Positions 1-37,620 of a DNA stretch of 37,620 nt are shown here, piece after piece. This DNA comes from Balneolaceae bacterium (GTDB lineage Bacteria > Bacteroidota > Rhodothermia > Balneolales > Balneolaceae). The stretch covers positions 1 through 37,620 of the forward strand of contig JAFIFB010000054.1 in assembly GCA_020832285.1 (NCBI GenBank), given 5' to 3'. Numbering within the stretch: position 1 is the first letter of the stretch; every line of letters starts with the position of its first letter. The notes under the pieces are model-generated. The model did no database searches, was not told the origin of the DNA, and worked only from the letters and a program-made list of their open reading frames with translations. The translations under genes and the position numbers were made by a program.

Positions 1-428
1 TATTGAAGGGTATCCTCAGGCTTTTTTGTCACAATCCGAAAGGTGAAGAAGTAACTATTTTCCTGTTCAGGGAGAACTATTTTGCAAGCAGTTATCACAG
101 TTTTGTAACTCAGACACCAAGTGATCAGGCACTGGAGGCTCTTGAAGACACAACACTGCTTAGCATCGGCAAAACTGCTATGGATGAGCTTTACCGGCTT
201 GTGCCAAAAATGAACCTCATAACCCGGATTGTAGCCGATCAGCGTTTTATCAATTCCCAGAGAATATTCACTTCTCAGATTATGTTTACTCCTGAGGAGC
301 GATATTTACAGTTCGAAAAGGATCATGGGGATCTCCTGTTGAGAGTGCCACATCACATCATTGCTTCATTTCTCGGGATCACACCGGTGTCGATGAGCAG
401 AATCCGGAAAAGGGTCATGAAAAAATAG
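1..428 (+). CDS. Crp/Fnr-family transcriptional regulator (5'-truncated by window edge)
   Basis: The gene enters the window already in frame, so only about the last 141 residues are visible. They hold the second half of a cyclic-nucleotide-binding-type beta-roll (KGEEVTIFLF near residue 13 of the visible part, then LEALEDTTLLSI), the long dimerisation helix, and a C-terminal Crp-type helix-turn-helix (LRVPHHIIASFLGITPVSMSRIRK). This is the usual order for Crp/Fnr proteins of about 190-200 residues, so some 50 N-terminal residues lie upstream. The helix-turn-helix is the short HTH_Crp_2 form common in Bacteroidota regulators. No cysteine cluster for an Fnr iron-sulphur centre is visible, but the N-terminus is missing, so the effector is unknown. 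The gene ends at TAG 426-428 and is followed by a 117-bp spacer. Confidence 0.88.
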   Translation, partial: LKGILRLFCHNPKGEEVTIFLFRENYFASSYHSFVTQTPSDQALEALEDTTLLSIGKTAMDELYRLVPKMNLITRIVADQRFINSQRIFTSQIMFTPEERYLQFEKDHGDLLLRVPHHIIASFLGITPVSMSRIRKRVMKK

Positions 429-545
429 CCCTTTCTTATCTTTTGTTAATGGTGCCGGTCAATTCCAGTGGTAACTTTGTGTATCACTTAAAATATGAGT
501 TTTACCGCTTTAAATCACTTCACTGAAAACCATAGGAGATAATAA

Positions 546-1025
546 ATGAATATGAGAATCGATTCAGCATCACGGTTCATCTCAGCATCACCCAAGGCCA
601 TATACCAAGCATTTGCAGAGTCAGATGCTATTGAGCGATGGATTCCTCCAAATAACATGACTGGCAAAATGTTGCACTTCGACTTCCGCGAAGGGGGTTC
701 CTACCGCATTCGACTCACTTATACTGAACCCGGGCAAGGTCATGGCAAGACCTCGAAGGACTATGATGAGGTCGAAGTACGCATTACAAAGCTCGAAGAC
801 GAACAAAGAATTGAGCAAGAGATAACCTTCGAAAGTGAGGAACCAGCATTCACTGGTATTATGCGTATGATATGGACGTTTCAGTACGAAGAAAATGGGA
901 CACTCGTTTCGGTTCGGGCTGAGAACGTACCCGAGGGAATTCGGCCAAAGGACCACCAGACAGGATTGAACTCGTCCCTCGAGAATCTGGCGATTTTCGT
1001 GGAAACGGAAAGTTCGGACAGGTAA
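546..1025 (+). CDS. SRPBCC / AHSA1-like (START-fold) protein
   Basis: This 159-residue protein matches the AHSA1 (Activator of Hsp90 ATPase homologue) branch of the SRPBCC ligand-binding fold. It opens with the family's beta strand and SPKAIYQAF helix (residues 14-23). The ERWIPP segment follows at 30-35, then DFREGGSYRIRL (46-57), and a late MRMIWTFQYEENGTLVSV strand pair with a closing helix (SSLENLAIFVE). Bacterial members are single-domain cytoplasmic proteins that bind hydrophobic ligands; most have no proven function. The start is well supported by AGGAGA at 534-539, 6 nt before ATG. It is followed 32 bp later by a small outer-membrane protein on the same strand, so the two may be co-transcribed. 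The strong Shine-Dalgarno is unusual in this window. Confidence 0.85.
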   Translation: MNMRIDSASRFISASPKAIYQAFAESDAIERWIPPNNMTGKMLHFDFREGGSYRIRLTYTEPGQGHGKTSKDYDEVEVRITKLEDEQRIEQEITFESEEPAFTGIMRMIWTFQYEENGTLVSVRAENVPEGIRPKDHQTGLNSSLENLAIFVETESSDR

Positions 1026-1057
1026 AGCGAATCACACAAATCAACAGGAGTTGTAGA

Positions 1058-1627
1058 ATGAAACAACAAATTCTGACCTTTACATTTGCAGTTACAACGA
1101 TACTATTCTTTAGCCTTTCATCAGCCTCCCAAACCCAGGCACAATCCACACACGACCGCGGATTTGACATCGACATCGATCCCATCGTTTTTGCGCTGAA
1201 TGGATTCTCATTTCACGGAGGTTATATTGCCGGGGCTTATCGGTTTGACCTCGGAGTATTCGGACTGGACATCCCTGAATGGCTACATGGAAACGAAGAT
1301 TTTGACTCCTCGTTTATCGGTGCCGGCTGGAAAGTGGACCGCTTTTTTAAAGGTTATGCTGATGGTTTCTTTGCCGGTGTGGACGGCGGAGTCTCACGCA
1401 TCACCGTAACCCATACAGCCGCTGATGTAGATAAAGACCGGATTCAGTATATGCTGGGGTTACGAGGGGGGTACCGGTGGAATACCGGGCTGGGAAATCT
1501 GTTTGTAACACCCTGGATTGGCCTTGGATATACCCTTAATGCAAAAGATGTTGAGATAGAGGGAGATATTTTTGAATCCTCCTCTTTGACTCCATTCCCA
1601 ACCGTTCATATCGGATGGAGGTTTTAG
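1058..1627 (+). CDS. Small outer-membrane beta-barrel protein, function unknown
   Basis: The 189-residue product starts with a clear signal peptide (KQQ n-region, hydrophobic FAVTTILFFSLSSAS, probable cleavage after TQA at about 28). The rest alternates polar and hydrophobic residues in strands rich in Gly, Tyr and Trp (IAGAYRFDLGVFG, GFFAGVDGGVSRI, YMLGLRGGYRW, LFVTPWIGLGYTL) and ends HIGWRF, the terminal-aromatic signature of barrels inserted by BamA. Size suggests an eight-stranded barrel. I do not recognise a named family. ATG 1058 is preceded by AGGAG at 1046-1050, 7 nt away. It lies 32 bp after the SRPBCC gene and may share its transcript. Confidence 0.8.
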   Translation: MKQQILTFTFAVTTILFFSLSSASQTQAQSTHDRGFDIDIDPIVFALNGFSFHGGYIAGAYRFDLGVFGLDIPEWLHGNEDFDSSFIGAGWKVDRFFKGYADGFFAGVDGGVSRITVTHTAADVDKDRIQYMLGLRGGYRWNTGLGNLFVTPWIGLGYTLNAKDVEIEGDIFESSSLTPFPTVHIGWRF

Positions 1628-1708
1628 TACAATACTGAAATTTTACACAATGTAAATGAAATAGTATAAACTTTATGAATTGATTGGACTCTCAAAATTA
1701 GTTACTAT

Positions 1709-1724
1709 TAGACAGACTGGTCTA
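1709..1724. promoter_or_regulatory. Candidate TetR-family operator (TAGAC/GTCTA dyad)
   Basis: The 16 bp TAGACAGACTGGTCTA contain a dyad TAGAC (1709-1713)/GTCTA (1720-1724) and a tighter nested dyad AGAC-TG-GTCT (1714-1723). It resembles boxes of the LmrA/YxaF-type TetR regulators (AGACNNGTCT cores, from general knowledge). It ends 15 nt before ATG 1740 of the truncated tetR gene, an autoregulatory position. Binding is inferred only from sequence. Confidence 0.45.
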
Positions 1725-1739
1725 CACAAAAACAAACTA

Positions 1740-1919
1740 ATGATGCCCAAAATCAACGTAAAGAACCGAATTTTGAAAACAGCCGCCAGGCTTTTCCACC
1801 AACAAGGTTTCCACCAAACAGGAATTAATCAGATTATCAAAGAAGCAGAAATTGCCAGGGGATCATTATACCAGCATTTTTCAGGTAAAGATGAATTGTG
1901 TGTAGAATATTTGGAATAA
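1740..1919 (+). pseudogene. TetR-family regulator truncated after the DNA-binding domain
   Basis: From ATG 1740 (or 1743) the frame encodes 59 residues that form a complete TetR_N domain: NRILKTAARLFHQQGFHQTG, then the helix-turn-helix INQIIKEAEIARGSLYQHF and the helix-4 motif SGKDELCVEYLE. It then stops at TAA 1917-1919. Family members are about 180-220 residues, so the whole ligand-binding and dimerisation domain is missing. No convincing continuation was found in any frame up to 2063; the same frame continues 18 codons past the stop (PDESLFEKTTLDV...) before the next TAA. An in-frame upstream TTG at 1680 would place the operator inside the gene and is unlikely. It could be a decayed gene or, less likely, an expressed DNA-binding mini-protein. 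Confidence 0.65.
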
Positions 1920-2063
1920 CCAGATGAGAGCCTCTTCGAAAAAACCACCCTGGATGTAGTGTTATGTCAAAGATAAAACGTCGGGTAAGTCATCAGACGA
2001 GTTTTTCTAAAAATAAACCAATCGACCTTGCCCTAAACCAAATTAATCGTTGAGAAATGCAGC

Positions 2064-3998
2064 CTATTTATTTTTCTTTGCCCTTCTCTTTTTGATGAAC
2101 AATACAATTAATGCTGCAATGAAAAGAAGCAGTGCTACCGGCCAAATCCAAAGCGGCAGTGTGTAAGCTATTTTTAGTCGCTCTTCGGTATCCTGGTAGC
2201 GGCTCGGTATCACCGGGAGGTCGTTGGGTCCGATCTCATGTGAAAGTGTATAATCCAGAACTGCCTGCCAGACTTTCAGCTCGTTGCCATTTTTGTAAAC
2301 CACGGTGTCATCCAGTTCGACTGGATCCCCGTTTTCATCTTTCAATTCAATGGACAGATGTGGTACTACATCTCCTACAAGTGGTAAAAAGCCGGCGATA
2401 TAACGGTCGGTAACAATGTGCAGAAGCTCCTCGCTGTTTCGGCTGAGCGAACGATATTCTCCATTATCAATTTCAAGTTCAGCGCTTAATACAGCCCGGG
2501 ATGATGGAATCGGGGTCCCGGTAAAAGGTACTCGCATAAAAACGGCGCGGTTGGGGTCGTATGCCATTCTGACTCCCGAAAATTGCAGAAAGTAGGTATT
2601 ATCCATCAAGTCGGAGAGCAGCACAGAAACCTCCATTGCCCGGCGAACTTCAGCTTCGGTCACATAAAACGAAACCAGCGGATATCCCGGTTTACCGTCA
2701 TCTCCCGAGCCGAGTCCGGTGGCCGTTATCAGGTCGTAAAAAGAGATCAGGCCTTCCGACCACTCTTCTGTTCCGGGTGTGATATTTGAACGAATAGCAC
2801 CATTTGCCTGTACGGCCAGGTCTACTCTTTTACCGGTAGCCTGTTCTGCCGCAATTTTCATCGCATCGGTAATGTAATTGCCAATGGCTGTTTCAACCCG
2901 CTGGCGGCCGCCCCGTATGGCAAATGAAGATTCCGCAACAGGCTCGGTAACATTGGTGACTTGTCCGTCCGTAAGTTCAGCCACCCAGTCGTTCAGTATC
3001 GATTTATATCCGGCTACTCTTTCAGCGATCTCTTCATCTGGCTGAGTGGCGGAGTCGAGAGCCCGTAGAAAAGGAGTGTCGTTGTTGAGATTCAGAACCT
3101 CAACCCGCTGCTCATCCTCCAGCCATTCCAGTTCAAGCACACCCAGGTAATTGAGATAGCTTCCCGCCTGCACAATGACGGTTTTACCTTCAATGATCGG
3201 GTCATAAAGCGGAGTGTGGGAATGCCCGCCCACGATCACATCAATTTCGGGGACTTCCTGTGCCAGTTTTCGATCTTCATATACGCCGGAGTGGTTGACG
3301 GAGATCAGGATATCGGCGCCATCGGCGAGAAGCTGGTCTGCAGCTTTTCGGGCAGAGCGGATCGGGTCTTCAAAATTTACAGGACCGGGATTAGCTGTTT
3401 TATTGATGGCATCATCCCCCAAAAGCCCGAAAATGCCCACCTTAAGCCCGTTTGGGAGTTCTTTGATGTAGTGAGTTTTAATACCCAGGTTACTTAACGG
3501 GTGCTCGGCCGGGGGGCGGGTGTTGGTTCCAAGAATTTCGGTTCGGGATGATGCCTCAGGATAGCCGGCGGCTTTCAGGTAGTTTGCGAAAACATCCGGC
3601 CCGTAATCAAATTCGTGATTTCCTATTGTGATGGCATCATAGCCAATCTCATGAAACAGTTTCAATTCCGGTGCCATGCCTTCTTTAAGAGGCAGCCAGC
3701 CGAATGCAGGGCCGCCAAGGATGTCACCGCCTGAAAAGATCATTACCGGTTCGCTGATCTCTTCTTTTTCTTCACGTATTTGCCGGATTGCCCCTGCCAG
3801 TCTTGCAAAGCCTCCTGTGGTGGAATTTCGCATTTCGGGGTGATCATCAATGGCAGGGTGTGCAATCAGGTGTGAGTGTTCGTCATTGGTATGAAGAATG
3901 GTGAAACGGAAGCTGTTTGGCTGGTCTTGTCCAATAGCAGCCTCATGGAAAATCAATAATGTGATGAATAGTAAAAAGGGAACGTAAATTTGTTTCAC
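2064..3998 (-). CDS. Membrane-anchored 5'-nucleotidase / UDP-sugar hydrolase family protein
   Basis: The 644-residue protein has a signal peptide (cleavage near AIG-QDQ, residue 23), an N-terminal metallophosphoesterase domain and a C-terminal 5'-nucleotidase substrate-binding domain. The dinuclear-metal motifs occur in canonical order: TNDEH (D39, H41), SGGD (D92), GNHE (127-128), SVNHSG (H236) and GGHSHT (H259, H261). Enzymes of this family hydrolyse nucleoside 5'-phosphates, UDP-sugars or related phosphodiesters in the periplasm to recover nucleosides and phosphate. A single hydrophobic segment near residues 612-633 followed by KKRRAKKNK suggests a C-terminal inner-membrane anchor with a cytoplasmic basic tail, unlike soluble UshA. 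The start is GTG 3998 with no Shine-Dalgarno. It is transcribed divergently from the M14 peptidase gene. Exact substrate cannot be told from sequence. Confidence 0.9.
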   Translation of the reverse strand: MKQIYVPFLLFITLLIFHEAAIGQDQPNSFRFTILHTNDEHSHLIAHPAIDDHPEMRNSTTGGFARLAGAIRQIREEKEEISEPVMIFSGGDILGGPAFGWLPLKEGMAPELKLFHEIGYDAITIGNHEFDYGPDVFANYLKAAGYPEASSRTEILGTNTRPPAEHPLSNLGIKTHYIKELPNGLKVGIFGLLGDDAINKTANPGPVNFEDPIRSARKAADQLLADGADILISVNHSGVYEDRKLAQEVPEIDVIVGGHSHTPLYDPIIEGKTVIVQAGSYLNYLGVLELEWLEDEQRVEVLNLNNDTPFLRALDSATQPDEEIAERVAGYKSILNDWVAELTDGQVTNVTEPVAESSFAIRGGRQRVETAIGNYITDAMKIAAEQATGKRVDLAVQANGAIRSNITPGTEEWSEGLISFYDLITATGLGSGDDGKPGYPLVSFYVTEAEVRRAMEVSVLLSDLMDNTYFLQFSGVRMAYDPNRAVFMRVPFTGTPIPSSRAVLSAELEIDNGEYRSLSRNSEELLHIVTDRYIAGFLPLVGDVVPHLSIELKDENGDPVELDDTVVYKNGNELKVWQAVLDYTLSHEIGPNDLPVIPSRYQDTEERLKIAYTLPLWIWPVALLLFIAALIVLFIKKRRAKKNK

Positions 3999-4129
3999 GC
4001 GTTTTGGTATTTTTAGCAGTTACAGGTTTTCTTTATGTTTAGCCCGGATATTTTACCCAAAGTATATTTACTGTGAAATATCAGGTTTAGCTTAATATTG
4101 CATCCACAATCTACCAAAATAAATAAATC

Positions 4130-6661
4130 ATGAAAAAACAGGGTAAAGTTCTGAGTATTTTTATTTTGACTTTCCTGCTCAGTTTTCAGGCAATTGCCCA
4201 ATTGCAGTCTCCGGATGATTTTTTGGGATACGAATTGGGGGAACGCTGGACACCTCATCATAATGTATTGAATTATGTAAAACACGTTGCAGAAGAATCT
4301 GACTATGTAACAATTCACAGCTATGGCAAGACTTTTCAACAGCGGGAGCTTGTCTATCTGATTATTACAAGCCCCGATAATCACGAAAATATTGAAGAGA
4401 TCCGCCTGAATAATCTGAGGCTGACCGGTTTGGAATCGGGTAACCCGACTGAATATCAAAAAGCAATCGTCTGGCTCAGCTATAACATACACGGCAATGA
4501 AACATCGAGCAGCGAAGCAGCCATGCGAACGTTACACGAACTGGTTCGTCCCGATCATGCCGAACCCAAAGAGTGGCTTGAAAATACAGTGGTGATTATG
4601 GACCCCATGCTCAATCCCGACGGCCGCGAACGATATGTAAACTGGTTCAACCAGATGCTGGGTGTGGAGGTTAATCCGAAACCCGATGCACGGGAACATC
4701 ACGAGCCCTGGCCGGGCGGGCGTTCCAATCACTATCTTTTTGACTTGAACCGCGACTGGGCCTGGCAGGTGCAGAAAGAATCACAGTACCGATACAAGGT
4801 TTACAGGCAGTGGTTTCCGCACGTCCATGTCGATTATCATGAGCAGAATTACAACGCTCCTTACTATTTTGCACCCGCAGCAGAACCTTTCCATAAAGCT
4901 ATCACCGACTGGCAGCGTGAATTTCAGACTACCATTGGCGAAAATCATATGCGTTATTTTGATGAAGAAAACTGGCTCTACTTTACCCGTGAACGGTTTG
5001 ATCTGTTTTATCCCAGTTATGGTGATACATGGCCAACATTCCACGGGTCAATCGGTATGACCTATGAAATGCCGGGCCACAGTATGGCTGGGCTTGCTAT
5101 TCAAAAGCGTGAAGGAGATATACTTACACTCAGGCAGCGTCTGCTTCAGCACCATACCACGGGAATGTCAACAGTGGAAATTACTTCTATTCATGCAGAT
5201 CGGTTGATCGAAGAGTTCCGGCAATTCTTTGAACAGTCACAGTACGACCCCGATAGCCGTTATAAGACCTTTGTGGTGAATGCCGACAATAATCCTGACA
5301 AAATTTACAATCTGCTCAGCGATCTGGATAGGCTCAAAATTAAATATGGAAGAGCAGGTGTGCCTGCATCAGCCAGCGGATTTGATTTTAGTACGGGGGA
5401 AACAGGAAATGTGTCGTTCGGAGAGGAAGATATTATCATCAGCGCCTACCAGCCGCAGGGAAACCTGGTGCGGGTATTTTTTGAACCGGACCCCGAACTA
5501 ACCGATTCCCTTACCTACGATATCACCTCCTGGGAAGCTCACTACAGGTACGGGCTGGATGGCTATGCACTGGAAAGGCGGTTCGATCCGGCCGGAGAAG
5601 TCTCTGCTTCGGATTTTCGAAATTTTGAGGTGTCCGGCCCGGAGGAACCCTACGCGTATATCGTGAGGTGGAGGTCGATGGATGACGCCCGTTTTCTGGC
5701 TCAGATAACATCGGAAGGAGTAAAGAGCCGTTTTTCAACAGTAGATTTCGAGATTGAAGGCGAGGAGTATGAACGCGGCACTCTGATAATCACACGTAAT
5801 AATAATCCGCATATTGAAGACCGGTTTGATGAGATTATCCGCGATGCTGCACGAGAACACAGCCGTCTGCTGCACGGTACTTCCGGGGGATATGTGGCGT
5901 CCGGCTCCGATTTTGGTTCGGCAAACGTGCGATACATTGAAAAACCTGAAGTTGCAGTTCTGATCGGGGAGGGCACAGCTTCGTTGAATGCGGGAGAAAT
6001 CTGGCACTTTTTTGATTATCAGCTCGGTTATCCTGCTACCATGCTGCACACGACCTATCTGATGGATGCCGATCTGGGTAACTACAATGTGCTTGTACTT
6101 CCATCCGGCAATTATGTTAACATACTTACTGATGAAGCCATTGAAAAGATTAGTGCCTGGACCCGCGATGGTGGTACTTTGATTACCTTCGGCCAGGCCA
6201 ATTCAATTCTTGCCAGCCGCGATGGTTTCCAGATTCGTCAAAAAATGGCAGAAACCGGAGAGGAAGAGCCAACATTTGATCAGCTTCTTGAGCCGTATGA
6301 TGAGCGTACACGCCGTACTGTGAGCACACGCACTCCCGGCTCTGTATTTAAGGTCACGCTTGATAATACCCATCCGCTGGCTTATGGATATGATGAACAT
6401 TATTTTTCCCTGAAATCGGATGCCTCGGCCTATTATTATCTGGATTCCGGTGTGAATGTGGGAACTGCCCGCGAAGATGCACATCGCAGCGGATTTGCCG
6501 GTTATCGTGCTAAAGAGCAGCTCGAACATTCACTCAGTTTCGGAGTTCAGCAACACGGCTCAGGCCAGGTGGTTTACCTGACAGATAACCCGCTTTTCCG
6601 GGGTTTTTGGAAAAATGGAAAACTGATCGTGGCCAATGCGGTCTTTTTTAAAGGTAATTAA
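4130..6661 (+). CDS. Secreted M14-family zinc carboxypeptidase with C-terminal amidotransferase-like region
   Basis: The 843-residue protein has a signal peptide (cleavage near AIA-QLQ, residue 23). A peptidase M14 domain occupies about residues 30-350. The zinc pair HxxE is at H121/E124 (NIHGNETSS), the NRD substrate-binding motif at 207-209, the third zinc histidine candidate at H237 (VDYHEQ), and the catalytic glutamate candidate at E313 (MTYEMPGH). A region around residues 605-700 (VLVLPSGN, then ISAWTRDGGTLITFG) resembles the class I glutamine-amidotransferase-like fold often appended to large Bacteroidota M14 proteins; I see no catalytic Cys there, so it is probably structural. It likely trims peptides in the periplasm or outside the cell. 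The ATG follows an A/T-rich stretch without Shine-Dalgarno. It shares a 131-bp divergent promoter region with the 5'-nucleotidase. Confidence 0.9.
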   Translation: MKKQGKVLSIFILTFLLSFQAIAQLQSPDDFLGYELGERWTPHHNVLNYVKHVAEESDYVTIHSYGKTFQQRELVYLIITSPDNHENIEEIRLNNLRLTGLESGNPTEYQKAIVWLSYNIHGNETSSSEAAMRTLHELVRPDHAEPKEWLENTVVIMDPMLNPDGRERYVNWFNQMLGVEVNPKPDAREHHEPWPGGRSNHYLFDLNRDWAWQVQKESQYRYKVYRQWFPHVHVDYHEQNYNAPYYFAPAAEPFHKAITDWQREFQTTIGENHMRYFDEENWLYFTRERFDLFYPSYGDTWPTFHGSIGMTYEMPGHSMAGLAIQKREGDILTLRQRLLQHHTTGMSTVEITSIHADRLIEEFRQFFEQSQYDPDSRYKTFVVNADNNPDKIYNLLSDLDRLKIKYGRAGVPASASGFDFSTGETGNVSFGEEDIIISAYQPQGNLVRVFFEPDPELTDSLTYDITSWEAHYRYGLDGYALERRFDPAGEVSASDFRNFEVSGPEEPYAYIVRWRSMDDARFLAQITSEGVKSRFSTVDFEIEGEEYERGTLIITRNNNPHIEDRFDEIIRDAAREHSRLLHGTSGGYVASGSDFGSANVRYIEKPEVAVLIGEGTASLNAGEIWHFFDYQLGYPATMLHTTYLMDADLGNYNVLVLPSGNYVNILTDEAIEKISAWTRDGGTLITFGQANSILASRDGFQIRQKMAETGEEEPTFDQLLEPYDERTRRTVSTRTPGSVFKVTLDNTHPLAYGYDEHYFSLKSDASAYYYLDSGVNVGTAREDAHRSGFAGYRAKEQLEHSLSFGVQQHGSGQVVYLTDNPLFRGFWKNGKLIVANAVFFKGN

Positions 6662-7089
6662 GACCTAATGGGCCGCTGGAAAAAGCCATTCGCAGGCTGT
6701 TGGGAATGGGTGGCAGAACAGGAAGCTTAATGAACAACCTGCCAGAGTTTGAGCGGAGCGAAATCCTGGCAGAGTTGTGTGTTATGGAATGATTGACTTT
6801 AAGGCACTCTTTGGCTGTGTATTGCGACTCTTGCCGCATAGCGATCCCTAAGGACATGAATCCGGAAAAACACCGGTTACTCTGCCAGGTCGCTGAACAA
6901 ACAATCTCATCAATTTACCCAGAACAATTCCCGTATCTCCTTAAAATTATCGATATCGTACTAAAGGGTGTAGTTTAAAAACAATTGAGGCTGATTTATA
7001 AGATTTTGCGGTAGTCAGGTTATTCCATTTTTCGATATAGAATGGAGTTCTTTTCGTGTTGCGATATAAATCTGGACCGTTCAGATATC
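6662..7089. repeat. Repeat-bearing spacer: diverged copy of a dispersed palindromic element
   Basis: No credible gene lies in this 428-bp spacer. It contains a stem ACAACCTGCCAG (6734-6745) / CTGGCAGAGTTGT (6766-6778), perfect apart from one bulged base. A 25-bp block at 6824-6848 matches 32794-32818 with one difference. A hairpin CCGG (6862-6865)/CCGG (6873-6876) leads into a CAGGTCGCTGAA block, also shared with the 32.6-32.9 kb cluster. The order of blocks is the same in both places, so this is a diverged, partly deleted copy. The stretch 6980-7089 shows nothing specific. Confidence 0.75.
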
Positions 7090-7635
7090 TTAAAAGCGTA
7101 TATTAATTCCGAGAGCAAGCCGGTTTATATTATCGAAATGGATATCTTCGGTGCCTGTAAGCTTCGAAATTCGATACTCGATAAAGGGATTCAAAACAGG
7201 GAGTAGTGCAAATTCAGCTCCCCCAAAACCATTCCAATAAAAGCTTTCGTCCTTGTAGCTAAGAGCTACATCATCGGCACTCAGTTTGTAACGTTCCCGG
7301 CCCAGTCCCAAACCGGCATAAGGCCTGACAATACCCAGATCGAAGCCGAGTACAGCTGCCAGGCCAAAGTCGTATACATCATAATCACCCGAGATGTCAA
7401 TCCCGTCGCGGCTGATGCCGCTTGTTTCATTGAAGTAACTGAAATGCCCTCGTAAACCGATGTTCAGAACAGGAAGATTTAGTAATCCTTTTTCCAGCCT
7501 GAGGCCAAATCCTTTTTCGGGATCCTCATCTCGTATTTCGTAAGATGCACCTACCGCCCATTGGGCACTGGCCTGTTCAGAAAGAGGCATTAGCATAAAT
7601 AAAAAACCTAAAATTGTAAAAATGATCGATTTCAT
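7090..7635 (-). CDS. Small outer-membrane beta-barrel protein
   Basis: The 181-residue product has a typical signal peptide (MKSIIFTILGFLFMLMPLSE, cleavage near ASA-QW at 24). It continues as a series of amphipathic strands: WAVGASYEIRD, GFGLRLEKGL, NIGLRGHFSYF, YDFGLAAVLGF, VRPYAGLGLGRERY, FYWNGFGGAEFA, NPFIEYRIS, LALGINIRF. The closing aromatic residue and about eight strands fit the OmpA/OmpW-sized outer-membrane barrel class (OMP_b-brl). No ligand or enzymatic residues are recognisable. It stands alone, between a repeat-bearing spacer downstream and a 537-bp non-coding spacer upstream. Confidence 0.82.
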   Translation of the reverse strand: MKSIIFTILGFLFMLMPLSEQASAQWAVGASYEIRDEDPEKGFGLRLEKGLLNLPVLNIGLRGHFSYFNETSGISRDGIDISGDYDVYDFGLAAVLGFDLGIVRPYAGLGLGRERYKLSADDVALSYKDESFYWNGFGGAEFALLPVLNPFIEYRISKLTGTEDIHFDNINRLALGINIRF

Positions 7636-8172
7636 AATGGAATTTGAATCTGAGTTATGTATTTACAGGTGGATTTCAAGCTTCTTGGACAGTTTAATCT
7701 TCTACAGCTTCTAATGTTTCATATTATTTGGTAAAAACATTCTTTCAGGAAGGTACTTTATTATTTATTGCCTGATTTACGGATTCGATTCATCTGATAG
7801 CTTTCCAGCAATTATTAAAGATACTACTGTCGTGTCAATCTTAAAGTGACGGTTTAGAACTGACAGTATCTAACCGAGGTCGCTGACAGGTTTTGACCAA
7901 TATTTGATATTTGACTTAACACTACGGTACTATCTGCGAAAATCTATGTTAAGACTTTAAAAGTAAAATGGATAGAATAACTTTTTTTTACTGTGAATAA
8001 GAGATAAATAGAAAACATTGATGAAAATGCCAGGAAAAATAAAATTTCCAAATACCTTGTTTCATTAAAGCTTTTCTGTAATTTTAAAGTTGTGAATTTT
8101 TTACCTGTAGATTACAGAACTAAATCGATAATTTTTCAGTATAACATTTAAAAACAACAACATTTAGAATAA
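7636..8172. other. Long A/T-rich non-coding spacer
   Basis: These 537 bp separate the divergent barrel gene and the DUF1080 gene. No open frame of credible composition, strong hairpin or known RNA was recognised. Promoters for both genes must lie here, but I could not pick one with confidence. Confidence 0.5.
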
Positions 8173-8967
8173 ATGGAAATGAAATCTTGTAATAAAATTA
8201 TACTCAAAATGGCCCCTGTTATTATAATGGCATCTGTTGTTGCTGCGGGTTGTTCATCCGATAACCGGGAAGCTGCCGATCGCACTGCAACCGTTTCTGA
8301 GGAGGCTGAAGTGCCGGTGAATACACTGACCCGGGAAGAAATCGATGAAGGCTGGGTGCTGCTATTTGACGGAGAATCTACTGAAGGCTGGCGCGGCTAT
8401 AACAGCGAAGCATTTCCCGAAGATGGCTGGGTTATAGAAGATGATGGGAGTCTTAAGGTAATTGGAGGAGTACGGGGAGGTGATATTATTTTTGATGAGA
8501 AATTCCGTGATTTCCGTCTGTCGCTGGAATGGAAAGTTTCTGAGGGTGGAAATTCTGGAATTTTCTACCTGGCACAGGAAATTGAAGATACTCCAATTTG
8601 GCAGTCGGCCCCCGAGATGCAAATTCTCGACAATGAAGGCCATCCGGATGCTGCGCGCGGAATGGAAGGAAACAGGAAGGCCGGTGCCCTTTATGATTTA
8701 TTGCCTGCCGTGCCTCAAAATGCCAGGCCAGTGGGAGAGTGGAATCGTGCAGAAGTGCTTGTATATCGCGGCACAGTAGTCCACTTCCAGAATGGTGAGC
8801 AGGTTGTGGAGTTCCAGCTTGGTTCACCCGCCTGGGAAGAAATGGTGGCTAACAGCAAATTCGCAGATCTCGAATACTTCGGCAAATATGAACCAGGATT
8901 CATCGGCCTTCAGGATCATGGAGACGATATATGGTTCAGAAATATCAAAATTCGGAAAATTAACTGA
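8173..8967 (+). CDS. DUF1080 (3-keto-disaccharide hydrolase-like) lipoprotein
   Basis: The 264-residue protein begins with a lipoprotein signal whose lipobox VAAGC places the lipidated cysteine at C27. A low-complexity acidic linker follows to about residue 55. Then comes a DUF1080 / 3-keto-disaccharide hydrolase domain (concanavalin-like jelly roll) to the C-terminus: GWVLLFDGESTEGW, FRDFRLSLEWKVSEGGNSGIFYL, APEMQILDNEGH, EWNRAEVLVYRGTVVHFQNGE, GFIGLQDHGDDIWFRNIKI. Proteins of this family act on 3-keto-glycosides or bind sugars and are abundant in Bacteroidota and Planctomycetota. Inferred location is the outer membrane or periplasm. It is monocistronic; the nearest terminator is about 280 bp downstream. 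ATG 8173 has no Shine-Dalgarno. Confidence 0.88.
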   Translation: MEMKSCNKIILKMAPVIIMASVVAAGCSSDNREAADRTATVSEEAEVPVNTLTREEIDEGWVLLFDGESTEGWRGYNSEAFPEDGWVIEDDGSLKVIGGVRGGDIIFDEKFRDFRLSLEWKVSEGGNSGIFYLAQEIEDTPIWQSAPEMQILDNEGHPDAARGMEGNRKAGALYDLLPAVPQNARPVGEWNRAEVLVYRGTVVHFQNGEQVVEFQLGSPAWEEMVANSKFADLEYFGKYEPGFIGLQDHGDDIWFRNIKIRKIN

Positions 8968-9248
8968 GTAATATTTTTCTGCCGGAATCATCAAAAAGGT
9001 TTACCGGATTGCCAGTTAATCCGAGTTGTTGTTGAAGAACATTACAGTCTGGAACAGGAAAGTGTTCTGGGATTTGGGTTTTTACGTAAAAACGTTCTAC
9101 GTATTTATGCCTAAAATTTAATTTAAGCATGGGTAAAAAAGCCGAAATTGTGCCATCAGAGCACTTCTTGTGAATTAGTATTGTGGATTTTCGTTCATTT
9201 TTACTAATATGCATTGCGCTCAAGTAGCGTCTCTCTTGATGAATAGTC
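8968..9248 (+). other. Non-coding stretch upstream of an orphan terminator; possible small RNA
   Basis: About 280 bp lie between the DUF1080 stop codon and a strong plus-strand terminator. No credible protein-coding frame is present. It could simply be a long 3' untranslated region or could contain a separately transcribed small RNA ending at 9288. I could not match it to tmRNA, RNase P, SRP or 6S RNA. Confidence 0.25.
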
Positions 9249-9288
9249 AGGGTATCACGCCGGATACGTGTGATACCCTCTTTTTTTT
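9249..9288 (+). terminator. Rho-independent terminator
   Basis: AGGGTATCAC (9249-9258) pairs perfectly with GTGATACCCT (9270-9279) across an 11-nt loop. It is followed at once by CTTTTTTTT to 9288. The uridine run lies only on the plus-strand side, so it ends transcripts coming from the left. Confidence 0.85.
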
Positions 9289-9343
9289 GAAACACGCTCT
9301 TCTTTTATTCGTATTCTTATTTTCGGTCTATTCCTCATTGCTC

Positions 9344-9351
9344 TATATTTG
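9344..9351 (+). promoter_or_regulatory. Candidate Bacteroidota-type -7 promoter element
   Basis: TATATTTG fits the TAnnTTTG -7 consensus described for the primary sigma factor of Bacteroidota, 38 bp before the ATG of the STAS gene and downstream of the preceding terminator. The matching -33 TTTG is only approximate (TTTTCGG at about 9320), so the assignment is tentative. Confidence 0.35.
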
Positions 9352-9389
9352 ATACATGTACTCATTTAACCCAAGCTACCTCTTAATAC

Positions 9390-9746
9390 ATGAAGAATTT
9401 TAAAATTGACCATCGCATCACAAACGGTTTTGAGGTTTTAGATTTATATGGTGAACTGGACGCTCATACGGCCTCACAGCTTGAAGATGCTTTAAAAGAA
9501 CTGATCAACAATAAAAAATCAACAATCATTGTAAACTTCCGGGAGCTGGACTACATAGCCAGTGCCGGGCTCGGTGTATTTATGGCCTATATTGAAGATG
9601 TTCGAAGTATTGGCGGCGATATCAAACTTACCAACATGAATGACAAAGTGTACAATGTGTTCGATTTACTGGGCTTTCCAACCCTCTATGATATTTTTCG
9701 AGATGAGGAAGAGGCCGTCGAGAAATTTTTAAATGAAATAAAATAA
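9390..9746 (+). CDS. STAS-domain anti-sigma factor antagonist (SpoIIAA/RsbV-like)
   Basis: The 118-residue protein is a single STAS domain: strands GFEVLDLYGELDAHTA (13-28), helix ASQLEDALKELI, strand STIIVNFRELDYI, then the phosphorylation loop ASAGLG. S58 aligns with the serine two residues before the conserved glycine that is phosphorylated in SpoIIAA and RsbV. Proteins of this family bind and sequester an anti-sigma kinase when unphosphorylated. It is first of three tightly packed genes (5-bp and 6-bp gaps) with a kinase and a phosphatase, the classic partner-switching set. A promoter candidate lies at 9344-9351. The target regulated by the switch is not encoded next to it. Confidence 0.93.
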   Translation: MKNFKIDHRITNGFEVLDLYGELDAHTASQLEDALKELINNKKSTIIVNFRELDYIASAGLGVFMAYIEDVRSIGGDIKLTNMNDKVYNVFDLLGFPTLYDIFRDEEEAVEKFLNEIK

Positions 9747-9751
9747 TCCCG

Positions 9752-10174
9752 TTGAATAAAGCGGTAACATATCGAAAGAAAATCAATGCTTCTACTCAAA
9801 ATCTCTCTGATGTGAGGGAGTTCGTTTCGAGGCATGCCGAAAAACACGGTTTTACATCCCGGCAAGTTGCCGATGTGCAGCTCGCTGTAGATGAAGCCTG
9901 TACCAATATCATCAAGCACGCCTATAATTATGATGCCAGCAAAGAACTTTCCATTGAACTCGAGTTTGATGATGAAAAAATGAATGTAACCCTTACCGAT
10001 CAGGGTATGGGTTTTGATGTGGAGAGATATAAAAAGCCCGACCTGAAAAAACAGATTGCCCGGAAGAAGAGGGGCGGCATGGGTGTTTACCTGATACGAA
10101 ACCTGATGGATGAAGTAAACTATTATGCGGAAAGCCGGGAAAATGTGCTTCGTATGATTAAAAATCGTAATTGA
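9752..10174 (+). CDS. Anti-sigma regulatory factor / serine kinase, HATPase (RsbW/SpoIIAB-like)
   Basis: The 140-residue protein is a compact GHKL ATPase domain. The N-box is DEACTNIIKHAY (E48, N52), the G1 box DQGMGFD (83-89) and the G2 box RGGMGVYLI (107-115), with a strand and helix after it, as in RsbW. Such kinases phosphorylate the STAS antagonist and bind a partner, usually an alternative sigma factor or another effector. It starts at TTG 9752, only 5 bp after the STAS stop codon, and ends 6 bp before the phosphatase start; no other start fits the fold. With its neighbours it forms a partner-switching module. No sigma factor gene is present in the window, so the partner is unknown. Confidence 0.92.
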   Translation: MNKAVTYRKKINASTQNLSDVREFVSRHAEKHGFTSRQVADVQLAVDEACTNIIKHAYNYDASKELSIELEFDDEKMNVTLTDQGMGFDVERYKKPDLKKQIARKKRGGMGVYLIRNLMDEVNYYAESRENVLRMIKNRN

Positions 10175-10180
10175 TTTAAC

Positions 10181-11920
10181 GTGAACCGTTCAGACAAACA
10201 AAATGATCAGAGACTGAACTTTGAGCTAAAAACAGTTCTTGAAACCAGCCGAATGCTGGTAGAATCCCGCAACAGTACCTTTATCATGAACAATCTGCTG
10301 CTCATTATTATGGGGCGGCTACTGGTTACAAAAGCAGCAATTTTCATCAGCGATCCCGTTACCGGAAAATATACTCTGAAAAAGCAGAAAGGATTTGGCA
10401 ATACTGGTGGGGGTATCGAAGGGATTGAGATAATTACGAATGAGGAACAAAAAGAAAGGTCCTTTTTTAGCGGAAAAGAGTTGCCTGAAACTTTTCCGGT
10501 TAAACTGGATGATCCTGATAACAGCCACTTATTCAATCTCAGAACCAACAATAATCATCACGGTTTTTTACTTCTTGGTGCTAAAGCCAACCGCCAGCCT
10601 TTTTCCAAAAACGAGCTTGAATTTGTTGAAGGGCTGTGCATTATATCAACTGCGGCACTGGTTAATTCGCAGCTATTCAACGAGCTGAAAAATACCTACC
10701 GAAATCTTGACAGAAGAATTCACGAACTCAACACACTGTTCGATCTCTCCAAGGAATTTAACCTTTTGGTCGACCGTGAAAAAATTTCCAGAATTTTCAA
10801 GTTTGCGCTTTTAGGTCAGTTATTTATCCGCACGTTTATTTTGATTTTCAATAACCAGGATGAGCTCACCGTTCTCGCTTCAAGCGGCCTGGCCAAAGAG
10901 CCATCGGCCAAAAAAGTGAAAGATATTTTTACTACAATCGACAGTGAAGTGTTATTGCCGGATGAAGAGTTTAAAAAAAATCATCCCTGGATTGCACGGA
11001 ACGAAATTGCGGCTCTCTTTTCAATCTCCATTCAGAATGAAAAAGTAGCTGTGATTGGTGTGGGAGAACGGGCTAATAAAGTCCCTTTCAGCGAAGCCGA
11101 TTTTAATTTTCTGAAGTCACTTGCCAACCTGGCAGTCATCTCCATTCAAAAAACCTACTTTCTTGAAGAACGAATCGACAAAGAACGGATGGAAGAGGAA
11201 CTGTCTATCGCAAAATCGATTCAGCAGGGACTATTACCCGATCCGATTCCGGAGGTTCAGGGGGTTGACCTTGCCGCCAAAACCATATCATCCCGTGAAG
11301 TTGGGGGTGATTATTTCGATGTAGCCCGGACACCTGACGGGAATACTATTTTTTCGATTGCCGATGTGACCGGTAAGGGTGTCCCCGCAGCTTTGCTGAT
11401 GGCAAATCTTCAGTCAATGTTACACGTTCTTTTACCGGTTGAGGTTACTCTTTCCGAAGCCACTGAAAGGATCAACAATATTATATTCAAAAATACCCCG
11501 TCTGATAAGTTTATTACGTTTTTTTGGGCTAAGTACCTGGGAACACATAAAATTTTACAGTATGTGAATGCAGGACATAATCCGCCGCTGCTTCTGAGAA
11601 ATAATGAAAACGAATTTGAGGAGTTGTCGGATGGCGGCCTGCTTCTCGGCGCAATGGAGTCGATAATGCCCTATCAGCAATCCGACGTTCAATTGAATCC
11701 CGGCGATTTGCTGGTTTGTTATACCGATGGGGTGAATGAAGCGATGGCTCCCCATGACATGGAAGAGTTTGGGGAAAAACGTTTGATGAAATGTATCATC
11801 AATAACCGGGAAAAATCATCAGCTGATATCCTCGACGCCATTGTAGATGAAGTAAAAAATTTTTCGGGCCATAAACTGGCTGATGATTTAACCCTGCTGA
11901 TTATTAAAGCACTGGATTAA
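10181..11920 (+). CDS. GAF-GAF-SpoIIE-type PP2C serine phosphatase (RsbU/RsbP-like)
   Basis: The 579-residue protein has two GAF-like sensory regions (about residues 15-165 and 180-325) joined by helices. A short signalling helix follows (FLEERIDKERMEEELSIAKSIQQGLLP, 327-353), then a SpoIIE/PP2C phosphatase domain. Metal-binding aspartates are in EVGGDYFD (D377, D380), IADVTGKG (D395), YTDGVNEA (D516) and ADDLTLL (D568-D569). The expected role is to dephosphorylate the STAS protein two genes upstream in response to a signal sensed by the GAF domains. There is no membrane segment, so it should be cytosolic. Start is GTG 10181, 6 bp after the kinase gene. Its stop overlaps the stop of the convergent mltF-like gene by 4 bp, leaving no room for a terminator. 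Confidence 0.92.
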   Translation: MNRSDKQNDQRLNFELKTVLETSRMLVESRNSTFIMNNLLLIIMGRLLVTKAAIFISDPVTGKYTLKKQKGFGNTGGGIEGIEIITNEEQKERSFFSGKELPETFPVKLDDPDNSHLFNLRTNNNHHGFLLLGAKANRQPFSKNELEFVEGLCIISTAALVNSQLFNELKNTYRNLDRRIHELNTLFDLSKEFNLLVDREKISRIFKFALLGQLFIRTFILIFNNQDELTVLASSGLAKEPSAKKVKDIFTTIDSEVLLPDEEFKKNHPWIARNEIAALFSISIQNEKVAVIGVGERANKVPFSEADFNFLKSLANLAVISIQKTYFLEERIDKERMEEELSIAKSIQQGLLPDPIPEVQGVDLAAKTISSREVGGDYFDVARTPDGNTIFSIADVTGKGVPAALLMANLQSMLHVLLPVEVTLSEATERINNIIFKNTPSDKFITFFWAKYLGTHKILQYVNAGHNPPLLLRNNENEFEELSDGGLLLGAMESIMPYQQSDVQLNPGDLLVCYTDGVNEAMAPHDMEEFGEKRLMKCIINNREKSSADILDAIVDEVKNFSGHKLADDLTLLIIKALD

Positions 11921-13422
11921 ATACTGGGGCTCAGTGCATTGGTTAAACCGGCACTCTGCTGGTGTTCGGCCAGTGCAATAACGGTTTGATAGGTTCTGTA
12001 CCGGTTCATGATTTCTTCCACATATTTCACCGGTTCAATACCGCGGGCAAAACCATGCCTTGCATTTTGGTAGTAGCGTCGCTGCATCAGTCTCATAAGC
12101 GATTCTGAGACGTACTCCCATTCATTAGGATTTTTGTTCCGGTCAATTGTCAGCCTCCGGGCATCGGCCATATGGCCAATACCTACATTGTAGGTTGCCA
12201 GGGCAAATGCCCATTGGTTTCCATCATCGAGGTAGGAGTAATGATCCAGATGCTCTCTGATAATGTTTGCACCCACCTGGACATTGGTCACAGGATCGTA
12301 AAGCTCTTCGTACTCAACATCCACGAACTGCGGCATAATCTGCATCAACCCAACTGCACCAGCCCAGCTTTTGCTGTTGGGATTAAAGCTCGACTCCTGG
12401 GCAATCATTGCGGTGAGGAGAAGCCAGTCGAGATCCAGCGAATCGGCTACCTGTTTTACGAGGTCATCGTAAGGTGAAATGATTCCGATTGACTGGTACT
12501 GCCATTCGGGGTTGTAATATTCGGCCATTTGCCTGCTTTGTTCAAAATATTTGCGGCGAAGAACATTCAAAAAGGTAGAACGTCGCGGTCGTTCCCGGTC
12601 TTCGGAAATCCGAAAATGTTTGTAGAGAAACCGGTTCATTCGGGATTCCAGGTCCGGGGCGTTAGTTCTGACAGCCCAGGCAATCGTATCGGCCTTGGCA
12701 ATGGTGGGGCCGTCAAGAAGTCCGTCGATGTATCGATTTGCCGCGTGGAACATGTTGTCATCAGCCACGGTTGCCCGGAAATTTCCATTGGCAACCTGAA
12801 CCAATGCCGCTTCGGTTTCCATGCCGTCTTCTATAAGGTCGATATTCAGATCATATCCCTCATCTATCAGATCTAAAAGACGGAAGTGGTAAGAGCTGTT
12901 TTTTCGAACAGAAATAGGAATTCCGGAACCGGAAAGCTCTTCGATGGTTTCCGGCCTTTTTCGCTGTTGTGAAGAGTAGACCAGCATTTGGTCAACAATA
13001 TTGTATGGACGCGAAAAATTTGCCACACGCCGGCGTTCGGGGGTGATAGTGTAATTTGCAGCGATTACATCGCCAACTCCTTTGTTCAGCAGGTCGAAGG
13101 GGTTTTCATCTGATCCCACAATCACTACTTCTACGGCCAGGTCATTTTCTCTGGCAAATTCACGCAGCAATTCATATTCAAAGCCTACCTCAATTCCCTG
13201 ATTTAAAAAATAGGTGTTGGAACTGTAATAAGTTATCATTCGAAGTACGCCGCTTCTTTTTATCTCTTCGAAATCCCGTTCAATCGGCTCAACTGTTGTG
13301 AGCAGACTATCACGGGACAGGTCTCTGTCGCTGTCATTGCTGCCGCATGAAACGACAAGAAGGGACAGAGAAAGTATAAAAATTGGGACTGCTTTTTTAA
13401 AAAGGGGTGCTATTATTTCCAT
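11917..13422 (-). CDS. mltF: MltF-like membrane-bound lytic murein transglycosylase (lipoprotein)
   Basis: The 501-residue lipoprotein (lipobox LVVSC, C26) has two domains. The first, about residues 50-275, is a periplasmic solute-binding family 3 fold (GVLRMITYYSSNTYF, GFEYELLREFARENDL, GVGDVIAANYTITPERR). The second, about 320-470, is a goose-type/SLT transglycosylase with the catalytic glutamate E343 in AMIAQESSFNPNSKSWAGAVGLMQIMP and the later ATYNVGIGHMADARRL motif. This pairing is diagnostic of MltF, which cleaves peptidoglycan glycan strands to 1,6-anhydroMurNAc ends; the first domain regulates activity. It is monocistronic and convergent with the phosphatase gene (4-bp overlap). The C-terminal 30 residues extend past the fold with no recognised motif. 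Confidence 0.92.
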   Translation of the reverse strand: MEIIAPLFKKAVPIFILSLSLLVVSCGSNDSDRDLSRDSLLTTVEPIERDFEEIKRSGVLRMITYYSSNTYFLNQGIEVGFEYELLREFARENDLAVEVVIVGSDENPFDLLNKGVGDVIAANYTITPERRRVANFSRPYNIVDQMLVYSSQQRKRPETIEELSGSGIPISVRKNSSYHFRLLDLIDEGYDLNIDLIEDGMETEAALVQVANGNFRATVADDNMFHAANRYIDGLLDGPTIAKADTIAWAVRTNAPDLESRMNRFLYKHFRISEDRERPRRSTFLNVLRRKYFEQSRQMAEYYNPEWQYQSIGIISPYDDLVKQVADSLDLDWLLLTAMIAQESSFNPNSKSWAGAVGLMQIMPQFVDVEYEELYDPVTNVQVGANIIREHLDHYSYLDDGNQWAFALATYNVGIGHMADARRLTIDRNKNPNEWEYVSESLMRLMQRRYYQNARHGFARGIEPVKYVEEIMNRYRTYQTVIALAEHQQSAGLTNALSPSI

Positions 13423-13573
13423 ATAATACAGGTTGGTTCCTGTTTAGAGAAGAAGGTGGTATAAAGAAAACAATCAATCTATTCGGATAACGTTACCTTC
13501 TGAGGTTATGTCAATTCTCTGAAATTCGGTTACACATAATTAATCATTTTACGAACGGAAAAGGGTTAGTCTC

Positions 13574-16018
13574 TTGAAATCCTCTTTACTACCAATTGCC
13601 AAGTTTGTTTGTTTTACTGTAATACTTTTCTATTCAGTTACTGTTAACGCACAAATTACCGGTTTTATTACAGACGAGCAAGATAATCGGCCGGTACTGG
13701 GTGCAACTGTCGCTGTATACGAAATTGAGAAAGGCACTCAGTCAGATCGAAAGGGCTTTTTTGAGTTGGAGGTGGATGAGTTCCCGGTTAAGCTCACTAT
13801 ATCATATATCGGGTATAAAACCATCGAAATAACCATCGAAAAGCCCGAAACCAACCTGCAGATTGAGCTGGAACGCACCACTCTTGAGAGTGAACAGATC
13901 ACTGTTGCGGCAGATCGTATTCAGATTAGTGATCAGGAGTCAAGACCAATTGCCGTAAACAGGATTAAACCATCGGACATGGCTATGACCATTCGCGCGT
14001 CTGCACCCGAAATGCTGCGTGCCGAGCCCGGTGTATATGTTCAGCAGACTACGATTGGCCAGGGAAGTGTCTATGTCAGGGGGCGATCGGGGCGGGATGT
14101 GCTTTACCTTTTCAACAATTTCAGGCTGAATCCCGGATTTACCCGATCCGGCCAAAACCAGTACTTCGCAGTTATTGATCCTTTCGCAGTCGATGAAATC
14201 CAGGTGTACCGGGGACCGGTATCCGTTTTTTATGGAAGTGATGCTCTTTCCGGAGGTATTCATGTAAAACCTGATATTCCTTCCTACAGCGACACTACCT
14301 CAACCGGTGCAGATCTTCTTCTGCAGACAAATTTTCGCGGAACCGGTGAACGAACTGCATCCGGGAAAATCACACATCAGCAGGAGCGGTTTGCTCTTTC
14401 GCTGAATGGTACCTGGCGCGATTTTCAGTATTACCGGATGCCTGGCTCTTCTGTTGATGCCCGCTGGTTTCCATACGGAAGCAAACTGAACCTCGCTGAA
14501 ATGAATTTTGGCGCTATTAACGCTTCGGGGCGTGTCCGGGTGAATGATAACAGCCAGTTTACGGTGGCCAGTTATTTCAGCCGCATTCCAGATTCACCCC
14601 GGCTCGACCGGATGATGATGGGCTACGATGTGGAAATGGAACCAACACCCACCTCACCGCGAAGCGGCTACTATTCAAACACAGCTCCGCTTGCATTTTC
14701 TGCACACAGTATCACATTTATGAGCGGGGGCAAAAATTCAGTTATTTCCAGTATGAGGCTGAGGGCTGGTTTCCACAGACTTCAGGACGACCGCGTGGAG
14801 AGAGATTTTGGCGATAAGCCATATTTTTCTCATAATTCATCCGAGCGTGATGCTACTTTCAGCCTGGCCGATGAACGACTTACAGACAGGAACCGGAGTG
14901 ATCAGTGGCTTTTTTCGGCTGATTTTATTTCACCAGTATCAGAAAGCATTACACTGAGCTGGGGCGGTGATTTTACATACGAAGAGATACAAAGTATCAC
15001 ACAAATCGATGGCGTTACGTACGGGCTGCCACGCTACCCTGATGGCTCTGAAATCATTTCAGGCGGGCTTTTTATTCATGCAGATTACCATGTATCTTCA
15101 CGATTTTTGATGGAGTCGGGCGTTCGTTATTCTGTTACCTATAACCGCATCCCATTTGAGGGTACGGAAACCAACAGGGGTTTTGATCCGTATAGCGAAT
15201 TATTTACTCAGCTGACCGGTTCTGCCGGCGCGCGTTATTCACTTACCCGGCACTTTGATCTTACTGGAAATATATCAACTGGATTCCGGGCACCCAACGT
15301 TGCCGACCTTTCCGAAATCGGAATCAGGCGTTCCGATCAGTTCCAGTCCCCCAATATTGATCTTGTTCCGGAAAAATCTCTGAGTGTGGATATGGGACTG
15401 CATTTGAGGTCTGGTGTAATTTCGTTCGAAAGTCATCTTTTCTGGCTGTACTATTTCGACAAAATTGAGCGTGTTCTCACCGGAAATATCGTCACCAGGT
15501 ACGGCGGAATTATTCGTGAAGGAGAATCCGTTCAATCAGCCGATGAATTTGTGGAGGTGATATCAGCCAATGCCGGGTCCATAAACCTGGTCGGAGTGGA
15601 ATTTGGCTCAAAACTCGCAATCCGGGAGAATATAAATGCAGGAGCTACATTTACATATAATTGGGGTGATGTTACCAATCCTGATGGAAGCAGAGAGCCG
15701 GTAGACCGGATACCTCCGGCTAACGGACTGGCATACCTGAGTTTTGAAACGATCCCGAAACTGACACTCAGGCCCCAAGTACGCTATAACTTGTCGCATC
15801 GCAGGCTATCCCCGATGGAGTATGGAGACAACCGAATTTCGAAGTACGGCACCGACGGGTTTGTGAATATTCAGTTTATCTCGGTTTATGAGGGTATAAG
15901 CGCATTAAAGTTTAAGGTCTTTGCAGATAACCTTCTCGATACATCCTACCGTGAACATGCAAGCTCGCTCGACGGACTTAGCAGAAATATTACGGTTTCA
16001 GTTACTTACTCTTTCTGA
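13574..16018 (+). CDS. TonB-dependent outer-membrane receptor with N-terminal carboxypeptidase-regulatory-like domain
   Basis: The 814-residue protein has a signal peptide (cleavage near VNA-QIT, residue 26). A CarboxypepD_reg-like beta-sandwich covers about 28-112 (ITGFITDEQDNRPVLGATV, IGYKTIEITIEK). A TonB plug follows at about 125-240 (VYVRGRSGRDVLYLFNN, VDEIQVYRGPVSVFYGSDALSGGI), then a large beta-barrel ending VSVTYSF. Late barrel motifs such as STGFRAPNVADLSE (about 573) are characteristic of the family. It should import a metal chelate, vitamin or oligosaccharide across the outer membrane using TonB energy. No SusD partner or substrate enzymes adjoin it, so the substrate is unknown. 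Start TTG 13574 has no Shine-Dalgarno. Its 3' end overlaps the convergent EamA gene by 17 bp. Confidence 0.93.
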   Translation: MKSSLLPIAKFVCFTVILFYSVTVNAQITGFITDEQDNRPVLGATVAVYEIEKGTQSDRKGFFELEVDEFPVKLTISYIGYKTIEITIEKPETNLQIELERTTLESEQITVAADRIQISDQESRPIAVNRIKPSDMAMTIRASAPEMLRAEPGVYVQQTTIGQGSVYVRGRSGRDVLYLFNNFRLNPGFTRSGQNQYFAVIDPFAVDEIQVYRGPVSVFYGSDALSGGIHVKPDIPSYSDTTSTGADLLLQTNFRGTGERTASGKITHQQERFALSLNGTWRDFQYYRMPGSSVDARWFPYGSKLNLAEMNFGAINASGRVRVNDNSQFTVASYFSRIPDSPRLDRMMMGYDVEMEPTPTSPRSGYYSNTAPLAFSAHSITFMSGGKNSVISSMRLRAGFHRLQDDRVERDFGDKPYFSHNSSERDATFSLADERLTDRNRSDQWLFSADFISPVSESITLSWGGDFTYEEIQSITQIDGVTYGLPRYPDGSEIISGGLFIHADYHVSSRFLMESGVRYSVTYNRIPFEGTETNRGFDPYSELFTQLTGSAGARYSLTRHFDLTGNISTGFRAPNVADLSEIGIRRSDQFQSPNIDLVPEKSLSVDMGLHLRSGVISFESHLFWLYYFDKIERVLTGNIVTRYGGIIREGESVQSADEFVEVISANAGSINLVGVEFGSKLAIRENINAGATFTYNWGDVTNPDGSREPVDRIPPANGLAYLSFETIPKLTLRPQVRYNLSHRRLSPMEYGDNRISKYGTDGFVNIQFISVYEGISALKFKVFADNLLDTSYREHASSLDGLSRNITVSVTYSF

Positions 16019-16931
16019 CAGGTTTTCGGGTAAGGCGGCGGGTCCAGCTGAAGGAAACACCAGTCATGATGATCAGCATGGCAATTATCGATAAATTGGA
16101 CGGAATTTCGCCGAAAATAAAATAGGCGGCAACGGCTGCAAAAACCGCCTCCGATAAGATAAGTGTAGAGAGGAGCGTAGGTGATACGTATTTAACTGCA
16201 TAATTCATGGAGCCGTGGCCGATGATCGTGGGGCCGATGGCCAGGGCAATACCCACGATAATAGCCGAACCGCTCACATACGGAAATCCGCCGGAAATAA
16301 TCAGTGTAAAAATTCCACAGGTAATAGCCGCATAAAGATAAACATAAAAAACGTAATCGATCCATTCGGTGTGCTGCCGGATAGATCGGCCCAGCATGAA
16401 GTAGAGTACAAAAATTACTGCTGCAGAGAATGCCATAATGTTACCCATCAGCGCATTGGGGAACTGGCCTGCGTGGGTGTCATCAGCTATCCCAAGGAGC
16501 ACCGATCCCCCAAAAGCGATAAACACCCCAATCCAGACCAAAGGACGAAAATTCTTTTTAAAAATCAGGCTTTCTGCCACAATCAGCATCACGGGGTGGA
16601 TGGTGACAAGTACCGAAGCGGAAGCCACAGAAGTGTGGTGCAGTGACCAAATCCAGAGTGTGAAATGCATACCCAGTGATACACCCGCAGCAATGAGAAG
16701 TATTGGCCTGGCACCGTTTTCTTTCAATTCTTGCAGAGATGCTTTTTTGGGTAGCCAGAACGGAATGAGAAATAGCACAGCAAAACCGGTACGCATGGCA
16801 GCAAGGGTAAGCGGTTCCACATCGGTAGCTAACCGCACCAGGATAGGTGCAAAACCGAATGTCAGCAGCCCCACTGCGAGCAGGAGGATGACTTTCAGGA
16901 GGGGTATGTCCTGGTTAGAGGGATTAGTCAT
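16002..16931 (-). CDS. EamA/DMT-superfamily transporter
   Basis: The 309-residue protein has about ten hydrophobic helices in two repeated EamA units. The first includes VGLLTFGFAPILVRLATDVEPLTLAAMRTG and SVASASVLVTIHPVMLIVAES. The second includes VKYVSPTLLSTLILSEAVFAAVAAYFIFGE, a hallmark of the C-terminal EamA repeat. It ends in a basic tail (RRLTRKPVRKSK). Such proteins usually export or exchange small metabolites at the inner membrane; the substrate is not predictable. ATG 16931 directly abuts the stop of the upstream DUF4293 gene, so translation is probably coupled. The 3' end overlaps the convergent TonB-dependent receptor gene by 17 bp. Confidence 0.9.
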   Translation of the reverse strand: MTNPSNQDIPLLKVILLLAVGLLTFGFAPILVRLATDVEPLTLAAMRTGFAVLFLIPFWLPKKASLQELKENGARPILLIAAGVSLGMHFTLWIWSLHHTSVASASVLVTIHPVMLIVAESLIFKKNFRPLVWIGVFIAFGGSVLLGIADDTHAGQFPNALMGNIMAFSAAVIFVLYFMLGRSIRQHTEWIDYVFYVYLYAAITCGIFTLIISGGFPYVSGSAIIVGIALAIGPTIIGHGSMNYAVKYVSPTLLSTLILSEAVFAAVAAYFIFGEIPSNLSIIAMLIIMTGVSFSWTRRLTRKPVRKSK

Positions 16932-17339
16932 CTATCTGATTCTGTCCATCGACTGAACCAGTTCTTCATCTTTTTTGATTCCTCGGCCGGCCAGCCAGTA
17001 CATGCAGAGAGAGAGGATCACAAACAGAAAACCGAGAGCTTCTGGCCACAGGTGCGGGCCGATACCTCCCAGAGAAAAGAGTACGCCAGCGCCAAATCCA
17101 AGGCCTGTAATCTGAAGATATGTTCCCAGTTTTACGATTTTGAGCTGCCTGTTTCGGTCTTTGAAAAGAAAGATCGAAACAAAAGCGATGATCATTGCTA
17201 TAGTGAGCGACATTGCGAGTCCCCAGCCAATCCAGTGGGCCGGATCTGCCATCGCGCTGCTGTAAAGCGGATTGAAAAAGACGGCAAGGTTCAGAATAAC
17301 AGCAAAAAAAAGATAAACGGTTTGTGGTCTTTGAATCAC
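16932..17339 (-). CDS. DUF4293 four-helix membrane protein
   Basis: The 135-residue protein begins MIQRPQTVYLFFAVILN, the characteristic opening of DUF4293, a Bacteroidota-type family of unknown function. Four hydrophobic helices are visible at about 8-25, 37-60, 70-92 and 98-116, with short charged loops and a charged C-terminus. It starts at GTG 17339. No enzymatic motif is present. It lies immediately upstream of an EamA transporter (stop and start are adjacent), so the two are likely expressed together. A terminator and a palindrome pair separate it from the RND operon upstream. Confidence 0.83.
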   Translation of the reverse strand: MIQRPQTVYLFFAVILNLAVFFNPLYSSAMADPAHWIGWGLAMSLTIAMIIAFVSIFLFKDRNRQLKIVKLGTYLQITGLGFGAGVLFSLGGIGPHLWPEALGFLFVILSLCMYWLAGRGIKKDEELVQSMDRIR

Positions 17340-17384
17340 AGTAATCGGGTTAAGTTAGCTAAGTATCGATGCGCCGTACTAAAG

Positions 17385-17447
17385 AAAACCTGTCAGGTTT
17401 TACCCGGAACCTATTCCAAGAGTAGAATCAAAAAAACCTGACAGGTT
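17385..17447. repeat. Pair of mutually inverted AACCTGTCAGGTT palindromes
   Basis: The palindrome AAAACCTGTCAGGTTTT (17385-17401) recurs as AACCTGACAGGTT at 17435-17447, its reverse complement. Each copy can fold on itself, and the two can also pair with each other over about 15 bp. They lie between the efflux-operon terminator and the DUF4293 gene. Similar short palindromes are common intergenic repeats in Bacteroidota genomes (general knowledge). Confidence 0.7.
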
Positions 17448-17448
17448 C

Positions 17449-17503
17449 AAAAAATAAGAAAATTTGGACAGAACTTACCGCGATTCTCGTAAGTCTGTCC
17501 AAA
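17449..17503 (-). terminator. Rho-independent terminator of the RND efflux operon
   Basis: On the minus strand, 14 nt after the RND stop codon, a stem of about 15 bp with one bulged base forms between 17489-17503 and 17463-17478 around a 10-nt loop. It is followed by a U-rich tract (UUUUCUUAUUUUUUG) at 17462-17448. Orientation fits the end of the efflux operon. Confidence 0.85.
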
Positions 17504-17517
17504 ATTATCAAAGAAAT

Positions 17518-20500
17518 TTATTTGAGCCGTGAAAGCCGCTGTGAAACCGAGTCAAAAGTAGAATAGAGCACCGGAACCACAACAAGAGTAAGGAAGGTGG
17601 CAAATGTCAGGCCGCTGATGATGGCAATTCCCATCGGTCCCCAGAATGCGGTATTCTCCGAGCCAAGCTGAAACTTTGGATCAAAACTTATGAACAGCTC
17701 CACAAAGTCGATGTTAATGCCAAAAGTGAGCGGTACCAGTCCCAGGATGGTTGTCAGGGCAGTAAGTATGACCGGACGGAAACGGATCAGGCCGGCTTCG
17801 ATGATGGCATTCTTTTTTTGAAGTCCTTTTTCGGTGAGCTGTTTCACATAATCCATCAGTACGATATTGTTTACACATACAATACCGGCCAGTGAGATAA
17901 TACCGATAAATGTCATCAGCCCGAAAGCAGTACGGGTAAGAATCAGTCCGAGAAGAACCCCAAGAAGGCTGAGCCCCACTGCCGTCATGATGATGAACGG
18001 AGCGACAATGTTGTTGAACTTTGCCAGCATCACAAGGAAAATGAGGGCAAAACCCACAAGAAGGGCTGTTGTCAGGAAGCCGAACGCCTCATCCTGTTCC
18101 TCGCTTTCACCGGTGTACTTCATGGTGTAGCCGGGGGGAAGGTTTTGTTCATATTCAGCGAGAAGTTCCTGGACATCCATCAACACTTCCGGGCCGCTGA
18201 AGCCGGGAGCAGCTTCTCCTTCTACGGTGGCCGTTCGCTGGAGATTGAGCCTTGTGATATTACCAAGGCCTGATCCTTCTTCAAATGAAGCCACCGAGAC
18301 AAGTGGTACGCTTGTACCTGCCTGAGTGCGTATATTCAGATTACGGAGGCTTTCCAGGTTCTGGCGGTCTTCTGGCCGCAGCCGCACCACAATATCGTAT
18401 TCATCTTCACCATCCCGCCATTTACTCGCTTCCAGCCCGTTGTTGGCAATTCGTATGGTCTGGGCAATGTCGGACATGCTGAGGCCGAACCGGCTTGCAC
18501 TCTCATAATCCACGAGAATGCGATATTCCGGCAAACCGCCGCTTACGTTGTTTCGCACATCCACAAGGCCGGGCACCCGCTGTGAAGCCGAAGCTTCCAC
18601 CAGAATTTGTGTGATATCCTGTGTGATACGGACAATCTCATCAAAATCTTCACCTGAGACCTCTATATTTACCGGTGCTCCGGTAGGCGGCCCTACCTGT
18701 TCGCCATCTATTTTAATCATCAGGTCAGGGATATCGCGCACCACTTCCCTGAGCTTGGTCATGGTCATCGCTGAAGGTTCTATCCGGTCGCCAAAATCCA
18801 CAAGGTTTATGGTAAGCCTGGATAGTTCGGGGCTTTGACCACCTCCCCCGAAGAAGGGATCGCCTGAAACACCCACATTGGTTTGGATGCTTTCGATGTT
18901 AGAACGAACGTTGGGGTCGCGGTCAATCAGATCGTAAATTCGCTGCTGAACATTTTTGGCAATTTCATTGCCGGCATGAACATTCATTCCGATGGGGCCT
19001 TCCAGCTCTACAACGATTCGGTTGGGATCGGTTTCGGGGAAAAATTCCACACCGGTCGGTGCCAGTGAAAACATCGCGAAGATGGCAAACAGAGCGCCCA
19101 TCACAGAGTTGAGCAGCAGGGCACGGTTGTCAGTGAGAATAAGCGGTGTATCTTTTTTCCGAAGCAGGCCGAGTGCCCCCATAATCACCAGTAATGCAGG
19201 GATAAAAAGCAACACTATCCATACATCGGACGATACAGGTTCTCGAAATGAGATCAAAAAGAGTACAACCGCATTGAAAATACCCAAAACCAGGCCCGCT
19301 ATGACAGATACTTTTCCGCCGCGAAACATCGCTTCCAGAAAGTGAACCAGAACCATAATAAATCCAATCAGTCCAACGATTCCGGCGACGCCAAAAATAA
19401 TACCTGATGCCGGCGAAAACATACTGATGATGCCACCAAAGATGGTAAGAACCAGTGCCAGTGCAAGGCTTCCCAGTGCGAGTGTGTTTCGAAGCAGTGC
19501 ATTTTTTGGGCGATAGTCACGCTTTAGAAACGAGCGAAGCATCACTTTATAGTACTGCAAAATTCTGGGCAGCGTGCGGTTCGTAAAAATCTGTGAGAGC
19601 GGTTTAATGACATACCTGTAGGAGAAGAAGAAGAAAAGTATTGTCAGTATTGTCACAAACAGCGTGGTAAGATTGGCCATTCCGATGGCAACTGCCAGGA
19701 AAATTGCAATTCCCAGGCCAAGGCCCTTTACAAAGTTGGATTTTGGCTGACTTTTTTCATGATCCAGTTTTACAACATAGGCCGTGAGCACAGGATAGAG
19801 AACCAGCGCCACGAAAAGAGAACAGAGCAGTACTATAATCAATGTCATGGGTAGATATCCCATAAACTGGCCAATAATACCGGGCCAGAAGGTCATCGGT
19901 ATAAAAGCGGCAAGCAGGGTAGAGGTGGCGGCAATAAGTGCATAGCCCACTTCATCGGTTGCCAGTTTGGCGGCCTCGAATCTCTCATAGCCCATCTCCC
20001 TGTAGCGATAGATATTTTCCACCACCACGATGGAGTTGTCCACCAATAGCCCGAGTGCAATAATCAAACTAAACAGGATAATAAAGTTGACCGAATGCCC
20101 CAGCGTGATGAGCACAATGAAGCCTACCAGGATAGAGAGCGGCACGGCGGTTCCTACCAGCAGTGCATTGCGGACCCCTAAAAAGAAAACCAGAACAAGT
20201 ATTACGAACAGCATACCGCTGATGATGCTGTTTTCGAGATCAGAAATGAGTTTGGTTACATCGTCACTTACATCACCGGTAATCAATACACTTGTGCCGG
20301 GGGGCATTGCGAAATTTTCTACAACCTCCATCACTTCAGCGGCAGTATCCAGGATATTTACACCGGGCCTTTTTTTGATATTAAGGCTGATTACCTGATT
20401 GTCCTGGATCTGGTCGTCGGGCAGGTCGACTTTCTGCCCGTTTTCTTCAACTTTGTAAGCACGCAGCCGTGCATAGCTCTCGCGTTCTTTGAACCCGAAA

Positions 20501-21297
20501 AGCACCTCGGCAACATCTCTCATATAAACCAATCCGGGGCCATGCGGCCCTTCCCCCATTGGCCGGGCTACTACAAGATTTTCAATTTCTGATGGCTCCT
20601 TGAATTCACCGCTCACACGTATTAGATAACTCATCATATCCACATCAACTGTACCGCCGGGGATGGTGAGGTTTTGTCCCTGAATGGCGTTTACAAGCTG
20701 ACCGAATCCAAGGCCGTAACCATTTAGTGAAGCAAGATCTATATTAACCTGAACTTCACGCTCCACGCTTCCGATTACTTCTACTTCACGAATACCGGAA
20801 ACCGCTTCGATGGCATCTTCAAGGCGTTCTGCCACCTCAGTTAGCCGAGAGAGCGGGTAATCGGCGGCCAGGTTTACGGTCATAATCGGGAAATCGTCGA
20901 GATCGATCTCAATGATGAAAGGTTCCTCGGCATCGGGGGGGAGTTCGGTTCTGGCCAGATCCACCCTTTCGCGAACCCGCTGACTGGCTTCTGTCATCGG
21001 CACGTCCAGGTCAAACTCCACAACCACGCTGCTAAAACTCTCGGTAGTAGTTGAACGGATATCGGTAACCCCGTTAATACCCTGCAGTTCACGTTCAATG
21101 GGCTGGGTTACCAGAGATTCCATATCTGAAGGAGATATACCCGGGTATATGGTATTGATGATAAATATCGGTATCTCAATTGACGGATTTGACTCCTTCG
21201 GGATGGTACTGTAACTAAACGCCCCGGCAACGACCAGAATCGCCGTCAAAACAATAATGGCCGTTCTGTTTTTTAAAGTGATTTCAGTTAGTTTCAT
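17518..21297 (-). CDS. RND multidrug-efflux-type permease with expanded central membrane region
   Basis: The 1259-residue protein is an HAE1/AcrB-type proton-driven pump. It opens MKLTEITLKNRTAIIVLTAI (TM1), followed by porter domain (TIYPGISPSDMESLVTQPIE) and TM2-TM6. In TM4, LLVDNSIVVVEN keeps the proton-relay aspartate D420, with N421 at the place of the second AcrB aspartate. TM10 carries VNNIVLMDY. AcrB-like pumps are about 1030-1060 residues; the excess lies between TM6 (ends about 505) and the canonical TM7 (about 727-745, before TGVEFFPETDPN). There, about six extra hydrophobic segments occur at roughly 524-542, 543-560, 603-625, 630-655, 663-684 and 691-712. It is last in the tetR-tolC-adaptor-RND operon and followed by a terminator. 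Substrate is unknown. Confidence 0.93.
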   Translation of the reverse strand: MKLTEITLKNRTAIIVLTAILVVAGAFSYSTIPKESNPSIEIPIFIINTIYPGISPSDMESLVTQPIERELQGINGVTDIRSTTTESFSSVVVEFDLDVPMTEASQRVRERVDLARTELPPDAEEPFIIEIDLDDFPIMTVNLAADYPLSRLTEVAERLEDAIEAVSGIREVEVIGSVEREVQVNIDLASLNGYGLGFGQLVNAIQGQNLTIPGGTVDVDMMSYLIRVSGEFKEPSEIENLVVARPMGEGPHGPGLVYMRDVAEVLFGFKERESYARLRAYKVEENGQKVDLPDDQIQDNQVISLNIKKRPGVNILDTAAEVMEVVENFAMPPGTSVLITGDVSDDVTKLISDLENSIISGMLFVILVLVFFLGVRNALLVGTAVPLSILVGFIVLITLGHSVNFIILFSLIIALGLLVDNSIVVVENIYRYREMGYERFEAAKLATDEVGYALIAATSTLLAAFIPMTFWPGIIGQFMGYLPMTLIIVLLCSLFVALVLYPVLTAYVVKLDHEKSQPKSNFVKGLGLGIAIFLAVAIGMANLTTLFVTILTILFFFFSYRYVIKPLSQIFTNRTLPRILQYYKVMLRSFLKRDYRPKNALLRNTLALGSLALALVLTIFGGIISMFSPASGIIFGVAGIVGLIGFIMVLVHFLEAMFRGGKVSVIAGLVLGIFNAVVLFLISFREPVSSDVWIVLLFIPALLVIMGALGLLRKKDTPLILTDNRALLLNSVMGALFAIFAMFSLAPTGVEFFPETDPNRIVVELEGPIGMNVHAGNEIAKNVQQRIYDLIDRDPNVRSNIESIQTNVGVSGDPFFGGGGQSPELSRLTINLVDFGDRIEPSAMTMTKLREVVRDIPDLMIKIDGEQVGPPTGAPVNIEVSGEDFDEIVRITQDITQILVEASASQRVPGLVDVRNNVSGGLPEYRILVDYESASRFGLSMSDIAQTIRIANNGLEASKWRDGEDEYDIVVRLRPEDRQNLESLRNLNIRTQAGTSVPLVSVASFEEGSGLGNITRLNLQRTATVEGEAAPGFSGPEVLMDVQELLAEYEQNLPPGYTMKYTGESEEQDEAFGFLTTALLVGFALIFLVMLAKFNNIVAPFIIMTAVGLSLLGVLLGLILTRTAFGLMTFIGIISLAGIVCVNNIVLMDYVKQLTEKGLQKKNAIIEAGLIRFRPVILTALTTILGLVPLTFGINIDFVELFISFDPKFQLGSENTAFWGPMGIAIISGLTFATFLTLVVVPVLYSTFDSVSQRLSRLK

Positions 21298-21346
21298 AAA
21301 AAGTGCCTATTCAAAATGTTCAAACTCTTTTGATGGGATCTGTTTT

Positions 21347-22459
21347 TCAGAAAGAGACGACAGGACGGTCGGCTTCTCTGAGACGTTCGGCTCGCTCAAT
21401 ATTGGTTTCTGTTTGAATGATGTTCAGTTCATCTCCCGAACTGAGAGTTCTCATCCCCGAAACGACAATTTCGTCTCCCTCTTCAAGGCCGTCAATTACC
21501 TGGATCAGCGGACCGGTTGCCAGGCCGGTTCGTACTTCCACCAGCTCTGCATATTTGATGCCGTTCTCTTCTCTTGCGCGAAAAACCGAGATTCCCTCTT
21601 CATCTCTCAGAACCGCTGTTCTCGGGATGATGATGACACCGTCCAGAGTGGTTCGTTTAACCTGAAGCTCCACAACCATATCGGGTTTGATCCGATCCCC
21701 CGGATTATCCAATTCGATCTCTACGGTGTAGGTTCGGGTGTCGGGGTCAATCACATTTCCGGCATAGGTGATCCGGCTTGTGCGCGATTCACCTCCTGCA
21801 GAGCGAAAGTTAATAACAGCTTCTGAGCCTTCTTCAATTTCTCCGGAGTATCGTTCCGGGATACCGGCCAAAACACGCACTCTGTCGGTATTCACAAGCC
21901 GTACCACCGGCTGACCGGGATTGATGAGTTCACCGGTACGAACCATTCGCTCTTCAACACGTCCGTTAAACGGTGCCTGCACATTGGAGTCGAGAAGTTG
22001 TTTTTCTGCCTGGTCGAGCTGAGCTTTGGCCTGATCCCGCTGGGAACGGGCACTTCTGAAGTCCTGTGTGCTGATGATCGAATCCGCGTAGAGCGCTTCA
22101 AGACGGTTATAGGTGTCTTCAGCAAGTTCGAAACCTGTTTTGGCCGCTTCATATTGCGCGCGGATTACACGATCGTCGAGACGGGCAATGATATCGCCCC
22201 GGTTTACACGCTGGCCGCGATCACTGATGGAGAGAATTCGCCCGGATGCTTCGGAAGATATGGTGGCATCTTCAAGGGCTTCCATCGTTCCTGTAAGGCG
22301 TATGTAATCTTCAAACTCCCCGATTTCAATAGTTACGGTTTCAACCGGCATTACCCGCACCCCGTTGTTGTTTTCTGCGGTCTCTTCGTCCCCGTTACAA
22401 GCTGCGGTAAAAGCAACCAGTAATATGACGATTCCGATATTTATACCTTTTTTTAACAT
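21347..22459 (-). CDS. RND efflux periplasmic adaptor (membrane fusion) lipoprotein
   Basis: From ATG 22459 the protein has 370 residues and a lipobox FTAAC with C21 as lipid anchor. A barrel-sandwich/lipoyl half-motif follows (ATISSEASGRILSISDRGQRVNRGDIIARLDD), then an alpha-hairpin (YEAAKTGFELAEDTYNRLEAL ... DFRSARSQRDQAKAQLDQAEKQLL). The second lipoyl half is NVQAPFNGRVEERMVRTGELINPGQPVVRL, before beta-barrel and membrane-proximal domains. This is the standard AcrA/MexA plan, linking the RND pump to the TolC-like channel. A longer frame reaching 22651 is open but would run inside the tolC-like gene and place the lipobox internally, so I reject it. It begins 25 bp after the TolC-like stop and ends 49 bp before the pump gene. 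Confidence 0.93.
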   Translation of the reverse strand: MLKKGINIGIVILLVAFTAACNGDEETAENNNGVRVMPVETVTIEIGEFEDYIRLTGTMEALEDATISSEASGRILSISDRGQRVNRGDIIARLDDRVIRAQYEAAKTGFELAEDTYNRLEALYADSIISTQDFRSARSQRDQAKAQLDQAEKQLLDSNVQAPFNGRVEERMVRTGELINPGQPVVRLVNTDRVRVLAGIPERYSGEIEEGSEAVINFRSAGGESRTSRITYAGNVIDPDTRTYTVEIELDNPGDRIKPDMVVELQVKRTTLDGVIIIPRTAVLRDEEGISVFRAREENGIKYAELVEVRTGLATGPLIQVIDGLEEGDEIVVSGMRTLSSGDELNIIQTETNIERAERLREADRPVVSF

Positions 22460-22484
22460 GGTTTCGATAATTTTTTTGTTCTGT

Positions 22485-24071
22485 TTAATCTTGAATAATG
22501 GGCTTTCCAATGGCTTTTTCGTATTCACTGAGGGCAACCAGGTAGTCATATACAGCAGAGAGATAGTTAAGTCTGCTTTGATCAAGGAGGGAAGAGGCTT
22601 GTCGTTCCTGCAGCGGAGTTCCTGCTCCCTCCTGCAGCCGCCTTGATGCAAACTGGTAGTTTAGTTCGGCCTGCTCTATATTTCTTTCCTGGCTCTGGAT
22701 ACGTTTAAGGGCAGTTTCGAGATTACGAACTGCCTGTTCAATTTCCAGATAGACGGCATTATTATGGAACTCTTTATCGATCTCTGCCTGTCTGATGGAA
22801 ATATTGTTTTGCTCCACTCTCATTCGGTTCTGGAATCCGTTGAACAGTGTCCAGTTGAAACGGAGCCCCACGGCTACGGCCGGATTCCAGTAAGATTGAT
22901 CAAAAAACCTGCGGGATTCGGACTGGAATGAAAAATCTTCGCCTTCAACCGGCCTGATCATCGTTCGGTTGGAAGGTACCTGGCCTATATAGGCGGCATT
23001 GGCAAATGCATTCACGGACGGTAAAAATGAAGAGCGTGTAATGTTACGTTCCACTTTAAGCAGCTCTATCATTCCTTCCGTCTGGCTGACGTCCGGACGC
23101 TGCTGAATGGCGAGTTCGAATGCAAGTTCGGTGTCGAACAGTTCCGGTTCCAGCGACTCTTCATAGACAAGTGAACCTCTCAGATTTACTTTTGTTCTTG
23201 TAGGAATGCCTAATTGCAGTGCCAGGTTTTTTACCGCCAGTTCAGTCTGATTTTTAACTTCAATCAGGTTGGTTTCGAGGTTTACCAGTTCTACTTCAGC
23301 GCTTATACGGTCGTACTTAGAGAGAATACCTGCTGCTACCGATTTTTTAGTTTCCTCTACGGTTTTTTCAAGACGCTCCACACTTGCTTTAAGGACCTCA
23401 AGCTGTTCTTTTGCAAGCAGTGCAGTGTAGAATGAACTTTTAATCCGGTCTACAACCTGCTGATGCTCCAGTTCCATCTGGTACTCATTGAGTTCCCGCA
23501 CCTGTCTTGCGCCCCTGATTGCAGCAAAAGCTGCGCCGTTATATATAGTCTGAGAAACCGAAAGCCCGAATTCAAACTGGTTTTCAACCGCGAAAGGATT
23601 GGTGCCGTCCATGCCGGGAGGTGTGAAACCAGCATCACGGTAGCCTTGCTCCTGTCGGTCGATAAATTCATCAATCGGGATAGGGTTGGTGTCAGGGTCG
23701 CCGTCTGTGCGGGCACTTTCGTTGTACGCGAGCCAATCCAGTGCTCCCAAAGTTTCAAAAATTCCCCCCGCATCGGAACCGGCAAACGGGTTTGGGGTTC
23801 TGAGGTTACGGGTATAAGACCCTGAACTGTTTACCTGGGGATAAACGGACCCCCACGCTTCCCTGATTTGTGCTTCTGCATATTCTACGTCGAGCAGGCC
23901 TTTACGGATCATGTAATTGTTGATGAGTGCGATCTGAATCGCTTCGTCCAGTGTAATGGTAATCTCATCCCCGTTAAAATCTTGAAAATCTGCCTGCTGC
24001 GAGTAACCTGGTTTTGCAGGCAGGGTTAGTATGATCAGTAAAAGCAGTGTTAAAGTTGCCTTTATTTTCAT
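22485..24071 (-). CDS. TolC-family outer-membrane efflux channel
   Basis: The 528-residue protein has a signal peptide (cleavage near GYS-QQ, residue 24) and two outer-membrane-efflux-protein repeats. These are the helical DEAIQIALINNYMIRKGLLDVEYAEAQIREAWGSVYPQVNSSGSY, then the long coiled helices EHQQVVDRIKSSFYTALLAKEQLEVLKASVERLEKTVEETKKSV, and the second FELAIQQRPDVSQTEGMIELLKVERNITRSSFLPSVNAFANAAY. The terminal repeat contains NYLSAVYDYLVALSEYEKAIG, the usual C-terminal signature. It forms the exit duct for the adaptor and RND pump encoded directly downstream. The gap to the upstream tetR gene is 73 bp, and a candidate TetR operator overlaps the tetR 3' end. A loop rich in Asp/Asn/Pro at about 100-150 is longer than in E. 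coli TolC. Confidence 0.93.
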   Translation of the reverse strand: MKIKATLTLLLLIILTLPAKPGYSQQADFQDFNGDEITITLDEAIQIALINNYMIRKGLLDVEYAEAQIREAWGSVYPQVNSSGSYTRNLRTPNPFAGSDAGGIFETLGALDWLAYNESARTDGDPDTNPIPIDEFIDRQEQGYRDAGFTPPGMDGTNPFAVENQFEFGLSVSQTIYNGAAFAAIRGARQVRELNEYQMELEHQQVVDRIKSSFYTALLAKEQLEVLKASVERLEKTVEETKKSVAAGILSKYDRISAEVELVNLETNLIEVKNQTELAVKNLALQLGIPTRTKVNLRGSLVYEESLEPELFDTELAFELAIQQRPDVSQTEGMIELLKVERNITRSSFLPSVNAFANAAYIGQVPSNRTMIRPVEGEDFSFQSESRRFFDQSYWNPAVAVGLRFNWTLFNGFQNRMRVEQNNISIRQAEIDKEFHNNAVYLEIEQAVRNLETALKRIQSQERNIEQAELNYQFASRRLQEGAGTPLQERQASSLLDQSRLNYLSAVYDYLVALSEYEKAIGKPIIQD

Positions 24072-24144
24072 TGGTAAAAGATCTGACTCTTATTTTTAAT
24101 TTTGACAAAACAGTTCCATAGTACGAACTGAATTTGGGTTTGTT

Positions 24145-24813
24145 TCAATTATTTTTTGACCGCTGGTCATTTGCCATTCCTGTGCCAATCAGTTCAATAA
24201 AATTGCTGACAAGCGATTGCAGGCTGAAGTTGACATCATCAAGAATTTTCATGTGATGTTTTTTCTGCTTGTGAAAGGCCATGTGTATAACTCCTCTTGA
24301 GGCTCCCCATATTACAATTCCGAGCTCATGCGGGTCATATTTGTTATTAATGGAGCCGTCCTGCATGCCAATTTGCAGAGCTCTCACAATGTATGTCATG
24401 GCCTCCCTGGCGCTCTCTTCACAGCGTTGCGCGAGTTCACTCTGGGCAAGATCATCATCATTGATTAAGCTTTCATAATAGTTGAAAACTGTAAAATAAA
24501 CAGGGTTTTCCTGGACAAATTTCAGGTAAGTCCGGCCCAGTTCTTCAATCAGTTTTAATCCGGGCAGTTCTTTGAGTAGAGCCTTGCCAAATGCGTGGTT
24601 CAGAAGCCGGGAGCCTCTTTCTGAAATCGCAAGATAGATCGATTTTTTGCTTTTAAAATGCAGGTAAAGGGTGCCTTTGCCTACTTCAGCTTCTGTTGCT
24701 ATTGTGTCCATGGTTATATTGTCGATTCCAAGCCTGTCAATCAGGTTTTCTGCGGCGTCGATGATTAATTCTCTTCGGGCAATCCGCTCTCGTTCTTTCC
24801 GGGTGAGTTTCAT
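24145..24813 (-). CDS. TetR/AcrR-family regulator of the adjacent efflux operon
   Basis: The 222-residue protein starts with a basic arm (MKLTRKERERIARRE) and a TetR_N domain: LIIDAAENLIDRLGIDNITMDTIATEAEVGKGTLYLHFKSKKSIYLAI, residues 16-63. The C-terminal ligand domain follows, with EELGRTYLKFVQENPVYFTVFNYYESL and GIVIWGASRGVIHMAF typical of efflux-pump regulators. It is the first gene of an apparent tetR-tolC-adaptor-RND transcript. Dyads of the same type lie just before its start and at its 3' end, so I infer autorepression plus repression of the pump genes. Ligand is unknown. The last residues (NDQRSKNN) are encoded by the second dyad region, so coding and operator may constrain each other there. 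Confidence 0.92.
   Translation of the reverse strand: MKLTRKERERIARRELIIDAAENLIDRLGIDNITMDTIATEAEVGKGTLYLHFKSKKSIYLAISERGSRLLNHAFGKALLKELPGLKLIEELGRTYLKFVQENPVYFTVFNYYESLINDDDLAQSELAQRCEESAREAMTYIVRALQIGMQDGSINNKYDPHELGIVIWGASRGVIHMAFHKQKKHHMKILDDVNFSLQSLVSNFIELIGTGMANDQRSKNN
24157..24169. promoter_or_regulatory. Candidate second TetR operator at the tetR/tolC junction
   Basis: TGACCGCTGGTCA is a perfect TGACC/GGTCA dyad overlapping the last codons of tetR, about 85 bp before the tolC-like start. It shares the pattern TGAC-Y-G-NN-GGTCA with the dyad in front of tetR (24823-24835). That makes an internal, co-regulated promoter plausible. Binding has not been shown. Confidence 0.45.
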
Positions 24814-24816
24814 TTA

Positions 24817-24859
24817 TAGTTTTGACTGTCGGTCATTAATTGAATATCAGTCAAAACTA
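24817..24859. promoter_or_regulatory. Candidate operator region of the efflux tetR
   Basis: A perfect 12-bp inverted repeat, TAGTTTTGACTG (24817-24828) and CAGTCAAAACTA (24848-24859), lies directly upstream of ATG 24813. Within it sit a 13-bp dyad TGACTGTCGGTCA (24823-24835) and a weaker related one TGAATATCAGTCA (24841-24853), centre to centre 18 bp. This arrangement suits two TetR dimers overlapping the promoter. The assignment is inferred from symmetry and position. Confidence 0.6.
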
Positions 24860-25431
24860 TCACTTTTTTTAATTCGTTCCTACAAAATTATTTTAAATGA
24901 ACCCGAATTGAACAGGAGTTACGCCATTTTTTTATATTTTTTCCCAACAGGTTTGATTGTTCTTTTGCCTTGATGCAAAAGAACCAAAAAATCAAGGCTG
25001 TGAATCACTTGGCGGCGGGCTTTTCATCGACGCGGCACCATTTCAATGGTCCATCACGCTCATTTTCCGTAATCTGAGATACGGCCGGTATAAAATGCTG
25101 CCATAGCGTCGCTGAAAACACCCTGTTCCCGCCAACCGATTCAAGGCCGGATAAAATGTATTTCAAACGATTTTCACTTATTGAAATCTGTAAAAATTTA
25201 TTTTCACTATTCTTATTTAGTTTTTAACTAAAATTCTGAGGAAACTTTTCAAATTTAATAGTTGAAGGCTACCTTTGTAATCTGTTACTTCTGAAAGCTA
25301 ATTCTAAGGTTTAGTCCGAAATAAATGTAAAGCTAAAGACGGATTGCTAAATTGTTCTCATTATTCAGAGTTGTGTAATATTTTGGCAATCCGGCTTTTG
25401 TGAGAAACAATTCTCAGGTTGATGAACTGTT
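24860..25431. repeat. Gene-free spacer with overlapping, mutually exclusive hairpins
   Basis: This spacer of about 570 bp holds no credible gene. GTTCTTTTGC (24959-24968) pairs perfectly with GCAAAAGAAC (24975-24984). Overlapping it, GCCTTGAT (24967-24974) pairs perfectly with ATCAAGGC (24991-24998), so the two hairpins cannot form together. A 14-bp motif GGCCGG(T)ATAAAATG recurs at about 25084 and 25144. Sequences of the type ccttgatgcaaaagaaccaaaaaatcaaggc are, from general knowledge, a common intergenic repeat in Bacteroidota. From 25160 to 25431 it is A/T-rich with nothing recognised. Confidence 0.65.
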
Positions 25432-25641
25432 TCAGGAATTTTTCAGCTTTGCATTTAATGCGACGATCTCCTCCCGGAGCTGTTTGCATTCATTTTGCAA
25501 AGTCTCCATCTTTTCTGAAAATTCCGGTCTGTCTGAATCTTTTTCCACAGCCGTTTTTCCTATCGAAAAAACCTGCCATGCAATTACAGAGCAGAGAATT
25601 CCAAGCATAATGATTAAGGTAATAATGATATATTCACTCAT
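25432..25641 (-). CDS. Small single-pass membrane protein with coiled-coil tail
   Basis: The 69-residue product has an N-terminal membrane segment (YIIITLIIMLGILCSVIAWQVFSI, residues 4-27). A short linker leads to a charged heptad-like helix (FSEKMETLQNECKQLREEIVALNAKLKNS, 41-69) that should form a coiled coil. I know no named family; the layout resembles small PspB/PspC-like or LapA-like envelope proteins, but no specific motif supports either. ATG 25641 lies 18 bp after the PadR gene stop and has a modest GGAAG 7 nt upstream. The pairing with a PadR regulator suggests an envelope-stress or transporter-linked role. The protein-like composition and operon position argue that it is real despite its size. 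Confidence 0.62.
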   Translation of the reverse strand: MSEYIIITLIIMLGILCSVIAWQVFSIGKTAVEKDSDRPEFSEKMETLQNECKQLREEIVALNAKLKNS

Positions 25642-25659
25642 GGTTTACTTCCGTTTTGT

Positions 25660-26277
25660 TTAAGGTTTATTTTTGAATTGTTCGATAATTGAGTTTAGCC
25701 AGGCCTCATCCCAGTAAATAGTGCCCTCATTCAGGTCTCCGAGAAGTGCCCGGACCCATTTGATTTCGGATTGAAGCTTTGCGAGAATAAATTCCATTTC
25801 AAGCAGAAATAATCTTGGGATTTTACCCTGCACCGGAGTTATCTGCTTCTCAATCCGGATTTTTTCAGCATCCAGCTTTTCAAGCCGTTTTCCAAGCAGG
25901 GTTATTACTTCTTCCACACTAAGCATCGGCAGATATGCGAGTGCTACCGGGAATTCGGGGAATTCATCAGCGGGTTCAGCAAGCATCTGTCTCATCCAGG
26001 AAAGGGCGGTTTCCCTGCCGCGGTCGGTTAACTGGTAGATGGTCTGCTCAGGACGGTTATCCTCCTTCCGGGTCTCTTTTTCGGAAATCAGTTCATCCCT
26101 CACAAGCCGGTCGATTGTCTGGTATAGGGTATTCCGGTACCTGACATTTACTACTTCGTCTTTTGAACGCTCTTTAATGAGCTGCCACATCCTGTATGGA
26201 TGCATCGGTTCTTCAAATAAAAGCGCCAGTACAGCCAGCGCCACGGGTGATTTTTTAGCTTCATTTTTCATGGTCAT
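25660..26277 (-). CDS. PadR-family transcriptional regulator
   Basis: From ATG 26277 (alternative ATG 26271) the product is 205 residues. The N-terminal PadR winged helix reads SPVALAVLALLFEEPMHPYRMWQLIKERS, then NTLYQTIDRLVRDELISEKETR and the wing PEQTIYQLTDRGRETALSWMRQML. A C-terminal helical region (LGKRLEKLDAEKIRIEKQI) resembles the Vir_act_alpha_C dimerisation coil. PadR proteins repress neighbouring genes, often transporters, in response to small hydrophobic ligands. It is divergent from an EamA transporter, with an 83-bp shared region containing A/T-rich near-dyads (ATATAATAGTAATAATAT, 26281-26298), a plausible operator. It is followed 18 bp later by the small membrane protein gene. 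A longer frame to 26340 is open but lacks PadR features. Confidence 0.85.
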   Translation of the reverse strand: MTMKNEAKKSPVALAVLALLFEEPMHPYRMWQLIKERSKDEVVNVRYRNTLYQTIDRLVRDELISEKETRKEDNRPEQTIYQLTDRGRETALSWMRQMLAEPADEFPEFPVALAYLPMLSVEEVITLLGKRLEKLDAEKIRIEKQITPVQGKIPRLFLLEMEFILAKLQSEIKWVRALLGDLNEGTIYWDEAWLNSIIEQFKNKP

Positions 26278-26360
26278 AAATATAATAGTAATAATATAAC
26301 TAAAGCAACTTTTTTTATCCCTATTTCTGCATATATTCAACGCTTCACCGAAAATGAATC

Positions 26361-27254
26361 ATGAATCAGCCGAAAAAACAGCTTCTTACAGAGCTCTCAC
26401 TTTTTTTTATTGCCTTAATCTGGGCACTCAATTTTACCGTTATCAAGGCGAGTCTTTCTGAGATTGATCCGTACAGTTTTAATGCTTTGAGGTTTATCCT
26501 GGCGGCACTTTTTTTGTGGGGGATCGTTTTTTACAGAGGGGAAACCTTCAGAATTTCGAAAGCGGACTGGGTGCCGCTCACTTTTCTTGGGCTGTCAGGA
26601 AATCTTCTCTACCAGTGGTTGTTTATCATCGGAATTGACCTGACTCTTGCCGCAAATGCAGCCATTATGCTTGGCACCATACCAATCTGGGTGGCATTGG
26701 GTTCTCACCTTTTTTCGGTTGAATTTCTGAACCGGCTGAAAGGGATCGGGATTGTTTTGGGATTTATTGGTGTGGTTTTAATCATTACTACAGGAGAGGA
26801 GCCGATCTCAATCCAGTCGGATACGTTTCGTGGTGATCTTATCATCACACTTGCTGCGATTGTGCTGGGTGTGTATACAATCTTTTCCAAAAACTTCCTT
26901 ACCCGGTATACACCGCTGCAATTTTCAGCATTCATGACATCCCTCGGGGCTGTATGCCTGGTTATCATCGCTATTCCCCACTTTCACAGAACAGAATGGA
27001 TGGAGGTGTCTGCCCCGGCATACGGCGGCATGGTTTTCAGCGGTATGCTCGCCATCGGTCTTGCTTATGTTATCTGGAATAATGCCATTCATCGTGTAGG
27101 AGCGGTCCGTGCAGCCACCTACCAAAACCTGGTGCCCGTTCTGGGCCTCCTGTTCGGGATTTTTCTGCTGGGAGAGAGCCTTCAGTTCTGGCAGTATGTG
27201 GGTTCAGCCGTAGTGGTTGGGGGAATTTTGTGCGCAAGGGTCGGAAATGTCTGA
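26361..27254 (+). CDS. EamA/DMT-superfamily transporter
   Basis: The 297-residue protein has ten hydrophobic helices in two EamA repeats: LFFIALIWALNFTVIKASL ... FNALRFILAALFLWGIV, and LTLAANAAIMLGTIPIWVALGSHLF. In the second half these are AIVLGVYTIFSKNFL, VGAVRAATYQNLVPVLGLLFGIFLLGESL and a final helix. The NAAIMLGTIPIW and TYQNLVPVLG motifs are typical of RhaT/YdcZ-like drug/metabolite exporters. It is read away from a PadR regulator across a short spacer, so it is the likely target of that regulator. Its stop lies 8 bp from the stop of the convergent sodium:solute symporter gene. Substrate unknown. Confidence 0.9.
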   Translation: MNQPKKQLLTELSLFFIALIWALNFTVIKASLSEIDPYSFNALRFILAALFLWGIVFYRGETFRISKADWVPLTFLGLSGNLLYQWLFIIGIDLTLAANAAIMLGTIPIWVALGSHLFSVEFLNRLKGIGIVLGFIGVVLIITTGEEPISIQSDTFRGDLIITLAAIVLGVYTIFSKNFLTRYTPLQFSAFMTSLGAVCLVIIAIPHFHRTEWMEVSAPAYGGMVFSGMLAIGLAYVIWNNAIHRVGAVRAATYQNLVPVLGLLFGIFLLGESLQFWQYVGSAVVVGGILCARVGNV

Positions 27255-27262
27255 ATTGCGGA

Positions 27263-28648
27263 TTATAACCGTCCATACAGCCACAAACCAATCGCAGTAA
27301 ACAGGCCGGGATAGAAGGGTTCAATTCCGTAAAATGCATATCCGCCGTTGATATCGGGAAAAAGGGTTCCGAGAACCAGCCAGGTGAGAGAGACCAGCGT
27401 GCACAATATGATGGAATAAAATGCGAGCGGGCCGGGCAGCCGAAACGGTTCAAGATAAATCCCGAGCACCGGAATGAGCAGACCTGGAATAAAAATGGAG
27501 CCGATTACATACCAGAGATCAAGTACACTCGGGTAGATGATGATGAGAATAATTCCAAGTATAGCGGAAATAAGTATACTGATTCTCGTAAGAAAGTTGG
27601 GACTCGCCGATGGAAAATATTTGAACAAATAATCACGCCCCAGTGTTTGGCCTGAGATAAAAAGATAGCTGTCGAGTGTTGACATAATGGTGGCCAGGAG
27701 CGAAAGGAAAAAGAGGCCTTTGATGCCCACCGGCAGAATCTGATCGGCCAGGATCGGGTAGGCCAGGACCGGTTGTTCCAGCCCGTTACCTAAAATGGCA
27801 AATGCGTATAGACCGGCAAAACAGGTTAGAAAGTCGAAAAACATCCAGAAGCCGATGGAGTAGAAAATTCCTTTTCGGGCGGTTGAGGGAGACTCTGCCG
27901 CGGCTGCCCGCTGATGGAAGCTGGGATCAACAAAGGTCCACAGTGCAATAAAGAACCAGACCAGGATGTACTGCCATGTGTTGCCTCCGGTAATATCAAG
28001 GTGGCCGGACGGCAGAGAACCGAGCAGCGTGCCGAAACCGCCAAACTCCATCACAGCATAGATCAGCAGAATGATGAAACCGCCAAACATCAGTATAACC
28101 TGGAGAATATCTGTGCGAATCACCGCACCAAAACCGCCGATGGTGATATAGAGCACCGAAAATAGCGCAACAAGAGAAGCGTATAACAGGAATGGCGCAT
28201 TACCTCCGGTGATAAACTGAAACAGCAGGCCGAGCATTAAAATGTAGGGTGCGGGGCTCACAAGGATAAAGATGGGCAGCGCACTGATTCTTCCGGCGCG
28301 CTTACTGTAGGCGTTGGCGATCGCTTCCGGAATAGTAAGTGCTTTGTTAAGACGAATTTTACCGGCCAAAAAAACGGCAAAGAGTGCCGAAAAAATGTAG
28401 AAGGGCACTCCAAGAATCAGCCATTGTGAAATGCCAAACTGGTAGCTCCATTCGCCAATTCCAAGGATGCCTCCGTACCAGGTGGAGACAAGAGTAGCAA
28501 CAAATGCAGGCAGTGTAACTTTGCGTCCGCTTAACAGAAAATCTTCTTCTGAATCAGCCTTCCAGCCTCTTTTCCAGCTAATCCAGATCAGGAAAAAAAA
28601 GTAGGCCGCAACAAAAATCCAGTCAATCCAGGAGAAATCAGAGCTCAA
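27263..28648 (-). CDS. Sodium:solute symporter (SSS family), coupled to thiamine pyrophosphokinase
   Basis: The 461-residue protein has about 13 membrane helices of the SSS fold. Recognisable stretches are the opening DWIFVAAYFFFLIWISWKRG, the SEEDFLLSGRKVTLPAFVATLVSTWYGG region (TM2), DPSFHQRAAAAESPSTARKG (the loop near TM7) and LSLLATIMSTLDSYLFISGQTLGRD (TM8, with the S/T pair that lines the second sodium site in this family). It starts at TTG 28648, overlapping the upstream thiN-like stop in a TTGA junction, so translation is coupled. That linkage makes thiamine or a precursor the leading substrate guess; SSS proteins have been proposed as thiamine-linked transporters in comparative genomics (recalled, not checked). 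Proline-, sugar- or pantothenate-type uptake cannot be excluded. Confidence 0.9.
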   Translation of the reverse strand: MSSDFSWIDWIFVAAYFFFLIWISWKRGWKADSEEDFLLSGRKVTLPAFVATLVSTWYGGILGIGEWSYQFGISQWLILGVPFYIFSALFAVFLAGKIRLNKALTIPEAIANAYSKRAGRISALPIFILVSPAPYILMLGLLFQFITGGNAPFLLYASLVALFSVLYITIGGFGAVIRTDILQVILMFGGFIILLIYAVMEFGGFGTLLGSLPSGHLDITGGNTWQYILVWFFIALWTFVDPSFHQRAAAAESPSTARKGIFYSIGFWMFFDFLTCFAGLYAFAILGNGLEQPVLAYPILADQILPVGIKGLFFLSLLATIMSTLDSYLFISGQTLGRDYLFKYFPSASPNFLTRISILISAILGIILIIIYPSVLDLWYVIGSIFIPGLLIPVLGIYLEPFRLPGPLAFYSIILCTLVSLTWLVLGTLFPDINGGYAFYGIEPFYPGLFTAIGLWLYGRL

Positions 28649-29280
28649 AACTGATCGGTTTGATTGTTAATAATCAGCAGAAGGTCTCCCTTTTTGAATT
28701 CAATTTCGACTCTTTTTTTTACCGTTTCATTCGAACTGCCATCCTGAATTCCGTTTTCAAGAATCCCATTGGTCAGTGGATATTTCAGCCCTTTTGTTGT
28801 AATGCCCTCAACTCTGCCCGAGAGAGGAAAAAGAGAGACAGATGTATTTAGAGGGAAATTTTCTCTGAAGGGCGATTCAATCACCCGGATGGTAGAAAAG
28901 CGGTCTATTATCCGGATGGATGAAAAAACCGGGTTGAACTGAAGCAGAACTGATAAATTCTTCAGTGTGTGATCCAATCGTTTCCCCGTTGCGCCGTAGA
29001 TAGTGACCTCCGATACCCCACGTTTTTTTGCATAGCTGAGTGCTTTTTCCAGGTCGTTGGTTTCCTGGTCGGGTTCGTGGACCAGTTCTGCGATTTCCAC
29101 ACCTGTTGGCTCGTAGCTGTCCAGGTCGCCGATTATAACATCAGGACGCAGGCCAAGGATCCGGGCCGTTATAGCACCTCCGTCGGCAGCAATAAAAAGC
29201 GAAGCTCGGTTCACTTCTTCACTGATTTGCTCTTTCAGTGGGTGTTCACCGTCGCAAAGAATAATTGCTTTCACCTGCAT
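28645..29280 (-). CDS. thiN: Thiamine pyrophosphokinase
   Basis: The 211-residue protein catalyses ATP + thiamine to AMP + thiamine pyrophosphate, the salvage step to the active cofactor. Diagnostic motifs appear in order: AADGGAITA (31-39), PDVIIGDLDS (46-55), DQETNDLEKAL (71-81) and YGATGKRLDHTLKN (95-108). These carry the catalytic aspartates and the nucleotide-binding loop; the C-terminal half is the thiamine-binding beta-sandwich. It is the first gene of a two-gene unit with a sodium:solute symporter (4-bp overlap). ATG 29280 lacks a Shine-Dalgarno. I looked for a TPP riboswitch upstream and saw none of its conserved blocks. Confidence 0.93.
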   Translation of the reverse strand: MQVKAIILCDGEHPLKEQISEEVNRASLFIAADGGAITARILGLRPDVIIGDLDSYEPTGVEIAELVHEPDQETNDLEKALSYAKKRGVSEVTIYGATGKRLDHTLKNLSVLLQFNPVFSSIRIIDRFSTIRVIESPFRENFPLNTSVSLFPLSGRVEGITTKGLKYPLTNGILENGIQDGSSNETVKKRVEIEFKKGDLLLIINNQTDQF

Positions 29281-29720
29281 TATTCACAAAAAATAGTTGA
29301 TTGGGTTTATTACTCTATCCAAAAGAAAGATACTTCAAACTAAAATTAATACTTAATACAACGTATTTTGACACTGCGAAATTTTCCGCCTCAGGCGGAT
29401 GCGTTGTCTCAAAAATAGTATACTCAACGTCCGACAGCAGTCGGACGATTCCGTAACTATTTCAGAGACGCCTTGCCCACAACCAAATTTCTTGGTGAAT
29501 AAAGCAGGTTCATAAAAAAAGGAAACCTTTACGGTATAAAACCGTTATTTTTAAAGAATAAAAAAGTTTGCGAACAAAGCTTAGAAGCGCCATTTTCGAA
29601 ACTTTATTTTTCGAGACCGAAAATTCCGGTCTGCTAAAATCAGCAAATAAACAGAAGAAAACCAGTTGTCAATTGCAGGCAGCATTTAAAAAATAACCAG
29701 GCGAAGCGCTAAAGAATTTT
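29281..29720. repeat. Gene-free spacer with nested palindromes
   Basis: The 440-bp spacer separates divergent thiN and the DHH gene. TCCGCCTCAGGCGGA (29385-29399) is a 7-bp-arm palindrome. Downstream, three arms nest about one centre: GTCTC (29406-29410)/GAGAC (29465-29469), AAATAGT (29413-29419)/ACTATTT (29456-29462), and CGTCCGAC (29428-29435)/GTCGGACG (29440-29447). Further on are ACGGT...ACCGT near 29533-29547 and AGACCG...CGGTCT near 29614-29632. The rest is A/T-rich with no gene recognised. Confidence 0.75.
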
Positions 29721-30719
29721 ATGTTTAAAGAATTTATCAGGAAAATTAAGAATTATAATCATGTGGGGGTGATTTCACATATCCGTCCCGACGGAGACTG
29801 CATCAGTTCGCAGGTAGCCCTCTGCCGGTGGCTTGAAGCAAACGGAATTAAAGCAACGGCTTTTAACGATGATGATGTGCCACCGAATCTTGACTGGCTC
29901 CTGAGCTATTATCCCGTCCAAAAACCTGATGAGGCTATTTTTGAATCGTGTGAGCTCTTTATAATGGTAGACGGGAACGCTCTTTCACGTTTTGGGGCAT
30001 TTTCCGATTGGTATGATAAACAGGAAGAAAAGGCTCCACTCTGGATGATAGATCATCATCCTGACCCTGAAGATTCATTTGAAATTGCTATTTCCGTGGT
30101 TAAAGCCGCGTCGACTGCGGAACTGATTTTTAAACTTTACATGGAAAGTGATCCCGCCCTGATCGATGAAGAGATAGCAAAAGCCCTCTATACGGGAATC
30201 ATCACCGATACTGGCTCGCTGCAGTTTGAGAGTGTGACGGCCGAGACGGTTCAAACCGTGGCGGAACTGCTCCGAAGAGGTGGTTTCAGGCCCAATGAGA
30301 TCATAGAGGTGATCTATTCCAATAAATCGGTTGAGCAGTATAAATTACTGAGTGAAGCCCTGAAAACGATTCAGCTTTTCGAAAATAATCAAATTGCAGT
30401 CATGAGCGTTACAGATGAGATGCTTTCGAAAGCGAAGGCATCACCGGCTGATTGTGAAGGTTTTGTAAGCTATCCTCTCAGCCTGTCGGGAATTAAAGCG
30501 GCCATCCTGATGAAAGATTTTTTTGATGATGGTGTACGAATCAGCCTTCGATCTCGTAGTGATATTGACGTTAATGAGTGGGCGCGCGAGCTTGGCGGCG
30601 GCGGCCACAAAAAAGCTGCCGGTGCCTGGCATAAAGGCCCGCTTGAAAAAGCGATCCGGGATGTGGTAAAAATCGGAGCTAAACAGTTACAAAACATTGA
30701 AAGAACTTCGGTACTATAG
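29721..30719 (+). CDS. nrnA: DHH/DHHA1 phosphoesterase, NrnA-like (nanoRNase / pAp phosphatase)
   Basis: The 332-residue protein has a DHH domain with the metal motifs in order: ISHIRPDGDCISS (H20, D24, D26), MVDGN (D84), IDHHPD (110-115; signature DHH) and GIITDTGSLQF (D163). A DHHA1 substrate-binding domain follows, ending with GGGGHKKAAGAW (about 292-303). This is the NrnA plan; such enzymes degrade 2-5-nt RNA fragments and dephosphorylate 3'-phosphoadenosine 5'-phosphate, linking RNA turnover and sulphur metabolism. The usual HxxPDGDAIGS is slightly changed (DCISS) but metal ligands are intact. It overlaps the downstream protease gene by 23 bp, suggesting co-translation. ATG 29721 has no clear Shine-Dalgarno. 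Confidence 0.9.
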   Translation: MFKEFIRKIKNYNHVGVISHIRPDGDCISSQVALCRWLEANGIKATAFNDDDVPPNLDWLLSYYPVQKPDEAIFESCELFIMVDGNALSRFGAFSDWYDKQEEKAPLWMIDHHPDPEDSFEIAISVVKAASTAELIFKLYMESDPALIDEEIAKALYTGIITDTGSLQFESVTAETVQTVAELLRRGGFRPNEIIEVIYSNKSVEQYKLLSEALKTIQLFENNQIAVMSVTDEMLSKAKASPADCEGFVSYPLSLSGIKAAILMKDFFDDGVRISLRSRSDIDVNEWARELGGGGHKKAAGAWHKGPLEKAIRDVVKIGAKQLQNIERTSVL

Positions 30720-31938
30720 CATTTTTATCATATTAGTGATGCTGATGTTGGGCTGTGAAGAGCCCAACCCACGATCCGAATCGGAGCAGCAAGCAGAAGC
30801 TGAGGAAGAACTACTTGAAGAGGTGCCATTTTCTGCGGCATTTATCGAAAATGATGTGGATAATCCCGGTGATGAAGAATCTCCCGAAGAGATCCACGAT
30901 GTGACAGAATCGGTCACTTTGAGCCGGGGGAATGCCATCACCAATGCTGTGGAGAAAGCCAGCGGAGCAGTTGTAAGTATCATGGCAACCGAGCCGATCC
31001 GAAGGCCTGAAACGATTCATGATGAATTTTACAGATTCTTTTTTGGGGATCAGATGCCGCGCGAAAATGTAAACATGGGCTCGGGGTTTGTCATCAGTGA
31101 AGATGGCCTTATAGTGACCAACCAGCATGTGATTGGAATTGAACCTACAGAAATTCTGATCTACACCAACGAGGGGGAGACCTTTGAAGCAAAACTGATT
31201 GGCAGCGATGAACTGACCGATCTTGCACTGCTAAGAATTAAAGAAGATCGTGCATTTCCGTATGTGGAATTCAGTGATTCAGACGAAATTATGGTAGGGG
31301 AGTGGGCCATCGCCCTCGGCAATCCTTTTGGGCTATTTGATGATGGCCAGCCAACAGTTACTGTAGGAGTGGTGAGTGCCATCAACCGCGATTTTCGCGC
31401 AAATCCAAACAATCCGCGCGTTTATGTGGATATGATCCAGACCGATGCCGCAATCAACCGGGGGAACTCGGGAGGGCCGCTGCTCAACAGCGAAGGAAAA
31501 GTGATCGGCGTGAATACATTTATTTATACCGGTGGTACCAGTGCTGGGTTTGTGGGGCTGGGTTTTGCGATACCGAGCAACCGCGTGGACCGGATCATCT
31601 CACAGCTTCTAACGAGCGGTGTGGTTTTGCTGGATTATGACCCGGGGATGGATTTTACATCCATGACCGAGCAGCTAATCTATCGTTATCGCCTTCCGTA
31701 TGAACGGGGACTTCTCGTTACCAGTGTAAACAAAGACGGGCCTGCATACGAATGCGGTATTATGCCCGGAGACGTGATCGTTAAAATCGGTGATGAACGT
31801 GTGATCAGCGAGATGCACGCAAGAGCCCTGTTTCGTGATTATGAGGAGGGCGATGAGATGCCCATATTGCTGATCCGGGACCATGAGCTGTATGAAACCC
31901 AAATGAAACTGCGCCAAAAAATTTCAGCGGATCAGTAA
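30697..31938 (+). CDS. HtrA/DegP-type S1C serine protease, lipoprotein with one PDZ domain
   Basis: The 413-residue protein starts at TTG 30697 inside the end of the DHH gene. That start gives a proper lipoprotein signal (KELR n-region, lipobox LMLGC, C20); later starts would destroy it. An unusually acidic linker of about 55 residues (Glu/Asp rich, 21-72) precedes the trypsin-like domain. The triad is H144 (VTNQHVI), D175 (ELTDLALLRI) and S258 (INRGNSGGPL). A single PDZ domain follows at about 315-405 (YERGLLVTSVNKDGPAYECGIMPGDVIVKIGDE). It should be a membrane-tethered periplasmic quality-control protease, closer to DegS in domain count than to two-PDZ DegP. The lipid anchor instead of a signal-anchor helix is notable. 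Confidence 0.92.
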   Translation: MKELRYYSIFIILVMLMLGCEEPNPRSESEQQAEAEEELLEEVPFSAAFIENDVDNPGDEESPEEIHDVTESVTLSRGNAITNAVEKASGAVVSIMATEPIRRPETIHDEFYRFFFGDQMPRENVNMGSGFVISEDGLIVTNQHVIGIEPTEILIYTNEGETFEAKLIGSDELTDLALLRIKEDRAFPYVEFSDSDEIMVGEWAIALGNPFGLFDDGQPTVTVGVVSAINRDFRANPNNPRVYVDMIQTDAAINRGNSGGPLLNSEGKVIGVNTFIYTGGTSAGFVGLGFAIPSNRVDRIISQLLTSGVVLLDYDPGMDFTSMTEQLIYRYRLPYERGLLVTSVNKDGPAYECGIMPGDVIVKIGDERVISEMHARALFRDYEEGDEMPILLIRDHELYETQMKLRQKISADQ

Positions 31939-32635
31939 TCTGGATCGATCAGCGGGAGGTTGTGATCGATTCCAGCCGATAATCCACAAGTATTAAGTCA
32001 AATATGAATCGTCGGTTGAAACCTGTCAGCACCCACCGGATCTGACAGCGTTGGATTATGTGCGATAGCGCCTTATATATGCTTTATCCTAAGTTACCGA
32101 CGCTGAAATCCCGACTGCTCGGGACGGAAAAGCACCGGGAATGCTGTCAGGTCTGAGCCGTCATTTTGAGCTTAACTCTACACTTGAAGTAACCCAAATC
32201 CCAACATTATCCATAAAAATGAGTTCTGATTTTTTATGGGTAGTAAATTGATGTTTCTACAGGAATTATTGTGGGTAGTTATTTTAGAGAGAAGTTAAAT
32301 CCCACCCTCGAGGAGTGTGTTTGCCAAGCCCTGAAAGGGTGCCATAACATAGCCTCTACTACGCGAAAGTCCCTATTACAAAGTTTCAGAGCATAGTAAT
32401 GGTTCGAAGAGCAGGCCAGGGCACAGTGAACCAGCCTACGCTAAAGCTTCGGATGGCAGGCACCGCGAACGACGCCCTGGGATAAAATGTAACATAAATA
32501 CACCCCGAGGCGAGTATTTTTGAAAAAGCAGCACACAGTTTCGAGGGTTTTTCATTGGAATCCGGGAATGATAAATCGTTGCGGAATTCATTCAGGTGGG
32601 AACAGCTACGGATCGGCAAGAGGGGATTCCAGGAA
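31939..32635. repeat. Gene-free spacer with palindromic repeat elements
   Basis: No credible gene is present. TCCCGA (32109-32114)/TCGGGA (32119-32124) is a perfect hairpin with a 4-nt loop. A larger dyad CCAGGGC (32416-32422)/GCCCTGG (32474-32480) encloses a secondary hairpin-like core (CCAGCCTACG ... CGGATGG). It is preceded at 32329 by ccctgaaagggtg, a motif that often accompanies CCAGGGC/GCCCTGG palindromes in Bacteroidota intergenic repeats (general knowledge). An open frame across it on the minus strand follows the repeat and is judged spurious. Confidence 0.65.
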
Positions 32636-32945
32636 CCCTTGAAAAACGCAAGGGCACTCTTGTCGCACAGCGATCTCTATGGGGCAGGTCGCTGAATTAA
32701 ACAACCTGGCAGAGTACGTAGCGAAGCGGAGTTCCTGCAAGAGTTGTGGATTGAGGGCTTGGTTGGCTATAAGGCATTTCACAGCAGAACGTCGCGACTC
32801 TTGCTGCATAGCGATCCCGCGGGTCAAGGTTCTTTGATTCGAAGCGCTAAACACGTACATCTCGACTCTGCCAGGAGCCCGGAAAAGCGCCGGCCACTCT
32901 TGTCGCACAGCGATCTCTTTGGGGCAGGTCGCTGAATAATCAACC
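32636..32945. repeat. Dispersed palindromic element with 240-bp-spaced direct repeats
   Basis: A 43-bp block at 32655-32697 recurs at 32895-32937 with a single base change, offset exactly 240 bp. Each copy is preceded by a short hairpin whose arms differ but pair: CCCTTG (32636-32641)/CAAGGG (32649-32654) in one, and CCGG (32879-32882)/CCGG (32890-32893) in the other. Each block also contains CAGCGA/TCGCTG arms. Between them lie ACAACCTGGCAG (32701-32712) / CCTGCAAGAGTTGT (32734-32747) and a 25-bp block at 32794-32818, both also present in the copy at 6.7-6.9 kb. Confidence 0.8.
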
Positions 32946-33033
32946 TTATCTTTATACCCACAAAGTTTTCGGCAGAACCTATTGGTTTAGCGATGAGGGT
33001 TTTCGTGGGCGGGTATGGAGCTGCATTTTTGGG

Positions 33034-33993
33034 TCATTGCTTTTGAAGCGGGCGCTCTTTGAAATCTTCATCAAAATAGTTGTACCATTTCCGGAAGGGG
33101 CGGAAAGCGTTGTCGGGATCGAACGGGCGTTTATATTCGCTCTGTTTGCACTCCTCGCTGCAGCATCCGTCCATGATTTGTGCCCCTTCTTCTGAGCTGA
33201 CAAACAGCTTGTTACACTCCATATTTGCACAGTTTATGTAACTGTCGGCCGGTTTTCCGGTAATTTCACAGCGGGCAATCGGCTGCAATGTTTCTTTGTT
33301 TACAGGTACCACGAGGCGGTCATCAAATACAAAACATTTCCCTTTGAAATATTTGCCGCCTTCCTCTTTGGCATATTTCAGAATGCCGCCGTGGAGCTGG
33401 TTTACATCGCCCCAGCCCTTTTTCTTCATCAGAACCGAAAACTTTTCACAGCGGATGCCGCCGGTGCAGTACATCAGCACTTTTTTATTTTTTGGGATTT
33501 CTTCTTCGGCCTCTTCGAGCCACTTGGGAAAATCGTAAAAATTTTCCACATCAGGTGTAATTGCCCCCTCAAAATGCCCCACTTTTGACTCATAGTTGTT
33601 TCTTATATCGATCATCACGTAATCTTCACCCGACTCCATCATTTTTTTCCATTCGGAGGGGGGGAGATATCTGCCGCCCTCTTTTGGATCGAGTCCCTCT
33701 TCATAAATCGCTACAATCTCATCGCGCACTTTACAAACCAGTTTGGCAAAGGGGATGGCATCGTGCTCATCGGTTTTGAATTCGGTGTCTTCGAACCCGT
33801 CAATCCCCCGGAGATAGTTACGGTAGTTTTGAATCTGTTCGGGGGTGCCTCCCAATGTTCCGTTTATTCCCTCTTTGCTGATGTAAACCCTGCCTTTGAG
33901 TCCGCTCTCCTTCAGCCACTTTTTGTGCTTTTTGCAGAAAGTTTCGGGATCTTCAACCGGTGTGAAATTGTAGTACAAAATAACCTCGTACAT
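33034..33993 (-). CDS. trhO: tRNA uridine(34) hydroxylase, rhodanese-domain (TrhO/YceA family)
   Basis: The 319-residue protein has an N-terminal acylphosphatase-like/UPF0176 domain (GRVYISKEGINGTLGGTPEQ, 34-53). A central rhodanese domain carries MYCTGGIRCEKFS (active cysteine C176, second C182), preceded by VMIDIRNNYESKVGHFEGA. A C-terminal cysteine-rich segment (NCANMECNKLF, CCSEECK) probably binds zinc. This order is diagnostic of TrhO, which hydroxylates U34 of certain tRNAs with oxygen on the way to 5-methoxyuridine or 5-carboxymethoxyuridine. It is monocistronic and divergent from the T9SS-sorted protease across 97 bp. ATG 33993 has no Shine-Dalgarno. Confidence 0.94.
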   Translation of the reverse strand: MYEVILYYNFTPVEDPETFCKKHKKWLKESGLKGRVYISKEGINGTLGGTPEQIQNYRNYLRGIDGFEDTEFKTDEHDAIPFAKLVCKVRDEIVAIYEEGLDPKEGGRYLPPSEWKKMMESGEDYVMIDIRNNYESKVGHFEGAITPDVENFYDFPKWLEEAEEEIPKNKKVLMYCTGGIRCEKFSVLMKKKGWGDVNQLHGGILKYAKEEGGKYFKGKCFVFDDRLVVPVNKETLQPIARCEITGKPADSYINCANMECNKLFVSSEEGAQIMDGCCSEECKQSEYKRPFDPDNAFRPFRKWYNYFDEDFKERPLQKQ

Positions 33994-34090
33994 TGCTGTA
34001 TAAGACGTTTTTTAAATGATGTTCGTTAATTCTTTTTCAACACTGTAATTTACGATGATTTCTAACAAGAATTAAACCCGCTGAAATCGG

Positions 34091-35899
34091 TTGAGAAGTT
34101 TTTTTATTTATATCAGCTTAGTTACTTTTTTTCTGATCGGAGCGGTTTGGGCCGATCTTCACGCTCAGCAGGTTATTCATCAGCACATCCATGAGCACCC
34201 GGTTCTGAATATTATTTCGGAGGCGGCCGAGACAGGACAGATTTCCGGGGAAGAGGCTTTGCTTCAAAAAATGTATGCCGGCTTCAGGCCCGATAGAGTG
34301 GATTCTCGTTTCAGGAACGATGAAGATCATCCGATTAAATGCATGGCTTCGGTTCTGAATGAGTATTACAGTACAAAAAATGAGATGAATTCCGCGTTGA
34401 CAGCTGAAATTGAAGAGCTGATTAACCCGACGCGATCTTCCACGACCGAAAGTTATCTGGCACCTTCAGGCAATTTCATTTTTTACTATGAAACGGAAGG
34501 GATTCACGCAGTTCCTCCCGATGACCTGAACCAGAGCGGTGTACCCGACTATGTAGCGCGCGCGGCTTTTGCGGCAGATTCTACTTACAGTTATATGATA
34601 GATAAAAGAGGGTTTCAGGATTTTGTGCGCGATGAACCCTATGAAATTTCATTCCGGAATATGGGTCCGTACGGAACCACGACGATGACAGGTTCAACAA
34701 GCCGTATAGCTATTCACAACAATTTTGAGGGATTCCCGCCCAATACACATCCCGAGGGCAATCAGATTGGTTCGCTCTATGTTACCATCGCTCATGAAAT
34801 GAAGCACGCCAGCCAGGTTGCAACCAACCGCTGGAGAGGAGATGCAGGCAGTTTCGACTGGATTGAAATGGATGCCACATTCATGGAAGAGGTAATATTT
34901 CCCGATGCGAACGATTATTACAACTACATTATGCACTGGATGCCCGATGCCAATCGATGGGACCAGCAGGAGGGACATACCAGCTCTATTTTCCGCAATC
35001 CGAGTGTAGCGACCCCGCGGGCCTATTCCCATATCACCTGGATGCTCTATTTTTTTGAAAAATATGGTCTGGACTTTTGGGCGGATGTATGGCACGAAAT
35101 ACGGATTGATTATCTTTCAGCATCATCAGATAGTTCATTTATATCATTTTTGGGTGCAATGGAGATTGTTCTGAACCGCAAAGGGCGATCACTTCCTCAT
35201 GAACATATCAACAACCATTTGTGGCACATGGCTGTGGGGCCGGTCTACTCATCACCAGGGTTTGGATTTCGTGATCGCTTTAATTACCCCACTCCGATGT
35301 TTGGACAGTCATTTGTACCGATAACAGACCAGCTGAGCAATCTTTTTCTCTCATCCTATGCGGCTGCGTATGTGGATGTGAAAATTTCCAATGCCACTAT
35401 TGGTCAGCCTTTTATCACTGTAGAGGCTACCGAGGATGGGATCGGAGTTGGGGCGGTTGCCTACCTGAGGGACGGAAGTATCGAAACGCAGTTTATGGTT
35501 GATCCGGGTTCCAGCCGGCAAACCATGCAGACCACCTGGTCATGGGCCGACCTGACCGACCTGAAGGTAGCTGTGGTGAATACTAATCGTGAAAGCAGCA
35601 CACGCTACACTCTTAGCATTGACTCCGAAGTGCCCGATGAAGACACTATCTCGCAAAATTATCCCAATCCGTTCAATCCAACTACACAGATTGAGTTCTC
35701 CCTTAGTGAAACGAGAGATGTGAGAATTGAGGTGTACGACCGCATCGGCCGGAGAGTGAGAACCCTCGTAAACGACCGTATGGACCGCGGATTTCATACT
35801 GTTACGTTCGACGGAACCGGACTCGCATCTGGCCTCTATTTTTACCGGCTGGTTACCGATCAGAGAGTGGAGACGAGAAAAATGTTGCTGATAAAGTGA
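34091..35899 (+). CDS. Secreted putative metalloprotease (MXAN_6640-like) with T9SS C-terminal sorting domain
   Basis: The 602-residue protein starts at TTG 34091 with a signal peptide (cleavage near DLHA-QQ, residue 25) and a histidine-rich short stretch (VIHQHIHEH). A gluzincin-like catalytic region follows. IAHEMKHASQV supplies the HExxH-type zinc motif as HEMKH (235-239), and the downstream WIEMDATFMEEVIF offers the third ligand glutamate (E259 or E266/E267). This layout resembles a Myxococcus-type family of putative secreted metalloproteases (name recalled, not searched). The last 80 residues (ISQNYPNPFNPTTQIEFSL ... GLYFYRLV ... RKMLLIK) are a T9SS type A sorting domain, so the protein should cross the outer membrane and be cleaved or surface-attached. 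Activity itself is untested. Confidence 0.85.
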   Translation: MRSFFIYISLVTFFLIGAVWADLHAQQVIHQHIHEHPVLNIISEAAETGQISGEEALLQKMYAGFRPDRVDSRFRNDEDHPIKCMASVLNEYYSTKNEMNSALTAEIEELINPTRSSTTESYLAPSGNFIFYYETEGIHAVPPDDLNQSGVPDYVARAAFAADSTYSYMIDKRGFQDFVRDEPYEISFRNMGPYGTTTMTGSTSRIAIHNNFEGFPPNTHPEGNQIGSLYVTIAHEMKHASQVATNRWRGDAGSFDWIEMDATFMEEVIFPDANDYYNYIMHWMPDANRWDQQEGHTSSIFRNPSVATPRAYSHITWMLYFFEKYGLDFWADVWHEIRIDYLSASSDSSFISFLGAMEIVLNRKGRSLPHEHINNHLWHMAVGPVYSSPGFGFRDRFNYPTPMFGQSFVPITDQLSNLFLSSYAAAYVDVKISNATIGQPFITVEATEDGIGVGAVAYLRDGSIETQFMVDPGSSRQTMQTTWSWADLTDLKVAVVNTNRESSTRYTLSIDSEVPDEDTISQNYPNPFNPTTQIEFSLSETRDVRIEVYDRIGRRVRTLVNDRMDRGFHTVTFDGTGLASGLYFYRLVTDQRVETRKMLLIK

Positions 35900-36098
35900 T
35901 TTTGCCCGGTTGTGAATTTTGCTGTCAATGAATTTGTGCACTATTCTCAGATACCGCAATATTTTGTATGTTCCTGTCAGATAACCAGAAAAATTTCGCA
36001 GTGTGAGAATACGTTGAATAAAATTTAAATCTTTGTTTTATGTAACTTGCTGATGGACATAGCAATAAAGCCAATCTACTATTTTTTGTGAATAATGC

Positions 36099-36104
36099 AG
36101 GGGA
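36099..36104 (+). promoter_or_regulatory. Shine-Dalgarno that decides the start of the FG-GAP protein gene
   Basis: AGGGGA lies 7 nt before ATG 36112. An upstream in-frame GTG at 36088 has no such site and would prepend eight polar residues to the signal peptide, so ATG 36112 is preferred. Confidence 0.6.
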
Positions 36105-36111
36105 ACAGATC

Positions 36112-37287
36112 ATGTATTACTTTTTTAGCCTTATGATTCCAGCCATCATCACTCTTCTGGCTAATGCAAATACTGATCCTCCTGTTCCCGTATTTGAAGC
36201 GCAGACGATTGATAATCAGGTTTCAATTGGCTACGGGCTGGCTATCGGTGATGTAAACGGCAATGGACGGCCAGACATTCTTCTTGCCGACAAGGATGAG
36301 ATAGTCTGGTACCGAAACGGGGACTGGCAGCGGTTTGTGATTGCTGAAAACCTTACAGAATATGATAATGTCTGCATAGCTGCCCGTGATATTACGGGCG
36401 ACGGGCAGGTGGAAGTGGCAGTGGGTGCGCAGTGGAATCCGGGTGAAACCACAAATAAGGAAGAGTCCGGCTCTGTTCACTACCTGGTTCGCCCCGATGA
36501 TCCCACCGGGCTCTGGGATGTTGTTACATTGCCGCATGAACCTACGGTTCACCGGATGAGATGGGTTCGAATGGCAGAAGACCGGTATTCCCTCGTTGTG
36601 GTACCGCTGCACGGGCGCGGGAATATCGATGGAGAAGGGGATGGAGTGCGTGTTCTCGCCTACATTCCTCCTGATAACCCACATGATTCCTGGGAGACCA
36701 TTCTTCTTGATGACAGCCTGAACATGACACACAACTTTGATGTGGTTTCCCGTGAAGGTGATCCGGCCGAAAGTATTTTTATCGGCGGACGGCAGGGTGT
36801 GAATAAAATTTCACCCTACAACGGGAAGTGGAGAGAAGCTGCTGCGGAACGTCTCAACGGTATTGATCGAGGCATCGGTGAAATTCGATACGGTCAGCTT
36901 GGGAATGTGGATTTTCTGACCACGATTGAACCTATGCATGGTAATGAGGTGGCCGTTTATCTGTTGGGTGATAATACGGAGCGATATCTGCTGGACAATG
37001 GCCTCAACCAGGGGCACGCACTGGCTGCAGCGGATCTGCTTGGACTGGGAAGAGACCAGGTTGTCGCTGGCTGGCGTAACCGTAATGCTGAAGGAAGAGT
37101 GGGAATCAAGCTGTATGTGCCAACTGATGAAACCGGCACTCACTGGGAAGAACACCTGATTGATGACAATACTATGGCCGCTGAAGACCTGGTTGTAGCT
37201 GATCTGAACGGAGATGGACGGCCCGATATCATTGCAGCCGGACGCGCTACGAATAATCTTATTATTTACTGGAACAGATCTGAGTAA
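36112..37287 (+). CDS. Secreted FG-GAP/VCBS-repeat beta-propeller protein
   Basis: From ATG 36112 the protein has 391 residues with a signal peptide (YYFFSLMIPAIITLLANA, cleavage near residue 18). It carries several FG-GAP/VCBS-type blades with calcium-binding DxNGDG loops: GDVNGNGRPDILLADKD, ARDITGDGQVEVAVGA and, at the C-terminus, ADLNGDGRPDIIAAGRAT; less regular blades lie between. The blades suggest a seven-bladed propeller used for binding, not catalysis; no enzymatic motif is visible. Related single-domain proteins are abundant in Bacteroidota and Planctomycetota and usually uncharacterised. No sorting domain is present, so it is probably periplasmic or released. It follows the metalloprotease by 212 bp and may or may not be co-transcribed. 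Confidence 0.87.
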   Translation: MYYFFSLMIPAIITLLANANTDPPVPVFEAQTIDNQVSIGYGLAIGDVNGNGRPDILLADKDEIVWYRNGDWQRFVIAENLTEYDNVCIAARDITGDGQVEVAVGAQWNPGETTNKEESGSVHYLVRPDDPTGLWDVVTLPHEPTVHRMRWVRMAEDRYSLVVVPLHGRGNIDGEGDGVRVLAYIPPDNPHDSWETILLDDSLNMTHNFDVVSREGDPAESIFIGGRQGVNKISPYNGKWREAAAERLNGIDRGIGEIRYGQLGNVDFLTTIEPMHGNEVAVYLLGDNTERYLLDNGLNQGHALAAADLLGLGRDQVVAGWRNRNAEGRVGIKLYVPTDETGTHWEEHLIDDNTMAAEDLVVADLNGDGRPDIIAAGRATNNLIIYWNRSE

Positions 37288-37620
37288 AAGCACCGGGAGG
37301 GACCTCTTTGCACAGGGCATGGGTTAACAGGGAGGTCCCTCGACGCGCTCGCTCCGCTCACTTGCTCGGGATGACAATGGTGCCTTATTACAACGGGCGG
37401 CGCACCAGGGCCGAAGGTTGATAAAGAGATTGTTGCCGCGCCGCCCGGACTCAATCCCCTGCCATTGTCATGTCGAGCGCCTAATCTTGCCCAAAAAGCG
37501 GGGCAACACTATTTCAGAAGTGACAGAAATCCACTTTTATATAGAGTCATAATTTCGATCATTGCGGACCCACCCCAACCCCTCCCTCCGGCGAAAAGCA
37601 CGCCGCAAGGAGGGGCTTTC
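37288..37620. repeat. Gene-free 3' region packed with nested inverted repeats
   Basis: GAGGGACCTC (37297-37306) pairs perfectly with GAGGTCCCTC (37332-37341). Next, CTCGGGATGACAATGG (37365-37380) pairs with CCATTGTCATGTCGAG (37462-37477) at 14 of 16 positions. Inside it CGGGCGGCGC (37394-37403) pairs perfectly with GCGCCGCCCG (37438-37447). At the edge CCCCTCC (37579-37585)/GGAGGGG (37609-37615) encloses CGGCG (37589-37593)/CGCCG (37601-37605). No gene is recognised. The layered dyads resemble MITE- or REP-like elements. The last structure runs close to the window end, so its limits are unknown. Confidence 0.75.

Follow-up and report, generated by a model that had tools for sequence, protein, structure and literature searches.

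The window, a 37,620-nt stretch of DNA from a Balneolaceae bacterium, contains several copies of a short hairpin-forming repeat. Three of its hairpins had been named in an original prediction made from the sequence alone (CCCTTG-AAAAACG-CAAGGG, CCGG-AAAAGCG-CCGG, and CCGG-AAAAACA-CCGG), and direct reading found each of them in place (Table 1). They are real, but each is only the apical part, or tip, of a unit of 45 to 72 nt. When the copies are read together, the unit consensus is NCNAC-K-CTNNNAG-(tip)-CTNNNAG-GTNGN, with K being T or G. NCNAC/GTNGN forms its outer stem and CTNNNAG/CTNNNAG its inner stem, K is a single bulged base between them, and the tip varies among copies; CCCTTG/CAAGGG and CCGG/CCGG are tips of this larger unit. 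The prediction had also described ACAAC/GTTGT stems next to the hairpins that keep most of their pairing. These stems are present, and the outer and inner arms pair at 12/12 positions in one copy (6734-6778) and 11/12 in the other (32701-32747) in the alignments to our covariance model; they are not neighboring stems, however, but the same unit on the opposite strand. Likewise, the "conserved block" (CTCTTGTCGCACAGCGATC...) said to follow the hairpins is a separate double mini-hairpin of about 22 nt that lies inside the unit's arm.

Table 1. Repeat units, apical stems, and inserts in the window.
Feature	Position	Strand	Evidence
REP-like unit ACAAC-T-CTGCCAG-tip-CTGGCAG-GTTGT	6734-6778	-	12/12 arm pairs; R1 60.3 bits, E 2.1e-16
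Partner REP-like unit GCGAC...GTCGC of inverted doublet 6734-6893	6824-6893	+	R1 22.7 bits
Double mini-hairpin insert in arm	6835-6854	-	Pattern, <=3 mismatches
Apical stem CCGG/CCGG (originally predicted)	6862-6876	+	Direct reading
Second-lineage REP-like unit CCAAC-G-CTGTCAG-tip-CTGACAG-GTTTC	32018-32054	-	R1 16.0 bits, E 0.012
Truncated REP-like unit without 5' outer stem	32629-32692	+	R1 13.5 bits, E 0.075 for 32629-32662; rest by direct reading
Apical stem CCCTTG/CAAGGG (originally predicted)	32636-32654	+	Direct reading
Double mini-hairpin insert in arm	32664-32683	-	Pattern, <=3 mismatches
REP-like unit ACAAC-T-CTTGCAG-tip-CTGCCAG-GTTGT, one arm mismatch	32701-32747	-	R1 59.1 bits, E 4.9e-16
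Broken 5' arm of GCGAC-type unit, with mini-hairpin insert 32805-32824	32794-32824	+	Direct reading; insert by pattern
GCGAC-type REP-like unit, mini-hairpin insert 32904-32923 in 3' arm	32862-32932	+	R1 17.2 bits, E 0.0052; insert by pattern
Apical stem CCGG/CCGG (originally predicted)	32879-32893	+	Direct reading

The covariance model, R1, was built from 17 units and scores two units of the window at 60.3 and 59.1 bits and four weaker ones at 22.7 to 13.5 bits. Within the inverted doublet at 6734-6893, 45 nt separate the two units, and the partner carries a double mini-hairpin in one arm. A sequence nearly identical to the second-lineage unit at 32018-32054 adjoins genes for REP-associated tyrosine transposases (RAYTs) at three loci in other places (L232, L235, and L249). 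Folded singly as DNA, five of six window segments gave z-scores of +0.08 to -1.09 and the sixth (6733-6776, clipped) gave -2.32; of two typed units with strong DNA folds, one from another genome (G020) reached -6.38 and one letter-identical to 6734-6778 reached -4.19. It is the family of copies, rather than the single folds of the window (mostly weak alone), that raises the element above chance.

Searched by BLASTN at E<=1, the source genome (G000; 5.33 Mb in 130 contigs) returned 72 matches to one of two window regions and 58 to the other, and the sequence is therefore a genome-wide dispersed repeat. With R1, the same genome and threshold gave 73 matches, representing 72 non-overlapping sites, 41 of them clustered and 31 solitary. 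Neighboring sites no more than 200 nt apart are inverted relative to each other in 21 of 22 pairs. Fourteen of the 22 pairs have the order -+, and spacers of 45-46 or 71 nt separate the members of 11 of those 14; seven pairs have the order +-, with 7-14 nt between. The layout in this genome is one of doublets and tandem doublets, as in REPINs. The sites are also intergenic: none of the 72 falls inside an open reading frame (ORF) of at least 200 amino acids, although 60.5% of positions drawn at random from the same loci do, and the corresponding values are 8/72 versus 66.6% for ORFs of at least 150 amino acids and 22/72 versus 74.1% for those of at least 100. The flanking ORFs are divergent in 3, convergent in 10, and tandem in 21 of the 34 distinct gaps that hold sites.

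Of the 58 genomes searched, 24 of the 28 in the genus (the source genome included) and 2 of the 30 others have R1 matches at E<=0.01; with 104 candidates scored in each genome, the copy numbers from this search are lower bounds. Units of a second lineage, mostly with K = G and CTG[AT]CAG arms, are also present in the source genome, for example at C106:35033, C64:22395, C115:34013, and window positions 32018-32054.

Scanning loci of Y1 transposases with R1 led to the RAYT genes. In 40 further Y1 regions, the places fetched being a subset of those found in the genomes, matches at E<=0.1 appeared in six (L183, L194, L197, L199, L218, and L221), and two divergent RAYT genes (L218 and L194) have units on both sides. 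A profile made from these two RAYTs (A3) identified relatives in 25 of the 58 genomes at E<=1e-15. The relative in the source genome (C125:42692-43321; E 5.9e-71) has one in-frame TAG stop and is flanked on both sides by doublets, among them the two units with the highest scores in that genome; its locus (L230) has six R1 matches of 51.6-62.6 bits.

We then scored the linkage of unit and gene with a regular expression for the unit, requiring at least 10/12 pairs within 450 nt of the gene, which replaced a perfect-pairing scan that gave many false hits. Of the 16 clade loci that match best, 15 have a unit adjoining the RAYT and 13 have units on both sides, with L225 and L232 having units on one side only; at L234, whose contig ends nearby, the regular expression found none and a partial match scores 17.9 bits. 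Among 14 chosen RAYT/Y1 control loci a unit occurs at one (L061), and around 28 further Y1 loci the expression found none in 161,442 nt on both strands. Generic Y1 transposases were considered as the mobilizer and rejected: of 35 Y1 loci, L061 has two matches and L164 one at chance level (E 0.21). The L061 gene is an ordinary Y1 gene with a second-lineage unit nearby. No RAYT of that CTG[AT]CAG lineage is among the three A3 matches in the draft assembly of the source genome.

Arm sequence follows RAYT lineage, as judged from a RAYT tree on which the loci were sorted into six groups: the arm classes CTTCAAG, CT[TGA]CGAG, CTGCCAG, and CTG[AT]CAG, one mixed class, and five loci outside the clade ("other"). 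Classes were assigned from the units beside the genes, that of L234 from partial sequence. The six groups require 5 changes on the tree, the minimum possible, versus 13.1 when shuffled, and none of 200 shuffles was as low. Within the 16 clade loci alone, the five arm classes require 4 changes. The CTTCAAG (TCA) class taken alone is not one clade: it requires 2 changes, and 7 of 500 shuffles require no more.

The clade RAYT is predicted to be an HUH (Y1) protein. It carries the HUH motif in the form NHIH, and its predicted structure (mean pLDDT 87.3) finds as its best PDB match 4ER8, the Escherichia coli RAYT (TnpAREP) with a REP hairpin (E 6.5e-06; TM 0.57/0.71; 16% identity over the match), the only match at E<=0.001, followed by the IS608/ISDra2 transposases. 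A search of PDB sequences with A3 gave no match at E<=0.1. The sole NCBIfam match at E<=0.01 is NF047646, REP-associated tyrosine transposase, with scores of 46.2 (L218), 44.8 (L194), and 53.2 bits for another RAYT (L222), all below the cut-off of 80; the match to PF01797 is also below its cut-off. Other RAYT-like genes, G000:C83 (L222), G000:C115:78861 (L250), G005:C6 (L251), and G000:C18 (L066), are flanked by quite different palindromes, and the genus thus seems to harbor several RAYT-repeat systems side by side.

Central to the original prediction was that the stems vary in sequence yet stay paired, which was to be checked with a covariance model and a covariation analysis of collected copies. 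Pair counts on an early alignment (A2; the 18 rows of A1 less one badly aligned row) were biased, its rows having been picked for pairing, and were set aside. We instead used a collection (A4) made with a sequence-only model, R2, built to avoid selecting for pairing, although its seeds were themselves picked by structure; A4 holds 113 matches, 102 of them distinct, from 72 sources chosen among the available loci. Across the 102 distinct rows, 87.2% of 1450 cells form standard pairs, versus 73.1% when shuffled and 25.6-45.0% when the partners are slid, and double changes account for 225 cells, where shuffling gives 70.5 and sliding no more than 61. None of 500 shuffles, controls that keep the relatedness among rows (copies of one lineage share ancestry), reached the observed covariation score of 0.242; the shuffled value is 0.076. 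Two of the five measures were not decisive: as many double-changed pairs (10) arose in 35 of 500 shuffles, and as many further pair types (35) in 42. The compensatory variation is thus real, above both shuffled and slid backgrounds with the relatedness left in by the shuffles. By type, 1244 cells are Watson-Crick, 20 are G.T, and 186 are other; G.T accounts for 20 of 206 non-Watson-Crick cells versus 34 expected under equal mismatch types. Since G.T pairs are not enriched, DNA is favored over RNA as the selected form.

Two positions, the bulged K and the one just ahead of the 3' inner arm, mostly carry the same base although they do not pair with each other. In 70 units beside RAYT genes the combinations are GG in 49, TT in 14, and other in 7 (63/70 matched), and in 76 rows of A4 they are TT in 58, GG in 14, and other in 4 (72/76 matched; Fisher p 1.4e-11, with rows that are not independent). 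The bulge base has changed at least three times on the RAYT tree, and one locus, L224, is mixed (2 TT, 2 TG). The sequence AC-K-CT...AGG is mostly carried by both arms. The tag GT[AG]G stands immediately 5' of the hairpin in 0 of 78 units and was also absent from -6 to +2; the repeats are therefore REPIN/RAYT-like in their working but not canonical REPs. From the sequences, we infer that the repeated AC-K-CT...AGG replaces the GTAG guide or marks CT cutting sites. A wider proposal, which we hold only tentatively and rate as rather doubtful, is that a RAYT lineage without a GTAG guide reads the duplicated non-pairing AC-K-CT...AGG, in which K is matched between arms and changes with the RAYT, and that a mini-hairpin at palindrome centers may share the same single-strand machinery.

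Taken together, the hairpins are best explained as a non-GTAG, REPIN/RAYT-like population of mobile DNA rather than as an RNA element. We consider it highly probable (about 0.88) that the hairpins are a REPIN-like population, that is, inverted doublets of a bulged DNA hairpin of about 45-50 nt placed between genes, mobilized in trans by a cognate RAYT, an HUH single-strand transposase of the IS200/IS605 type. Direct support comes from the unit itself, its doublet layout and intergenic placement, the linkage to RAYT genes, the way arm class tracks RAYT lineage, and the covariation. Each RAYT lineage has units flanking its own gene. The RAYT would bind the folded single strand of the unit, with the bulged K and the duplicated AC-K-CT...AGG as putative sites of recognition or cutting; the arms would stay paired because only foldable copies get moved. 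The elements are apparently mobile, as judged from their sequences. Because the cognate RAYT of the source genome has an in-frame stop, the population there may now be inactive.

That the hairpins act instead as RNA (terminators, mRNA stabilizers, or a small RNA), with the fold kept for that role, is very unlikely. With few sites between divergent genes (3/34 gaps), many would be transcribed, and excerpts of PMC3733652 propose such functions for REPs elsewhere. Against this, no Rfam match in the window reaches gathering scores, G.T is not enriched, and position is not kept: a match lies near 2 of 14 genus orthologs of the window gene at 33034-33993 (those of the source genome and G007) and 0 of 9 outside the genus, some of these loci being cut by contig ends. 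An RNA role would also leave the RAYT linkage unexplained. Of the two functions originally offered for the fold, a transposition or recombination substrate is thus favored by the units adjoining the RAYT gene in 15/16 loci, whereas RNA is disfavored by the G.T count (20/206). Templated correction of imperfect palindromes can yield paired changes without selection, and the paired changes here are nearly all Watson-Crick, as such correction gives, in arms that are short near-palindromes. Template switching could act together with RAYT mobilization, but as mutation alone, with no selection for the fold, it is an unlikely source of the pattern: the two non-pairing positions share the same base rather than complements in 63/70 units next to RAYT genes, at least three changes of the bulge base fall on the RAYT tree (L224 being mixed), and arm class follows RAYT lineage. 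The claim that paired changes imply selection rather than simple decay was accordingly too strong, given possible templated correction and shared ancestry of the copies, even though the changes themselves are real.

In outline, a bulged stem in which both the outer and the inner boxes pair also resembles an integron attC site. The consensus attC boxes are RYYYAAC/GTTRRRY, however, which the outer boxes ACAAC/GTTGT, read by eye, do not fit, and the arrangement as inverted doublets beside RAYT genes argues against both attC sites and the ends of ordinary IS or MITE elements, making this identity hardly credible. A search of a plasmid collection gave no match.

The REPIN-like reading invites comparison with known systems. 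The REPIN/RAYT system of Pseudomonas fluorescens, as described in excerpts of Bertels and Rainey (2011; PMC3116915), shares inverted doublets, tandem clusters, extragenic placement, a doublet cluster beside each RAYT, and compensatory hairpin changes; the present system differs in belonging to another phylum, lacking the GT[AG]G tag, and having bulged 12-pair arms with small inserts nested in them. Another such system is TnpAREP subclass 2.6, mostly from Bacteroidetes, whose RAYT genes, according to excerpts of PMC6006769 (2018), are flanked by "atypical" non-GT[AG]G structures with copies elsewhere in the genome. The same excerpts give its motif as NH[LIV]H, as in the NHIH here, and YIH[QN]NP, where we find YIHRNP, so that the motifs agree only partly. 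Its structures were weaker and found by hand, whereas the arms here are strong and covarying. No word beginning "Balneol" occurs in the main text of that paper. For the E. coli enzyme, the available part of PMC8266576 reports that the bulge of the REP stem is required for activity, that cutting is at CT dinucleotides, and that GTAG is needed, the last being absent from the units here. Literature searches found no paper with both Rhodohalobacter and repetitive extragenic palindromic, nor the string GGGATCCCTTCGGG, which does not imply absence from print. REP elements are widespread in bacteria and their spread is still poorly understood, as stated in that part of PMC8266576. One genus with four clear arm classes and one mixed class that go with RAYT lineages, and with no GTAG tag, should allow the recognition rules to be read from the differences, and a few proteins and oligonucleotides would suffice to test them.

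The second element, the double mini-hairpin, lies in four arms of the window as a segment of about 22 nt (Table 1). It consists of two 11-nt DNA mini-hairpins with variable stems, CCC-nnn-GGG-A-T-nnn-nnn-nnn, the last nine bases folding on themselves. A search with the pattern CCCNNNGGGATNNCTNYGNN gave 43 matches in the source genome versus 3 for a reversed control and 164 versus 0 in another genome (G021), and 23 of 40 genomes contain a match; because a palindromic site is matched on both strands, these counts exceed the number of sites. Of 35 mini-hairpins in one set of loci, which is rich in loci collected for REPs, 12 lie at the center of a longer inverted repeat (0.57% at random); in a second set, from 40 regions of two genomes, 10 of 52 do (42 of 4000 at random). 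In the examples compared, arms with a mini-hairpin are 20-25 nt longer than arms without, and insertion is the likely origin of the mini-hairpins in the arms. Such nesting suggests that palindrome tips serve as insertion points, and mosaic repeats could be built up in this way. Elhai et al. reportedly described in 2008 small dispersed repeats of cyanobacteria, about 20 nt long and perhaps mobile. The likeness lies in that size and possible mobility; here there are two 11-nt mini-hairpins with variable stems in another phylum. Small dispersed repeats are also treated in PMC2884548, as seen in excerpts. One mini-hairpin copy (L363, 1499-1518, - strand) lies in the apparent D-loop of a truncated tRNA beside a tRNA-Val, where ARAGORN calls only the tRNA-Val.

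Other repeats occur nearby. A dispersed AT-rich repeat with CGATATTCGAT-type arms adjoins some REP clusters (L002, about 1390-1470; L012, about 1770-1870), and the window itself contains a 116-nt inverted repeat, at 29270-29385 and 35990-36105, whose arms are 82% complementary with 6604 nt between them.
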